A program made the position numbers and the translations under genes. Below, in pieces: positions 1 to 56,611 of a stretch of DNA of 56,611 bases. The notes beneath the pieces were generated by a model. It was not told where the DNA came from. It did not search any database and saw only the letters and a list, made by a program, of their open reading frames with translations. The stretch lies in the NCBI GenBank assembly GCA_009838965.1, contig VXQP01000097.1, positions 1 to 56,611 of the forward strand, written 5' to 3'. How positions within the stretch are numbered: the stretch's first letter is position 1; every line of letters begins with the position of its first letter. The stretch comes from Chloroflexota bacterium (GTDB taxonomy: Bacteria > Chloroflexota > Dehalococcoidia > Lucifugimonadales > Australimonadaceae).

Positions 1-124
1 GGGTTGGCGCACGAGCACCCGGGGACACCGCAACGGAGGGCATGCCTGAGGCGCTTGACGTATGCGCCGTCCTCCGGCGAGAGCGTGTCGGGGGAGACGT
101 AGCCTTCGGGCACGGGAGCGGGTT

Positions 125-182
125 GGGTAGTCATGGGGACATGATAGGGAGGGGTGCGTTGACCGTGCAACGGGGGCGTGTC
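125..182. repeat. Dispersed repeat with conserved hairpin (copy 1)
   Basis: This roughly 58-base stretch recurs at 53654-53712. The shared blocks are GGGTAGTC, GGAGGGGTGCGTTGA, GCAACGGG and GCGTGTC. Within it CGTTG and CAACG form a small stem, and the six loop bases differ between the two copies while the arms are kept. No coding role is visible. Confidence 0.55.
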
Positions 183-197
183 ACATATTCGACGGGG

Positions 198-353
198 TGG
201 TTCGACAGGCTCACCATGAGCGGGGAACTGCCGGTCCGCCCTCACCCGCCGCTGGCGCGGCCGCCCTCTCCCAGGGAGCGAGGGGGGAGGAAGGCTGCGA
301 GGTTCCTGCCTTCGCAGGAACGACGGGTCTGCGCTTCGCTCGGAATGACAACA
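198..353. repeat. Composite intergenic repeat mosaic (locus 1)
   Basis: This block is a string of short modules found again elsewhere in the window: TTCGACAGGCTCACCATGAG, CCCTCACCCGCC, a CTCTCCCAGGGAG-type inverted repeat, CTGCGAGGTTCC leading into the hairpin TTCCTGCCTTCGCAGGAA, and CGCTCGGAATGACAAC. The same modules in similar order occur near 18.3, 21.8, 22.5, 51.8, 53.7 and 56.5 kb. It lies in the 507-base region before secA, which holds no convincing gene. Confidence 0.65.
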
Positions 354-417
354 TCCGCCCCACGCCCAGTCCCGCCGCGTGACCTGCCCGGCGTCACTGT
401 GTGCCCTGTCGGGGACT

Positions 418-458
418 TGGGATTCCCGCCGGTGGCGCACTAAAGTGCGGGAATGACG
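418..458. repeat. Hairpin repeat module before secA
   Basis: ATTCCCGCCGGTG followed by GCACTAAAGTGC and GCGGGAATGACGG forms nested inverted repeats. It is a variant of the ATTCCCGCC...GCGGGAATGACGG module also seen at 18368-18395 and 21958-21984. Its position just before the secA -10 means it could lie at the edge of the secA promoter. Confidence 0.5.
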
Positions 459-479
459 GAGGGGGTTGGCGGCGTGCGC

Positions 480-497
480 TAGAATGAACACGGGAGG
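480..497 (+). promoter_or_regulatory. secA -10 element and ribosome binding site
   Basis: TAGAAT at 480-485 is a plausible -10. A GGGAGG at 492-497 sits 10 bases before the ATG at 508. No clear -35 is visible. The binding site supports the 508 start over the in-frame upstream codons. Confidence 0.4.
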
Positions 498-507
498 CAT
501 CCATAAC

Positions 508-3165
<2,658 letters not shown>

Positions 3166-3170
3166 CCGCC

Positions 3171-4001
3171 ATGGAAGCGACCGTCGCGCTGCACCCCACG
3201 CCGGTGTCCACTCCGCTGAACGGCGAGACGGCCAACGGTACAGTGGAACGGTTCCGCAGCGCACTCTCCAGCGGTGCACGCTGGCCGGAAGCGCTGCTGG
3301 CTGCCGTAGGCGAATGGACCGCTCCCTCCGAGGTTGTGGACGGCGTACGGCTCGACTACCTCATCGAGGGGGAGGCTTTCGACTGGTTGTTGCTGGCGGA
3401 ACGCCTGCTGCGCGAGGCGCCGGCGGGCTGCATCCCCACTGAAGAGACGGAGGAGCTGCTCTTCACCGGCATGCTGCCGGACGGGATAACCGAGGCGCGC
3501 TTCAAGAGCCTTCTGGGGCCGGAGAAGTACCGCGCGCACCTCAATCACTTCTACGGCGTCGTGGTGGAGGAGGCCCTCTGGCATGCCGTGGAACGCGAGG
3601 TGGAGAAGGAGCGCAGCGTGCGCGGACTGCAGCACCCCTTCGGCGTGCAGACCCTCATCGCTGAGCGCCTCTACCGCGCCGGATTCGCTGCCCTGCTGCG
3701 GCAGTTCCAGCGCCAGCACGGACGCGGACGCCGCGTGCGCCTCACACTGGCCGAGTCCCAGGCCTTCACCTACTGGCTCTTCAAGCGGCGCATCGCCAAC
3801 TCTGACCAGGCCCGCATCGCGAGCGACACCCGCAAGGGACTGCGCATGCTTAACGAACTTCGCGAGCGCGCAGGCGCCGGTCAGGACGCGAACGCTTCCA
3901 GCGAGACCGCCACGTCGGGAGCGCCGCGCAGGACCGCAGCGTCCATCGTCACGAGCATCACGCCCGCCGCCCGCGCCAGCGCGACGAACTCGGCATCGTA
4001 G
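3171..4001 (+). CDS. Conserved-looking protein of unknown function, 3' end overlapped by vapC
   Basis: A 276-residue soluble protein that I do not recognise. It is rich in Arg, Glu and Leu and predicted mostly helical, with no signal peptide or membrane segment. Its ATG lies 5 bases after the secA stop, suggesting coupling to secA. The last 40 or so codons (from 3881) run antisense to the converging PIN-domain gene. They are Ala/Ser/Thr-rich and look like a read-through of the vapC complement rather than native sequence. The original stop may have been lost when the toxin-antitoxin pair landed here, so the natural C-terminus is probably near the RGLRMLNELRERAG helix. Codon pattern up to about 3880 is typical of its neighbours. 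Confidence 0.7.
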   Translation: MEATVALHPTPVSTPLNGETANGTVERFRSALSSGARWPEALLAAVGEWTAPSEVVDGVRLDYLIEGEAFDWLLLAERLLREAPAGCIPTEETEELLFTGMLPDGITEARFKSLLGPEKYRAHLNHFYGVVVEEALWHAVEREVEKERSVRGLQHPFGVQTLIAERLYRAGFAALLRQFQRQHGRGRRVRLTLAESQAFTYWLFKRRIANSDQARIASDTRKGLRMLNELRERAGAGQDANASSETATSGAPRRTAASIVTSITPAARASATNSAS

Positions 4002-4282
4002 GCGGTCAGTCCGCACTCCAGCGCAACGTCGATGACCGCATCCCCGGGCATATCGTAGATGCGGTTCCCCAGCACCCTCCCGGCATCACCAGCCATCGCT
4101 TTCGCTTCATCCGGGGTGATTTCCCCACGCCGTACATACCCCAGGAGTACGTTGCGCAGTTCAGAGGGAAGGATGCTCGGCGCAGTCCATTCACCATCTC
4201 GTTCATGGAGTCGAGCAGCGTCCGCACCCTTCTCCCCGCCAACCACGAGGCGCACTGCAACGTTGGTGTCGACGACGATCAC
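3881..4282 (-). CDS. vapC: PIN-domain toxin of the VapC type
   Basis: PIN-domain proteins of this size (133 residues) are Mg-dependent RNases that act as toxins of type II toxin-antitoxin pairs. The N-terminal MIVVDTNVAVRL carries the first catalytic Asp (D5). SELRNVLL supplies the conserved Glu near residue 41, and LTAYDAEFVALA and LVTMDAAVL provide the later acidic residues. Its ATG overlaps the stop of the antitoxin gene by 4 bases (ATGA), which couples their translation. Its 3' end overlaps the converging gene at 3171-4001 by 121 bases. Cognate RNA target is not predictable. Confidence 0.9.
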   Translation of the reverse strand: MIVVDTNVAVRLVVGGEKGADAARLHERDGEWTAPSILPSELRNVLLGYVRRGEITPDEAKAMAGDAGRVLGNRIYDMPGDAVIDVALECGLTAYDAEFVALARAAGVMLVTMDAAVLRGAPDVAVSLEAFAS

Positions 4283-4563
4283 GGACGTCCTTCTTCCTTG
4301 AGTGCTTTGATAGTCTCAGGGCTCACGTCAATCTCGCCAATGGCCTTCTGACGCTCCCTGATGCGCGCCAGAAGCGCCTCGCGCTCCTCGTCGCTGAGCG
4401 GGGCAGTTCGCTCTGAATCGACAGTAAACCCTCCCAAACGCTGGCGCTGTCCCAGCATCAGCCGCGCGAGTATCTCGCCGTTCAGGCTGCGGTGGTTCCG
4501 CTTCGCGGCAGCCTTCAACTCGGCGTGCAGGTCTTCAGGCACGTTGCGCAGCGCGATGTTCAT
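4279..4563 (-). CDS. vapB: Ribbon-helix-helix antitoxin (FitA/VapB-like)
   Basis: A 94-residue protein whose N-terminus, MNIALRNVPEDLHAELK followed by AAKRNHRSLNGEIL, is the typical Arc/FitA ribbon-helix-helix DNA-binding fold. The C-terminal part is charged and probably wraps the toxin. In this family the antitoxin also autoregulates the operon, usually with the toxin as corepressor. It precedes the PIN toxin with a 4-base overlap, the standard order for VapBC modules. A short AT-richer stretch at about 4590-4615 is the likely promoter region. Confidence 0.88.
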   Translation of the reverse strand: MNIALRNVPEDLHAELKAAAKRNHRSLNGEILARLMLGQRQRLGGFTVDSERTAPLSDEEREALLARIRERQKAIGEIDVSPETIKALKEEGRP

Positions 4564-4614
4564 CGTGGGCCTCCGGAGGTGGACGATATCAGAATGCTAC
4601 CACTATGATAGCAC

Positions 4615-5895
4615 TTACGCCTGCGCTTGCTCCGGCCTCGCCTCCGGCGCCGCAATCGGGCCGCGTTTCCGGTGCTTCCCTCCCGTCTCCACCGCCACGT
4701 AGGCGAACACCACGACAGTCACCGTCCAGAGGACCGCGTTGAACCCGAACGCCGCATGGTAAGAGTGGATGGAGAGGAGGGTCATGGAGACCACCGGCCC
4801 AATCATGCCCGCCGCATCGCCGAACGTCCGGTACAACCCTATCGCCATACCCCGCATCCCGGCCGGCGCGAGGTCGGCGACGTAGGCAACCGGCGCCTGG
4901 CCGCTCCACCCCTGGGCGACGTGCAACAGGATGAACGCCGCGATGAACGGGCCCAGCGTATCCGCGAACGGCAGCCATACGATGGAGGCGCCGATCACGA
5001 TCCCCGCCGGTACGATGATGATCTTCCGCCCGTACTTGTCGGCCATCGCTCCCGCGGGATAGATGAGTATCCCATGCATGAGCGACGAGAACGTGAACAG
5101 CAGTCCGATGGCCCCCGGCCCCATCTCCAGGACGTCGTGCACGAACGCCGGGATCAGCGTCGTGGACATGCCCCCGCGCAGGAAGAACGTGGCGAAGCCG
5201 AGGATGCACACCATGAGGAAGCTCGTGTCCCGCAGCAGGAAGAGCGCGCCACGCGGCGAGTTGCTGTGGCGGATGGGTGCGCCTGCATCCTCGCTTCCCG
5301 GCTGAGGGCGGGTCTCCGGCAGCCGCACGATCCCCCACAATGCGAACGCAAGCACCATGATGCCGGAGCCGTAGAACGGTGCACGCGTCCCGAACACCTC
5401 GCCTATCAGTCCGCCCAGTGCGGGACTGCCCGTCCCCACGACGAGTTGCAGCCCCTGCATCAGCCCCAGTACGCGCCCCCGGTTCTCCACTGTGCTCAGG
5501 TCCGCCGCAACGACGTTCGCCATCACGATGGTCATGGAGCTCGCCACGCCGCTCAGGAACCGGAGCGTGAGGAACGTGGGCACGTCCTGGGCGAAGCCGC
5601 CCAGTGTGGCGAACAGCGCGACTCCCAGCCCGCCGATGGTGATGATCCACTTCCTCCCCACTTTCTCTGAGATGACGCCTGCAGGGATATTGGTGATGAA
5701 ACGCCCGACGCCGTAGACCGAGAACGTGAGTCCGAGCGCGAATACACCGCCGCCGATCAGCTCGATGAACTTCGGCATGACCGGCGTGATGATCATCATG
5801 GAGGCATGGGCCGACGCGATGAGCCCGCCGGTGATGACGACCAACTCCAGACGGAGCCCGCCGGTGATGCCGCGTTTCGAGGGTACGAGCCGCAT
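4615..5895 (-). CDS. Major facilitator superfamily transporter
   Basis: A 426-residue polytopic inner-membrane protein with about 12 hydrophobic segments. The cytoplasmic loop between segments 2 and 3 reads VISEKVGRKWI, a match to the MFS motif GxxxDrxGRR, and a second copy in the C-terminal half reads AMADKYGRKIII. It ends in a short basic tail. Substrate is not predictable. The family includes drug and metabolite exporters and uptake systems. It is followed by the vapBC pair and preceded by valS on the same strand, but the 82-base gap to valS gives no sign of coupling. Two more MFS genes occur in the window (8786-10006 and 36805-38094). Confidence 0.88.
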   Translation of the reverse strand: MRLVPSKRGITGGLRLELVVITGGLIASAHASMMIITPVMPKFIELIGGGVFALGLTFSVYGVGRFITNIPAGVISEKVGRKWIITIGGLGVALFATLGGFAQDVPTFLTLRFLSGVASSMTIVMANVVAADLSTVENRGRVLGLMQGLQLVVGTGSPALGGLIGEVFGTRAPFYGSGIMVLAFALWGIVRLPETRPQPGSEDAGAPIRHSNSPRGALFLLRDTSFLMVCILGFATFFLRGGMSTTLIPAFVHDVLEMGPGAIGLLFTFSSLMHGILIYPAGAMADKYGRKIIIVPAGIVIGASIVWLPFADTLGPFIAAFILLHVAQGWSGQAPVAYVADLAPAGMRGMAIGLYRTFGDAAGMIGPVVSMTLLSIHSYHAAFGFNAVLWTVTVVVFAYVAVETGGKHRKRGPIAAPEARPEQAQA

Positions 5896-5977
5896 GGCCT
5901 ACGGACCGCCTACGGCATCTGCGTCCGTGAGCGGTTCGCGGCCCTTCGCGTCTTGATGCTTCCTCGCAACGATGCGG

Positions 5978-8671
5978 CTACCCTCCGAGGTCTCGGAGCA
6001 ACTCGGTGATGCGTTCCAGCCTCGCGCGCCCGCTCTCCAACCGCTCGCGCTCGCGCTCCACTACCTCCGCAGGCGCTTTGTCCAGGAACTGTGCGTTGTT
6101 CAGACGGCCCTCCAGCCCTGAGACGTGCTTCTCCACACCGGCCGCTTCCCCGCGCAGGCGCTCCCGTTCAGTCTCGAGGTCCACCGACCCTCCGACGTTG
6201 AGCGCCACGGTCACGTCCCGCACCACGAGGCGCACCGTGTCCAGGCGCGCGTCGGCATCGCTGAACCGCAGCGCGCCGACGCGCGCGAGGCTGCGGATGG
6301 CGTCCGTCTCGGTCTCCAGCGCGGCCGCTGCCCGCGAGGTGGCTACCGTAGCGTCCAGCAGCGTCTGCGGCTCTATCTTGAGTTCGGCGCGCACGTTGCG
6401 GATAGCCCGCACGAGATCGATCAACAGGTCCACCTCGTCAGAGGCGGGAGTGTCAGCGTCCCGGCGCGCCTGCAACTCCTCCTCGGACAGACGAGCCTTC
6501 GGGTCAGGATACGGAGCGATCATGATGGACTCAGGCAGATTGCCCTCGGGCGGCAGCACTGCAACGAGACGCTGCCATATCTCCTCAGTGACGAACGGCA
6601 TAAACGGATGGAGCAGGCGCAGCACGCGCTCCAGCACGTGCGCCAGCACCCGGCGGGGCTGGTCGTCGCCGTTGCGCATCCGCACCTTCGCCAACTCGAT
6701 GTACCAGTCGGCGAAGTCGCTCCAGATGAACTCGTGGAGGACGCGCTCCGCCTCGCCTATCTGGAACTCGGCGATGAGGTCGTTCACGCGGACCGCGGTC
6801 TGCTGTGCCTTGGAGAGCATCCACCTGTCCTGCCGGTGCTCGCGCGGGGGCGTGGCGTACCACCCCTCCATGCCTTCCTGTCCCTCCGTCTGGCCGATGA
6901 CGAACCTTCCGACATTCCACAGTTTGTTCGCGAAGTTGCGCGCCGCCTCCAAGCGGTCGTCGCTGAAACGGGAGTCGTTGCCGGGCGTCGTGCCGGTCGT
7001 CAACGCGAAACGCAGCGCGTCGGTCCCGTACTGGTCTATGGCATCCAGCGGGTCGCGGACGTTTCCCCGCGTCTTGCTCATCTTCTGTCCGTGCTCGTCG
7101 CGCACGAGGCCGTGGAGGTATACGGTGCGGAAGGGAACATCCCCCATGTTCCACATCCCCATCATGATCATGCGGGCCACCCAGAAGAAGAGGATGTCGT
7201 AGCCCGTCTCCATGACGGAAGTGGGGTAGAAGTAGTCCAGGTCGGCGTTGCGCTCGGGCCAGCCGAGCGTGGAGTGCGTCCACAAGCCGGACGAGAACCA
7301 CGTGTCCAGGACGTCCTCGTCCTGCGCTATGTCGCCGGAGCCGCACGCCTCGCAGACCTCCGGTTCATCCACTGCAACGGTTTGATGGCCGCACGCCCCG
7401 CAGTACCAGACCGGGATACGGTGCCCCCACCACAGTTGACGGGAGATGCACCAGTCCCGGATGTTCTCCATCCAATTCGCGTAGACGCGCGCGAAGCGCT
7501 CGGGAACGATGCGGATGCGTCCGTCCTGCACAGCGGCGAGCGCGGGTTCGGCCAGCGGGCCGATCTTGACGAACCATTGCATCGAGACTATGGGTTCGAC
7601 CGGGTCGCCGCTGCGCTGGCAATGGCCCACCGAATGCGTGTGCGGCTCCACTTTCTCCAACAGCCCCTCCCGCTCCAACTGCGCGACGATCGCCTTGCGC
7701 GCGTCGAAGCGGTCGAATCCCGCATAGGGCCCCGCCTCCTCGTTCAGTGTGCCGTCCGCGTTGAGCACGTTCACGATGGGCAAGCCGTGCCGCTCGCCTG
7801 TCTCGAAGTCGTTGGGGTCGTGCCCGGGTGTGATCTTGAGCGCTCCCGTGCCGAATTCGGTTGCGACCGCGTCGTCCGCGATGACCGGGATGAGCCGTCC
7901 CAGCACCGGCAGGCGCACGCGTTTGCCCTGCGCTCCCGTGTACCGTTCATCCATAGGGTTGACCGCGACCGCCGTGTCGCCGAGCAGCGTCTCTGGGCGG
8001 GTCGTTGCGACGGTCAGGTGCCCGGAGCCGTCCTCGTAGAGATAGCGGATGTAGTACAGCTTGCCCTGCACTTCCTCGTGTTCGACCTCGAGATCGGAGA
8101 GCGCGGTGCGGCAACTGACACACCAGTTGATCATCCGCTCGCCGCGGTAGATGAGTCCGTCGTCGTAGAGGTTCTTGAACGTCGTGCGAACGGCGCGGGC
8201 CGGGCCCTCGTCCAGCGTAAACGTCTTGCGCTCCCAGTCGCACGACGCGCCAAGTCTGCGGTGCTGGTTGTCTATCGTGTCGCCGGTCTTGTCCACCCAC
8301 TCCCAGATACGTTTGAGGAACGCCTCGCGTCCGATGTCGTGGCGCGTCAATTCTTCCGCAGCGAGCTGTCGCTCGACGACGACCTGTGTGGCGATGCCCG
8401 CATGGTCGGTGCCGGGAAGGTAGAGAGCCACATCGCCCTTCATGCGGTGATAGCGGGTGAGCGCGTCCTCTATCGCGGCCGTCATCGCGTGGCCGAGGTG
8501 CAGCTCGCCCGTGACATTGGGCGGGGGCATGATGATGGTGAACGGTTCCCGGTCCGGGTCGGGCGTGGCCCTGAAGTAGCCGGAGCGCTCCCACCATTCG
8601 TACAGTCTGCCCTCAACCTGGCGCGGGTCGTAGGCCTTCGAAAGCGGCTCTTCAGCCGGATTCGCCGTCAT
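5978..8671 (-). CDS. valS: Valyl-tRNA synthetase
   Basis: Class I aminoacyl-tRNA synthetase that charges tRNA-Val, 897 residues. The HIGH signature is HLGH at residues 58-61 within PPPNVTGELHLGHAMT, and the KMSKS loop is KMSKT near residue 528. The long CP1 editing domain lies between them and includes TTRPETLLGDTAVAVNP. A C-terminal coiled coil of about 65 residues (ETERERLRGEAAGVEKHVSG onward) is the tRNA-binding arm typical of ValRS. A GGAG about 9 bases before the ATG at 8671 supports the start. A tRNA-Val gene lies at 35751-35827. Confidence 0.97.
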   Translation of the reverse strand: MTANPAEEPLSKAYDPRQVEGRLYEWWERSGYFRATPDPDREPFTIIMPPPNVTGELHLGHAMTAAIEDALTRYHRMKGDVALYLPGTDHAGIATQVVVERQLAAEELTRHDIGREAFLKRIWEWVDKTGDTIDNQHRRLGASCDWERKTFTLDEGPARAVRTTFKNLYDDGLIYRGERMINWCVSCRTALSDLEVEHEEVQGKLYYIRYLYEDGSGHLTVATTRPETLLGDTAVAVNPMDERYTGAQGKRVRLPVLGRLIPVIADDAVATEFGTGALKITPGHDPNDFETGERHGLPIVNVLNADGTLNEEAGPYAGFDRFDARKAIVAQLEREGLLEKVEPHTHSVGHCQRSGDPVEPIVSMQWFVKIGPLAEPALAAVQDGRIRIVPERFARVYANWMENIRDWCISRQLWWGHRIPVWYCGACGHQTVAVDEPEVCEACGSGDIAQDEDVLDTWFSSGLWTHSTLGWPERNADLDYFYPTSVMETGYDILFFWVARMIMMGMWNMGDVPFRTVYLHGLVRDEHGQKMSKTRGNVRDPLDAIDQYGTDALRFALTTGTTPGNDSRFSDDRLEAARNFANKLWNVGRFVIGQTEGQEGMEGWYATPPREHRQDRWMLSKAQQTAVRVNDLIAEFQIGEAERVLHEFIWSDFADWYIELAKVRMRNGDDQPRRVLAHVLERVLRLLHPFMPFVTEEIWQRLVAVLPPEGNLPESIMIAPYPDPKARLSEEELQARRDADTPASDEVDLLIDLVRAIRNVRAELKIEPQTLLDATVATSRAAAALETETDAIRSLARVGALRFSDADARLDTVRLVVRDVTVALNVGGSVDLETERERLRGEAAGVEKHVSGLEGRLNNAQFLDKAPAEVVERERERLESGRARLERITELLRDLGG

Positions 8672-8772
8672 GCGCAGGGGCTCCAGAACGTGGGGTATCG
8701 CGTTTCATGTTAGCAGACGCGACGTTCAGCCTGCGCGGGAGCGCTCCGCGCCCCCGCTCAGGCCAGCGGTGC

Positions 8773-8778
8773 TATCCT
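8773..8778 (+). promoter_or_regulatory. -10 element of a leaderless MFS transcript
   Basis: TATCCT ends 7 bases before the GTG at 8786, and there is no Shine-Dalgarno between them. Transcription would start at or within a base or two of the start codon. The same geometry recurs at coaX, the flavin reductase, the MFS gene at 36805 and the Fur-family gene. Confidence 0.45.
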
Positions 8779-8785
8779 GACTCTC

Positions 8786-10006
8786 GTGTCGTCCGCAACG
8801 CTCTCACGCCCTGTCTCCTGGAAGAAGAACCTCATCGCACTGTGGTTCGCACAGGTGGGGACGACCCTCGGCTTCTCCTTCACCTTTCCCTTCTACCCGC
8901 TGTTCTTCGAAGAGCTGGGCGGGTTCACCACGGAGCGCGCCGCGTTCTGGGCCGGGCTGGCCGGGTGGGTATTCGGCCTCGGCATGGGGCTTTCCAGCCC
9001 CATCTGGGGCGTGCTGGGCGACCGCTTCGGGCGCAAGCTGAACGTCCTGCGCTCGTTGATCCTCGGCGGTCTCTTTCTCACCATCTCCGGGTTTTCACAG
9101 ACGCCGTTCCAGCTCATGGCTTCTCGATTCGTCATCGGCGCGACAAGCGGGGTCGTGCCCACCATCATGGCCCTTGTGGCTGCGCACACCCCAAGGGAGC
9201 GGCTTCCCTTCGCCGCCGGCATCGTCCAGTCGGGCCTCTTCGTAGGTGTCGCGCTCGGCCCCTTGTTGGGTGGCATCATCTACGACGCGTGGGGGATGAG
9301 GGCGGCCTTCATCGCCACCGGGGCAGGGCTCTGGGGTTCCGCACTCATCGTTATCTTCCTCGTACGTGAGGACTTCCACCCGGCGGAGTCTTCGCTTGGC
9401 CTGGTCCGGCCATTCCTAGTCCTCTGGCGGCTGAGCACGTCCCGGGCGATGCTGCCGCTCTACGGTGTCGTGTTCCTTGTGCTCGCTGCACATCTCATGA
9501 TCCAGCCTGCGGTCCCCGGGCTCGTCAGTATCGTCGAAGGCGGCTCGGACAGCGGCACTGCGTCCGGCATCGTGTTCGCACTGGGGGGGATCGGGTCCGC
9601 CGTCTCCGCAGTGGTGATGGGCTGGCTCGCCCCCAAGGTCGGGCTGCAACGCGTGCTCATGGCAGGAACGGTGCTCGCGGCACTCGCGGCACTCGTCCCC
9701 TACTTCGCGATCGACTACCTCACGCTCGCGGTCGGTTTCACGGCTATCGCCCTCTTTTCCGGAGGCCTCTCCGGGCTCGTGAACGGGCTCATCGCGTTGC
9801 GTTCCCCCAGCGGACAGCACGGAGCGGCGTTCGGCTCGGCGCAACTCGCGCACGCATTCGGTGTGGCGCTGGGACCGCTCGCCGGAGGCGCCATGGTCGT
9901 CACCTGGGGACTTCGGAGCGTCTTCCTCTTCGAAGTGGCCACTTTCGTCCTGATCCTGCTGGCCGTGGCGGCGCTGCTCGGCGGACGCAGCACCCGAGAC
10001 GAGTAG
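8786..10006 (+). CDS. Major facilitator superfamily transporter
   Basis: A 406-residue, 12-segment membrane protein. The loop 2-3 motif reads GVLGDRFGRKLNV, a good match to the MFS signature, and the motif-C region GIVQSGLFVGVALGPLLGG is like those of drug:H+ antiporters. The GTG start at 8786 lacks an SD but sits 7 bases after a -10-like TATCCT, consistent with a leaderless message. Transcribed divergently from valS. Specificity cannot be assigned. The motif-C sequence favours export. Confidence 0.88.
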   Translation: MSSATLSRPVSWKKNLIALWFAQVGTTLGFSFTFPFYPLFFEELGGFTTERAAFWAGLAGWVFGLGMGLSSPIWGVLGDRFGRKLNVLRSLILGGLFLTISGFSQTPFQLMASRFVIGATSGVVPTIMALVAAHTPRERLPFAAGIVQSGLFVGVALGPLLGGIIYDAWGMRAAFIATGAGLWGSALIVIFLVREDFHPAESSLGLVRPFLVLWRLSTSRAMLPLYGVVFLVLAAHLMIQPAVPGLVSIVEGGSDSGTASGIVFALGGIGSAVSAVVMGWLAPKVGLQRVLMAGTVLAALAALVPYFAIDYLTLAVGFTAIALFSGGLSGLVNGLIALRSPSGQHGAAFGSAQLAHAFGVALGPLAGGAMVVTWGLRSVFLFEVATFVLILLAVAALLGGRSTRDE

Positions 10007-10033
10007 GGATGGGGAGCCCACTCCTCAGGGGCG

Positions 10034-10039
10034 TATAAT
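10034..10039 (+). promoter_or_regulatory. Consensus -10 of a leaderless coaX-coaBC transcript
   Basis: A perfect TATAAT lies 6 bases before the coaX ATG at 10046, with no SD between. This is the clearest of the leaderless-type promoters in the window. No -35 consensus is visible at 16-18 bases upstream. Confidence 0.55.
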
Positions 10040-10045
10040 CTCCTC

Positions 10046-10840
10046 ATGCTCCTCACGCTGGACATTGGCAACACCAACATCACCATCGGCGCGTTCGACG
10101 GTGACGACTTGGTGGCAAGCTGGCGGCTCTCCACCGACTCCCGCCGCCTCACCGACGAGTATGCCCTGCAGCTACGCGAACTCCTCCCGCTGAAGGGAAT
10201 CGCGCTGACTGACGTCACCGACGCCGCGCTCTGCAGCGTCGTCCCTCCGCTCACCGGTGTGTTCGAGGATGTCGCGCGCAACCTTTTCTCCTGCGACCCT
10301 ATCGTCGTGGGCGCCGGAACACGCACCGGTATCCGCATCCTGTACCAGAGCCCGCATGACGTGGGCGCGGACCGCATCGTGGACGCTGCAGCCGCTCTCC
10401 ACTACTACGGCGGGCCCGCCATCGTCGTCGACCTCGGCACTGCAACGGTCTTCGACGCCGTGACGGCAGACGGAGACTACCTCGGCGGGGCGATCTCGGT
10501 CGGCGTCGGGCTGGCGGGCGACGCGCTCGCTGCGAACACGTCCATGCTGCGCCGCGTCGACCTCACCGCGCCGGAGCATGCCATCGGCAAGAACACCACC
10601 GCCTCTATCAACTCCGGCCTCGTCTTCGGCTTCACCGGGCTCGTCGAGGCGATGGTGCGCCGCTTCCGCGACGAGATGGACGCGCCGGATGCAACAGTCG
10701 TCGGCACCGGCGGTCTCGTCCCGATCATCGCTGAGCAGACCTCGGTATTCGACGTGGTCGACCCGGAACTGACCCTGCGCGGCCTGCGCCACATCTTCAA
10801 CCTGAACCATGAGCCCGCCCAGACCGGAGGGGCGCGATGA
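10046..10840 (+). CDS. coaX: Type III pantothenate kinase
   Basis: CoaX phosphorylates pantothenate in the first step of coenzyme A synthesis. The 264-residue product has the ASKHA-fold motifs of the family: the N-terminal phosphate loop DIGNTNITIGAFDG (residues 4-17), the PHDVGADRIVDAAA segment containing the catalytic Asp, and VVDLGTATVFDAV for the adenosine side. Length matches the family. Its last codons overlap the coaBC ATG by 4 bases (ATGA), so two successive CoA-pathway enzymes are made from one message. Confidence 0.96.
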   Translation: MLLTLDIGNTNITIGAFDGDDLVASWRLSTDSRRLTDEYALQLRELLPLKGIALTDVTDAALCSVVPPLTGVFEDVARNLFSCDPIVVGAGTRTGIRILYQSPHDVGADRIVDAAAALHYYGGPAIVVDLGTATVFDAVTADGDYLGGAISVGVGLAGDALAANTSMLRRVDLTAPEHAIGKNTTASINSGLVFGFTGLVEAMVRRFRDEMDAPDATVVGTGGLVPIIAEQTSVFDVVDPELTLRGLRHIFNLNHEPAQTGGAR

Positions 10841-12051
10841 GCGGCCCGTTCCACAACAAGCGCGTACTCCTGGGCGTGAGCGGCAGCATCGCCGCATACA
10901 AGGCCGCCGACCTCGCCAGCAAACTCACCCAGGGTGGCGCGGAGGTCGACGTGCTCATGACGTACTCCGCGACCCGGTTCGTAACGCCGCTCACCTTCCG
11001 CAGCATCACCCATCGCCCGGTGCTGACCGACCTGTTCGACCCCGATTCGCCGGAGGCGATAGAGCACGTTGCGCTGGCACAGGCTGCGCACATCCTCGTC
11101 GTCGCCCCCGCGACGGCCCACATGCTCGCGAAGCTCGCGCTCGGCTTGGCCGACGACCCCATCAGCGTGACCGCGCTGGCGACCGGCGCGCCGCTGCTCA
11201 TCGCCCCCGCGATGGACGCGAACATGTGGGAGCACCCCGCCGTCCGGCAGAACGTGAACACGCTCGAGGAGCGTGGCGCGGTCATCGTGGGGCCGGGCGA
11301 GGGACGGCTCGCCTCCGGGCTCACGGGTTGGGGACGGCTCGCCGAGACGCCCGAACTGCTCGGACGCATCGCGCAGACGCTTGGCGCGAACGGCGACCTG
11401 CGCGGGCGGAGCGTCGTCGTCAGCGCGGGGGGCACGCAGGAACCGCTCGACCCCGTGCGTGTGCTCACCAACCGCTCCTCCGGCAAGATGGGCTATGCCA
11501 TAGCCGAGGCCGCGCGGGATCGGGGCGCCGACGTGACGCTCGTGACTGCACCCGCTGCGCTCGAAGCTCCCACCGGTATGCGGGTCGAGCGTACCGAGAC
11601 CGCGGAGCAGATGCGCAGCGCCGTTCTGAACGCGGCCTGCTCGGCTGATGCCATCGTGATGGCCGCCGCCGTCGCCGACTATCGCCCCGCTGAGGCCAGC
11701 GGCGAAAAGATGAAGAAGGAAACGATGACGGATCTGAGCATCGCGTTGGAGCGCACCGAGGACATCATCGCCGCCGTTCCGGACGGCATCGTGAAGGTCG
11801 CGTTCGCCGCCGAGAGCACCGGATTGCTCGAGAACGCCCGCGCCAAGCTACACTCCAAGGGAGCCGACCTCGTCGCAGCGAACGACATCACTCTCCCTGG
11901 CGCAGGGTTCGGCTCGGACGAGAACAAGGTCTGGCTCGTGGACGAGAGCGGGGACACCGAGTTGCCCCTCATGGCAAAATATGACGTAGCGATGGCGATT
12001 CTGGATCGTGTTGCAGCACTGCTGGACGCACATCGTCCGATAGAGAACTAA
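10837..12051 (+). CDS. coaBC: Bifunctional phosphopantothenoylcysteine decarboxylase/synthetase
   Basis: CoaBC joins cysteine to 4'-phosphopantothenate (CoaB, C-terminal) and decarboxylates the product (CoaC, N-terminal, FMN-dependent). The 404-residue product begins with the flavoprotein motif LGVSGSIAAYKAADL, has the catalytic-His region EHVALAQAAH and the family signature PAMDANMW. The CoaB half starts near residue 190 with VVVSAGGTQEPLDPVR and contains TNRSSGKMGYAIA. Full length, overlapping coaX. Confidence 0.96.
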   Translation: MSGPFHNKRVLLGVSGSIAAYKAADLASKLTQGGAEVDVLMTYSATRFVTPLTFRSITHRPVLTDLFDPDSPEAIEHVALAQAAHILVVAPATAHMLAKLALGLADDPISVTALATGAPLLIAPAMDANMWEHPAVRQNVNTLEERGAVIVGPGEGRLASGLTGWGRLAETPELLGRIAQTLGANGDLRGRSVVVSAGGTQEPLDPVRVLTNRSSGKMGYAIAEAARDRGADVTLVTAPAALEAPTGMRVERTETAEQMRSAVLNAACSADAIVMAAAVADYRPAEASGEKMKKETMTDLSIALERTEDIIAAVPDGIVKVAFAAESTGLLENARAKLHSKGADLVAANDITLPGAGFGSDENKVWLVDESGDTELPLMAKYDVAMAILDRVAALLDAHRPIEN

Positions 12052-12065
12052 GAGGAGTGATAACT

Positions 12066-12359
12066 TTGTTCGTTATCGCTGCCATCGCGGCATTGATCGC
12101 GGGCGGATTCTTCTATTACCGGGCGTACCGTGAGGCCCGTATGTGGCGAGAGGTACACGTGGTGTGGGGGGCGGCCCAGAAAGAGAAGGCCGTGGCCATC
12201 CATCACGAGTTGACCCAGCGGGGCATCAGAGCGCAACTCAAGACCACTTCCGCATTCGACATCACCCGGTCCATGCCCCAGAGCCACGCCTCGATCCGCG
12301 TTCACCGTGACGACTTCACCCGTGCTGCACAGATCGTCCTCTCGTTCACAAGGGGATAG
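12066..12359 (+). CDS. Small membrane-anchored protein, possibly DUF2007-like
   Basis: About 97 residues: one N-terminal membrane helix (FVIAAIAALIAGGFFYY) followed by a roughly 65-residue soluble domain. The soluble part, AVAIHHELTQRGIRAQL through VHRDDFTRAAQIV, resembles the small DUF2007 'signal-transducing' domain, in which a helix and a beta strand carry alternating hydrophobics. This is a weak assignment. AGGAG at 12053-12057 fits a TTG start at 12066 (8-base spacing). A GTG at 12057 is in frame but overlaps the SD. It lies 14 bases after coaBC and probably belongs to that transcript. Confidence 0.65.
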   Translation: MFVIAAIAALIAGGFFYYRAYREARMWREVHVVWGAAQKEKAVAIHHELTQRGIRAQLKTTSAFDITRSMPQSHASIRVHRDDFTRAAQIVLSFTRG

Positions 12360-12368
12360 GTCACACCC

Positions 12369-13922
12369 TCAACGTGTGCGCGTGTCCTCCGTGACGCGCG
12401 GGAGGAGCGCGAGGAGATCGCTCGCGAGCATGCCGCCGCTCCCATTCGCCGCGCTCCAGCGCTCAGCCGCCGCTCCATGCAGGTACACCCCTGCCACTGC
12501 AGCCTCGTAGCGCTCCATCCCCTGTGCCAACAGGCCGCCGATGACGCCGGCAAGCACGTCGCCCGAGCCCGCCGTGGCGAGCGCGGGGTTCGCGAACGGA
12601 CTGAGCGCAACACGACCGTCCGGCGCCGCGATGACCGTATGCGCGCCCTTGAGCACCACCACCTGACCCCACTGCTCCGCCGACGCCATCGCCGCGCCCT
12701 TGCGGTCCACCTGCACCTCGTGCGCAGGCCGTCCGAGCAGCCGCCCCATCTCGCCCGGATGCGGCGTCAGCACAGTGGGTACGGCAAGCATCGACGGCCA
12801 GCCATAGATGTTCGCGAGGATGTTCAGCGCGTCTGCGTCCAGCACGACCGGGGTAGGCACGGCAGGCTCGGTGAGCAGCAGCGCGCGCAGGAACGCAGCC
12901 GACGACTCGTCCGCTCCCATGCCTGGCCCGACCACGGCTGCGGAGGCAGCATTCAGCACTTCTCGGGCAGCCCCTGCAGCCTCGGCAGACGCTCCACCTT
13001 CCGGCGTCTCCGCCAGCGGCGTGTGTACCTGTTCGACGAGTTGCACCGCCGCGATGCGGCTCACATCCTCGGGGGCGGCAAGGTTGACGAGCCCCGCTCC
13101 CACGCGATACGCCGCCGACGCCGCCAGTACCGGTGCGCCGACATACCGCCGGTGCCCCCCAACAACGAGTACGTTCCCGAAACTCCCCTTATGGCCGTCC
13201 GCGGGGCGGGGCGGCAACAGGCTACCCGTGAGCGAAGCGTCCACGAGGTCGAGCGGCAGCCCGTAGTCGATGCTTTCCGGCAAGCCGATGGAGAGCGTTT
13301 CGAGCGCTCCCACACGCGCGGCTCCCGGGAACTGCAGCAGACCGACTTTCGGCGCACCCAGCGCAAGCGTCACGTCTGCGGGGAAGCAGGCGTCGTCGCA
13401 CTCGCCGGTGTCCGCATCGATGCCTGTGGGGAGATCGAGCGCAGCGAACACCGGTCGCTGGGAGTGCGCTTTCATCTCGCCCACCGACTCGAAGATCGCC
13501 CGTAGAACCGGGTCGAGCCCCGGGTGCGCGCCGATGCCGAGCACCGCGTCGAGTACGAGGTCGGCGAGCGAGACGTAGCTCCCCAACTGCCAGCATTCGA
13601 GGTCTTCCGACGCCTCAACCACACGGCAGCGGCGCTCGCGGCATTCCTCGAACTTGTCCTCACGTCGCCGCGCCGTCGTCATGTAGAGCGTCACCACCGC
13701 TCCCCAGTCCGCCAGGTAACGCGCCGCGACCATACCGTCGCCGCCGTTGTTCCCCGGCCCCACCAACACGACGATGCGCTTGCTCCGAACGCCGTCCAGG
13801 CGGTGCGCAACACTCCGAGCTACCGCGAGTCCCGCGCTCTCCATCAGCGACTCCGCTGAAACCCCCGCCTCCGCCGCACGCGACTCCAGCAGCCGCATCT
13901 CATCCGAGGTGACGACCTTCAA
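12369..13922 (-). CDS. nnr: Bifunctional NAD(P)H-hydrate epimerase/dehydratase
   Basis: Repairs damaged nicotinamide cofactors: the N-terminal YjeF_N domain epimerises R/S NAD(P)HX and the C-terminal ribokinase-like domain dehydrates S-NAD(P)HX at the expense of ADP or ATP. The 517-residue protein has GPGNNGGDGMVAARYL in the epimerase half. In the dehydratase half it has VLVVGGHRRYVGAP, VLTPHPGEMGRLLG, KGAHTVIAAPDG and the nucleotide-binding ATAGSGDVLAG. The start is TTG at 13922, which gives the canonical MKVVTSDEMR. It overlaps the acpS stop by 4 bases (TTGA), so translation is coupled. Confidence 0.94.
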   Translation of the reverse strand: MKVVTSDEMRLLESRAAEAGVSAESLMESAGLAVARSVAHRLDGVRSKRIVVLVGPGNNGGDGMVAARYLADWGAVVTLYMTTARRREDKFEECRERRCRVVEASEDLECWQLGSYVSLADLVLDAVLGIGAHPGLDPVLRAIFESVGEMKAHSQRPVFAALDLPTGIDADTGECDDACFPADVTLALGAPKVGLLQFPGAARVGALETLSIGLPESIDYGLPLDLVDASLTGSLLPPRPADGHKGSFGNVLVVGGHRRYVGAPVLAASAAYRVGAGLVNLAAPEDVSRIAAVQLVEQVHTPLAETPEGGASAEAAGAAREVLNAASAAVVGPGMGADESSAAFLRALLLTEPAVPTPVVLDADALNILANIYGWPSMLAVPTVLTPHPGEMGRLLGRPAHEVQVDRKGAAMASAEQWGQVVVLKGAHTVIAAPDGRVALSPFANPALATAGSGDVLAGVIGGLLAQGMERYEAAVAGVYLHGAAAERWSAANGSGGMLASDLLALLPRVTEDTRTR

Positions 13923-14302
13923 GACAGACGCCCTACTACCGACGCCACGGCATACGCGCGCGAATGCGACAGGCTCACCGCTATCCGGTCTATCCCCAGT
14001 TTCTGGGCGCGAGTATCCGCCCTGCCGTGCAGCGCTATCTCAGGTTCCCCGCTGCGCTTCCGTGTCACCTCCACCTCACGCCACCCGACGCCGCGCGTGC
14101 CGGTACCCAATGCCTTCATCGTCGCCTCTTTCGCAGCGAACCGCGCGGCCAGTTGCGGCGCGCGTCCACGACAGTATGCTATCTCGCTCTCCGTATAGAC
14201 GCGCTCCAGGAACCGCGTCCCGAAACGCTCCAAAGCCGCGGCGATACGGTCTATCTCGATCATGTCCACGCCGACGGAGATATCCTGCACCTTCTCCTCC
14301 AT
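13919..14302 (-). CDS. acpS: Holo-[acyl-carrier-protein] synthase
   Basis: AcpS transfers 4'-phosphopantetheine from CoA to apo-ACP. From the ATG at 14302 the product is 127 residues, the family length, with VGVDMIEIDRI (metal-binding Asp) near the N-terminus and the second signature RFAAKEATMKALG in the middle. An upstream in-frame codon at 14353 would add 17 residues lacking family similarity. The acpS-nnr overlap is a common bacterial arrangement. Its CoA substrate comes from the pathway encoded 2 kb away. Confidence 0.93.
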   Translation of the reverse strand: MEEKVQDISVGVDMIEIDRIAAALERFGTRFLERVYTESEIAYCRGRAPQLAARFAAKEATMKALGTGTRGVGWREVEVTRKRSGEPEIALHGRADTRAQKLGIDRIAVSLSHSRAYAVASVVGRLS

Positions 14303-14360
14303 CTGCAAGCACAGATACGCGCTGCCCGCCATCATATCAGCCCCCACCTTCACAGGCTGC

Positions 14361-14386
14361 TATCATCTGACGCATCCCCACCGGAG
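14361..14386 (+). promoter_or_regulatory. folD -10 element and ribosome binding site
   Basis: TATCAT at 14361-14366 is a good -10. GGAGG at 14382-14386 lies 9 bases before the GTG start of folD at 14396. The same short gap must hold the divergent acpS promoter. Confidence 0.45.
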
Positions 14387-14395
14387 GCGACGTCC

Positions 14396-15289
14396 GTGAC
14401 CGCGACCGTTATCGATGGCAAGCAGATGGCCGAGGACATCCGAGGTGAAGTGGCCGACGAGACACGCGCATTCAAGGAGCGCTCCGGGATAACGCCCGGC
14501 CTCGCAGCTGTACTCGTCGGCGACGACCCCGCCTCAGCCGTCTACGTGCGCAACAAGCGTCGCGCCTGCGACGAGGCGGATATGTTCAGCGAGACGTTTG
14601 AGCTGCCGGCGGAGACCTCGCAGGAAGAGCTGATCGCGCTCGTGCGGCAGCTCAACACCGACCCCCGCTTCCACGGCATCCTCGTCCAGCTTCCGCTGCC
14701 TCCTCACATCGAGGAGCGGGAGATCATCCTCGCCATAGACCCGGACAAGGACGTGGACGGCATGCACCCCATCAACGGCGGACGCCTCCTCGAGGGCAGC
14801 CCACGGTTCCTCCCCGCGACGCCCGCTGGCGTGCAGCAGATGCTCGTTCGCTCCGGCAACGACCCTGCGGGGAAGCACATCGTCATCGTCGGACGCAGCA
14901 ACATCGTCGGTAAGCCGCTCTCCATTCTGCTCATGCAGAAGGCTCCCGGCGCGAACGCCACGGTTACCGTCTGCCACACCGGCACGCGCGACCTGGCCGC
15001 CCTTACCCGCCAGGCTGACGTCGTCGTTGCCGCGATAGGCCGGCCCCGAGCGCTCACCGCGGACATGGTCGCCGACGGCGCGGTAGTGATAGACGTGGGA
15101 ATCAACCGCGTGGACGACGCGACGCGGAAGTCCGGCTACCGGCTCGTGGGGGACGTGGACTACGATGCGGTCGCGGAGAAGGCATCGGCCATCACTCCGG
15201 TGCCGGGCGGCGTGGGGCCCATGACCATCGCCATGCTGCTTACGAACACGCTGCGGGCAGCACGCCTCTCCGCCGGAGAGACCATCTAG
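14396..15289 (+). CDS. folD: Bifunctional methylenetetrahydrofolate dehydrogenase/cyclohydrolase
   Basis: FolD interconverts 5,10-methylene-, methenyl- and 10-formyl-tetrahydrofolate using NADP. The 297-residue product has the catalytic SAVYVRNKRRAC motif (Tyr and Lys), the substrate-site QLPLPPHI, VDGMHPINGG, the nucleotide-site GRSNIVGKPLSILL and the C-terminal signature TPVPGGVGPMTIAML. GTG start chosen on the SD at 9 bases. Confidence 0.96.
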   Translation: MTATVIDGKQMAEDIRGEVADETRAFKERSGITPGLAAVLVGDDPASAVYVRNKRRACDEADMFSETFELPAETSQEELIALVRQLNTDPRFHGILVQLPLPPHIEEREIILAIDPDKDVDGMHPINGGRLLEGSPRFLPATPAGVQQMLVRSGNDPAGKHIVIVGRSNIVGKPLSILLMQKAPGANATVTVCHTGTRDLAALTRQADVVVAAIGRPRALTADMVADGAVVIDVGINRVDDATRKSGYRLVGDVDYDAVAEKASAITPVPGGVGPMTIAMLLTNTLRAARLSAGETI

Positions 15290-15295
15290 CGCGGC

Positions 15296-15757
15296 CTACC
15301 GCACCTCGAACAGCGACTCGACCTCCACTGCCGCGCCGCCGGGCAGCGACCCCGCGCCGTAGGCCACGCGCGCGTGCCGTCCCGCCTCGCCGAACACCGC
15401 CACCATCAGGTCGGAGAATCCGTTGATCACCTGCGGCTGCTGCGCGAAGTCCGGCGTTGCGTTCACCAGACCCATCACCCGCACGACTCGCACGACGTTG
15501 TCGAGGTCGCCGAGTGCCGCCTTCACCACCGCGAGCGCGAACAGCCCGCAGTTGCGCGCCGCCTCGTAGGCATCCTCGACGCCCATATCCGCGCCCACCT
15601 TGCCCGTGATCATCGCACCGTCCGCGTTGCGCGGCACCTGCCCCGCTACGTACAGCAGGTTCCCTGTCCGTACGGACGGAATGTAGTTCGCCACCGGCGT
15701 GGACACCTGCGGCAACTCCAACCCCAACTCCTGCAAACGGTCTTCGGCAACTGACAC
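15296..15757 (-). CDS. RidA/YjgF-family protein (YjgH/RutC-like subgroup)
   Basis: Rid-family proteins are small trimeric enzymes. RidA itself hydrolyses reactive enamine/imine intermediates from amino acid metabolism, while this subgroup often has other deaminase roles. The product (153 residues from the GTG at 15757) begins VAEDRLQELGLELP, the usual start of this subgroup, and contains LLYVAGQVPRNADG and the C-terminal RVAYGAGSLPGGAAVEVE. The Glu/Arg positions of the active site are kept. A GAGGTG lies 7 bases before the GTG. An ATG 15 bases further upstream is the alternative start. Confidence 0.85.
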   Translation of the reverse strand: MSVAEDRLQELGLELPQVSTPVANYIPSVRTGNLLYVAGQVPRNADGAMITGKVGADMGVEDAYEAARNCGLFALAVVKAALGDLDNVVRVVRVMGLVNATPDFAQQPQVINGFSDLMVAVFGEAGRHARVAYGAGSLPGGAAVEVESLFEVR

Positions 15758-15853
15758 GACGCAACACCTCATGGGAGATCGGGGGCATTATGTGCCCCGC
15801 ATGACGATGATAGCACCCCAACGGCCAGCCCCCCACGACCGCGCCGCGATGCG

Positions 15854-15859
15854 TAGAAT
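15854..15859 (+). promoter_or_regulatory. -10 element of the acyl-CoA synthetase gene
   Basis: TAGAAT lies 36 bases before the ATG at 15896 and is followed by a GGAGG at 15884-15888, 7 bases before that ATG. No -35 match. Confidence 0.35.
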
Positions 15860-15895
15860 AGCGCCGCATCCCGCCGACCCTCGGAGGTCCTGCAC

Positions 15896-17515
15896 ATGGA
15901 CAACAGCGTCTTCTACCAGAACCTGGAACCGTTCTCGTTCCTGGAACGGAGTGCGTTCGTCTACCCGGACAAGCCCGCCGTCATCCATGGAGAGCGGGTC
16001 TACAGCTACCGCGAGCTGCGCGATCGCGTGAACCGGCTCGCCGGAGCGCTGAAGAACGCGGGCGTCGGCAGGGGTGACCGCGTCGCCTTCATCGTCCCGA
16101 ACCTCCCGCCGCTGCTGGAAGGGCACTATGGCCCCATGAGCATCGGCGCGGCGCTCGTCGCCATCAACACGCGGCTCTCCCCGCGCGAGATCGCCTACAT
16201 CCTCAACCACTCGAAAGCGAAGGCGCTCGTCTTCGACTCCGAGTTCGCGCCCACCGTCCGCCAGGTGCGGGACGAGGTCCCCGGCTTATCGCTCTACGTG
16301 CAGGTCGTGGACGAGGTCCCGCGCGCCGACGACATCCCCGGTCCGGAGTACGAGGAGTTCCTCGCGTCCGCGCCAGGGGGCGAGCACCGCGATCCCATCG
16401 CCTCCGAGATGGACATCATCACCGTCAACTACACCTCCGGCACCACCGGCATGCCGAAGGGCGTTCAGTACCACGCGCGCGGCGCATACCTCAACGCACT
16501 CGGCGAGGTCATCGAGACCGGGCTGAACTGGCGCAGCGTCTACCTCTGGACGCTCCCCATGTTCCACTGCAACGGCTGGTGCCACACCTGGGCGGTCACC
16601 GCCGTGGGCGGCACGCACGTCTGCCTGCGCCGCGTCGACCCCGCCGAGGTCTACCGGCTCATCGAGCAGCACGGCGTCACCAACATGTGCGGGGCGCCCA
16701 CGGTGCTCACGGGCATGTACTCCTCGCCCGCCGCGGAGGGGCAGGACCTCTCCGGCCTCACCATCGCCACCGGCGGGGCTCCGCCCGCTCCGCAGGTCGT
16801 CCGCACGATGGAGGGCATGGGCGCGAACATCATCCACCTCTACGGCCTCACCGAAACCTACGGCCCCATCACGCTCTGCGTGCCGCAGTTGGCCTGGGAC
16901 GACATGACTGTAGAGGAGCGCGCGTTCGCGAAGGCGAAGCAGGGCGTTCCCTACGTCCACGCGGGCACCGGCCTGCGCGTCGTCGACGAGCAGATGAACA
17001 ACGTGCCCCGCGACGGCGAGACGATGGGCGAGGTCGTGATGCGCTCGAATGGCGTCATGTCCGGCTACCTGGACGACCCGGACGCTACGGCCAAGGCGTT
17101 CTCGGGCGGCTGGTTCCACTCCGGCGACCTCGGCGTCTGGCACCCGGACGGCCAGATCGAGCTGAAGGACCGGGCGAAGGACGTCATCATCTCCGGCGGG
17201 GAGAACATCTCCAGCCAGGAGGTGGAGAAGGTCATCATGGAGCACCCCGGCGTGCTGGAGGTCTCCGTCATCGCGGTGCCGGACGACCGCTGGGGCGAGG
17301 CGCCCAAGGCGTTCATCACGCCGCGCGAGGGCGCGACGCTCACCGCCGAGGAGGTCATCACCTTCTGCCAGGAGCGCATCGCGCGCTTCAAGGCTCCCCG
17401 CCACGTCGAGTTCGGCGACCTCCCCAAGACCGCGACCGGCAAGATCCAGAAGTACGTCCTCCGCGAGCGCGAATGGGCAGGCCGCGAGTCCCGCGTACAG
17501 GGGTCGCAGCGGTAG
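15896..17515 (+). CDS. AMP-forming acyl-CoA synthetase/ligase
   Basis: ANL-superfamily enzyme that activates a carboxylic acid to the acyl-adenylate and then the CoA thioester. The 539-residue product has the P-loop-like YTSGTTGMPKG (near residue 180), the second signature LYGLTETYG, the WFHSGDLGVWHPDG hinge segment, and the C-terminal catalytic lysine region LPKTATGKIQK. Sequence character is that of the medium/long-chain fatty-acyl-CoA synthetase group (COG0318). Whether it prefers fatty or aromatic acids cannot be told. Neighbours with aromatic-ring chemistry make an aromatic or phenylpropanoid acid plausible. Confidence 0.92.
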   Translation: MDNSVFYQNLEPFSFLERSAFVYPDKPAVIHGERVYSYRELRDRVNRLAGALKNAGVGRGDRVAFIVPNLPPLLEGHYGPMSIGAALVAINTRLSPREIAYILNHSKAKALVFDSEFAPTVRQVRDEVPGLSLYVQVVDEVPRADDIPGPEYEEFLASAPGGEHRDPIASEMDIITVNYTSGTTGMPKGVQYHARGAYLNALGEVIETGLNWRSVYLWTLPMFHCNGWCHTWAVTAVGGTHVCLRRVDPAEVYRLIEQHGVTNMCGAPTVLTGMYSSPAAEGQDLSGLTIATGGAPPAPQVVRTMEGMGANIIHLYGLTETYGPITLCVPQLAWDDMTVEERAFAKAKQGVPYVHAGTGLRVVDEQMNNVPRDGETMGEVVMRSNGVMSGYLDDPDATAKAFSGGWFHSGDLGVWHPDGQIELKDRAKDVIISGGENISSQEVEKVIMEHPGVLEVSVIAVPDDRWGEAPKAFITPREGATLTAEEVITFCQERIARFKAPRHVEFGDLPKTATGKIQKYVLREREWAGRESRVQGSQR

Positions 17516-17518
17516 GCC

Positions 17519-18217
17519 CTACGCCTCGGGGAACGCCTCCAGATGCTCGGCGAGCTCGTCGAGGTGCATGACGTCCGCGTACTTGTGGTGCATGTCGAAC
17601 AGGTTGACCTTGTGCGACAGCAGGGCGCGGTCGTAGACGCACTCCTCGGCGATGACGACGTGGAAGCCGTTGGAGTAGGCGTCGGCGACCGAGGCCCGTA
17701 CGCAGCCGCTCGTGCTCTCGCCGCAGACCAGCACCGTGTCGACGCCCATCTGCACGAGCTGCGCCACCAGCGGTGTCCCGTAGAACCCGCTCGCGCGCTG
17801 CTTGTAGATGATGAGGTCCTCCGGCTCCGGCGCGAACGCCTCGTAGATGCCGAACGGGTTCTCTCCCTGGTTCGCCCGGCGGCGGTTCGTCGACCGCAGG
17901 CGGTTCGGGCGCGCCTCCGGCCTGTCCTCGCCCGTCGTGTAAACGACCGGGAAGCCGCGGGCGCGGGCCATCGCGAACAGCTGCTTCGTCGGCTCGATGG
18001 CGTTCCACGCGTACTCGCCGCAGGCGCTCGGGAACTCCTTCGCAACCTCGTGCACCGGCTTCGGGCCGCCCTGATACGCCGAGTTGTACAGGTCTATCGC
18101 CAGAATCGCCGGACGGCGCCCGACGAACAGTTCGCGCTGGTAGTGCTTGTAGAGCTCGATGTCCTCGGCGCTCACCACGTCCTGCCAGCAGTGGTCTTCG
18201 AAACCGTAGATAGCCAT
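17519..18217 (-). CDS. Isochorismatase-family cysteine hydrolase
   Basis: Isochorismatase-like hydrolases use an Asp-Lys-Cys triad on amides such as N-carbamoylsarcosine, nicotinamide or ureidoacrylate. The 232-residue product shows all three: Asp in ILAIDLYNSAY, Lys in IIYKQRASGFYGT and Cys in CGESTSGCVRASV. A GGAGG 6 bases before the ATG at 18217 fixes the start. The length and SGCVRASVADAY resemble N-carbamoylsarcosine amidohydrolase-type members. Its 3' end converges on the acyl-CoA synthetase with only 3 bases between stops. Confidence 0.88.
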   Translation of the reverse strand: MAIYGFEDHCWQDVVSAEDIELYKHYQRELFVGRRPAILAIDLYNSAYQGGPKPVHEVAKEFPSACGEYAWNAIEPTKQLFAMARARGFPVVYTTGEDRPEARPNRLRSTNRRRANQGENPFGIYEAFAPEPEDLIIYKQRASGFYGTPLVAQLVQMGVDTVLVCGESTSGCVRASVADAYSNGFHVVIAEECVYDRALLSHKVNLFDMHHKYADVMHLDELAEHLEAFPEA

Positions 18218-18285
18218 CGCCCGCCTCCTGTCGCCCTGTGATAGGGCGCATTATACGTCCGCCGCACGTGACGCGGGGCAACCCT

Positions 18286-18397
18286 CACCCCCAGCCCCTC
18301 TCCCCGAGGGCGAGGGGAGCCCGAGCAGGGTGCCCACAGGGACGCCCCCACACCGGACAGGGCTGCGAGATTCCCGCCTTCGCGGGAATGACGGAGA
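18286..18397. repeat. Composite intergenic repeat mosaic (locus 2)
   Basis: Contains CCCTCACCCCCAGCCCCTCT, a CTCTCCCCGAGGGCGAGGGG inverted repeat and CTGCGAGATTCCC leading into the hairpin ATTCCCGCCTTCGCGGGAAT and GACGG. These are the same modules in the same order as at 198-353. It fills the region between the divergent hydrolase and Rieske genes. Confidence 0.65.
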
Positions 18398-18425
18398 AGT
18401 GCGGGAATGGCGAGGCGGGGTGCGC

Positions 18426-18431
18426 TACAAT
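18426..18431 (+). promoter_or_regulatory. -10 element of the Rieske oxygenase gene
   Basis: TACAAT 41 bases before the ATG at 18473, in the context TGCGCTACAAT. A very similar TGCGCTAGAAT stands before secA. A GGAGGGG follows shortly before the start codon. Confidence 0.4.
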
Positions 18432-18472
18432 CCGGCGCAGCAGCACCGCTCCGTGCAGAGGGAGGGGCAAGG

Positions 18473-19723
18473 ATGCTCACGCAGCAGGAGAACGAACGGC
18501 TCACGCAGGTCGGGCCCGGGACGCCGATGGGCGAGCTGATGCGCCGCTACTGGCATCCCATCGCCGCGGCAGCCGAGATGGACGAGCGCCCCACCAAGGC
18601 CGTACGCCTGCTCGGCGAGGACCTCGTCCTCTACAAGGACAGGTCCGGTACGCTCGGCCTCATCGACCGCTTCTGCCCGCACCGGAGGGTCGACCTCTCC
18701 TACGGCATCCCCGAGGAGCACGGCCTCCGCTGCATGTATCACGGCTGGATGATGGACGAGACCGGCCAGTGCATCGAGCAGCCGTTCGAGGAGACCGTCC
18801 ACCCGGACGGACGCTTCAAGGAGAAGGTGAAAGTCACCGCGTATCCGGTCGAGGAGCTGAGCGGCCTGCTGTTCGCCTACATGGGCCCGCTGCCAGCGCC
18901 GCTCGTCCCGCACTGGGACCTGTTCGTGACCGACCACGCATGGCGCGACATCGGCTTCACGATGCTCCCGTGCAACTGGCTCCAGTGCCAGGAGAACTCA
19001 GCCGACCCCGTCCACGCGGAGTGGCTGCACGGCGTCTACGGCTGGTACCTCGCCCAGAAGTCCGGCGAGGAGGTGCCGACGTGGCGCCAGGCGATGATGC
19101 GCCCCCACCAGCGCATCGGCTTCACGGAGTTCGCCCACGGCGTCTTCAAGCGCCGCATCGTCGAGGGCAGCAGCGAGGACGACGATATCTGGAAGGTGGG
19201 CCACCCGTGGGTGTTCCCCAACATCCTCCGCTCCACGACGGGCACGACGAGCACCGAGTTCCAGATCCGCGTGCCGGTCGACGACCACAACACGCTGCAC
19301 GTCGTCTACACGCGCTACCAGTTCCCGCCGGAGGTGCACGTGCCGCCGCAGGAGAAGGTGCCGTACTACGAGATACCGCTCTACGACGCGAACGGCGAAC
19401 TGAACGTGGAACTGCCGCTGGTGCAGGACTTCATGGCGTGGGTGACGCAGACGCCCATCGCCGACCGCACCCGTGAGAAGCTCGGCGAGTCAGACACGGG
19501 CATCATCCTGCTGCGGAAGATGCTGAACGAGGCGATGGCGACGGTCGCGGACGGCGGCGACCCGATGAACGTGTTTCGCGACCCCGCGACGAACCAGTGC
19601 ATCGAGATGACGCAGGAGAAGGTGTACTACACGCCGGACCGGAACCAGGCGCGGATGATCTACTACGGCCACCAGGCCTACAACCCCAAGATCGACGAGA
19701 TCATCGCGATGTTCCCGGAGTAG
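18473..19723 (+). CDS. Rieske non-haem iron oxygenase, large subunit (phthalate dioxygenase-like)
   Basis: A ring-hydroxylating-type oxygenase of 416 residues. The Rieske [2Fe-2S] site is C68-P-H70 and C87-M-Y-H90 in CPHRRVDL and CMYHGW. The mononuclear iron site is in NSADPVHAEWLHG, with D178, H181 and H186. These oxygenases (COG4638) hydroxylate or demethylate aromatic or other cyclic substrates and need a separate reductase, which is not adjacent. GGAGGGG before the ATG decides the start over an upstream in-frame ATG at 18407. Its first 30 residues are almost identical to those of the Rieske gene at 39154, so the two are recent paralogues. Confidence 0.92.
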   Translation: MLTQQENERLTQVGPGTPMGELMRRYWHPIAAAAEMDERPTKAVRLLGEDLVLYKDRSGTLGLIDRFCPHRRVDLSYGIPEEHGLRCMYHGWMMDETGQCIEQPFEETVHPDGRFKEKVKVTAYPVEELSGLLFAYMGPLPAPLVPHWDLFVTDHAWRDIGFTMLPCNWLQCQENSADPVHAEWLHGVYGWYLAQKSGEEVPTWRQAMMRPHQRIGFTEFAHGVFKRRIVEGSSEDDDIWKVGHPWVFPNILRSTTGTTSTEFQIRVPVDDHNTLHVVYTRYQFPPEVHVPPQEKVPYYEIPLYDANGELNVELPLVQDFMAWVTQTPIADRTREKLGESDTGIILLRKMLNEAMATVADGGDPMNVFRDPATNQCIEMTQEKVYYTPDRNQARMIYYGHQAYNPKIDEIIAMFPE

Positions 19724-19735
19724 GAGTTCAGCCCA

Positions 19736-20722
19736 CTACGAGCACGATTCGATTCCAAACTCCGTAACTCTCCATATCTCTGTTAACCGGAGTTCGTCAC
19801 CGATAGGGCCTTGGTATGTGCTCAAGTAGTAGAGTAAAGGGTTATCCCGAATAAACTCGATGACAAAAAGGTTGTCATGGGAAGAGTCTGTAAACAGGCT
19901 TTCGTAGCGTATCGTTTCACGTCCTTGGAACTGAGATGCTCCAACGTACGAGTAGGGGTCTCCACTTAGCCGGTTGACGAATAGTAGCGTCCCAAAGTAA
20001 TCCAAGGGATCCGGGTAGCGTGCATGATCTTCCCGAAGGGCAGGGACGAACGGAAGCCCGCTCAGCCAGATCATACCCATAGGGTCAAGTACTGCATCCC
20101 ATGACGCTTCCGGATAGTTCATTGCAGCGGCGTGGGCAGGATCGAATGTGGACTCGTATGCTTCGTCGAGGTTTGATTCGCCGTATGATAATTGCACTCT
20201 CACCTTCAGGCGCCACCCCGCTTCTTTGTCCGGAGTGAATACAGCACGAACGGCCGCCACATATCTTTCCTCTGTTCCTACAAACATCGTCCCTGTAGGA
20301 CCAGTGAGAACTTCATATGCAAATACTACCGCACATCCTTCGGAGATCCTCTGTTGAAGCGCAGAACGGGCCTCTTCCAGGTTGTGCGCGAGCATCCCAC
20401 GCACTTTTCCTTCATCCCCGCTGAGCGACTCGATCTGCACGCTTGAGGTTGGCCTCACTGTGAGAGTCGGCATGGCGGTGAGTGCCAGGCCTTCGGGGAG
20501 TCCCGCTGTCGCAGTCGGCAGTGGCAGTGGGGTTGCCGTTGCCGTCGGAGCAGGCGATGGCGCGAGAGTCGGGATCAGCGTTGGCGTAGGAGGGACAAGT
20601 GTTGCGGTCAGCGCTGGAGCAAGTGTCGCGGTTGGCACGGGCGTGGGCGTCGGTGAAGCGCAGGCAACCACCGCGACCAGCAGCAATGCGAGGGACGAGA
20701 GAAGAACAGTACGAGACTGCAT
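19736..20722 (-). CDS. Lipoprotein of unknown function with Pro/Thr-rich linker
   Basis: A 328-residue exported protein. The N-terminus is a clear lipoprotein signal, hydrophobic LALLLVAVVAC with the lipidated Cys at about residue 21. It is followed by about 50 residues of alternating Pro and Thr repeats (TPTPVPTATLAP and similar), a flexible linker seen in cell-surface lipoproteins of Chloroflexota. The remaining 230 residues form a folded domain I do not recognise, with several aromatic strands (FGTLLFVNRLSG, YYLSTYQGPIG). Base composition is clearly less GC-rich than its neighbours, suggesting different history. It converges with the Rieske gene 13 bases away. Confidence 0.85.
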   Translation of the reverse strand: MQSRTVLLSSLALLLVAVVACASPTPTPVPTATLAPALTATLVPPTPTLIPTLAPSPAPTATATPLPLPTATAGLPEGLALTAMPTLTVRPTSSVQIESLSGDEGKVRGMLAHNLEEARSALQQRISEGCAVVFAYEVLTGPTGTMFVGTEERYVAAVRAVFTPDKEAGWRLKVRVQLSYGESNLDEAYESTFDPAHAAAMNYPEASWDAVLDPMGMIWLSGLPFVPALREDHARYPDPLDYFGTLLFVNRLSGDPYSYVGASQFQGRETIRYESLFTDSSHDNLFVIEFIRDNPLLYYLSTYQGPIGDELRLTEIWRVTEFGIESCS

Positions 20723-20740
20723 CGAGCGGAGTTACCTGCC

Positions 20741-21724
20741 TTACACGTCGTCACAGTAGGCGAAGGCGTTGCCGACGGGCGAGGCGTAGACCTCGATGTA
20801 GTCGACGATGGTGGTCGGGCGGCCGTCGCTGACGGCGGCTGCCGCTATCCACGCGCACGTCTCGCGCGTGCCGAACGCGGGGCCGCCCGGCGACGGCATG
20901 CCGGTGCTGACGCGCCCGCGGTAGGCGGCGTCCTGGCTCGTGTCGTCCTCCGGGATGACGTAGGAGTCAAAGTAGTCCGCCATGCCGCGGGCGTCGCCCT
21001 CTTCGAGGCGCGCGAGTATCGCGCGGTCGAACTCCTCGTTCAGCCACGCGCCCGGCATCCCCGGCGTATGCCAGAGGCCGCCCGACGCCGCGACCGCGAC
21101 GCGCAGGTCGGACGGCGCGTCGTCCAGCGCCTCACGCACGGCCTTGCCGAACTGGTAGCTGCGCAGGCCGGACACCTGCGGCGCGAAGTAGAGGTTCATC
21201 ATGATGGGCACGGAGGGCAGCGAGAAGTCGGTCAGCTCCTCGACCGACCGGATGACGCCGCCCGCGAGGCCGCGGTCCGGCTTCGGCATGTCCATGCAGA
21301 AGGCGGGGTCGAAGCCGCGCTGCATGACGCCGGAGAGCAGGTGCACAGCCAACTCCGGGTGGCCGGGGAAGCGATAGCCGGGCTCGGCGTGGCGCCCGAT
21401 CTCGGCGGTGCGGGGCTCGCGCGGCGACTTCGCGTAGCTGTCGCCGACATAGACGGCGAACGCGGGGTAGTTGTTGAAGTCGAAGCACTCCAACTGGTCA
21501 TCGCTGAATATGACGAGCACGTCCGGTTCGAGCTCGGCGATGCGCTCGCGCAGGACACGGAAGCCCTCGTGCGTGCGGTTGGCCTTGGATATGTTCACCT
21601 CGAGCGACTCGTTGGGCACGTCGGCGCGGATCGGCCGCGCGTTCCGGCGCTCGACCCACAGCTCCGGCGGGAGCGAGGTCGTGCCCCCGTGCGAATGGAA
21701 GAACGTTCCGACGATGGTGGCCAT
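20741..21724 (-). CDS. LigB-superfamily (class III extradiol dioxygenase-like) protein
   Basis: A 327-residue member of the catalytic-subunit superfamily of protocatechuate 4,5-dioxygenase. The N-terminal metal-ligand segment FFHSHGG (H10, H12) and the later active-site loop AASGGLWHTPG are present. At the position where LigB has its second iron-binding His (usual NDH) this protein has DDQ (residues 75-77), as does the paralogue at 48426. So the metal site differs, or the reaction is not a classic ring cleavage. No LigA-type small subunit is nearby. GGGGGAGG just before the ATG at 21724 fixes the start. Confidence 0.85.
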   Translation of the reverse strand: MATIVGTFFHSHGGTTSLPPELWVERRNARPIRADVPNESLEVNISKANRTHEGFRVLRERIAELEPDVLVIFSDDQLECFDFNNYPAFAVYVGDSYAKSPREPRTAEIGRHAEPGYRFPGHPELAVHLLSGVMQRGFDPAFCMDMPKPDRGLAGGVIRSVEELTDFSLPSVPIMMNLYFAPQVSGLRSYQFGKAVREALDDAPSDLRVAVAASGGLWHTPGMPGAWLNEEFDRAILARLEEGDARGMADYFDSYVIPEDDTSQDAAYRGRVSTGMPSPGGPAFGTRETCAWIAAAAVSDGRPTTIVDYIEVYASPVGNAFAYCDDV

Positions 21725-21779
21725 GCCTCCCCCTTTCGTCGTACTGCGCGTTGCGCGCAGTATACGCGCCCGCGCTCCA

Positions 21780-21988
21780 ACCCTCACCCGCCACGCTGCC
21801 GCGCGGCGACCCATTCGACAAGCTCAGGGCAGGCTCTCTCCCTGAGGGAGAGGTGGGGCTGCGAGGTCCGAGAGATTCCTCGGCTCTGCTGCACTTCGCT
21901 CGGAATGACAACCCTACTCCACCCCAGCCCACCGTGTGCGCTGCCCGCGCACTCTGGATTCCCGCCGGTGCGGGAACGACGGACCCAA
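21780..21988. repeat. Composite intergenic repeat mosaic (locus 3)
   Basis: Modules in order: CCCTCACCCGCCACGCTGC, CCATTCGACAAGCTCAGGGC, the inverted repeat CTCTCCCTGAGGGAGAG, GTGGGGCTGCGAG, TTCGCTCGGAATGACAACC and the hairpin module ATTCCCGCCGGTGCGGGAACGACGG. The first 80 bases are nearly identical to 22516-22600. It fills the 353-base gap between the LigB-like gene and the gene at 22078. Confidence 0.7.
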
Positions 21989-22077
21989 GGCAGAGTGTGA
22001 CACGAGGGCATTGCGGTGTACGGCCCTGCCTCCCATAGAGTGAGCATAGCCCGATAAGGGGCGAGGAGGTAGGCGAA

Positions 22078-22464
22078 ATGGCAGTTGCGAACCCGAACAT
22101 CAACCCGCTGGCGGAGCTGGGAGCGTTCCTCCCCGGCGACACGCTCGAGCGGCTGGCCGTGCTGCTGGCGGAGCCGGACGCCCGCCACACGTGCGGGCAG
22201 CTGGCGCGGCTGGGCGCGGCGTTCAGCAGCCTGGGCGCAAGCTTGACGAGTGCCGCAAAGGACGGTATGCACGACCGGCTCGCCGGAGGGGATGGGCGCG
22301 CCTTCGAGTCCGGCGTGCTGTTCCAGTGGCGGAGGCCGTCCGTCGTGACGGCGGTGGACACGCAGCGGGTGCGTACCGCTTTCCCGCCGACGATGCGGCC
22401 CGACCTCTACAAGAGGCGAGAGACGCAAGGAGTGGTGGGCGTCACGGTGAAAGAGGCGGCCTAG
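22078..22464 (+). CDS. Small protein of unknown function
   Basis: A 128-residue soluble protein that I do not recognise. AGGAGG 8 bases before the ATG supports it as a real gene. An N-terminal half of short helices (PLAELGAFLPGDTLERL) is followed by a basic beta-rich C-terminal part (GVLFQWRRPSVVTAVDTQRV, then RPDLYKRRETQG). The pattern of a strand followed by 'VDT-x-x-VR-x-AFPP' recalls small phage-encoded proteins, but the similarity is too weak to name. It sits alone between two repeat mosaics, as a mobile or recently arrived gene might. Confidence 0.6.
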   Translation: MAVANPNINPLAELGAFLPGDTLERLAVLLAEPDARHTCGQLARLGAAFSSLGASLTSAAKDGMHDRLAGGDGRAFESGVLFQWRRPSVVTAVDTQRVRTAFPPTMRPDLYKRRETQGVVGVTVKEAA

Positions 22465-22493
22465 CCCGCGGCGCCGCTCCGTGCGGGAACGAC

Positions 22494-22755
22494 GGGTGCC
22501 AGGCACTGCGTCCGCGGCACCCTCACCCGCCACGCTACGGCGCGGCGACCCATTCGACAAGCTCAGGGCAGGCTCTCTCCCAGGGGGAGAGGTGGGGCTG
22601 CGAGGTTCCTGCCTCTGCAGGAACGACGGAACCGGCGTTCCTCAGGTACACCCTCCCGAGAGGATTCCGCGCGCTAAAGCGCGGGCTCCGCTCGGAATGA
22701 CAACGCCGATTCACCCCCATCCTTGCCTTCCCCCGTCGAGGGGGAAGGAACCGGA
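22494..22755. repeat. Composite intergenic repeat mosaic (locus 4)
   Basis: Modules: CCCTCACCCGCCACGCTACG, CCATTCGACAAGCTCAGGGC, CTCTCCCAGGGGGAGAG, GTGGGGCTGCGAGG, a TTCCTGCCTCTGCAGGAACG hairpin, CGCGCGCTAAAGCGCG, GCTCGGAATGACAAC and finally CCTTCCCCCGTCGAGGGGGAAGG, a 9-base perfect stem that may also act as a terminator. It fills the 305-base gap between the small gene and the converging dehydrogenase. Confidence 0.7.
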
Positions 22756-22769
22756 CGGTGGAGAGGAGA

Positions 22770-23849
22770 TCAGGCCGCCATGTTGGGGTTGACCATCACC
22801 CAGACGGCGTCGGCGCCGTTGCCCTCGCCGCCGGAGGCGAGGCAGGCCTCGCCGGTCAGTTCCAGCGGGAAGTTGTGCGTCACCATCTCCTTGAGCGGGT
22901 AGTCGCCCGACGCGATCATCTCGAGGCCCATCGCCACGCTCGCGTAGCTGTGGCCCCGGCACGCCCGGAGCTGTCCGTACTTGCCGGTCAGCAGCTCCAG
23001 CGAGAACGACTCCAACTCGTAGGCCTGCGTGACGACGATTCCACCCCGCCGCACCAGGACCTCGATGGCCTGGTTGAAGATGACGGGGATGCGGCCGGTC
23101 GTGCAGTCGACCACCGCGTCAGCGCCGCGCCCGCTCGTGATGTCCATGATCGTTTCGACGAAGTCGTTGGTCTGGACGTCAATCGTGTGGTCCGCGCCGA
23201 GCCGCCGGGCCGCTTCGAGCCGCGCGCCGTCCTTCGACAGGCCGGTCACGATGACCGTCGCACCCGCCTTCTTCGCTGCAAGGGTCGCGCCGAGTCCCTT
23301 GGAGCCCGGCCCCTGCACGACGACTGTCTTGCCCGGAGCGGCCTCTCCCTCCCTGACCGCCCACTGCACGCCGTTGCCGACCGGCAGGGCCAGCGCGGCC
23401 TCGTCGGGAGTCATCGTCTGCGGCACCTTGTGCAGCACTACGTTCGGGGGCAGGTAGAGGTACTGCCGGAAGCCGCCGTCGAGCCTGCTGGGGTTGGGGT
23501 TGTTGTGCGTGTCGGTGAGCCAGCAGTGCCTGAACTCGCCGATGCGGCACCACTCGCAGTGTCCGCACGGGAGGTACTCCTCCAGCGCGACGAGCTCGCC
23601 TTCCTCGACACCGTGACGGTCCAGGAACCCCTGCCCGGCCTTCACGATGACGCCCGCGTTCTCGTGCGCGTTCATGCCAGGCACCGGACTCCTGCCGCCG
23701 CCCTCTCTCGTGAAGTAGCCGTAGGAGCCGCACATGCCGGCCGCCTCGACTCTCATCAGGGCGCTGTTGTAGTCGATGTCCGGAACGTCGATCTCCTGTA
23801 TCTCCGCCGTGCGGGGCGCAACCTTCACTGCAGCCAGCGTCGTCTCCAT
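22770..23849 (-). CDS. Zinc-dependent alcohol dehydrogenase family (MDR) oxidoreductase
   Basis: A 359-residue medium-chain dehydrogenase/reductase. The structural-zinc lobe PCGHCEWCRIGEFRHC has four cysteines. The catalytic-zinc side is represented by AAGMCGSYGYF (Cys) and MNAHENAG (His-Glu). The Rossmann motif is VQGPGSKGLGATLAAKKAG, and D/R positions downstream (LSKDGARLEAARRLGAD) bind NAD(P). It probably oxidises an alcohol or diol intermediate. It lies 21 bases downstream of the ligJ-like gene on the same strand, so they are likely one operon. Confidence 0.9.
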   Translation of the reverse strand: METTLAAVKVAPRTAEIQEIDVPDIDYNSALMRVEAAGMCGSYGYFTREGGGRSPVPGMNAHENAGVIVKAGQGFLDRHGVEEGELVALEEYLPCGHCEWCRIGEFRHCWLTDTHNNPNPSRLDGGFRQYLYLPPNVVLHKVPQTMTPDEAALALPVGNGVQWAVREGEAAPGKTVVVQGPGSKGLGATLAAKKAGATVIVTGLSKDGARLEAARRLGADHTIDVQTNDFVETIMDITSGRGADAVVDCTTGRIPVIFNQAIEVLVRRGGIVVTQAYELESFSLELLTGKYGQLRACRGHSYASVAMGLEMIASGDYPLKEMVTHNFPLELTGEACLASGGEGNGADAVWVMVNPNMAA

Positions 23850-23870
23850 GGCTCCCTCCTTCCGTTGTCC

Positions 23871-24896
23871 CTATGCCTTGCCCGCCTCGATCTTCTCGAC
23901 GTACGGCTTCGCGCGCGGATATGCCTTCAGCACGTTGCCGTGGAACAGCTTGTAGCGGTCGTCCTCCGTCAGCCAGTCGATGCCGTCGATGTACGGCTTT
24001 GTGTCGTCGTACCAGCGCCCGGTGTCGGGGTCGATGGCCTGCACGCCCCCGATCATCTCGGAGGCGAACAGCACATTATCGACGCCTATGGTCTTCAGCA
24101 TGAACTCCGTCGCGGCCTGGTTGTAGATGGCGGTGTCGAAGTAGAGGCGGCTCAGGAATTCGTCGAACGGCTCCCGCTTCGCCATGATACTCAGCCCCTT
24201 GAAACGCGCGTACTGGTACGGAATGGCCCCGCCCCCGTGCGGAAGGATGAACCTGATGCCGGGGAAGTCCTGGAAGATGTTGGAGTCCATGAGCTGCACG
24301 AAACCGGTGTTGTCCACGTTCATGTAGTGGGAGCCGGTGGTCGTGAACGCGGGGTTGCACGTACCGGAGCCGTGGATCATCGCAGGCACATCCAGCTCCA
24401 CCATCTTCTCGTAGAGCGGGTACCAGTAGCGGTCGCCGAGCGGCGGATCGGTCCAGTAGCCGCCGGACGGGTCCGGGTTGAGGTTGCAGCCGACGAACCC
24501 CAGGTCGTTCACGGCGCGCTCCAACTCCTGCACGACGCCCTTCTCCGGCGGCACGCCGGGCGACTGCGGCAGCGAGCACGCGCCGATGAAGCGGTCCGGG
24601 TAGATGTCACAGACGCGCTTGATCATGTCGTTGTTGATCTCGGTCCAGTAGCGGCTGATGAGCTCGCCGCCGAAGTGGTGGCCCATCCAGGAGGCGCGCG
24701 GCGAGAAGATGGCGACGTCCGTGCCGCGCTCGTTCTGCAGCTTGAGCTGGCCGTTCTCCAGCGAGGCGCGTATCTCGTCGTCGGAGACGTTGACGGGGTG
24801 CTTCACCGGCGCGCCCATGAACGTGATCTGGGTGGCGCGGAAGATCTGCACCCCGGCGGGCGCAGTGGTGTAGTGGCCGTGGGAGTCGATGATCAT
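23871..24896 (-). CDS. ligJ: 4-Oxalomesaconate hydratase-like amidohydrolase (LigJ family)
   Basis: LigJ hydrates 4-oxalomesaconate to 4-carboxy-4-hydroxy-2-oxoadipate in the protocatechuate 4,5-cleavage and gallate pathways. The 341-residue product begins MIIDSHGHYTTAP, contains FSPRASWMGHHFG, LPQSPGV, LNPDPSGGYWTDPPL, PAMIHGSG, TGSHYMNVD, LPHGGGAIPY and LFASEMIGG. This is the LigJ pattern along the whole length, not merely an amidohydrolase fold. The metal ligands HGH, H in MIHGSG and H in LPHGGG are kept. The start at 24896 follows family similarity; an in-frame ATG at 24944 would add 16 residues. Forms a likely operon with the downstream dehydrogenase. The enzymes before and after it in the pathway (LigAB, LigC, LigI, LigK) are not recognisable in the window. 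Confidence 0.82.
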   Translation of the reverse strand: MIIDSHGHYTTAPAGVQIFRATQITFMGAPVKHPVNVSDDEIRASLENGQLKLQNERGTDVAIFSPRASWMGHHFGGELISRYWTEINNDMIKRVCDIYPDRFIGACSLPQSPGVPPEKGVVQELERAVNDLGFVGCNLNPDPSGGYWTDPPLGDRYWYPLYEKMVELDVPAMIHGSGTCNPAFTTTGSHYMNVDNTGFVQLMDSNIFQDFPGIRFILPHGGGAIPYQYARFKGLSIMAKREPFDEFLSRLYFDTAIYNQAATEFMLKTIGVDNVLFASEMIGGVQAIDPDTGRWYDDTKPYIDGIDWLTEDDRYKLFHGNVLKAYPRAKPYVEKIEAGKA

Positions 24897-24951
24897 CTGG
24901 TTCGGTTGCTCCTGTGCGGTGCGGGAGGTGTCGCCGCGCAGCATCTCTGTG

Positions 24952-24961
24952 GGAACGTTCC
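24952..24961 (-). promoter_or_regulatory. Palindrome in the ligJ promoter region
   Basis: GGAACGTTCC is a perfect 10-base palindrome. On the minus strand a -10-like TAGTAT (24980 to 24975) precedes it, so a regulator bound here would sit over the start of transcription. Inference only; a single site. Confidence 0.3.
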
Positions 24962-25072
24962 GCGCGGTGAGCGCATACTACTCCATGAACACGGCAAGGT
25001 GTGAGCACGAGCGCCGGGGTGGCCAGCACCGGAGCGCACGCCTATGATGCGCCAACCATGCGAGGGGTGAGG

Positions 25073-26680
25073 ATGAGGAAACTGCTGACAATCGCGAGGG
25101 TGCTGCCGGCGGCGCTGGTCCCGGTGGCGCTGCTGCTGGCCACGGCCTGCGGCGGGGAAGACTCGTTCGGCCCCGCCGGGGCCCAGGGACCAGCCGGGGC
25201 CCCTGGCGAGGCAGGTATGGAATTCTCTGTCGATGAGGAGGCTGCATCCGACGGCGCGATGATGGAGAAGGCGCAGCCTACGCCGGCTCCCGCCGCGATA
25301 ATGGAGGAAGATGAGGGATCCACCAACGGCTCCGGCAGCCCCCGCCTCTCCCCGCTCTCGCAGAGCCGCATCATCGTCCACACGGCGCACATGTCCCTCA
25401 TCGTTGACGACGTCGCCGGCACGGTCGACCGCATCGCCGGTATCGCCGCATCGCTCGGCGGATGGCTCGTCAGCTCCGACCGGGTGTCGCGACACACCGG
25501 CGCGGTCGCCATCCGTGTGCCCGCCGAGTCGCTCGATCGCGCCTTCGACATGATCGAGGCCACCGCACGGGACGTTGTCGCCCGGGCCGTCACCAGCGAG
25601 GACGTGACCGACCAGTACGTCGACACGCAGTCGCGCCTCTCCAGCCTGCAGGCGACCCAGGCGCGCCTCCTGGGCTTCCTCGAGCAGACGCAGAACGTGG
25701 AGGAGGCCCTCAAGGTCCAGAACGAACTCTCCTCCATCCAGTTGCAGATCGAGGAGATGCAGGGGCGGCTCAACTACTTCCAGCAGGTCTCGGCCTTCTC
25801 GCTCATCGAGGTCAGCCTCACCGTTGCGCCGCTCGACATGAGCGTGGACGCAGGGCCGGACGAGGCGTTCAGGGTCGGCCAGCCTGCCCGCTTCCGCGCG
25901 ACGTTCACGCCGCCGGACGGTATCGACGACTTCTCATTCACCTGGGACTTCGGCGACGGCTCGTCGGTCACCGGCCACACCACCGCACCCACGCCGGACG
26001 GGCAGCGCGTCACCGCGACCGTGAACCACGTCTACCCCGACGGCGACGACTCGCCCTACATCGTTTCCGTCGAGATCACCGGCAGGGGCGAGGGCGGCAT
26101 CGCGGAAGGCAGCGACTCGCTCCTCGCGACCGTGACCGAGGTGCCGTCCATCGACGTCTTCGCAGGCGAGTGGCGCACGGTCGAGGAGGGCGAGGAGGTC
26201 CGCTACACCGCGTCATTCACCGCACCGGAAGAGCTCTGGGACTACGAGTACCAGTGGGACTTCGGCGACGGCTCACCCACCGTCAGCGGCGAGATCGACG
26301 AGGGCACCCGCGTCGAGGCCGCCCACGCCTACATCGACTACCGCCCGGACCCTTACAACGTGCGGCTGACCGTCAGCGCGATGAGCGACGCGGGGCGCAT
26401 ATCGTCCTCCGGCTCCTTCGAGGTGTTCGTGACCGAATCGGAAGGCTTCCTCATCGGCGGATGGGAGGTCGAGAGCACGTTCAAGGACGCCGTCCGGGCG
26501 CTCTCGGCGGTGGGTATCGCGCTCTCCTACATCCTCATCTGGGTCGTCGTTTTCATCCCGCTCATCGTGCTGGGGTGGGTCGTCGTCCGGTTCAGCAAAC
26601 GGGTGGGTGCGCGCTACAACATCTCGCGTCCACGCCGCTCCGGCAGTCCTTCTTCCGAACCGAGGGAAGAGCAGCCGTAG
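25073..26680 (+). CDS. Membrane lipoprotein with DUF4349-like domain and two PKD domains
   Basis: A 535-residue envelope protein. The signal is VALLLATAC with the lipidated Cys about 24 residues in. Next comes a low-complexity Ala/Gly/Glu stretch, then a DUF4349-like domain (VPAESLDRAFDMIE, VTDQYVDTQSRLSSLQATQ and a coiled coil LKVQNELSSIQLQIEEMQG). Two PKD-type beta-sandwich repeats follow, marked by FTWDFGDGSS and YQWDFGDGSP. A C-terminal membrane helix (ALSYILIWVVVFIPLIVLG) and a basic cytoplasmic tail end it. Known DUF4349 proteins usually pass from the coiled coil to the membrane helix directly; here the PKD pair is inserted. GAGGGG 5 bases before the ATG at 25073 supports the start. An ATG at 25058 with TATGAT 9 bases upstream (leaderless) is an alternative. 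Confidence 0.85.
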   Translation: MRKLLTIARVLPAALVPVALLLATACGGEDSFGPAGAQGPAGAPGEAGMEFSVDEEAASDGAMMEKAQPTPAPAAIMEEDEGSTNGSGSPRLSPLSQSRIIVHTAHMSLIVDDVAGTVDRIAGIAASLGGWLVSSDRVSRHTGAVAIRVPAESLDRAFDMIEATARDVVARAVTSEDVTDQYVDTQSRLSSLQATQARLLGFLEQTQNVEEALKVQNELSSIQLQIEEMQGRLNYFQQVSAFSLIEVSLTVAPLDMSVDAGPDEAFRVGQPARFRATFTPPDGIDDFSFTWDFGDGSSVTGHTTAPTPDGQRVTATVNHVYPDGDDSPYIVSVEITGRGEGGIAEGSDSLLATVTEVPSIDVFAGEWRTVEEGEEVRYTASFTAPEELWDYEYQWDFGDGSPTVSGEIDEGTRVEAAHAYIDYRPDPYNVRLTVSAMSDAGRISSSGSFEVFVTESEGFLIGGWEVESTFKDAVRALSAVGIALSYILIWVVVFIPLIVLGWVVVRFSKRVGARYNISRPRRSGSPSSEPREEQP

Positions 26681-26754
26681 TCTTCCGCTTGCCACGACGC
26701 GCGATTCGCGCCAAGATTGCCGCGAGCAATCCCACGCTGGCGGGAGGTGTGCGC

Positions 26755-27993
26755 ATGACGCAGGTGAACGAGGCGAAGGCATTCGTCGAGCCATCAGGCG
26801 AGAAGGAGCGTGCGGGACTCGGCGCGTGGAAGGTGGCACGGACGCCATACGACCACTTCATGGCGGCGCAGGACCTCCCCATCTACCGCGGCCTCGGCAT
26901 GTACGACATCCGCGAGATACCCAAGTCCCCGTGGAAGCGCATGGGCGGGCTCGGCTCCTTCATCCAACTCGACGGCACGGACGGCAAACTCGGCATGTAC
27001 GCCTGGGAGCTGCCGCCGCGCTCCGAGTCGACCGTCGAACGCCACCTCTACGAGGAGGTCTACTACGTCTTCGAGGGCCGCGGCGCGACGGAGGTCTGGC
27101 GCGAGGGCAGCGACCGCAAGCACACGTTCGAGTGGCAGGCGGGCAGCCTCTTCGCGATACCGGTCAACACCAACCACCGCATCATCAATGCGAGCTCGGG
27201 CCCCGTCGTCCTCGTCGGCGGCACGACCGCCCCGCCCATCTTCAACCTCTTCGACAACCAGCAGTTCATCTTCGACAGCGACTTCGCCTTCAACGACCGC
27301 TTCGACGACTCGGACGACTACTTCCGGCCACAGGACAGCATCGTCGCCGACCCATTGCACGAGCGCGCCATGCGCGTGACCAACCTCATCCCGGACATGG
27401 CCACGTGCGAGCTGCCGCTCGACAACCAGCGTTCGCCCGGCTACCGGCGCGTCATCCCGCAGATGGCGAACGGACGCTTCTACACGTTCGTCGGCGAGCA
27501 CCACAGCGGGCGCTACTCGATGGCGCACCACCCGCCCGGCCCCGGCTCCGTCGTGCTCATCTGCATCAACGGCTCCGGCTATACGCTCGCGTGGCCGCAG
27601 TCGGCCACGATCCGCCCCTGGGAGACCGGCAACGGCGAGTCCGTCATGCGGCAGGACTACCGTCCCGGCGGGATGGTGGTGAACAACCCCGGCGGCACGG
27701 GCTGGTTCCACATGCACCACAGCACAGGCAAGCAGCCGCTGCGGCTCCTCGTCTTCGGCGGTATCCCGCAGGGCGTCGGCATCCAGTTGAGGCGCCAGGG
27801 CGAGACCGAAGTCTCCGGCAACCTGCCCATCGAGATGGGCGGGCGCAGCATCACCTACCAGGCCGAGGACCCGTTCATCCGCGAGGAGTACAAACGCATG
27901 CTCGCCGTCGAGGGCGTCGAGTTCGACATGCCGGACTGGGCGTACACCGGCGAGGTCCCCACCGGCCACACGCTGGAGATCAGCGGGCCGTGA
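26755..27993 (+). CDS. Bicupin-domain protein of unknown substrate
   Basis: A 412-residue soluble protein with two cupin-like barrels. The first has HLYEEVYYVFEGRG around residues 100-113, the classic cupin motif 1 pattern, with motif 2 near FAIPVNTNHRI. The second has GEHHSGRYSMAHH and GTGWFHMHHSTG. The histidines could bind a metal, so a dioxygenase or isomerase is possible, as in gentisate dioxygenase-like bicupins. GGGAGG 7 bases before the ATG fixes the start. The stop overlaps the next gene's GTG by 4 bases (GTGA), showing translational coupling with the racemase-superfamily gene. Confidence 0.82.
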   Translation: MTQVNEAKAFVEPSGEKERAGLGAWKVARTPYDHFMAAQDLPIYRGLGMYDIREIPKSPWKRMGGLGSFIQLDGTDGKLGMYAWELPPRSESTVERHLYEEVYYVFEGRGATEVWREGSDRKHTFEWQAGSLFAIPVNTNHRIINASSGPVVLVGGTTAPPIFNLFDNQQFIFDSDFAFNDRFDDSDDYFRPQDSIVADPLHERAMRVTNLIPDMATCELPLDNQRSPGYRRVIPQMANGRFYTFVGEHHSGRYSMAHHPPGPGSVVLICINGSGYTLAWPQSATIRPWETGNGESVMRQDYRPGGMVVNNPGGTGWFHMHHSTGKQPLRLLVFGGIPQGVGIQLRRQGETEVSGNLPIEMGGRSITYQAEDPFIREEYKRMLAVEGVEFDMPDWAYTGEVPTGHTLEISGP

Positions 27994-28748
27994 CGAAGGT
28001 CGGCTTCCTCGCGCCGCTCACGACCTGGAACGACATCCCCCTCGACTTCCTGCGCATCGCCCCCGAGGGCACCAGCGTCGCGGGCGCGTTCATCACGGCC
28101 CGCGGCCTGGCCCGGACGATGGCCGGTTTCAGCCTCGACCGCATCGCTGAAGCGCTCCCTGCCATGCAGGAGGCAGCGCGAGACCTGGCCGAGGCCGGAG
28201 CGGACGTCATCGCGCAGTTCGGCATCCCGTTCTCACTCACCCACGCGGAGCGCGCCCGGGACGTGCAGTCGCAGGTGGCGGACGCAGCCGGCGTCCCTGT
28301 CCTGCTGATGGGTGCCGCGATGCTCGACGCGCTCAACCAGCTGGGCGTCCGGCGCATCGCCATCGCGAGCGGCTACTACCCCGGCAACTGGGTCTCCATG
28401 GCCAGGCGCGGCTTCGAGTCCAACGGCTTCGACGTCGTTCTCCAGGAGAACTGGATCGAGCAGGGCGTCGTCGGCTCGATCGAGGAGTCCGACAGGCTCG
28501 CGTGGGAGCAGGACGTAGCCGTAACGAAGGTGCACGTCCTCAGGACCGCGGAACGCGCTGGAGGCAGCATCGACGCCATCGTCGTCTGCGGCGGAGGCCT
28601 CCGTCTTCTCGGGTACGCCGCGGAGCTCGAAGCGAAGGCCGGACTGCCGGTCGTTGCGGGAGACCTCGCCATGTACTGGGCAACACTCAGGGCGATGGAC
28701 GCGAAGCCGCGCTCCACCGGCTGGGGGCGGCTCCTCGACAGCCTCTAA
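27990..28748 (+). CDS. Asp/Glu racemase superfamily enzyme (arylmalonate decarboxylase/maleate isomerase-like)
   Basis: A 252-residue protein of the superfamily that includes aspartate racemase, maleate isomerase and arylmalonate decarboxylase. The second catalytic cysteine is present in IVVCGGGLRLLG. The first, which racemases and maleate isomerase have at the end of an early strand, is absent: DVIAQFGIPFSLTH has no Cys. A single cysteine in a CGG loop is the arylmalonate decarboxylase arrangement, so decarboxylation or isomerisation by one Cys is more likely than two-base racemisation. It overlaps the bicupin gene by 4 bases, so the two probably serve one pathway. Confidence 0.82.
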   Translation: MTKVGFLAPLTTWNDIPLDFLRIAPEGTSVAGAFITARGLARTMAGFSLDRIAEALPAMQEAARDLAEAGADVIAQFGIPFSLTHAERARDVQSQVADAAGVPVLLMGAAMLDALNQLGVRRIAIASGYYPGNWVSMARRGFESNGFDVVLQENWIEQGVVGSIEESDRLAWEQDVAVTKVHVLRTAERAGGSIDAIVVCGGGLRLLGYAAELEAKAGLPVVAGDLAMYWATLRAMDAKPRSTGWGRLLDSL

Positions 28749-29242
28749 CCGTTCCGAACAGCGTACTCGCGTACCAGCCGGAAAGCGTGTGCCCCTTGAG
28801 CGCGCACGTTATCCAGCGGAGGTTCGGGGTCCGCGCCGGGATGGCTCAGGGGTGCGCCCGAAGCGAGCTCCTCCTCCGTCACCCAGAGCCAGCCGTCCGG
28901 CACGCCGGTTACCGGAGCCACCGGGCGGCAGACGTAGATGAAGTCGATGTGCTGATGGAAACCGTCCACCGGGTCGTCGATGTCCGCGATCAGGATGGTT
29001 ATCGGAGGCGGTAGCTGAACAGGATAGGCCGGAGCGCCGTCGACGCCTCCGGTCGGGACCACCTCGGCTACGATCCCGGTCTCCTCCTCCACTTCACGCA
29101 GCACGGCCTGCACCGGGTCTTCGTTCTCCTCCACGTGGCCGCCGGGTGGAAGCCATATGCCCAGCTTTGGGTGCCAGTGCAGCAGCGTCGCGCCGTCCTG
29201 AACGACGAAACCCGTGGCCGTGTAGTGTCTGACGAGGGACAT
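28745..29242 (-). CDS. Nudix hydrolase
   Basis: A 165-residue Nudix-fold protein. The Nudix box is GGHVEENEDPVQAVLREV followed by EEETG, giving the full G-x5-E-x7-REVEEETG pattern with the metal-binding glutamates. Substrate not predictable; the size suits nucleotide-sugar or nucleoside-triphosphate clean-up enzymes. The start at 29242 (ATG) is preferred to a GTG at 29257, but no strong SD decides. Its stop converges with the racemase-superfamily gene, overlapping by 4 bases. Confidence 0.88.
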   Translation of the reverse strand: MSLVRHYTATGFVVQDGATLLHWHPKLGIWLPPGGHVEENEDPVQAVLREVEEETGIVAEVVPTGGVDGAPAYPVQLPPPITILIADIDDPVDGFHQHIDFIYVCRPVAPVTGVPDGWLWVTEEELASGAPLSHPGADPEPPLDNVRAQGAHAFRLVREYAVRNG

Positions 29243-29260
29243 GTGTGCTGAGGCCACTCC

Positions 29261-30028
29261 CTACGGCGCGACCCACGTGGCGTCGTGGACGCTCGCTATC
29301 GCCTTCTCGACAACTTCGTAGATGTAGCGCGCGGCGCTCGGCCCGCCGTCCGTTCGGTCGATGGTATCGGAGCGGTAGCCGGTCAGCGAGTAGCTCACAT
29401 AGATGCGCCCGTCCGACTCCGGCCCCGTCTGCCCGCCGATGACCGGGATGCGCATCGTCTTCGCCACGTCGGCATAGATGTCGAGCGTCACGTTCGTGAG
29501 GTCGATCATCACCGCGCCCGCGTCCTGCACCGCGTTCGCCCACTTCATGATGTGCTCGTGCGCCTCCGGTCCGCCGTGGCGGGGCTCGAACACCTGGAAC
29601 CCGATCTGCGGGTACACCGGAAGCCCTGCTCCTATCACGGCGAGCACGTCGTCGAACAACTCCTCCTCCTGGGTGCGGATGTCGACCTTCGTCATGTCCG
29701 CACCCGTCTCCTCCCTGATGCGGCGCGTGGCTTCCTCCACCGCCTTCGGCCCGGCGTTGCAGACGACTGTCGGCATGTCCACGTTGATAACGGCCCGCTC
29801 CGCGACCCGGCTCACCGCCTTGCCGAACAGCAGCATCGCCTCGAGCGAGAACTCGTCGTCGCTCTCCATGCCGAGGAACGTCCTGCTCACGCTGTCGCCG
29901 ACCGAGAGCAGGTCAACGCCCGCGCGCTCCAGGATGCGCGTCATCTGCACGTCGTAGCAGACGCCCGCCGCTATCTTCTTCCCGTCGTTCTTCATCTGTT
30001 GCAGATCAGCGATGGTCAGCCGCGCCAT
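29261..30028 (-). CDS. PanB-like (ketopantoate hydroxymethyltransferase/PEP mutase superfamily) enzyme
   Basis: A 255-residue TIM-barrel protein whose N-terminal half follows PanB: TIADLQQMKNDGKKI, DLLSVGDSVSRTFLG (metal-binding Asp of GDS) and VINVDMPTV (second Asp). The PanB substrate segment KLEGG is replaced by KVDIR, and the HIGLTPQ region reads PQIGFQVFEP. These changes make true ketopantoate synthesis doubtful and point to a diverged aldol or C-C lyase enzyme. GGAGG 6 bases before the ATG. It lies downstream of a Rieske gene on the same strand with a 34-base gap, so they may be cotranscribed. Confidence 0.78.
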   Translation of the reverse strand: MARLTIADLQQMKNDGKKIAAGVCYDVQMTRILERAGVDLLSVGDSVSRTFLGMESDDEFSLEAMLLFGKAVSRVAERAVINVDMPTVVCNAGPKAVEEATRRIREETGADMTKVDIRTQEEELFDDVLAVIGAGLPVYPQIGFQVFEPRHGGPEAHEHIMKWANAVQDAGAVMIDLTNVTLDIYADVAKTMRIPVIGGQTGPESDGRIYVSYSLTGYRSDTIDRTDGGPSAARYIYEVVEKAIASVHDATWVAP

Positions 30029-30062
30029 GTCGTCCCTCCTCGTGTTTCGTTCAACCGCTGTG

Positions 30063-31352
30063 TCAGGCCGGAGTGCACAGGCGCTCGCGCGCTGCGGCGT
30101 CGAGCTCCTCGCCTTCCTGCACTAGCGTCTCCCCGAAGCGCACGCGGTACACGGATCCGTCGCGCGACGCCAGCGGAGCGTCCGCGCCGTCCGCGAGGGC
30201 GCGCGCCTGCCGGATCAGCCTGCGCCGCATCCTGATGATCGCGGCGTCGCTCGTGCCGAGGTGCTCCTCGAACCGCGCCACGATGGAGCCCATGCTCTCC
30301 TGCACCGCCATGTCCTGCGCCTGCGTGCCGGGGATGCCGCTGAACGTTCCGTTCACCTGCAACTCGCGGTCGATCATGTAGTCGTTCTCCATGTTACGCA
30401 CGGGCAGGAACGAGTCCGGCAGCGCGGGCCCGGCGAAGTCTTCCGCCGCCTCGATGTCCTCGCCGCTCAGCGGGCGTTCGTCGTTCCACGTCACCACGAT
30501 CGTCCAGCAACTGTGGTCGTCTATCGGCGTCCACGCGATGCCCTGGCTGTTCACGCCCGGCTTCGCCGAGCCCTGCTTGAACAGGTTGTAGAACGGCATC
30601 ATCCAGTGGGTAAAGCGCCAGTAGTGCGTGCCCTCGCCGATGTCCCGCCGCGCGCCGACGCGTAACCCGTAGTCGGTGTCCTCCGGCAGGAACACGGGCG
30701 AGCGGTCCAACGCGTGGTAGCGGGCGCGCAGGTCGGTCGCGGCCTGGGCGCGCTCCAGCCACGCGGGCGTCCGGCGGAACCCGTCCACCGTCGCATGCAG
30801 GAAGTTGGAGTGCGCCGAGTCGATGCCGCCCTCGAGGCCCTGCACCCAGTTCGTGCGCTCCAGCCGTTTCGTGACGTGGACGTGCGACAAAGGCAGGTGC
30901 AGCCACGAGAAGTCCGGCATCGCGGGCGTCTGCTCCGCCGGGCCGAGGTACGCCCAGACGACGCCTCCGGCCTCGACCGTGGGGTAGGAGGTCTGGCGCA
31001 CCTTGTCCCGGTAGTTGCTGGTCGCAGGCTCGGACGGCATGTCGACGCACTGCCCGTCCACGTCGTACTTCCAGCCATGGTAGATGCAGCGAAGGCCGTT
31101 CTCCTCGTTGCGCCCGAAGAAGAGGCTCGCGCGACGGTGCGCGCAGCGCTCCGCCAGCAGCCCAACGCGACCGGACGTGTCGCGGAACGCGACGAGCGCC
31201 TCGTTCATCAGGCGCGTACGGATAGGTGGACAGTCCGGTTTCGGCACCTCGTCCGAGAGGAGGAACGGCACCCAGAAACGACGCAGCAGGTCGCCCATCG
31301 CCGTCCCACGCGACGTTGCGGTGAGCAGAGCGTTGTCCTCGGCGCTGAGCAT
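30063..31352 (-). CDS. Rieske non-haem iron oxygenase, large subunit
   Basis: A 429-residue oxygenase. Rieske cluster ligands are C70-A-H72 and C89-I-Y-H92 (CAHRRASL, CIYHGWKYD). The iron-site motif is GGIDSAHSNFLHA, with Asp, His and His. It is more diverged from the two other Rieske proteins in the window than they are from each other, notably in an insertion near residues 36-46 (EVPKPDCPPIR). The substrate is unknown. No ferredoxin or reductase gene adjoins. Probably the first gene of a two-gene unit with the PanB-like enzyme. Confidence 0.9.
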   Translation of the reverse strand: MLSAEDNALLTATSRGTAMGDLLRRFWVPFLLSDEVPKPDCPPIRTRLMNEALVAFRDTSGRVGLLAERCAHRRASLFFGRNEENGLRCIYHGWKYDVDGQCVDMPSEPATSNYRDKVRQTSYPTVEAGGVVWAYLGPAEQTPAMPDFSWLHLPLSHVHVTKRLERTNWVQGLEGGIDSAHSNFLHATVDGFRRTPAWLERAQAATDLRARYHALDRSPVFLPEDTDYGLRVGARRDIGEGTHYWRFTHWMMPFYNLFKQGSAKPGVNSQGIAWTPIDDHSCWTIVVTWNDERPLSGEDIEAAEDFAGPALPDSFLPVRNMENDYMIDRELQVNGTFSGIPGTQAQDMAVQESMGSIVARFEEHLGTSDAAIIRMRRRLIRQARALADGADAPLASRDGSVYRVRFGETLVQEGEELDAAARERLCTPA

Positions 31353-31387
31353 ACGGCAACGATAGCACGAAACCAGACGTACAGGCG

Positions 31388-32488
31388 CTACGCCACCACC
31401 AGCATCCCTTCCCGCACCGACAGCCCGAGTCCCGGCGCGGAGGCGTCCGGCAAGGTCAGCACCCCGCCGTCGCCGAACATCAGGCTCTCCATCGTCAGGT
31501 CCTCGCGCAGCAGGTGCGTCCCGAACGCGCCTTCCGACGCCGCCAGCACCGGGCGCGCCGCCTGCATCCCCGTGAGCCCCGCCCGTGTCAGGATGCTCGT
31601 CTCACCGACCTGCGCCCCGACGATGACGCCCATCCCCAGGCTCGCGGCGCGCTCGACCACCTCCAGCGACCTGCCGATGCCGCCCATCTTGGAGACGCGC
31701 ACGTTGACGATCCACCGTTCCGGGCTGCCGAAGCCGTCCAGCTGCGAAGCGCGCAGCAGGCTCTCGTCCAGGATGATGCGCACGCCGCATTCCTCGCTCA
31801 CGCGCTCGAAGCCAGCGAGATCGCCCGCTGTCAGCGGTTCCTCGACCGCGAACACGCCGCCACCCAGCGCGTTGAGGTGCTCGATGCACTCGTCTGCGTC
31901 GGCCCAGAGGTTGTTGGCGTCGAGCCGCACCCGCATTTGCTTGTTTCCGAACACGCGCAGCTTCCGCCGGTCGCGTCCGAGGTCGCCGGAGACCTTCACC
32001 TTGAAGTCAGTGAAACCCTTCCTGCGATAGCGGAAGTGCTGCAGGCGGTAGACGAGGTACGGCGAGTCGCCGAGCACGGCGGAGTACGTGAAGCTCCCGT
32101 CGAGGCGCGGCACACCGACGATGTCCTCGACCGGCGCTTCCGCCGCCTTGCCGAGCAGGTCCAGCACCGCCAGTTCGATTGCGCAGAATGCCGCGGGGTG
32201 CTCGTCTATCTCCTCTCGGTGTGCATCGGCCCACGCGCGCAGGCTTGCTCCGTCGGTCACTGCGTCGGCGATCGCCTGCGCGTGGCGGCGGATGAACGCC
32301 GCACCTCCCTCCGCCGTCTCGCCCGTCACGTAATCGCGCGGACAGCCCTCGCCGTAACCGGTGAGTCCGTCGTCGGAGCGAGCCGCGACGATGAGGTTCT
32401 CGGCGCGTGAGCGGCTCGCCGACGCGTGGCGGAAGACCGCCTTGAACGGCACAGGGAAGCTGTAGACGTCCAGACGCTCGATGCGCAA
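31388..32488 (-). CDS. Enolase-superfamily enzyme, muconate-cycloisomerase/dipeptide-epimerase/NSAR type
   Basis: A 366-residue enolase-superfamily protein: N-terminal capping domain, then a barrel with the KxK general base in FKVKVSG and the three metal ligands in VRLDANN, AVEEPL and IILDESL. The opposite-face segment reads NVRVSKMGG. The lysine that dipeptide epimerases and NSAR enzymes have as NIK appears as Arg here, with Lys four residues on. So either the lysine has moved or the chemistry needs only one base. The start is TTG at 32488 with GGAG 7 bases before it, and the preceding GH3 stop is only 4 bases away. Last gene of the GH3 operon; members of this subgroup epimerise dipeptides or racemise N-acyl amino acids. 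Confidence 0.85.
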   Translation of the reverse strand: MRIERLDVYSFPVPFKAVFRHASASRSRAENLIVAARSDDGLTGYGEGCPRDYVTGETAEGGAAFIRRHAQAIADAVTDGASLRAWADAHREEIDEHPAAFCAIELAVLDLLGKAAEAPVEDIVGVPRLDGSFTYSAVLGDSPYLVYRLQHFRYRRKGFTDFKVKVSGDLGRDRRKLRVFGNKQMRVRLDANNLWADADECIEHLNALGGGVFAVEEPLTAGDLAGFERVSEECGVRIILDESLLRASQLDGFGSPERWIVNVRVSKMGGIGRSLEVVERAASLGMGVIVGAQVGETSILTRAGLTGMQAARPVLAASEGAFGTHLLREDLTMESLMFGDGGVLTLPDASAPGLGLSVREGMLVVA

Positions 32489-32492
32489 CGAC

Positions 32493-34130
32493 TCACTCCG
32501 TCACGGCGATAGCGTCGAAGTCGAACGCGCAGTCCCGTGCGTACTGCAGGTGCAGGTACTTGAACTGCGCGTCCCGCTGACCGGACGCCACGCAGCTCTC
32601 GCGGTAGCGCCCGCCCGCGCCGTCCGGCAGCAGCCGAACGCGCAGCGGCGCGAGCCGCCCGCTCTTGCGCTTGGCTTCGTACTCGATGTTCGACGTGCTC
32701 AACAGGCCGTCTATCTCGCCCGCAGCCTCGCCTCCAGCGAACGCCGACGCGCCGGTCTCCACGTAGAGCGTGTAGCTTGCCGCGGCCTCGTCCGCGAGCA
32801 TGATGAAGAACTCCGGCGGCGCGCCGGTGGGGGCGAACGCCGACGTCACCGCGTCCAGCACCTGCGCCTCCGTCACCTTCTCGCCGGTGATGTTCGTGAC
32901 GCCCTTGCCTTTCTGCACAAAGCCCAGCGTGGGCGTGTTCCCCACCCGGCCGTTCACGCGCACGATGTCGTTGATGTCGTACCGGTAGAGGCCGTCGCCG
33001 GTCGTGACGAAGACGTAGTACTCGCGCCCGTCCTCCAGCTCGTCGAGGCAGAGGAACCCGCCCGTGTCCGCCTCCCACGCATCCCGCTCCGCGAACTCGA
33101 AGAACGTGTTGAGGAACGTCGGCAGGCACGCGTTCCGCCGAACGTCGACGTTCAGCGTCCCTCGGAATTCGCTCGACGAGTAGCCCCACTCGATGATCCG
33201 CACGCCGTCCGGCAGCAGCGGCGACAGGTTGCCGAGCGCGATGCCGCAGCTGCCGCCCGTCCACGTGACGATACCGCGCAGGCCTGGCCAGATGTCCGCG
33301 TACGTCAGCCGTCCCGCCGCGCTCAGCCTGTGTTCCAGCTCCCGCGCACGCTCCGGGCGGGGCGTCAGCGGCAGGCCGGATGCCTCGCCAGGCAGCCGTC
33401 CCGACGCGATGGCGCCGAGCACGGCGTCGGCGTTGTCGTGCACCACCGACAGCAGCCGGAGGAACGTGGACGGGTTCGCCGTCGCCGCGCCGGTCACACC
33501 GGGTTCCGCGAGGCCGTAGACCGCCATCGCGAAGTAGCGGGCGTCGTAGTCCTCGATATCGGACACCTCGGCGGGCAGCACGTACCGCGACTGCACGAAA
33601 CGCGATTGGTGACGGTAGAGCAGGCCCGACGCGGAGCCGAAGGGCGTGCCCCCCGCCATGTGGCCTTCCACCGCCGCGCCGCCGATGGCGAACACCTTTC
33701 CCTCCAGCACACCGGAGTCACGCGCCCAGACGTAGGCGGAGAGCCGCTGGTCGCGCTTCATCTGCGCGAGGCCGGACGCCGTCACGGGGATGTTCTTCGG
33801 TGCGCCCACCGTCCCGCTCGTGCGGTGGTAGTAGACCGGCTGCTCCGGTGTCAGGCAGCGTTCGCCGGTCAGCTCCTGCCGCTCGATCGCCTCCCGCAGG
33901 TCCTCGTACGTCAGCACCGGCACCGCCTGGCGGAAGTCGTTCACGCTCGCGACGTTCGAGAGCCCGTGCGCCCTGCCGAACTCCGTCTCCGCGTTCGCAG
34001 ACAGGATGCGGTGCAGCACCACCTCCTGCGTTTCGCGCGGCGACTCCGCCGCGCCCATCATGCGCCGGTAGCGCCGCGCCTGCGTCGCGCTCAGCGCCGT
34101 CTTGAACAGCTTGTAGGTCAGTCCGCTCAT
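32493..34130 (-). CDS. GH3-family acyl acid-amido synthetase-like protein
   Basis: GH3 proteins are ANL-type enzymes best known from plants, where they adenylate a carboxylic acid (auxin, jasmonate, benzoate) and condense it with an amino acid. The 545-residue product has the nucleotide loop YYHRTSGTVGAPK, the middle motif EWGYSSSEFRG and the hinge TTGDGLYRYDINDIV. This is the GH3 pattern over the full length. Its ATG at 34130 overlaps the stop of the fatty acid hydroxylase gene (ATGA). The bacterial role is unknown. The gene order suggests an acyl-amino acid product that is handled by the enolase-superfamily enzyme downstream. Confidence 0.88.
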   Translation of the reverse strand: MSGLTYKLFKTALSATQARRYRRMMGAAESPRETQEVVLHRILSANAETEFGRAHGLSNVASVNDFRQAVPVLTYEDLREAIERQELTGERCLTPEQPVYYHRTSGTVGAPKNIPVTASGLAQMKRDQRLSAYVWARDSGVLEGKVFAIGGAAVEGHMAGGTPFGSASGLLYRHQSRFVQSRYVLPAEVSDIEDYDARYFAMAVYGLAEPGVTGAATANPSTFLRLLSVVHDNADAVLGAIASGRLPGEASGLPLTPRPERARELEHRLSAAGRLTYADIWPGLRGIVTWTGGSCGIALGNLSPLLPDGVRIIEWGYSSSEFRGTLNVDVRRNACLPTFLNTFFEFAERDAWEADTGGFLCLDELEDGREYYVFVTTGDGLYRYDINDIVRVNGRVGNTPTLGFVQKGKGVTNITGEKVTEAQVLDAVTSAFAPTGAPPEFFIMLADEAAASYTLYVETGASAFAGGEAAGEIDGLLSTSNIEYEAKRKSGRLAPLRVRLLPDGAGGRYRESCVASGQRDAQFKYLHLQYARDCAFDFDAIAVTE

Positions 34131-35020
34131 CGCTCCAGCCCAGCAACGAAAGGTGTCCGCATCTGAGCCAGGAAGCCCAGCGGGTACTCGCGGTTGTGCA
34201 GCCCCAAGATGCCCACCTCGCGGTCCGCCGGAAGGAACCGCGTGCCGAACAGCACGTCCCAGATAATGAGGTTGTTGCCGAAGTTGTTGTCTGATTCCAC
34301 CGTCACCTCCGAGTGGTGCCAGCGGTGCAACTCCGGCCCACTCACCAGGTAGTTGAGCGGCCCCAGGCGCACGCGGCAGTTGGAGTGCTGGAAGAACCCG
34401 TTGAGCGCGTAGAAGACGAAGTACGCCGCGAGCACTTCCGGCGGCACCCCCACGAGTGCGAACGGTAGCGTGTCGACCGTGTACTGGATCGCCTTTTCGA
34501 TCGGGTGGAAGCGTCCGACGTTCAGCCAGTAGAGCCCGTGCGGCGAGTGGTGCACCGCATGCAGACGCCACATCGGCGCGAAGCGGTGGAACGCCCGGTG
34601 CAGCCAGTAGCGCGGGAAGTCCGCCGCCGCGATCATCAGGACGACCTGCGCCGCGATCGGGAAACCGTGCGGCCACAGGCCCTCGACGGCCAGACCGCCC
34701 GCGTCTAGCAGGTCCGCCAGCCCGACCACGACCGTCACTGCGAACAGCAGCGGCAGCACGGCCTGCACCGCGGCAAGGAACATCGCGTCCGCCCGGACGT
34801 CGCTCCCGGTCGGATGCCACTCCCGCCGGTACGGCAGCCGCGCCTCGTGCAGCGTCACGAGCGCCGCGCCGGTGATGACTGCGACCCACGACGCAGCCGT
34901 CACCTGCCAGCCGAGCCCCACGAGCCCCGCATACACCACGAAGCCTATGGCCAGCACGCCGGGATATGACCCCACGACGACGAAGCGGACGAGCGTCGTG
35001 TCCGTGTTCCGGCTCGTCAC
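34127..35020 (-). CDS. Sterol desaturase/fatty acid hydroxylase family membrane protein
   Basis: A 297-residue integral membrane di-iron enzyme. The His-box set is HRAFH, HAVHH and HRWHH, which binds the two irons. About four to five hydrophobic helices surround them. Family members hydroxylate or desaturate lipids such as sterols, carotenoids, fatty acids or alkylglycerols. The GTG at 35020 overlaps the stop of the upstream membrane protein (GTGA), and its own stop overlaps the GH3 start, so three genes are translationally chained. The likely substrate is a lipid acyl chain that GH3 later activates, but that is inference. Confidence 0.9.
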   Translation of the reverse strand: MTSRNTDTTLVRFVVVGSYPGVLAIGFVVYAGLVGLGWQVTAASWVAVITGAALVTLHEARLPYRREWHPTGSDVRADAMFLAAVQAVLPLLFAVTVVVGLADLLDAGGLAVEGLWPHGFPIAAQVVLMIAAADFPRYWLHRAFHRFAPMWRLHAVHHSPHGLYWLNVGRFHPIEKAIQYTVDTLPFALVGVPPEVLAAYFVFYALNGFFQHSNCRVRLGPLNYLVSGPELHRWHHSEVTVESDNNFGNNLIIWDVLFGTRFLPADREVGILGLHNREYPLGFLAQMRTPFVAGLER

Positions 35021-35472
35021 GCCGCGCCTCCGGCGTCCCTGCCCGCGCTGTAGACGTAATGTCCGAAGAGCAGCACGAACGCCGCGAGCACGAGGTGGAA
35101 GAACGCCGGCAGGCCTTCTGCGAACCACTCGGCGTCCGAGAGGAACGTGAGCCCCGCCATGAGCCGGAACGCCATCGCCGCGAAGTACGCCCCGCCGAGG
35201 ACGAAGCACGCACGGTGCTTCCACGACGCGGGCCTGATCGACTGTGACCGCACCACCAGCAATGCCCGCGCGAGCAGCGCGATGATGAGCACCTGCGACG
35301 CCAGCAGCGCCGGGTACGGCAGGCCCGACCCCTGCCAGGTGTCGAACGGCGGGAGGAACGGCACCGGGCCCGCCCATTGCACCGCCTGCGCCAGCACACG
35401 CAGTACGAACAGCGCCGCGAGCGCAATCATCCACGGCAGATAGCGCTGGTGGAGAGGGGTGGTGTCGTTCAT
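35017..35472 (-). CDS. Small four-helix membrane protein, first gene of the GH3 operon
   Basis: A 151-residue protein with four predicted membrane helices (MIALAALFVLRVLAQ, LLASQVLIIALLARALLVV, AYFAAMAFRLMAGL, FFHLVLAAFVLLFGHYVY). No family recognised. A single Trp/Pro-rich extracellular or lumenal loop (WAGPVPFLPPFDTWQG) joins helices 1 and 2. The ATG at 35472 is preferred; a GTG at 35487 is in frame. It is cotranscribed with the hydroxylase, whose GTG overlaps its stop. It could be a partner or electron-transfer subunit of the hydroxylase. Confidence 0.75.
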   Translation of the reverse strand: MNDTTPLHQRYLPWMIALAALFVLRVLAQAVQWAGPVPFLPPFDTWQGSGLPYPALLASQVLIIALLARALLVVRSQSIRPASWKHRACFVLGGAYFAAMAFRLMAGLTFLSDAEWFAEGLPAFFHLVLAAFVLLFGHYVYSAGRDAGGAA

Positions 35473-35524
35473 CGTTCTGGACAGCACGGAGGTCTCGGAC
35501 TGCCAGTGTACGGGGAGAGAAGAG

Positions 35525-35602
35525 TGGCGCGCTAGGCGGGACTCGAACCCACGGCCTCATCCTCCGCAGGGATGCGCTCTATCCTGACTGAGCTACTAGC
35601 GC
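35525..35602 (-). tRNA. tRNA-Arg (anticodon GCG)
   Basis: Cloverleaf read on the minus strand: acceptor GCGCTAG/CTAGCGC, D-arm GCTC...GAGC, anticodon stem CATCC/GGATG with loop CTGCGGA, T-arm GTGGG/CCCGC with TTCGAGT, discriminator G and encoded CCA. The loop gives anticodon GCG, which reads CGC and CGU. Bacteria normally use ACG (inosine) for this box, so GCG is unusual. Confidence 0.9.
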
Positions 35603-35649
35603 ACTCTCAAGGTGCCGCCGGTTGCGGGGGCCGGAGGCGTTATCTTCGT

Positions 35650-35735
35650 TGGTGCCGAGGGCGAGATTTGAACTCGCACGCCCGTAAGGACACTGCGCCC
35701 TGAACACAGCGCGTCTGCCGTTCCGCCACCTCGGC
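35650..35735 (-). tRNA. tRNA-Leu (anticodon CAG)
   Basis: Minus-strand cloverleaf with acceptor GCCGAGG/CCTCGGC, long variable arm typical of tRNA-Leu, anticodon stem CTGTG/CGCAG with loop TTCAGGG (anticodon CAG, reads CUG), T-loop TTCAAAT and encoded CCA. Confidence 0.93.
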
Positions 35736-35750
35736 ACGCCCCTCACACAG

Positions 35751-35827
35751 TGGTGGGCGATACAGGACTTGAACCTGTGACCTCTTGCGTGTGAAGCAAG
35801 CGCTCTAACCAACTGAGCTAACCGCCC
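35751..35827 (-). tRNA. tRNA-Val (anticodon CAC)
   Basis: Minus-strand cloverleaf with acceptor GGGCGGT/ATCGCCC, D-arm GCTC...GAGC, anticodon loop TTCACAC flanked by CTTGC/GCAAG (anticodon CAC, reads GUG), T-loop TTCAAGT, discriminator A and encoded CCA. First of three clustered tRNAs on this strand. Confidence 0.94.
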
Positions 35828-35921
35828 CACTGCACGTCCCCTCATTGTCTGTCCGGAACGCCCTTCTTGTAAAGCCTCGGATGGCGCACAATGCAGCACT
35901 CAACTCCCGCTGGAGGCACCC

Positions 35922-36788
35922 ATGGCGAACCCGAGAGCCGACTTCGTCCCCCTGCCCGACAGGCCGACGCTGCACCTGCCGCGCGGCGCACGCGTCGCCG
36001 TCGTACTCGTGATGAACGTCGAGCAGAACGAGTTCGACCAGCATGTCGGTCGCCCGCTCAGCCCGCAGCCGCCGGGACGCGAGCGCCTGCCGGACGTGCC
36101 CAACTTCTCGTGGTTCGAGTACGGCCTCCGCGTCGGCTTCTGGCGGGTGCTCGACGCCTGCCGCAGCCGCCACGTGCCGATGACGATGGCGCTCAACGGT
36201 TCCGTCTGCGACGCCTACCCGCAGGTTGCGCGCGCCGCCTTCGACGCCGGATGGGACGCTGTTGGCCACGGCTACCACCAGCGCCCGATGCCCGCCGTGG
36301 ACGACGAGGCGGCCGAGATCCACCGCGCGCTCGACACCATCGAGGCGTTCAGCGGCACGCGGCCACTCGGCTGGCTCGGCCCCGGACTCGGCGAGACCGG
36401 CGACACCCCGGAGCTGCTCGTCGACGAGGGCATCGAGTTCGTCCTCGACTGGGTCAACGACGACCAACCCTACGAGTTGAACGTCGCCAACGGCAGGCTC
36501 TTCTCCGTCCCCTACTCCCTCGAACTGAACGATATCGGCGTCTACATACGGCTCGGCCATCCGGGGCCGTCGATGCTGGAGCGCGTCCACGACCACCTCA
36601 CGACGCTCCTGAACGACGAGCCGGAGACTGCGCGGGTGATGTCGGTCGGCCTGCACCCGTTCATCGTCGGCCAGCCGCACCGCTTCCCCTACTTCGTCAA
36701 GATGCTGGAACTCATCATGAACACCCCCGGCGCGATCCCCATGACCGCCACCGAGCTCTACCGCTGGTACCGCGAACAGACGGGATGA
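35922..36788 (+). CDS. Polysaccharide deacetylase (NodB)-family protein
   Basis: A 288-residue protein of the carbohydrate esterase 4 fold, of the PuuE/allantoinase-like subgroup rather than secreted chitin deacetylases; it has no signal peptide. The N-terminal strand RVAVVLVMNVEQNEF takes the place of the usual catalytic-Asp strand (with Asn-Val-Glu rather than Asp-Asp). GHGYHQRP supplies the His-x3-His-like site, and LGPGLGETGDTPELL and VGLHPFIVGQP follow the subgroup. Such proteins hydrolyse small amides such as allantoin or N-formyl compounds. GGAGG 8 bases before the ATG. Followed 16 bases later by an MFS gene. Confidence 0.85.
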   Translation: MANPRADFVPLPDRPTLHLPRGARVAVVLVMNVEQNEFDQHVGRPLSPQPPGRERLPDVPNFSWFEYGLRVGFWRVLDACRSRHVPMTMALNGSVCDAYPQVARAAFDAGWDAVGHGYHQRPMPAVDDEAAEIHRALDTIEAFSGTRPLGWLGPGLGETGDTPELLVDEGIEFVLDWVNDDQPYELNVANGRLFSVPYSLELNDIGVYIRLGHPGPSMLERVHDHLTTLLNDEPETARVMSVGLHPFIVGQPHRFPYFVKMLELIMNTPGAIPMTATELYRWYREQTG

Positions 36789-36792
36789 GGTG

Positions 36793-36798
36793 TAACCT
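36793..36798 (+). promoter_or_regulatory. -10 element of a leaderless MFS transcript
   Basis: TAACCT ends 6 bases before the GTG at 36805 and no SD lies between, matching the leaderless pattern seen at other genes here. Confidence 0.35.
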
Positions 36799-36804
36799 CC
36801 CCTC

Positions 36805-38094
36805 GTGACGACCCAGCCGCCCTCCAGCCAGCCTCCGGCGCCCGCAAGCGATGCGGGCGTCTCCCGGCAGCGCCTCGCGCGGATACTCTTTCAGCTCCAC
36901 CTGCCCGCCATCGCCCTCGGGTTCGGCATGGGAGCGACGGTTCCTGTCCTGCCGGAGTTCGCCCTGTCGTTCGGCGTAGGGCCGGAGCAGGCGTCTCTCG
37001 TGTTCGCCGCCACGATGCTCGGCGGACTCACCGCCAGCGTTCCCATCGGCTACCTGCTCGACAAGATCGGGCGGCGGCGCATCCTCATCCTGGGGCCGGT
37101 ACTTACCGCCGTCTCAGCCTTCCTCACCGCCTCGGCCGGCTCCTTCGAACTATTGCTCCTGTACCGGTTCATCGGCGGATGGGGCACGCAGATGTGGACA
37201 CTCAGCCGTCTCACGATGATCGCCGACACCAGCGCCTCAGGCTCCCGGGGCCGCATGATCACCAGCCTCCTCGGCATCCAGCACGTCGGCACGCTGGCCG
37301 GGCCGCTGGCCGGGGGGTTGCTGGCCGTCACGTACGGACTGGAGGTTGCGTTCGTCATCCAGGGTATCTTCGCGCTCGTGGCCATGACCCCCGGCTTCTT
37401 CGCCAAAGAGACGATGCCGCAGGGCGGCGGACGGCGCGGCGGGGATGGCGGAGCGTCCGCTTCCGCGGAGAGCTTCTCGTGGAAGGCGCTCCTCGCCCAC
37501 CCGATACCGGTCATGTTCCTCGCCCAGTGGCTTGGCATGACGGCTCGCGGCGGCATCGTGGCAGGCAACACCGTGTTCCTCTATGCCGCCTACGCCTACG
37601 AGGAAGCCGACCCCGCGACGCTCGGCGTCCTGAGCAGCCTGATGGCGGGAGCGGGGATACCGCTGACACTCGCCGCCGGATACCTGATGGACCGATTCGG
37701 ACGGAAGATATCCATCGTGCCCGGTCTCTTCGTGCTGGGTGCCGGGATGGCCTTCCTGGGCGTGACGTCGTTCTTCGGGCTCGGGTTCGGTTGGTTCATC
37801 GTCGGGTTCGTCGTCATGCAGACCATGAACAGCCTGCTCACCGGCTCGTGGCAGGTCGTCGGCTCCGACCTCGCGCCTCCCGGCGGCAGGGGACGGTTCT
37901 TCGCGGTGGGGCGCACAGTCACGCAGGCGGGGTTCACGACCAATCCCGTGGTCGTCTCGGTCTGCACGGCACTCTCCGGTTTCACCCTGGCGTTGGGGGT
38001 CGTCGGCGCCGCCGGGATGCTCTCCTCGGCTGTCCTCGCCTTCTTCGTACCGGAGACCAACCGCAGGTCGTCCGCCTCCGGCGGGAAGAGCTGA
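36805..38094 (+). CDS. Major facilitator superfamily transporter
   Basis: A 429-residue, 12-segment membrane protein. The loop 2-3 motif reads YLLDKIGRRRILI and the second-half copy YLMDRFGRKISIV, both close to the MFS consensus GxLxDrxGRR. A short charged segment with Gly/Arg (GGGRRGGDGG) forms the central loop. Substrate unknown. It lies 16 bases after the deacetylase-family gene and may carry a related compound, though it also has its own leaderless-type promoter. Confidence 0.88.
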   Translation: MTTQPPSSQPPAPASDAGVSRQRLARILFQLHLPAIALGFGMGATVPVLPEFALSFGVGPEQASLVFAATMLGGLTASVPIGYLLDKIGRRRILILGPVLTAVSAFLTASAGSFELLLLYRFIGGWGTQMWTLSRLTMIADTSASGSRGRMITSLLGIQHVGTLAGPLAGGLLAVTYGLEVAFVIQGIFALVAMTPGFFAKETMPQGGGRRGGDGGASASAESFSWKALLAHPIPVMFLAQWLGMTARGGIVAGNTVFLYAAYAYEEADPATLGVLSSLMAGAGIPLTLAAGYLMDRFGRKISIVPGLFVLGAGMAFLGVTSFFGLGFGWFIVGFVVMQTMNSLLTGSWQVVGSDLAPPGGRGRFFAVGRTVTQAGFTTNPVVVSVCTALSGFTLALGVVGAAGMLSSAVLAFFVPETNRRSSASGGKS

Positions 38095-38161
38095 CACGCG
38101 CCCCTTACGCGGTTGCTCGCCTGTCCGCTACGCTGGTTGCATGACCGTCGCACTGGCAGAA

Positions 38162-38214
38162 CCCATAGACCGCGTCTATGCCTCACGGGTCCAGCCATAG
38201 GCAGGGTCTATGGG
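38162..38214. repeat. Nested palindromes with repeated GTCTATG half-sites
   Basis: CATAGAC-CGC-GTCTATG (38164-38180) is a perfect 7-base inverted repeat. The outer arms CCCATAGACC (38162-38171) and GGTCTATGGG (38205-38214) form a perfect 10-base stem. It may be an operator with three half-sites or a folded RNA. It lies in the 388-base gap after the MFS gene, in which no gene is convincing. Confidence 0.45.
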
Positions 38215-38313
38215 TCGGCTGCGGAACTTTGAAAACATGGCCATCTTGAGATTCTTGATACTCCGAAGCCCTGGGAGCAGGCCACGGCCATTAAAACGCT
38301 CCGATCAAGGATC

Positions 38314-38396
38314 TCAAGGATGCCAAACGCGGTCGCGATTTCACTCCTGCGACACCGATCAAGAGTGCCGGAATTCCACACGGTTGGCATCCTTGA
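38314..38396. repeat. Long-looped 13-base inverted repeat
   Basis: TCAAGGATGCCAA (38314-38326) and TTGGCATCCTTGA (38384-38396) are perfect inverted copies separated by 57 bases. GATCAAG occurs at 38303 and 38358 and in reverse near 38393. The stretch is less GC-rich than its surroundings. No transposase is nearby. Confidence 0.45.
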
Positions 38397-38482
38397 TCGC
38401 CACCGCTGCGAGCGCGTTGACAGCCCCACGTCCCACCCCTATCTTCCGCGCCATCGCTCGCCGGAGGCAGGAGGAGAAGCCG

Positions 38483-38665
38483 ATGCGTGAACGGTTCCAC
38501 GAACGCTGGCGCGACAAGACCCGCGACAACATCGCCAAGGCCCTGAACTCGCTCGGCCTGAACGCCGAGATGGCCGAGCGCGGCCGCCCCGAGGAGGAGG
38601 TCTGCAAGCGAGCGTTCACTCGCTCGATCGGAGTCATCGACGTCGCGGACGGGCCGTTCCGGTGA
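38483..38665 (+). CDS. Very small charged protein of unknown function
   Basis: A 60-residue highly charged, helical protein (RERFHERWRDKTRDN, then EMAERGRPEEEVCKR). GGAGG 8 bases before the ATG supports it. Its TGA overlaps the GTG of the next gene (GTGA), so the two are translationally coupled. No family recognised. Confidence 0.6.
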   Translation: MRERFHERWRDKTRDNIAKALNSLGLNAEMAERGRPEEEVCKRAFTRSIGVIDVADGPFR

Positions 38666-39084
38666 TCAACATCGTCAAGCAGGACGGCAACCAGTACAGC
38701 CCCACACGCTGGTGGACCGTCTTCTGCCTGCCGGACGAGGAGCGTGACGACAGGCCGGAAGACCTGCGCTACGTCGACAACCGGCAGGCGATCGACATCA
38801 AGACGAGCCGGGAGAAGAGCTTTCCGCTGTTCGGCCGGGTGACCGCCGTCACGTGGACGGGCGACGACCGCGGCACGGGGCTGTTCGATACCCTCGCCGT
38901 CGACCCGGCGGTCGTCAGGCTCGCGAAGAAGGTGGGCTGCCTCGAGATATCGGGCTACAACGATGAGTTCCGGGGGTGGACGGTGCAAGTGGACACCGGC
39001 CTCCGCCCGAAGCGGCAGGACTGGGACGCGCTGCTCAGGATCGCGGGCTACCTGCTCCCGTCCCCCGACGAGAAAGACACGTAG
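38662..39084 (+). CDS. Small soluble protein of unknown function
   Basis: A 140-residue soluble protein, alpha/beta in appearance, with YSPTRWWTVFCLPDEER near the start and the strand-rich GCLEISGYNDEFRGWTVQVD near the end. No signal peptide or membrane segment. GTG start overlapping the preceding stop. The pair is isolated between the structured intergenic region and a Rieske gene. I do not recognise it. Confidence 0.65.
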   Translation: MINIVKQDGNQYSPTRWWTVFCLPDEERDDRPEDLRYVDNRQAIDIKTSREKSFPLFGRVTAVTWTGDDRGTGLFDTLAVDPAVVRLAKKVGCLEISGYNDEFRGWTVQVDTGLRPKRQDWDALLRIAGYLLPSPDEKDT

Positions 39085-39153
39085 ACCTGTAACGGCCGAC
39101 GGGAGTACAGTACCCTTACGCAGACGGTAGGTACGCACGGAAGAGGTGCAACG

Positions 39154-40326
39154 ATGCTCACGCAGCAAGAGAACGACCTGCTCACCAGAGTCGGCCCCGG
39201 CACGCCCGGAGGTGAACTGCTCCGCCGCTACTGGCACCCCATCGCCATCGCCTCCGACCTCACGGACGAACGCCCCACAAAGGCCGTCCGCGTCCTCTGT
39301 GAGGACCTCGTCCTCTTCAAGGACAAGTCCGGGCGCATCGGCCTCCTCGCCGACCACTGCGCGCACCGCAGCGCCTCGCTCGTCTACGGGCGCGTCGAGG
39401 AGCGCGGCATCTCCTGCGCCTACCACGGCTGGCTGTACGACTGCGACGGTAACATCCTCGAGACGCCGCCGGAGAAGAACGAGGCGATCATGCGCTCCGT
39501 GAAGCAGACCGCCTACAAGGTGCAGGTGCACATGGGGCTCGTCTTCGCCTACATGGGCCCCCTGCCCGCGCCGCCGATGGCCCCTTACGACACGATGTTC
39601 CGCAAGGACGGCAAGCGCATGGTGCGCTTCCACCCGCCGCTCAACTGCAACTGGTTCCAGGCCATGGAGAACTCCATGGACCCGGCCCACCTGCAGGTGC
39701 TGCACCAGGAGTTCACCGGCGGCGGTCGCCAGCCCGTCAACACGACGCGCGGCTTCACCGACGACGTCGAGCACTTCGAGTTCTACGTGACCGACTACGG
39801 CGGGATGATGAAGAAGCGCACCTACAAGAACGGCATGGTGGACGAGCACCCCGTCCTCATGCCGAACATCCTGCGCCAGGGCTCCAGCACGCAGTTCCGC
39901 ACGCCCATAGACGACACGCACACCTGGCACCTTCGCATGCACTTCTACCCGAACGAGGATGGCAGCGAGGACCCGGACGCGTTCAACCCGGAGTTCAAGT
40001 TCGACCCACCCATCAAGGAAGACCCGGAGAAGGACCACCCCTTCACCCGGTACATCCTGCGCGACGTGAACGCGCAGGACCAGATGGCGTGGGAGACCCA
40101 GGGCCCCATCACCGACCGCACCGTCGAGCACCTCTCGTACTCGGACAGGGGCGTCGTACTGCTGCGGCGTGTGATGAAGGAGCAGATCGAGCGGGTGCAG
40201 CGCGGCGAGGACCCCATCGGCGTCTTCCGCGACCCCAACCACCCGCTCATCGACACGAACGTCGACGAGGGCATCGCCCAGATCGGGGCCAACCGCTCAC
40301 CGGACGCGCAGGTGGTCGCGCGCTAA
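39154..40326 (+). CDS. Rieske non-haem iron oxygenase, large subunit (paralogue of 18473 gene)
   Basis: A 390-residue oxygenase with Rieske ligands C69-A-H71 and C88-A-Y-H91 (CAHRSASL, CAYHGWLYD) and iron-site motif NSMDPAHLQVLHQEF. The first 30 residues (MLTQQENDLLTRVGPGTPGG and on) almost repeat those of the Rieske gene 20 kb away, while the C-terminal substrate domains differ. This indicates duplication followed by divergence of specificity. AGAGGTG 7 bases before the ATG. No reductase or ferredoxin adjoins. Confidence 0.92.
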   Translation: MLTQQENDLLTRVGPGTPGGELLRRYWHPIAIASDLTDERPTKAVRVLCEDLVLFKDKSGRIGLLADHCAHRSASLVYGRVEERGISCAYHGWLYDCDGNILETPPEKNEAIMRSVKQTAYKVQVHMGLVFAYMGPLPAPPMAPYDTMFRKDGKRMVRFHPPLNCNWFQAMENSMDPAHLQVLHQEFTGGGRQPVNTTRGFTDDVEHFEFYVTDYGGMMKKRTYKNGMVDEHPVLMPNILRQGSSTQFRTPIDDTHTWHLRMHFYPNEDGSEDPDAFNPEFKFDPPIKEDPEKDHPFTRYILRDVNAQDQMAWETQGPITDRTVEHLSYSDRGVVLLRRVMKEQIERVQRGEDPIGVFRDPNHPLIDTNVDEGIAQIGANRSPDAQVVAR

Positions 40327-40335
40327 GGCGCGGGG

Positions 40336-41517
40336 CTAGAACGCCGCGAGCAGCGCGCCTGCTCCGGCCGCCAGGGCGACGACCGCCCACGGTGGCACGC
40401 GCCAGAACGCCAGCAGCGCAAACGCGCCCACGGCGAGGGCGAAGTCCTCAGGCGCGCGCACCGCGCTCGTCCACACCGGGTCGTACAGCGCCGCGAGAAG
40501 CAGTCCAACGACCGCGGCATTGACCCCCATCAGCGCCCGCCGCACGCGGACGACGCCGCGCAACCGCTCCCAGAACGGCAACACGCCGACCACGAGGAAG
40601 AACGACGGCAGGAATATCGCACCGAGGGCCAGCAGGCCGCCCAGCCATCGCGGAGCGACCACCTCCATCGCCGCACCGAGGTAGCCCGCGAACGTGAACA
40701 GCGGCCCCGGCACCGCCTGCGCCGCGCCGTACCCCGCGATGAACTCGTCCTTCGTCACCCAGTCCGGCGGGACGACCTCCGCCTCCAGCAGCGGCAGCAC
40801 TACGTGCCCCCCGCCGAACACGAGCGACCCCGCACGATAGAAGCTGTCTGCGACGGCGAGTGCGCCGCTGTCGACGACCCGCGCGGCAACAGGGAGCGCG
40901 ACGAGCAGCGCAACGAACGCCAGCAGCGCAACCACGGCGAGCCACGGCGTCCCACGCTGCGCGTCCACCTGTGCCGGTGAGGAATCGTCGGCGCGCAGCA
41001 GCGCAAGGCCCAGCAGACCCCCACCTGCGATGACCGCGAGTTGCGCCGCGATGCCCGGCGCGGCCAGCAGCGCGATGGCCGCGACCGCCGCGATCGTGAT
41101 GCGCGGCTTGTCCGGCGCCAGCGTCCGGGCCATGCCCCATAGCGCGAGCGCGACGACGGCCACAGCCACGACCTTCAGGCCGTGCAGCCAGCCAGCGTCG
41201 GTCTGGTCACCAAGCGACTGCACGCCATAGGAGAACAGGATGAGCGCGGCGGCGGACGGCAGCGTGAAGGCGAACCACGCCGCGAAGCCACCGAGCAGCC
41301 CAGCACGGCGAATGCCGATGGCTATGCCCAGCTGGCTGCTCACGGGACCGGGGAGGAACTGGCAGAGCGCGACGAGCCCGGCGAACGTCTCCTCGTCCAG
41401 CCAGCGTTTACGGACGACATACGCCTCGCGGAAGTAGCCGATGTGCGCGACAGGGCCGCCGAACGAGGTGAGGCCCAGCCACCCGGCGGTGAGCAGCACC
41501 TCCGAGATGCGTCGCAT
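40336..41517 (-). CDS. chrA: Chromate transporter ChrA family
   Basis: A 393-residue membrane protein of the CHR superfamily with both homologous halves. The N-half signature is LTSFGGPVAHIGYFREAYV and the C-half signature FGGGHVVLPLLEAEVV with AAQAVPGPLFTFAGYLGA. Members export chromate by proton antiport; some may serve for sulfate or other anions. It converges with the Rieske gene and lies 9 bases downstream of argS on the same strand. Confidence 0.92.
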   Translation of the reverse strand: MRRISEVLLTAGWLGLTSFGGPVAHIGYFREAYVVRKRWLDEETFAGLVALCQFLPGPVSSQLGIAIGIRRAGLLGGFAAWFAFTLPSAAALILFSYGVQSLGDQTDAGWLHGLKVVAVAVVALALWGMARTLAPDKPRITIAAVAAIALLAAPGIAAQLAVIAGGGLLGLALLRADDSSPAQVDAQRGTPWLAVVALLAFVALLVALPVAARVVDSGALAVADSFYRAGSLVFGGGHVVLPLLEAEVVPPDWVTKDEFIAGYGAAQAVPGPLFTFAGYLGAAMEVVAPRWLGGLLALGAIFLPSFFLVVGVLPFWERLRGVVRVRRALMGVNAAVVGLLLAALYDPVWTSAVRAPEDFALAVGAFALLAFWRVPPWAVVALAAGAGALLAAF

Positions 41518-41526
41518 CCGTCGGCC

Positions 41527-43212
41527 CTACATCGTCTCGGGCGCGCTCATGCCCATCAGCGCGAGCGTTCGGGCGAGCGCGACCCGCGACGCCTCGGTCA
41601 GTTTGAGGCGCGCCTTCATCAGCGGCGCGTCCGCAGCATCCGACGAGAGCACGCGGCAGTGGTCGTAGAACCAGTGGAAGGCAGTTGCCAGGTCAACCGC
41701 ATAGTGCGGCAACGAGTGCGGCGCGAGCGTGACCGCGATGGAGTCGATGATCTCGGGCAGCTGCAGCATCCTGCGCACCAGTGCGAGTTCGGCCGGGTCG
41801 GTCAGCAGCGAGGTGTCGCCGTCGTCCCATGCAACGCCGCGCTCGGCGGCCTGCCGGAGGATGCCCGCGATACGCGCGTGGGCGTACTGAACGTAGTAGA
41901 CGGGGTTCTCGCTCGACTCCCTTTTCGCGAGTTCGAGGTCGAACTCCATCTGGCTCTCGGCGGCGCGTGCGAGGAAGAAGTAGCGGCAAGCATCCGCGCC
42001 CACCTCGTCGACGAGGTCGCCGAGCGTCACGATCTGCCCGGTACGCTTGGACGCGCGGACGATATCGCCGCCGCTCTTCAGCGTCACGAGCTGACCGATG
42101 AGGATGGTGAGCCGGTCGGGGTCGAGGTCGAGCGCCTGCATCACCGCCTTCATGCGCGGCACATGGCCCTGGTGGTCCGCACCCCAGATGTCGATCACGC
42201 GGTCGAAGCCGCGCCGTCCGAACTTGTCGCGGTGGTACGCGATGTCGGACGCGAAGTAAGTGGGCGCGCCGGTGCTGCGCACGATGACGTTGTCCTTCTC
42301 GTCGCCGAGTGCGCTGGAAGTGAACCACTCCGCGCCGTCGCGCACGGCGGTGTAGCCGCGCTCGCGGAGCAGCGCCATCGTCTCCTCGTACTGCCCGTCG
42401 GCGTAGAGGTCGCGCTCGCGGAACCAGACATCGAACCCGACGCCGATGCGGTCGAGGTCGGTGCGTATCAGATCCAGCATGCGGTTGAGTGCTTCCTCCC
42501 CAAGTTCGGCTGTCGCCTCCGCCGCGTCCATCTCCAGGTAGCGCAGGCCGTGGCGTCCGGCAAGCTCCTTGCCGAGCTCCACGAGGTACGCGCCCTGGTA
42601 GCCGTCCTCCGGCACTGGTACGTCCGTCCTGCCGAGCGCCTCCGCGTACCGCGCGAACACGGAGCGGTAGAACAGCTCCATCTGGTTGCCCGCATCGTTC
42701 ACGTAGTACTCGCGCGTGACGTCGAAACCAGCGGCTGCGAGCGCGCGGGCAAGTCCGCTGCCGAGCACTGCACCCCGGGCGTGGCCAACGTGCACCGGGC
42801 CCGTGGGGTTGACGCTCACGAACTCGATCTGCACCCGTCTGCCCCCGCCCACTTCCACGTTGCCGAACGTCTCGCCTGCGGCGCGGATCGACTCCACCTG
42901 CGCGCAGAGCCAGTCATCGCTCAGGCGGAAGTTCACGAACCCCGGCGGCGCGGCGGAGACCTCCCCGATGGGACCACCGTCCTCACCCTGCGCGAGCGCG
43001 TCCGCCAGAACATGCGCTATCTCCAGCGGCGGGCGCTTCGCGGCCTTGGCGACGCGCAGCGGAAGGCCGGAAGCGAAGTCGCCGTGGTCGGCCTTCTGCG
43101 GACGCTCCACGAAACCGGACTGCGGCAGGTCGAACTCCGGTAGCGCGCCGGTGCGCTGCGCCTCGCCGACGGCGTCGCGCAGGCGTGCGGCGATGAGGTC
43201 TCTGACGAGCAT
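41527..43212 (-). CDS. argS: Arginyl-tRNA synthetase
   Basis: Class I synthetase that charges tRNA-Arg, 561 residues. The Add1 N-terminal domain is followed by SVNPTGPVHVGHARG, with HVGH as the HIGH signature. The KMSKS-loop equivalent is RASKRTGQIVTLGDL, the degenerate form usual in ArgRS. The C-terminal DALR anticodon-binding domain ends the protein (LVRRMLQLPEIID onward). Start MLVRDLIAARL at 43212. Its unusual partner tRNA-Arg(GCG) is at 35525-35602. Confidence 0.96.
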   Translation of the reverse strand: MLVRDLIAARLRDAVGEAQRTGALPEFDLPQSGFVERPQKADHGDFASGLPLRVAKAAKRPPLEIAHVLADALAQGEDGGPIGEVSAAPPGFVNFRLSDDWLCAQVESIRAAGETFGNVEVGGGRRVQIEFVSVNPTGPVHVGHARGAVLGSGLARALAAAGFDVTREYYVNDAGNQMELFYRSVFARYAEALGRTDVPVPEDGYQGAYLVELGKELAGRHGLRYLEMDAAEATAELGEEALNRMLDLIRTDLDRIGVGFDVWFRERDLYADGQYEETMALLRERGYTAVRDGAEWFTSSALGDEKDNVIVRSTGAPTYFASDIAYHRDKFGRRGFDRVIDIWGADHQGHVPRMKAVMQALDLDPDRLTILIGQLVTLKSGGDIVRASKRTGQIVTLGDLVDEVGADACRYFFLARAAESQMEFDLELAKRESSENPVYYVQYAHARIAGILRQAAERGVAWDDGDTSLLTDPAELALVRRMLQLPEIIDSIAVTLAPHSLPHYAVDLATAFHWFYDHCRVLSSDAADAPLMKARLKLTEASRVALARTLALMGMSAPETM

Positions 43213-43323
43213 AGGACGTTCATGATACCAGCGCCCTGCGGGAAACTGCCCTGTCGCAGCATTGTCGGACGTGATGAGTATGCGCTACGCTCGCGCCGAA
43301 CCGGAGAGCGGAGGTTATAGCCG

Positions 43324-44712
43324 ATGACCGTCCTGCGTATCCTGTCCCACCGTCGTCCCCCCCTGATCCTTGCTGTGTCCGGCGTTCTCGCGCTGGTGCT
43401 GTTCGTAGCCCAGCCTGCCGTCGCCCGCGCCGCGGACGTCGCGTCGGAGACGGCGTTCGTCCTGAACACATTCGCGTTCCTCGTCTGGGGCGCTCTGGTG
43501 ATGTGGATGGCCGCCGGGTTCACGATGCTGGAGGCCGGTTCAGTCCGTACCAAGAACGCCTCCATGATCTGCATGAAGAACATCGGCCTCTACTCCATAG
43601 CGGGGCTGGCCTACTTCTTCGTCGGCTACAACCTCATGTACGTGGACATCGTCGGGGGCTTCATCGGCTCGTTCAACCTGCTCTACGGACCGTCGGCCGA
43701 AGAGGTGGCCCTGCTCGCGGGAGACGGCGATGCTGCAGCAGTCATCGAGGAGAGCAGCTACTCGGTGATGTCGGACTGGTTCTTCCAGATGGTGTTTGTG
43801 GCGACCGCCGCCTCCATCGTCTCCGGCGCCTTGGCCGAGCGGGTGAAGATGTGGTCGTTCTTCATCTTCACGCTCCTGCTGACGGGGTTCATCTACCCCA
43901 TCGTGGGCGCCTGGACGTGGGGCGGAGGGTGGCTCGACGAGATGGGCTTCCAGGACTTCGCGGGCTCGACGATCGTGCACAGCACCGGCGGCTGGGCTGC
44001 GCTGGCCGGCATACTCGTCGTGGGGTCGAGGCTCGGCAAGTTCGGGCGCGACGGCAAAGCCAGGCCGACGCCGCCTTCCAACACCATCGCGGTGACGCTG
44101 GGCGTGTTCATCCTCTGGCTCGGCTGGTTCGGCTTCAACGGCGGATCGCAACTCGCGCTGGCCAGCGCGGTGGATGCGGTAGCGATGAGCATCGTGATAG
44201 TGAATACGAACCTTGCCGCAGCAGCAGGCGTCATCACGGCCATCCTGGTCTCGCGCTGGATACTCGGACGCATCGACCTCTTCGCCGCGCTGAACGGCGC
44301 TATCGCCGGGCTCGTCTCAATCACCGCGGGGCCCGATATCGTCGACCACTACTGGGCGATCATCATCGGGGCGATCGGCGGGCTGATCGTTGTCGCCGGT
44401 CTCAAGCTGCTCGAGACGATCAAACTGGACGACGTCGTCGGCGCGGTGCCCGCCCACCTGTTCGCAGGCATCTGGGGCACGCTGGCCGCGTCGATCGCTG
44501 CCGGAGCGCAGTTCCACGTGCAACTGATCGGCGTGCTGGCGGTCGGCGCGTTCGTCTTTCCCGTCTCCTGGCTGCTCTGGCAGGCGTTCAGGATGACGCT
44601 GGGCGCGCGGGTGCCATACAACATCGAGCGGCTGGGGCAGGACGTCGGCGAGCTGGGGATCGAGGCATACCCCGAGTTCGTGCTGATGCCGGAGCCGCAC
44701 GACGAGGACTGA
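43324..44712 (+). CDS. amt: Ammonium transporter, Amt family
   Basis: A 462-residue ammonium channel/transporter with an N-terminal cleavable signal (VLALVLFVAQPAVARAADV) before the 11 membrane helices. The pore twin-histidine motif is present: VHSTGGWAALAG and VPAHLFAGIWGTLA. GFTMLEAGSVRTKNA is the family N-terminal signature. GGAGG 9 bases before the ATG. No PII (glnK) gene follows, which is unusual because amt and glnK are commonly paired. Confidence 0.95.
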   Translation: MTVLRILSHRRPPLILAVSGVLALVLFVAQPAVARAADVASETAFVLNTFAFLVWGALVMWMAAGFTMLEAGSVRTKNASMICMKNIGLYSIAGLAYFFVGYNLMYVDIVGGFIGSFNLLYGPSAEEVALLAGDGDAAAVIEESSYSVMSDWFFQMVFVATAASIVSGALAERVKMWSFFIFTLLLTGFIYPIVGAWTWGGGWLDEMGFQDFAGSTIVHSTGGWAALAGILVVGSRLGKFGRDGKARPTPPSNTIAVTLGVFILWLGWFGFNGGSQLALASAVDAVAMSIVIVNTNLAAAAGVITAILVSRWILGRIDLFAALNGAIAGLVSITAGPDIVDHYWAIIIGAIGGLIVVAGLKLLETIKLDDVVGAVPAHLFAGIWGTLAASIAAGAQFHVQLIGVLAVGAFVFPVSWLLWQAFRMTLGARVPYNIERLGQDVGELGIEAYPEFVLMPEPHDED

Positions 44713-44777
44713 CGCCGTTCAACGAACGCGCGACGGCTTATACTACCCGCACAACACCGACCCGGGAGGCGCGGACC

Positions 44778-45641
44778 ATGCTGGTTGACCTTGTGCACAC
44801 CAAGACGAGTGACGACGTTACCCTGAGCGGAATCGTGCTGGAGCCGGAACAGCCCCGCACCGACCTGCTCGTGGATGCGATGGTGATGGTGCACGGCTCC
44901 GCCGGCAACTTCTACCTTTCGCCCTCCAACCCCCGCGCCGCGAAGCTGCGCGACATGGGCATCCCCACCGCCCTCTTCAACACGCGCGGCCACGACGTTG
45001 TGGGCGGACGCGCCGGGAAAGTGCGCACCGGCAACGTCTACGAACTGCTCTCCGAGACCCACCTGGACCTGAAAGCGACGGTCGCGTTCATGGTGGAGCG
45101 CGGATACGAGCGCGTTGGGATCTGGGGCAGCAGCCTCGGTGCGGTGCGCGTCGTACTCGCGCAGGCGAAGAACCAGGACCCGAACGTCGCTGGCGTCATA
45201 TCGCTCGCGCCGCTGCGCTTCTCCCACGAGTACTACTCGGCCTGCGAGATGGGAGAGGAGCACCTGCGCAACTACGAGAACGCGAAAGCCCTCGTTGCCG
45301 AGGGGCGCGGCCACGAGATCATGTTCGTGGACTTCCCGAACCCTGGCGCATACTTCTCCGCCGACGTCTATCTCGACCGCCACTGCTCCGAGCACTATGA
45401 CATCACGAAAGCCCACACGAATGAGATCGCGTGCCCGCTGCTCATCCTCACCGGCACCGAGGAGCAACACCCGCGCATGCGCGACGCGGGCCGCGACATG
45501 GCCGCGCTCTGCGAGGGCATGGACAACGTGACGTGGGTGCACCTGGAGGGCGGCGACCACGGCTGGCACAACAAGGAGGACGACCTCTTCCGCGTCGTGC
45601 CGGAGTGGCTGGGAGTGAAGGCGACGGCCAGCGTGGGCTAG
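44778..45641 (+). CDS. Alpha/beta hydrolase
   Basis: A 287-residue hydrolase. The oxyanion strand is VMVHGSAGNFY, the nucleophile elbow is GIWGSSLGA (Ser in G-x-S-x-G), and the C-terminal acid/His are in LILTGTEEQHPR and LEGGDHGWHN. No signal peptide. Related proteins are serine esterases, dienelactone-type hydrolases or peptidases. GGGAGG 7 bases before the ATG, and a TATACT near 44738 is a likely -10. Confidence 0.88.
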   Translation: MLVDLVHTKTSDDVTLSGIVLEPEQPRTDLLVDAMVMVHGSAGNFYLSPSNPRAAKLRDMGIPTALFNTRGHDVVGGRAGKVRTGNVYELLSETHLDLKATVAFMVERGYERVGIWGSSLGAVRVVLAQAKNQDPNVAGVISLAPLRFSHEYYSACEMGEEHLRNYENAKALVAEGRGHEIMFVDFPNPGAYFSADVYLDRHCSEHYDITKAHTNEIACPLLILTGTEEQHPRMRDAGRDMAALCEGMDNVTWVHLEGGDHGWHNKEDDLFRVVPEWLGVKATASVG

Positions 45642-45656
45642 GAGGGCTATTCCCCG

Positions 45657-46358
45657 TCACGCCCTTGGAGAATGGTTGGACAGAGTAATCCAACCACTCT
45701 CAAGATACCGCTTTATATCTCTTCGGTGACCTCCCTTACTGAAGTATTTGCCCACTGTCATACCTTGTTCCAGCAAGTCGAAACGTGCATGTCGCTTATT
45801 GGTTTCTGGCGTCCCCTTATGTGGATTTCGGGAGACAAGAATAGTAATTGTATCTGTCATTGCAATGTCATCTGTTGTTGTCAGTGCGGGACGGACAGCA
45901 CTTACAGATGGCATGGCCATGCCTGGCTTTACAACAACATTGAACTGCACTTTTACTGGTCGTGTGCCATCGCTGTTTACCATTCGCATTTCCACCCCAT
46001 AAAACTCTGTCTCGCCGTAAGAATGTTGGTTAAGTCTGTGCAACTCACGCAAATGCTCGTCCTTGAATTCTGTTGCAATCCAAATCATCACGTCAAGATC
46101 ACATCCTGCCGCATAGACAAGTATCGACCCTAAGTGGCGGTCATTGGTTTCTTTAATCTGATTTTCAATACCGATACGTCTGTCCTCATCATCAGTTGCA
46201 AGTATGTCCAGTTTGCGACTCCCTATACTGACCGGCGCCTCTCTCCGTACAAGGCGTAAGTCCATTTGCAGTGCACTGGCAAGGTTGCCGAGGTTTTCGG
46301 AAAGCCAGCGTGTAAAGGCGCTCTCTTTACCAAACAACCAACGTGGTGTAATCTCCAT
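45657..46358 (-). CDS. Predicted PD-(D/E)XK nuclease-like protein (truncated relative to its neighbour)
   Basis: A 233-residue protein with a core shared with the next gene: FTRWLSENLGNLASALQMDL, RKLDILATDDEDRRIGIENQ and LGSILVYAAGCDLDVMIWIA. The D-x10-E-N-Q pattern is a variant PD-(D/E)XK nuclease motif found in proteins often seen beside restriction or other defence genes. AAAGGAG 8 bases before the ATG at 46358 decides the start over an in-frame codon at 46523. The C-terminal half differs from its neighbour and ends in a basic DNA-binding-like segment (KGGHRRDIKRYLE). Composition is far less GC-rich than the surrounding genome, a sign of transfer. Confidence 0.8.
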   Translation of the reverse strand: MEITPRWLFGKESAFTRWLSENLGNLASALQMDLRLVRREAPVSIGSRKLDILATDDEDRRIGIENQIKETNDRHLGSILVYAAGCDLDVMIWIATEFKDEHLRELHRLNQHSYGETEFYGVEMRMVNSDGTRPVKVQFNVVVKPGMAMPSVSAVRPALTTTDDIAMTDTITILVSRNPHKGTPETNKRHARFDLLEQGMTVGKYFSKGGHRRDIKRYLESGWITLSNHSPRA

Positions 46359-46549
46359 TCCAGCTACTCCTTTCTTTGGTGCACTATCGCGCGCGTGTCT
46401 ACTCCTGCACCCGATGATAGCCCCTACTCTACCGTGCGACGACCAATTGTATGGCCTCCTCCGCATCGCGCTAGAGTGGCTGGCGATCAAGGCGGCGATA
46501 GTCGCGGGGTAGAAGCTACCCACGCCTGCTGGGAAGCCAAGTGTGTCAG

Positions 46550-47560
46550 CTATTCCTCGCTCTCTTCGTCGTGAGTGAAGGTTTCGTCAGGCGCAGCAGC
46601 CATTTCCTTGTCAACCTCATCAGCAACCTTCTGCACGGTGGGGATAACTGTTTGGCTCAGCCTGACAGTCGTATCAACCATCCATGCCGCAGTGCTGTCA
46701 AGTATGCTCTGCTCGTCTGTTATTGTCCTATCGGGAATCCTAGTCGAAATTCGTGACACAATGGATTGGTCAAGACGTTCCCAAATAAGTGGTTGTCCAA
46801 AATCCGATTCAACATTGTCTTGTTGAATATGGAGTGCATCAAAGAGCCGTTTATTCCGTGCGCTGTTAGAATTTAAGTAGACCGCCACCTCAGCACCTCC
46901 TCCCCGCAGAAAATGTATGTGGTATTGAACACCCCTAACTTTCGCACCTACAAAATGCTCACTATACCCGCTCGGCTTCCGTGCATTCGTAAGTTTATGC
47001 TCATTGCGGAGCCTATCCAATACGCCCAAGAAGAATTGCTTATATCTCTCTTGGCGCTCACTGGTGACCGGGTTAGCGTTTGCAATGTGGTTCCTACTAA
47101 ACTCATCGGGTCGTGCGACAACTTCAAACATATACGCACATTCTGAACACCCTTGTATCTTTACTACTCGCACTACAACAGCATATACCTCCCATTCTAA
47201 TCCAATACGCTTGTTCAACCAGTCTATTGCGTGACGATGTTCGTCGTAAAAGTCAGATGCCACCCACACTATTACTCCTGCGTTGTAATCCGCAGCATAC
47301 GTCAAAAGTTGGCCGAGATGATTGTGGTCTGACTTGGTCAACTGGTTCTCTATAACGACCTGCCGTCCATAGGAGTCTTCAGCGAGTATGTCAACGGAGA
47401 ACGGCCCAACCGCCGCCTCCTGTTGAACGAGTTCGAGGTCCATACCCAGTGCTCCGCCAAGCCCGTCCAGATTCCCAGCAAGCCATGGGGTGAAATCCTG
47501 AGCTTCGTTCGGCCAGACCTCACGTAGGTCTACCGGTTCAAGCTTCGCTACGTCTGCCAT
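46550..47560 (-). CDS. Predicted PD-(D/E)XK nuclease-like protein (DUF4268-type)
   Basis: A 336-residue protein. The N-terminal domain has FTPWLAGNLDGLGGALGMDL, FSVDILAEDSYGRQVVIENQ and LGQLLTYAADYNAGVIVWVA. This is the widespread domain fused to or found with restriction-like and DUF4268 proteins, with nuclease-type Asp and Glu-x-Gln. A C-terminal DUF4268-like region (VQYHIHFLRGGGAEVAVYL, WERLDQSIVSRISTRI) and an acidic tail follow. GGAGGGA 6 bases before the ATG. Lower GC than its surroundings. It is a paralogue of the gene at 45657 in tandem. Confidence 0.85.
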   Translation of the reverse strand: MADVAKLEPVDLREVWPNEAQDFTPWLAGNLDGLGGALGMDLELVQQEAAVGPFSVDILAEDSYGRQVVIENQLTKSDHNHLGQLLTYAADYNAGVIVWVASDFYDEHRHAIDWLNKRIGLEWEVYAVVVRVVKIQGCSECAYMFEVVARPDEFSRNHIANANPVTSERQERYKQFFLGVLDRLRNEHKLTNARKPSGYSEHFVGAKVRGVQYHIHFLRGGGAEVAVYLNSNSARNKRLFDALHIQQDNVESDFGQPLIWERLDQSIVSRISTRIPDRTITDEQSILDSTAAWMVDTTVRLSQTVIPTVQKVADEVDKEMAAAPDETFTHDEESEE

Positions 47561-47599
47561 ACTGCTTCCCTCCGGCGCAGTAGAGTGGTGGTTCTTGTC

Positions 47600-47884
47600 C
47601 TAACCCCGAGCGGTCAGGAGCCTCGACGCTTCCTGCCGGGTCCAGGCATCTGCCTTCGACCTGGCAATCTTTTCCAGCGCGTCCCGGCCGCGCATCGCCC
47701 TGATGATGCGCCGGGCGCCGCTCGTCCGGCTCCGGCAGGCTTTGGACGAATAGCCTTCCGCCTCTTCGATCTGTGCAGCGATGTCCTCGTTCGTAAGCGA
47801 CAGGTCGCAGAACTGCCTGAAGTAGGTGATGAAGCACCTCATGCCTACCGAGTTCAGGGTCCGCACAAACTGCTGCTCGTTCAT
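47600..47884 (-). CDS. Small protein of unknown function upstream of the nuclease pair
   Basis: A 94-residue helical protein (MNEQQFVRTLNSVGMRCFI, DIAAQIEEAEGYSSKACRSR, SGARRIIRAMRGRDALEKIA). GGAGG 8 bases before the ATG. The arrangement of an N-terminal helix, an acidic centre and a basic RTSGARRIIRA helix suggests nucleic-acid or partner binding. No family name can be given. It lies 40 bases upstream of the nuclease-like pair on the same strand, so it may belong to the same system. Confidence 0.6.
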   Translation of the reverse strand: MNEQQFVRTLNSVGMRCFITYFRQFCDLSLTNEDIAAQIEEAEGYSSKACRSRTSGARRIIRAMRGRDALEKIARSKADAWTRQEASRLLTARG

Positions 47885-47924
47885 CGTCCCGGCCTCCAGC
47901 CCTGCGCGAGTTGTAAGGATGCTC

Positions 47925-47930
47925 TATCCT
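47925..47930 (+). promoter_or_regulatory. -10 element of a leaderless flavin reductase transcript
   Basis: TATCCT ends 8 bases before the ATG at 47939, with no SD between. Same geometry and near-identical hexamer as at 8773-8778. Confidence 0.45.
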
Positions 47931-47938
47931 ACACGCCG

Positions 47939-48418
47939 ATGACAGCCGACCCCACCCTCTACCGCCAGGCGTGGCGCAGGTTCCCTACCGGCGTGAGCGT
48001 CGTCACCACGCGCTCGCCGGACGGCGCCCCCTACGCCACGACCGCGAACGCGCTCCTCTCCGTGTCGCTGGACCCGCCGCTGCTGCTGCTGAGCGTCGCA
48101 ACAGGCGGAAACACCTGCGACTATCTCCTTAAGGAGGGGTGCTTCGGGGTGAACTTCCTCCGCGGCGACCAGGCCGAGGTGGCGGACTTCTACGGGCGGG
48201 CCGCGCCGGAGGAGCGCCGGACGCTGCCCGAGGCGCACACGATGCACGAGAGCGGCGTCGCACTGCTGGACGATGCGCTCGTCGGGATGGTCTGCCATAT
48301 CGAGCAGCAGGTGGAGGCGGGCGACCACACCCTGTTCGTCGCGGCGGTCGAGCACGTTGAGGTCCGGGAAGGCGGCGCGCTCCTCTTCCACGAGGGGCAG
48401 TACGGCAGCACCGGGTAA
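47939..48418 (+). CDS. Flavin reductase domain protein
   Basis: A 159-residue FMN/FAD-binding split-barrel protein: YRQAWRRFPTGVSVVTTRS, ATTANALLSVSLDPPLLLLSV, NTCDYLLKEGCFGVNFL and a C-terminal VEHVEVREGGALLFHEGQYG. Members reduce free flavin with NAD(P)H to supply two-component monooxygenases, and some could feed electrons to oxygenases. It converges on the LigB-like gene. It is the only small flavin reductase in a window with three Rieske oxygenases, but no partner is adjacent. Confidence 0.9.
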   Translation: MTADPTLYRQAWRRFPTGVSVVTTRSPDGAPYATTANALLSVSLDPPLLLLSVATGGNTCDYLLKEGCFGVNFLRGDQAEVADFYGRAAPEERRTLPEAHTMHESGVALLDDALVGMVCHIEQQVEAGDHTLFVAAVEHVEVREGGALLFHEGQYGSTG

Positions 48419-48425
48419 CGCGGCC

Positions 48426-49430
48426 CTACTGCTCCCAGTACGCGAAGCCCATGCCGCACGGCGACGCAAAGACAGGCACGTAGTCGATCACCACGCCCTG
48501 CTGGCCGTCCGCGACGCCTGCCGCGGCGACCCAGTTGCGTGTCTCGCCGGTGCCGCTGCCGATGCCGGTGTACATCCCTGTGCCGCCGTCGACCCAGCGC
48601 GCCGTCTTCGGGCCATAGTCCGCCGGAGGGGTGGCTCCCTCCGCATCGAACGCGTCGGCCATCCCCTTGGCGTCGCCCGTCGGAATGTGCGAGAGGATGC
48701 GCTCATCGAACTCCGTGTTGAGCCACGACGTGGGACTGCCGGGCGTGTGCCACAGCCCACCCGAGCCGAGGACGGCAACACGCAGGTCCAGCGGCGACGC
48801 CTCGATCACCTCGCGCACAGCCCTGCCGAGGCGGTAGCAGCGGTTGGCCGACGGCTGCGGGCCGAAGTAGCAGTTCAGGAAGAACGGGATCATGGGGATA
48901 TCGAAGTCGGGGACGATGCGGGTAAAGGGGCGCATGAACGCATGCCCCATGCCATGTTCCTTGTTCGGTATCTCGAAGCTGAACGAGATGTCGAAGTCCC
49001 GGTGTGTGAGCCCCACCGCGAGTTCCTGGGCGAGTTGCGGATTGCTCTGTACCTTCACCCATGTCTCGGGCGTCTTCTCGCGCCAGCCGCGCTGCTCTCC
49101 GGGGACGAAGCCCGTCCGGGCACTCGTCCGGTAGCCCTCGAACTCCTCCCCGACGAAGACGCCGAAGGCGGGGAAATTGTCCAACCCGAACTGTTCCTGC
49201 TGGTCGTCCCCGAAGACGAGGATGACGTCAGGCTTCGCCTCCTCCATCTTCTGCCGCAGCACCTGGAACGCGTCCATACAGCGCTTGTGCTGCGCGGCGT
49301 TCTCCTCCTCGGACATGACGGGGTTGTCGGGCAACGGAGGACGGGCGGCCCGCACGAGGTTCCACTGGTGCGGCTCCATGAAGAGGAAGGGCGAGTGCGA
49401 GCAGGCCTCGACGAGCACGATCTCTGCCAT
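48426..49430 (-). CDS. LigB-superfamily (class III extradiol dioxygenase-like) protein, second paralogue
   Basis: A 334-residue paralogue of the gene at 20741. It starts MAEIVLVEACSHSPF with the metal-ligand His at residue 12, and has VFGDDQQEQFGLDNFPAFGV and GSGGLWHTPGSPTSW. As in the first copy, DDQ replaces the usual NDH metal-ligand His. The two proteins share order and motifs along their length but differ in detail, so they probably act on different substrates. GGAGG 5 bases before the ATG at 49430 decides this start over one at 49469. Confidence 0.85.
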   Translation of the reverse strand: MAEIVLVEACSHSPFLFMEPHQWNLVRAARPPLPDNPVMSEEENAAQHKRCMDAFQVLRQKMEEAKPDVILVFGDDQQEQFGLDNFPAFGVFVGEEFEGYRTSARTGFVPGEQRGWREKTPETWVKVQSNPQLAQELAVGLTHRDFDISFSFEIPNKEHGMGHAFMRPFTRIVPDFDIPMIPFFLNCYFGPQPSANRCYRLGRAVREVIEASPLDLRVAVLGSGGLWHTPGSPTSWLNTEFDERILSHIPTGDAKGMADAFDAEGATPPADYGPKTARWVDGGTGMYTGIGSGTGETRNWVAAAGVADGQQGVVIDYVPVFASPCGMGFAYWEQ

Positions 49431-49527
49431 TGCGGCCTCCTTGCGCCGCCCTTGCGAAGGCGACGACACGTTGTCCCGGATAGCGCCCGGTCACTATGCG
49501 GCTACTTTACTCCAAAAACGGCGCGCT

Positions 49528-49617
49528 TGGCGGAGGGAGTGGGATTCGAACCCACGGTACCGTCGCCGGCACAGCGGTTTTCAAGACCGCCGCAATCGTC
49601 CACTCTGCCATCCCTCC
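49528..49617 (-). tRNA. tRNA-Ser (anticodon TGA)
   Basis: Minus-strand cloverleaf with acceptor GGAGGGA/TCCCTCC, long variable arm, anticodon stem GCGGT/ACCGC with loop CTTGAAA (anticodon TGA, reads UCA), T-loop TTCGAAT, discriminator G and encoded CCA. Confidence 0.94.
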
Positions 49618-49719
49618 GTGCAAGGTAATGGTAGCACCACCAGCCCGTGAAACGCCTGCCTTCCCACTCGTGCAGCCTGCTAAACTCCCGCGAGACCCCA
49701 CTCCTCCCGAGGTTGTGCA

Positions 49720-51813
49720 TTGCCGCCTGAACTGACCGGACGACTCGACTTCTGGAACATCGGCTATCCGCTGGGGGCGATCGTCTACCTCACCGCTCCC
49801 ATCGCACTGGCCGCCATCGCCTGGGCGCTCTGGCAGCGCTCGCGCTACTGGCGGCTCGGCAAGCCGAACCCGGACACCGGACCGTGGCGCACGCGGCTTG
49901 CGGGAGGTCTCCGAACGCTGTTCGTCGACTCTATCGGTCACCGCCGTTTCGTGCGGAACGAGCGCTACCCCGGCGCGATGCACTTCCTCATCTTCTGGGG
50001 CATCGTCATCCTGTTCATCGCCACGTCGCTCGACGCTATCGAGTTCAACTCGGAGCAGTACCTCGGCTGGCACCTGCCGACCAAGAACATCACCCTGCAA
50101 CTCGAACTGATCTGGGACATCGGCGGCGTCATGCTCATCGCGGGCATCGCGCTTGCCGCGTGGCGGCGGTACGTCGTGCGCCCGCCACGGCTGAATACCA
50201 TGTTGGAGAACAACGTGCTGCTCGTCCTGCTGCTGGCAAGCGCGCTCTCCGGCTTCGTCCTGCAGTCGCTCCGCATGGCCGCGACGGAGATGGAGCCGAC
50301 GAGCGACCTGTACAGCGTGGCGTCGGCGTACTGGTCGCCGTTCTCATACGTCATCGCCGTAGGAATCCGCGGGCTGGGGTTCACGGTCTACGCGATGGAG
50401 GTCTCGCACTTCGCGCTCTGGTGGGCGCATGCGGGGCTCATGTCCGCGACGTTCGTCTACGCGGCCTGGCGGTTCGGCCCGCTCATGCACATCTTCGTCA
50501 GCCCGCTCAACCTCGTGATGCGCTCCTCGGTCACGCGGCCCAAGGGCGCGCTCCGTCCGATGGGCGACCTCGATACGTTGGAGGTGTTCGGAGCGCGGGA
50601 GATAACCGACCTCACGTCCAAGCAACTGCTCGACTACGACGCCTGCACGAACTGCGGGCGGTGCCAGGACCAGTGCCCCGCGTGGCGCAGCGGCAAGCCG
50701 CTCTCCCCCCGGAAGCTGGTGCAGGACGCGAAGGCCTACATGGAATCCCGCGCACCGGTGCTGCTGGCCCAGGGCCCGGACGCCGAGCCGCCCCCGCCGG
50801 AGGCCGACCTCGTCCACGGCGCGATAACGACCGAGGTGCTCTGGTCGTGTACGACGTGCCGAGCGTGCATGGAGGCGTGCCCGGCGTTCGTCGAGCACAT
50901 CGACTCCATCGTGGACATGCGCCGCTTGCTGACGATGGAGGAGGCCGACGTGCCCGAGGGCGCGATGAACGCGCTCACCTCCATGGAGCAGCGGGGCCAC
51001 CCGTGGCGCGGCACGCAGGCCACCCGCACCGACTGGATGGAGGGCGCGGACGCCGTTGTCATGAGCGAGGACCCGGAGCACGACGTGCTGCTGTGGGTCG
51101 GCTGTACCGCGGCGCTGGACGGGCGCGGGCAACAGGTCGCGCGAGCGATGGCGTCGGTGCTGAAACTCGCAGGAGTGCAGTACCGCGTGCTCGGCAGCGA
51201 GGAGACGTGCACCGGCGACCCCGCCCGCCGAATGGGGAACGAGTACCTCTTCCAGATGATGGCGGAGCAGAACATCGAGACGCTGAACGCCTACGAGGTT
51301 CGGCAGATCGTGACGCTCTGCCCCCACTGCTTCAACACGCTGAAGAACGAATATCCGCAGTTCGGCGGCAACTTCGAGGTGACGCACTACACCGAGTTCG
51401 TGGCCGGACTGATCCGCGACGGGCACATCCGCCCCGCGAAAGCCGTCCCGCTATCGGTTGCCTACCACGACTCTTGCTACCTGGGACGCCACAACGACAT
51501 CTACGAGGCGCCGAGGGAGATAGCGCGGGCCATCCCCGGCCTGGAGCTCGTGGAGATGGGCGAGGGACGCTGCCGGGAGCGCGGCTTCTGCTGCGGCGCG
51601 GGCGGCGGGCGCATGTGGATGGAGGAGCAGGGCACGCGCGTCAACCATATCCGCACCGACCACTTCCTCGACACCGGCGCGGACGCCGTCGGGGTCTCGT
51701 GCCCGTTCTGCCTTCAGATGATGGAGGAGGGCATCGGCGCGAAGGGGCAGGAGGGCAGCAAGTCCGCGAAGGACCTGCTGGAGCTGCTCGCGGAGAGCCT
51801 CAACGAGGCGTAG
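49720..51813 (+). CDS. Membrane-bound Fe-S oxidoreductase with CCG domains (FadF/HdrD-like)
   Basis: A 697-residue electron carrier. The N-terminal 270 residues hold about six membrane helices of the nitrate-reductase gamma/cytochrome b type with several His (for example FAMEVSHFALWWAHAG-like segment near 225), likely haem ligands. Two 4Fe-4S sites follow: CTNCGRCQDQCP near 310 and CTTCRACMEACP near 385. The C-terminal part has two CCG domains (VGCTAALDG...CPHCFNTLKNEYP and HDSCYLGRHN...CCGAGGGRMW...CPFCLQMM). This layout matches FadF/EtfQO-like proteins that pass electrons from electron-transfer flavoprotein to quinone. TTG start with GAGG 7 bases upstream. No etf genes are in the window. 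Confidence 0.88.
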   Translation: MPPELTGRLDFWNIGYPLGAIVYLTAPIALAAIAWALWQRSRYWRLGKPNPDTGPWRTRLAGGLRTLFVDSIGHRRFVRNERYPGAMHFLIFWGIVILFIATSLDAIEFNSEQYLGWHLPTKNITLQLELIWDIGGVMLIAGIALAAWRRYVVRPPRLNTMLENNVLLVLLLASALSGFVLQSLRMAATEMEPTSDLYSVASAYWSPFSYVIAVGIRGLGFTVYAMEVSHFALWWAHAGLMSATFVYAAWRFGPLMHIFVSPLNLVMRSSVTRPKGALRPMGDLDTLEVFGAREITDLTSKQLLDYDACTNCGRCQDQCPAWRSGKPLSPRKLVQDAKAYMESRAPVLLAQGPDAEPPPPEADLVHGAITTEVLWSCTTCRACMEACPAFVEHIDSIVDMRRLLTMEEADVPEGAMNALTSMEQRGHPWRGTQATRTDWMEGADAVVMSEDPEHDVLLWVGCTAALDGRGQQVARAMASVLKLAGVQYRVLGSEETCTGDPARRMGNEYLFQMMAEQNIETLNAYEVRQIVTLCPHCFNTLKNEYPQFGGNFEVTHYTEFVAGLIRDGHIRPAKAVPLSVAYHDSCYLGRHNDIYEAPREIARAIPGLELVEMGEGRCRERGFCCGAGGGRMWMEEQGTRVNHIRTDHFLDTGADAVGVSCPFCLQMMEEGIGAKGQEGSKSAKDLLELLAESLNEA

Positions 51814-51814
51814 G

Positions 51815-51931
51815 TCCCCACCTCCGCCCTCTCTCCCTTACAGGGAGAGGGGATCAGGCGGGCGACGCCGGTCGACCAGCGCTCCAGAGAGATTCCTCGA
51901 CTCCGCTGCACTGCGCTCGGAATGACAACGA
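51815..51931. repeat. Composite intergenic repeat mosaic (locus 5)
   Basis: CCCCACCTCCGCCC, CTCTCTCCCTTACAGGGAGAG, then GAGATTCCTCGACTCCGCTG and GCGCTCGGAATGACAACG. The last part matches 21886-21911 closely. It fills the gap between the Fe-S and TPR genes. Confidence 0.6.
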
Positions 51932-51937
51932 TAGTGA

Positions 51938-52765
51938 TTACTCGTCGTCCTCGGGGAGGTCGGGGAGAAGGGCGTCGTCGAAGATGCCGATGCCCGCGCC
52001 GACGGCGGCGAGTTCCGGCGAGTCGTCGAGGAGCGACAACGGCACCTCCGGCACGTTGACCGGCGTTGTGTCGGGCGCTTCGACGGCTTCGAGCGCAGGG
52101 AGGAGCGGCTCCTCGACGGGCTTCGGTTGCGCCGGGAACGAGATCCTGGAGCGCTGGCTCGGGTGCTGGTACGCCTCGCGCAGCACCACGCGCACCGCAC
52201 CGGACGCCGTGCCGGAGACGGCGCCCTCGTAGCGGTTGCCGCCCGACATAAGACAGAGCAGGCGGCGCGCCATGTTCGGGGGCACGAGGCCGAGGCAGTT
52301 GCCGTCCGGGTCCATGACGCCGAGCGTGGCGCCGTTCGCCTCCAGCGTCACGGGCGTGCCGGGCGAGGAGTTGCCCGCGCCTGTCGAGGCCAGCAGTGTT
52401 ACGTCGGCGCTCTTGCCGTGGTCTGCGATGAACATCCTCGGTTTGAGCGTGCTCCCGTTGCCGGAGCGGCGTGCCTGTGCGCTATCCGCCTCGGCCATCA
52501 ACCGTTCCACGTTCTTGACGGCGATGGGGTTGTCCGGGCTGAACACGAGCGCGCGGCGGAAGGCATCGAGCGCCTGGCCGAACTCGCCAAGCTCGGTGAG
52601 CGCCTTGCCCAGGCGGTTCATCGCCTCAACGTTATCGGGCGCAGCGTCCAGTATCTCGCGGTTGAGTTGGGCGGCCTCCGCCCACTCCCCGTTCATCGCC
52701 AGACGCACTGCTGTGCGGGACTGCTCCTTCAACAACCGGACATGCTCCTCTTCGCGGTAGATCAT
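51938..52765 (-). CDS. TPR-repeat protein with acidic tail
   Basis: A 275-residue cytoplasmic protein. Two tetratricopeptide repeats lie in residues 15-85 (WAEAAQLNREILDAAPDNVEA and EFGQALDAFRRALVFSPDNP). A beta-rich middle follows (VTLEANGATLGVMDPDGNCL), then a Pro/Glu-rich linker and a very acidic C-terminus ending LPDLPEDDE. It probably scaffolds another protein. GGGAG 8 bases before the ATG at 52765; a much longer in-frame reading upstream has no support. Downstream on the minus strand of the CoA-binding gene by 59 bases. Confidence 0.82.
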   Translation of the reverse strand: MIYREEEHVRLLKEQSRTAVRLAMNGEWAEAAQLNREILDAAPDNVEAMNRLGKALTELGEFGQALDAFRRALVFSPDNPIAVKNVERLMAEADSAQARRSGNGSTLKPRMFIADHGKSADVTLLASTGAGNSSPGTPVTLEANGATLGVMDPDGNCLGLVPPNMARRLLCLMSGGNRYEGAVSGTASGAVRVVLREAYQHPSQRSRISFPAQPKPVEEPLLPALEAVEAPDTTPVNVPEVPLSLLDDSPELAAVGAGIGIFDDALLPDLPEDDE

Positions 52766-52824
52766 GACGACGTCTCCCGTCGCCGGCGCACGCACCCCCT
52801 CTTGTGGCGGCGTCTCTCTGTTGC

Positions 52825-53226
52825 TTACGAACCTCTCATCAGGCGGTGTTCTATGGCCATGCACTTGTCCATGACGACGCGCAGGCCCGCGGCTTCCGCC
52901 TTTGCTCCAGCCTCGCCGTGGGATATCCCCAGTTGCATCCACACGGCGGAGGCTCCTATGCGGATGGCCCCGTCCACGACGGGTGGCACATCCACCGCTC
53001 TCCTGAATATGTCCACCACATCGACGCGCTCCGGCACGTCCTCCAATCTGGCGTACGGCTGCTCGCCGAGCACTGGTCCCGTGAGCTTCGGGTTCACCGG
53101 GATGATGCGGTAACCGTGCTCCTGCATGTACCTCGCGACCCCGTGCGACGGACGGCCCGGCCTGTCGGACAGGCCGACGACGGCGATGACCTTGCTGTCG
53201 CGCAGTATCTGCTCCGCCATGTCCAC
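52825..53226 (-). CDS. CoA-binding domain protein (YccU-like)
   Basis: A 133-residue Rossmann-like protein of COG1832: KVIAVVGLSDRPGRPSHGV at the N-terminus, GYRIIPVNPK in the next strand, and AVWMQLGISHGEA with a conserved Cys near the end (VVMDKCMAIEH). Members bind coenzyme A or acyl-CoA as stand-alone copies of the succinyl-CoA synthetase domain; the role is unknown. GGAGG about 10 bases before the GTG at 53226 favours it over an ATG 6 bases on. Confidence 0.88.
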   Translation of the reverse strand: MDMAEQILRDSKVIAVVGLSDRPGRPSHGVARYMQEHGYRIIPVNPKLTGPVLGEQPYARLEDVPERVDVVDIFRRAVDVPPVVDGAIRIGASAVWMQLGISHGEAGAKAEAAGLRVVMDKCMAIEHRLMRGS

Positions 53227-53653
53227 AGGGCCGCTTCCTCCACACTTCGGAATTATCGAGACGCTAGGTTGGCGTTCCGCGCGCCCAGCGTCAAGCGTAT
53301 TTCGTGGGAGATTCCGCAGGTTTTAGGGCATCAAGGGAGAAGGAATCAGGCGCGCCGCGAACAAGATTCCAACGGGCGGCGATTTTGAAATCTTGTTCGT
53401 GGCCTCAGGAGTAAACAGGGCCATCGGTCTGAGTGCCTTGATCACCTTGTTATGAGGTGTTTTCAAGGCAACGGCCTGGTTCCCGCGAACAAGGCAACAA
53501 GATTTCGTGCGTTCACAACTTATGCGGGCGTGGGGAGCGTCTCATCCTGTTGCAAAGTGTTTCGTGCCGGAAGAACCGGTGCCATGCACCACCGTGTCCT
53601 GCGCGAGAAGCAGGTCCGGCGATAGGCGGTTGTCGGGCGCAGGGGACGGGCGG
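53227..53653. other. Gene-free, palindrome-rich intergenic stretch
   Basis: No convincing gene. Inverted repeats are concentrated here: CGAACAAGATT (53358-53368) with AATCTTGTTCG (53389-53399), and TGCCTTGA near 53431 with TCAAGGCA near 53464. The sequence GCGAACAAGGCAACAAGATTTCG follows near 53477. The stretch is AT-richer than its surroundings. It may be a structured RNA or the remains of a mobile element. Confidence 0.4.
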
Positions 53654-53760
53654 GGTAGTCTCAAGCAGACATGGTATGGAGGGGTGCGTTGAGGGCGCAA
53701 CGGGCGCGTGTCGCGGAAACGACCCTCACCCCCGGCCCCTCTCCCAGTGGGAGAGGGATT
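53654..53760. repeat. Dispersed repeats, including copy 2 of the 125-182 element (locus 6)
   Basis: 53654-53712 matches 125-182, sharing GGGTAGTC, GGAGGGGTGCGTTGA, GCAACGGG and GCGTGTC. It is followed by the mosaic module CCCTCACCCCCGGCCCCTCT and the inverted repeat CTCTCCCAGTGGGAGAG. Confidence 0.55.
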
Positions 53761-53828
53761 AAGCGTGCCAATTGCACCGTCCATAGGCACCTTAAAGTGC
53801 GGCCCAGCGAGCCGCCCAGCCGGGGCAA

Positions 53829-53872
53829 GGGGGGCGCCGGGGAGGACGTCGACGCACCCCCTCAAGAGGGGG
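53829..53872 (-). terminator. Terminator hairpins after the znuA-tail remnant (copy B)
   Basis: Read on the minus strand, CCCCCTC-AA-GAGGGGG (53857-53872) is a perfect 7-base hairpin just past the remnant stop. A second, imperfect GC-rich stem follows (53829-53862). The pair corresponds to the hairpins after the real znuA. Confidence 0.5.
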
Positions 53873-53880
53873 CCTGTTAG

Positions 53881-53972
53881 TTACGAGCACTTCATCGCAA
53901 GCATGCAGACTGTTCAGGTTGCCGCGCGTCAGAGCCGGCGCGCCCGACGAGTCCGCTCCCGATGGTGCTCCT
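53881..53972 (-). pseudogene. Degenerate copy of the znuA 3' end (copy B)
   Basis: The first 50 or so bases in from the TAA (complement at 53881-53883) match the last codons of znuA at 54315: TTACGAGCAC, then a CGCA...GCAG block and TTCAGGTTG, with CGCGTCAG. A one-base length change breaks the frame, so it no longer encodes the tail. It begins within about 15 bases of the stop of the cysteine-less protein gene. Confidence 0.6.
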
Positions 53973-53987
53973 CGGAGTCGGCGCGGG

Positions 53988-54173
53988 TCAGCCGAGCGAC
54001 CCGGATAACTCTTCCGCTTCCTTGTCACTCACAATCCTGATGACCTTGCTGGAGGGGTCTTCCGCCGCTACACCGCGGACTGCCTTCCGTCCGTTCTTCA
54101 GGGTCACCAGCTCCGGGTCCTTGATGGCCACCATCTTCTTCAGCTTCACCGAATAGGCCGTCAGATCTACCAT
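53988..54173 (-). CDS. Cysteine-less DUF5679-like zinc-ribbon paralogue
   Basis: A 61-residue protein. I recall DUF5679 zinc ribbons as running AYCVKCK..., KDP..VTLKNGR, GVCP.CGTKMFRI. This protein keeps the same frame with LTAYSVKLKKMVAIKD, PELVTLKNGRKAVRGV and SSKVIRIVS. All four zinc cysteines are gone: the first pair is Ser and Leu, and the second CxxC is replaced by AAED/PSS. It has AAGGAGG 5 bases before the ATG and lies directly downstream of znuA. A natural reading is a zinc-free stand-in made during zinc starvation, as for C-minus ribosomal proteins. The family match is from memory of the motif, not a search. Function of the zinc-bearing form is unknown. A palindrome at 54207-54219 sits just upstream. 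Confidence 0.8.
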   Translation of the reverse strand: MVDLTAYSVKLKKMVAIKDPELVTLKNGRKAVRGVAAEDPSSKVIRIVSDKEAEELSGSLG

Positions 54174-54206
54174 TCCCGCCTCCTTACTATTGGGTTTCGT
54201 GTGTAT

Positions 54207-54219
54207 CGGACTCAGTCCG
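54207..54219 (-). promoter_or_regulatory. Palindrome upstream of the cysteine-less protein, operator-like
   Basis: CGGACTCAGTCCG is a perfect 13-base odd palindrome centred on C54213. Its core ACTCAGT is the same as the centre of the operator-like palindrome before the Fur-family gene (ATACTCAGTAT at 56465-56475). It lies about 34 bases before the ATG at 54173. Confidence 0.4.
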
Positions 54220-54261
54220 GTTGGTTATATCGCATTGCACAGCGAGCCGCCCACCAGAGCA

Positions 54262-54303
54262 GGGGGTGCGCCGGGGAGGACTTCGGCGCACCCCCCAAGA
54301 GGG
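54262..54303 (-). terminator. Terminator hairpins of znuA (copy A)
   Basis: GGGGGTGCGCCG (54262-54273) and CGGCGCACCCCC (54284-54295) form a perfect 12-base GC stem with a 10-base loop. A smaller CCCC-type hairpin lies between it and the znuA stop. No T-run follows, so termination may be partial and allow read-through into the next gene. Confidence 0.6.
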
Positions 54304-54314
54304 GCCCTCTTCAG

Positions 54315-55574
54315 TTACGAGCACTCCATCGCAGCCCGCAGGCTCTTCAGGTTGTCGCGCATCAGGCCCAGGTAGTCCTTGTGCTCGTCCAGCTCTGCCT
54401 GGGTAACGCTCTCTATCGCGTGGATCTGGTAGATGCCGGCCCCTGTCTCGTCGGCGAGAGTCCGTTCGTTCTCACCGGAGAGCACGGGTTCGAGCAGCAC
54501 CGCCGTGATGCCGAGATCCTTGATGCGGTCGGCGATGGCGGCGAGGCGCTGCGGCGATGGCTCTGCTTCCGGGGAGAGGCCAGCGATCGGCACCTGCTCC
54601 AAACCGTACGCCGCTGCGAGGTAGCCGTATGCGGCGTGAGACGTGACGAACTCGCGGTGGACGCACGAGCTGAGGCCCGCCTCGAACTCGGCGTGCAGCG
54701 CCCGGAGCTCGGAAGAGAGCGTGGCGAGGTTCGCCCGGTAGACGTCGGCGCCCTCGGGGTCCGCCTCGATCAGCGCCTCCGCGATGCGCTCCGCCTGGGT
54801 GATGGCAAGCAGCGGGTCGAGCCAGAAGTGAGGATCGAACTCGCCGTGGCCGTGGTCGTCTTCGTCATGGCCGTGGCCGTGCTCATCCTCATGGCCATGC
54901 TCGTCCTCATCCTCATGGCCGTGCTCGTCCTCGTGCTCGTGTTCGTCCTCGTGGCCGTGCTCGTCCTCGTCGTGGTCGTGCTCATCCTCGTGGCCGTGCT
55001 CGTCCTCGTCGTGGTCGTGCTCGTCCTCGTGGCCGTGTTCGTCCTCGTCGTGGCCGTGCTCGTCCTCGTCGTGGTCGTGCTCGTCCTCGTGGCCGTGCTC
55101 GTCCTCTTCCATGTGGCCGTGCTCGTCTTCGTGGCCGTGCCCGCTTTCCACGAAGGGCAGTGCCGCCTCGGGATACGCAGCCTCGACCACGATACCGGAG
55201 ATGTCATCGCCCAGGGACTCGAGCGCGCGTTCCAACCAGGGCAACAGGCTGAGGCCGTTCATCGCTATGACGTCGGCCTCGGCAATCGTAATGAGATCAC
55301 TCGCCGTGAGTTCGAACGAGTGGGCCTCGACGCCAGGGCGCACGATGGTCGCGACTTCCACCCGATCGCCGCCGATCCGTTCCGCGAAGTACTGCATCGG
55401 GTAGATGCTCGCGACCACGCTCAGTGGCTCGGATGCAGCGACCGGCGTATTTGTGGGCGGAGGGCTGGTGGGCGTATTCGTGGGGTCAGCATCGCCCGAG
55501 CAGGCGACTATCGCCAAGGCCAGCGCCCCGGCGACGAGCAGCCTGTACATATTGTTAAGGAATATTCTCGTCAT
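54315..55574 (-). CDS. znuA: ZnuA-type metal-binding lipoprotein with extended His-rich loop
   Basis: Substrate-binding protein of a zinc (or manganese) ABC importer. The 419-residue precursor has a lipoprotein signal (LALAIVAC, lipidated Cys25), then a Pro/Thr linker. The A-1 family domain has metal-ligand segments GVEAHSFEL (His85), DPHFWLDP and TSHAAYGYL. Between residues 146 and about 246 lies a loop of His, Asp and Glu repeats (units such as DEHGHEDEHDHDE), encoded by near-identical 15-36 base repeats. This is much longer than the usual ZnuA His-rich loop. GGAGGG 5 bases before the ATG at 55574 decides the start; a GTG at 55619 is in frame. Promoter and operator-like sequence match those of the Fur-family gene. 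Genes for the permease and ATPase are not in the window. Confidence 0.93.
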   Translation of the reverse strand: MTRIFLNNMYRLLVAGALALAIVACSGDADPTNTPTSPPPTNTPVAASEPLSVVASIYPMQYFAERIGGDRVEVATIVRPGVEAHSFELTASDLITIAEADVIAMNGLSLLPWLERALESLGDDISGIVVEAAYPEAALPFVESGHGHEDEHGHMEEDEHGHEDEHDHDEDEHGHDEDEHGHEDEHDHDEDEHGHEDEHDHDEDEHGHEDEHEHEDEHGHEDEDEHGHEDEHGHGHDEDDHGHGEFDPHFWLDPLLAITQAERIAEALIEADPEGADVYRANLATLSSELRALHAEFEAGLSSCVHREFVTSHAAYGYLAAAYGLEQVPIAGLSPEAEPSPQRLAAIADRIKDLGITAVLLEPVLSGENERTLADETGAGIYQIHAIESVTQAELDEHKDYLGLMRDNLKSLRAAMECS

Positions 55575-55699
55575 GTAACCCTCCGTAATCATCCTTCTGG
55601 ATTCAGCGCAAGAGTGCACGCAGGTTTCCTGTATGTACGGGTAATCTGGTGTCTTGCCGCCTTTACAGCAGGCGGCCCTCCGCCGTCCTCACGACTCGC

Positions 55700-55759
55700 A
55701 CGGTAGCAGGGCCTCTGCACACTGTCAATACTAAGTGTCAATAGTATCGAAGATGATAC
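55700..55759 (-). promoter_or_regulatory. znuA promoter with Fur/Zur-type operator
   Basis: On the minus strand TTGACA (55728 to 55723), 17 bases, then TACCGT (55705 to 55700). The -35 overlaps a near-palindrome ATACTAAGTGT (55728-55738), and TGATAC stands farther out at 55754-55759. Nearly base-for-base the same as the region at 56437-56498 before the Fur-family gene. The znuA ATG is about 120 bases downstream, so unlike the regulator it has a leader and SD. Confidence 0.75.
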
Positions 55760-55772
55760 CGCGCTTCGACCT

Positions 55773-55816
55773 TGGGGGCGCCGACATCCTCCCCGGCGCA
55801 CCCCCCAAGAGGGGGG
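55773..55816 (-). terminator. Terminator hairpins after the regulator gene (copy C)
   Basis: CCCCCC-AAGA-GGGGGG (55801-55816) and the stem GGGGGCGCCG with CGGCGCACCCCC (55773-55806) correspond to the hairpins after znuA and after copy B. Read on the minus strand they follow the second znuA-tail copy and so end the regulator transcript. Confidence 0.55.
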
Positions 55817-55822
55817 CCTCAG

Positions 55823-55905
55823 TTACGAGCACTCCTGCGCAGCCAGCAGGCTCTTCAGGTTGTCGCGCGCCAGACCGAAGTCGTTTCCGTGCTCGTCCAG
55901 CGAAC
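55823..55905 (-). pseudogene. Copy of the znuA 3' end behind the Fur-family gene (copy C)
   Basis: Translates on the minus strand to a tail ending ARDNLKSLLAAQECS, against MRDNLKSLRAAMECS in znuA. This is in frame over about 25 codons but has no start and no other part of the gene. It begins about 24 bases after the regulator stop. It is a remnant of a lost znuA paralogue or of a duplicated 3' module. Confidence 0.75.
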
Positions 55906-55928
55906 CTCCGCCAACCAAACCGTTGAGT

Positions 55929-56429
55929 TCAGTGTGCGTGCACGTGGGTCCCGTGCATATGAATGTCTTCGCCTCCCTGGCCGCTCTCCCGACAGACGTC
56001 ACAACGGTGGTACAACTCCAGCCGGTGCCCGACGAGTTCGGTCCCGATGTGGGCGTTCATGGCACGGAGCATCCGTTCGATAGAAGGGTGGCGAAACTCG
56101 TCGATGCGTTCGCAACCGACACAGACGAGGTGGTGGTGATGATGTGCGCCGTCCAGGGAGTAGCGCGGCGAACCGCCCGGCATGGTGGTCTTGCAGAGGA
56201 TCCCAGCCTCCCCGAGCAGGCGCAGGGTGCGATAGACGGTGGCCCGGCCCAGAGTCGGCAACCCGGCTACGATCTCCTCAGCGCTGAACGAGCCGGTCCG
56301 CCGAGCGAGCGTCCTCGCCAGTTGACGGCGCGGCCAGGTCATGCGGCTGCCGTGCTCCTCCAACGCCGCAAGGATGTTGGACTCGGCCTGCATGACCGCG
56401 CTAGCCGATTTCGGCGAGGCCGTTCCCAT
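55929..56429 (-). CDS. Fur-family metalloregulator, probably zinc-responsive (Zur-like)
   Basis: A 166-residue Fur-family repressor. It has the winged-helix domain (RMTWPRRQLARTLARR, LGRATVYRTLRLLGEAG), the HHHHH stretch of the metal sites and two CxxC pairs (CVGCERID, CDVCRESG) for structural zinc. The C-terminus is His-rich (HMHGTHVHAH). Position beside znuA with a shared operator suggests control by zinc. The TTG at 56465 would extend it by 12 residues but falls inside its own promoter -35; the ATG at 56429 is 7 bases after the -10, so a leaderless message is likely. It probably represses itself. Confidence 0.9.
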   Translation of the reverse strand: MGTASPKSASAVMQAESNILAALEEHGSRMTWPRRQLARTLARRTGSFSAEEIVAGLPTLGRATVYRTLRLLGEAGILCKTTMPGGSPRYSLDGAHHHHHLVCVGCERIDEFRHPSIERMLRAMNAHIGTELVGHRLELYHRCDVCRESGQGGEDIHMHGTHVHAH

Positions 56430-56436
56430 GGCTCGG

Positions 56437-56498
56437 ACAGTAGCGCTGCCTTTGTGTACTGTCAATACTCAGTATCAATAATATACGGGAATGATACT
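56437..56498 (-). promoter_or_regulatory. Fur-family gene promoter with Zur-type operator
   Basis: On the minus strand TTGACA (56465 to 56460), 17-base spacer, TACTGT (56442 to 56437), and the ATG 7 bases after. The perfect palindrome ATACTCAGTAT (56465-56475) overlaps the -35. AGTATCA (56471-56477) and TGATACT (56492-56498) form a second, wider inverted repeat. The same set of elements stands before znuA. Confidence 0.75.
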
Positions 56499-56514
56499 CC
56501 TCGCACGGCCTTCT

Positions 56515-56580
56515 GTCCTGTGCGAGGTTCCTGCCCAGGCAGGACGGTTCGACAGGCTCACCATGAGCGAGGAAGGACGC
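56515..56580. repeat. Composite intergenic repeat mosaic (locus 7)
   Basis: TGCGAGGTTCCTGCCCAGGC, then a GGACGG and the TTCGACAGGCTCACCATGAG module seen at 200-222. The mosaic runs to the window edge and no gene is visible in the last 150 bases. Confidence 0.55.
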
Positions 56581-56611
56581 CCACAAGGACGAGAGGGAGT
56601 CAGGCGACGGG

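Follow-up and report, generated by a model that had tools for sequence, protein, structure and literature searches.

A cysteine-free DUF5679 paralogue beside znuA as a probable zinc-sparing substitute in Dehalococcoidia

In B. subtilis, cysteine-free (C-minus) paralogues of ribosomal proteins are controlled by Zur, namely RpmEB (L31*), RpmGC (L33*) and RpsNB (S14*) (PMC5007448, PMC6103462). L31* displaces the zinc form and frees zinc, while S14* serves new synthesis only (PMC5007448). Zinc-independent paralogues also exist for non-ribosomal proteins, with DksA2 among them (PMC6103462). The locus described here resembles the ribosomal system of B. subtilis in its small protein with two CxxC motifs, its cysteine-free paralogue, its putative zinc repressor of the Fur family and the presence of both forms in one genome. 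In contrast to L31, L33 and S14, DUF5679 does not count among the recognised ribosomal proteins, and what it does is unknown. Similar to DksA2, it would represent a Zur-regulated zinc-free paralogue of a non-ribosomal zinc-finger protein, but DksA2 is unrelated and occurs in proteobacteria. No DUF is named in the Zur review that was consulted, no mention of DUF5679 was found in the open-licence literature, and a literature search for SAR202 in combination with Zur found nothing. Zinc-free swaps have been described for ribosomal proteins and for a small number of further proteins, and the DUF5679 case stands out by its apparent, unusual reach into the archaea.

The window, i.e. the whole analysed stretch of 56,611 nucleotides, belongs to a 3.0-Mb genome, and the named genomes closest to it are metagenome bins of Dehalococcoidia/SAR202. 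The relevant features are the following.

53988..54173, minus strand: C-minus DUF5679 protein of 61 aa (P0001), assigned by sequence, profile and alignment comparison
54179..54185, minus strand: AAGGAGG Shine-Dalgarno sequence of the C-minus gene, from sequence; context kept in two genomes of the genus (G004, G005)
54260..54297, minus strand: strong GC hairpin (GGGGGGTGCGCC...GGCGCACCCCC) between znuA and the C-minus gene, without a T run
54315..55619, minus strand: znuA, substrate-binding protein of a zinc ABC transporter with a His/Asp/Glu repeat loop (PF01297, E 3e-69)
55721..55743, minus strand: predicted Zur-type operator of znuA, TATTGACACTTAGTATTGACAGT, by sequence match
55929..56465, minus strand: Fur-family regulator, zur-like (PF01475, E 4e-25); metal not determined by sequence
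56458..56480, minus strand: predicted operator of the zur-like gene, TATTGATACTGAGTATTGACAGT, by sequence match

The C-minus protein, MVDLTAYSVKLKKMVAIKDPELVTLKNGRKAVRGVAAEDPSSKVIRIVSDKEAEELSGSLG, starts with ATG and contains no cysteine. Together with the Shine-Dalgarno sequence this bears out the cysteine-less frame of 61 residues described in the earlier note. Its further claim that all four zinc-binding cysteines are replaced also stands: both CxxC knuckles of DUF5679 are absent, and the alignment places S8, L11, A36 and P40 at the four positions. P40 is aligned less surely and adjoins a one-residue insertion. Copies in the genus share 89-95% identity (G004, G005) and 84% (G003) with that of the window. 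With dN of 0.04-0.07 against dS of 0.21-0.42 and differences mainly in third codon positions, the window copy is a real, selected gene under purifying selection.

Taken alone, the protein scores 17.3 bits (E 0.0055) against PF18930, under the Pfam gathering score of 27 bits, and a related C-minus protein from a 2.3-Mb genome (G016) reaches 21.0 bits. Because the single sequence remains under the cut-off, the claim of homology rests on profile comparison. Here, the C-minus alignment (A1) matched the four-cysteine alignment (A2) with an hhalign probability of 99.2 (E 1e-19, 51 columns). The proposed membership in DUF5679 is therefore strongly supported from profile to profile, but not by the single sequence. 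As judged from profiles and predicted models, the C-minus protein is homologous to DUF5679. Both forms share the core AYxVKxKK, TLKNGRxAxxG and FRI, in which T, KNGR, A and G are invariant. The strand order predicted by AlphaFold is also the same, with strands 5-8/13-24/30-36/43-48 in the C-minus and 2-5/10-21/27-32/39-44 in the four-cysteine (C-plus) model (pLDDT 85 and 88 for the two models). Since the alignment used for the C-minus model included some C-plus rows, this agreement of folds is not fully independent. Apart from the missing cysteines, the C-minus form differs by a second knuckle that is one residue longer and by an additional C-terminal helix, which is absent from the C-plus model. 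A sequence search of the PDB revealed no solved structure of either form, its only match being a short CxxC stretch of aS34 (E 0.014). Foldseek gave no match below E 0.5 for either model, and the EF-P, eIF5A and ribosomal names in its lists were set aside for this reason.

The gene neighbourhood agrees with the earlier description. The znuA gene lies 141 bp upstream of the C-minus gene on the same strand, and the Fur-family gene, expected at about 2 kb, was found 1.8 kb upstream. Exact copies of the operator TATTGAYACTNAGTATTGACAGT precede both zur (56458-56480) and znuA (55721-55743). One further site within 3 mismatches exists in the 3.0-Mb genome, before a second zur-like gene, and a control with the reversed pattern gave 0 sites. 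Throughout the genus, genome-wide scans find the operator confined to zur and znuA promoters. As the listed TTG start of the zur-like gene overlaps the operator, the ATG near 56429 is the more likely start of translation. The matching operator that had been claimed is thus present at zur and znuA, while the window offers no operator or promoter-like site specific to the C-minus gene. This gene would therefore rely on read-through past the hairpin, which is possible without a T run, although attenuation is not excluded. Expression probably proceeds from the Zur-type znuA promoter; co-transcription is inferred, as expression data are lacking. As a separate observation, the znuA 3' end recurs, together with a GC hairpin, in three imperfect copies at 53820-53960, 54254-54393 and 55796-55901; these are what is left of znuA tandem copies surrounding zur, znuA and the C-minus gene.

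The regulator certainly belongs to the Fur family. Its scores are better against Fur than against Zur models and remain under every equivalog cut-off, so Fur and Zur cannot be told apart by these models. This leaves room for a switch that responds to iron, manganese or peroxide, with a Fur, Mur or PerR regulator and a transporter for Mn or Fe, all the more as Mn transporters are included in PF01297. We consider such a switch improbable. The znuA product scores best against the zinc model AztC (E 4.8e-44) and carries a His-rich loop, and the two DUF5679 forms differ by four cysteines, which suits the saving of zinc.

The genome of the window also contains the expected cysteine-containing paralogue, a four-cysteine DUF5679 with 59 bits (G000:C90:40507-40617). 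C-plus proteins above the cut-off occur in 123 of 147 relatives. The C-minus form was found in thirty-odd relatives, as a conserved clade in SAR202/Dehalococcoidia, and all bacterial C-minus proteins fall on one side of a branch with starred support. A few of these proteins retain one or two cysteines (L111, L112, L115, L119), as expected of intermediates. A scan of named genomes with the pattern T[LM]KNGR[KR]A[VI], which misses forms that lack it, confined C-minus to Dehalococcoidia/SAR202 (some titled just Chloroflexi) and Nitrosopumilus. No C-minus relative was found in viral contigs. At the C-plus loci that were checked, there were no zinc genes beside the gene and no operator of 12/14 upstream of it.

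Zinc context was defined as znuA, znuB, znuC or zur within 5 kb of the C-minus gene, or a Fur-family palindrome in its promoter that matches TGATACTnAGTATCA or TGAGAATnATTCTCA at 12 or more of 14 positions. Consensus A derives from the promoter of zur in the window; consensus B first emerged upstream of C-minus genes and was afterwards checked at znuA and zur sites. Among 59 C-minus genomes, we observed zinc context in 25 of the 38 that also encode C-plus, the other 13 having none, compared to 0 of 21 C-plus-free genomes (Fisher p 2e-7). No kinship correction was applied to these counts, but the context spans at least 9 family codes, and C-plus was lost in at least 4. One genome (G320) was counted as C-plus-less despite a fragmentary match of 23.5 bits, and its reassignment would leave the pattern as it is. 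The palindrome (at least 12/14) preceded 14 of 61 C-minus genes compared to 18 of 743 other ORFs. All three operator sites of the 2.3-Mb genome G016 lie in a single cluster, before the RRM/C-minus group, zur and znuA. In G071, the two exact sites of the genome coincide with the C-minus and znuCB promoters, and a site with one mismatch precedes zur. In three genomes (G041, G048, G089), type B sites lie upstream of znuA or in the interval from znuA to zur, in another (G030) between zur and C-minus. The proposed conservation of C-minus next to znuA/zur, or under the same operator, thus extends to relatives from at least 9 families.

Further support comes from sites at which one form has taken the place of the other. 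In one relative (L260), C-plus is located between pheT-pheS and an aldo-keto reductase gene, with trpS downstream. Seven SAR202-type genomes carry C-minus at this very position (L081, L084, L085, L086, L093, L096, L098; in L081, trpS would lie past the contig end), and C-plus was not found in them, some of these bins being small and incomplete. G142 carries C-plus and C-minus in tandem, and its genus mates G106 and G133 retain only C-minus. The genomes of group f23 likewise encode C-minus only, near their sole S14, which is of the long type. These replacements, coupled with the loss of C-plus, argue that C-minus can substitute for C-plus; equal function remains an inference from sequence. Long-type S14 is the zinc-free type of this protein. 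In f23 (L042, L044, L047, L048) the sole long S14 lies about 1.2 kb from the sole cysteine-less DUF5679, and the occurrence of C-minus alone in some genomes parallels that of this S14. A ribosomal S14 switch was looked for in the window's own genome but not found: all 16 tested genomes have one S14 copy each.

In principle, C-minus could have acquired a new, zinc-regulated role in the uptake or handling of zinc, such as that of a regulator or chaperone of the transporter, and would then not be a substitute. Its position inside the znu clusters of several genomes, the extra C-terminal helix and its separate clade could be understood in this way. We regard this as unlikely, if somewhat less so than a different metal, since C-minus occupies the place of C-plus at the pheS/trpS site of genomes that lack C-plus, 21 genomes have it as their only form and show no zinc context, and both forms retain the TxKNGRxA core.

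A comparable arrangement occurs in archaea. Nitrosopumilus sp. b1 encodes a cysteine-less DUF5679 (AYDVKARKK...SPETG) with 27.8 bits, compared to the Pfam cut-off of 27, surrounded by genes for ZnuB, ZnuC, ZnuA and regulators of the NikR and DtxR types (L126); three C-plus genes are located elsewhere in this genome. The same znu neighbourhood was observed in four more loci (L232, L234, L239, L240), giving five Nitrosopumilaceae in total with C-minus beside znuABC. Of 151 genomes in the Nitrosopumilus group, 148 have DUF5679 homologues. With all columns, bacterial and archaeal C-minus proteins join in the tree (support 93/92). Without the cysteine columns this topology obtains a p-AU of 0.50, and a grouping of the archaea together is likewise not rejected (p 0.17), so one and two origins cannot be distinguished by the tree. 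In one archaeal DUF5679 (L251, 1330-1458) the first CxxC is intact and the second reduced (CPETG); it is possibly an intermediate.

A chance neighbourhood, in which a drifting cysteine-less copy happened to arrive beside znuA, would be compatible with the presence of C-minus in only 4/6 genomes of the window's genus and with the unstable locus indicated by decayed znuA copies; in one genome (G005), znuA is present in several copies and C-minus in two. This explanation is, however, barely tenable given the purifying selection on C-minus, the recurrence of zinc context in at least 9 families, the match of C-minus operators to those of zur and znuA, and the archaeal parallel.

We therefore favour, with a probability of roughly 0.8, the reading that C-minus is a zinc-sparing, cysteine-free DUF5679 paralogue, conditional in the presence of C-plus and constitutive where C-plus was lost. 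Against this reading stand the hairpin and missing operator of the window copy, the Fur-like scores of the regulator, the 13 C-plus-bearing genomes whose C-minus gene has no zinc context, and a Zur-like site upstream of a C-plus gene in G089. The zinc-sparing strategy suggested for DUF5679 in the earlier note is thus supported, in the absence of expression data, by operators, the C-plus paralogue and the conserved zinc neighbourhood. Binding of zinc by C-plus, and its absence in C-minus, is deduced from the cysteine pattern only. In the presence of zinc, a Zur-type repressor would occupy the operators and silence zur and znuA together with the C-minus gene downstream, with the four-cysteine DUF5679 from another locus performing the function; this repression by zinc is likewise inferred. 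On a drop in zinc, release of the repressor would allow ZnuA and C-minus to be produced together, and C-minus may then replace the zinc form, maintaining its function without binding up zinc. Whether C-minus would displace C-plus and free its zinc, or serve new synthesis only, is undecided. In lineages without the zinc form, C-minus would act as the sole copy outside zinc-operator control.

The pattern also suggests zinc sparing in ammonia-oxidising archaea. SAR202 are abundant uncultured marine bacteria, of whose zinc regulon a first sketch is obtained here. Zinc-free copies tend to exist for zinc proteins that are indispensable or rich in zinc. As cells tend to back up such proteins, the pattern marks DUF5679 as an important zinc protein; that the zinc-bearing form is "abundant and important" is nevertheless an inference. 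Four genomes carry DUF5679 after infB-rbfA-truB (L253, L257, L261, L263), and in L260 it lies beside the tRNA-synthetase genes pheST/trpS. From this gene context, a translation-linked role may be suspected. Only tentatively, we propose that DUF5679 is an unrecognised, translation-linked zinc protein of Chloroflexota and Nitrososphaerota, acting there as an essential factor or as a store of zinc, and that both domains evolved or exchanged a zinc-regulated cysteine-free substitute. If true, this would be the first zinc-sparing paralogue switch for the DUF5679 family and, to our knowledge, for archaea. Zinc limitation and replacement alleles would offer a direct handle on its role.

Several minor observations concern the neighbourhood of C-minus genes and zinc transporters. 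In genomes with C-minus only (L117, L118, L120, L122), a conserved inverted repeat (CCGAGTTggttcAAACTCGG / GAGTTgaACTC) of varying sequence precedes C-minus by about 50-60 nt; whether it is an operator or an RNA hairpin is undetermined. A protein of 170-188 aa starting with MWWFK adjoins C-minus in two families (L066, 8992-9797; L071, 8525-9091). The copy tested had no Pfam match, and an RRM protein lies alongside in one family. ZnuA-type frames of about 735-985 aa in G004, G033, G113, G116 and others contain PF01297 halves separated by about 400 aa, an unidentified inserted domain or fusion. In G089, a Zur-like site with 1 mismatch (L179, 1501-1515; G089:C13:9043-9057) lies between amt and C-plus DUF5679, about 230 bp before C-plus and shared with the divergent amt; activation, or control of amt, would fit. 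A second Zur-like site of this genome (L185, 1501-1515; G089:C15:2542-2556) precedes the gene of a lipoprotein-like protein of 207 aa with a His/Asp repeat, which is likely a further zinc-binding member of the regulon.
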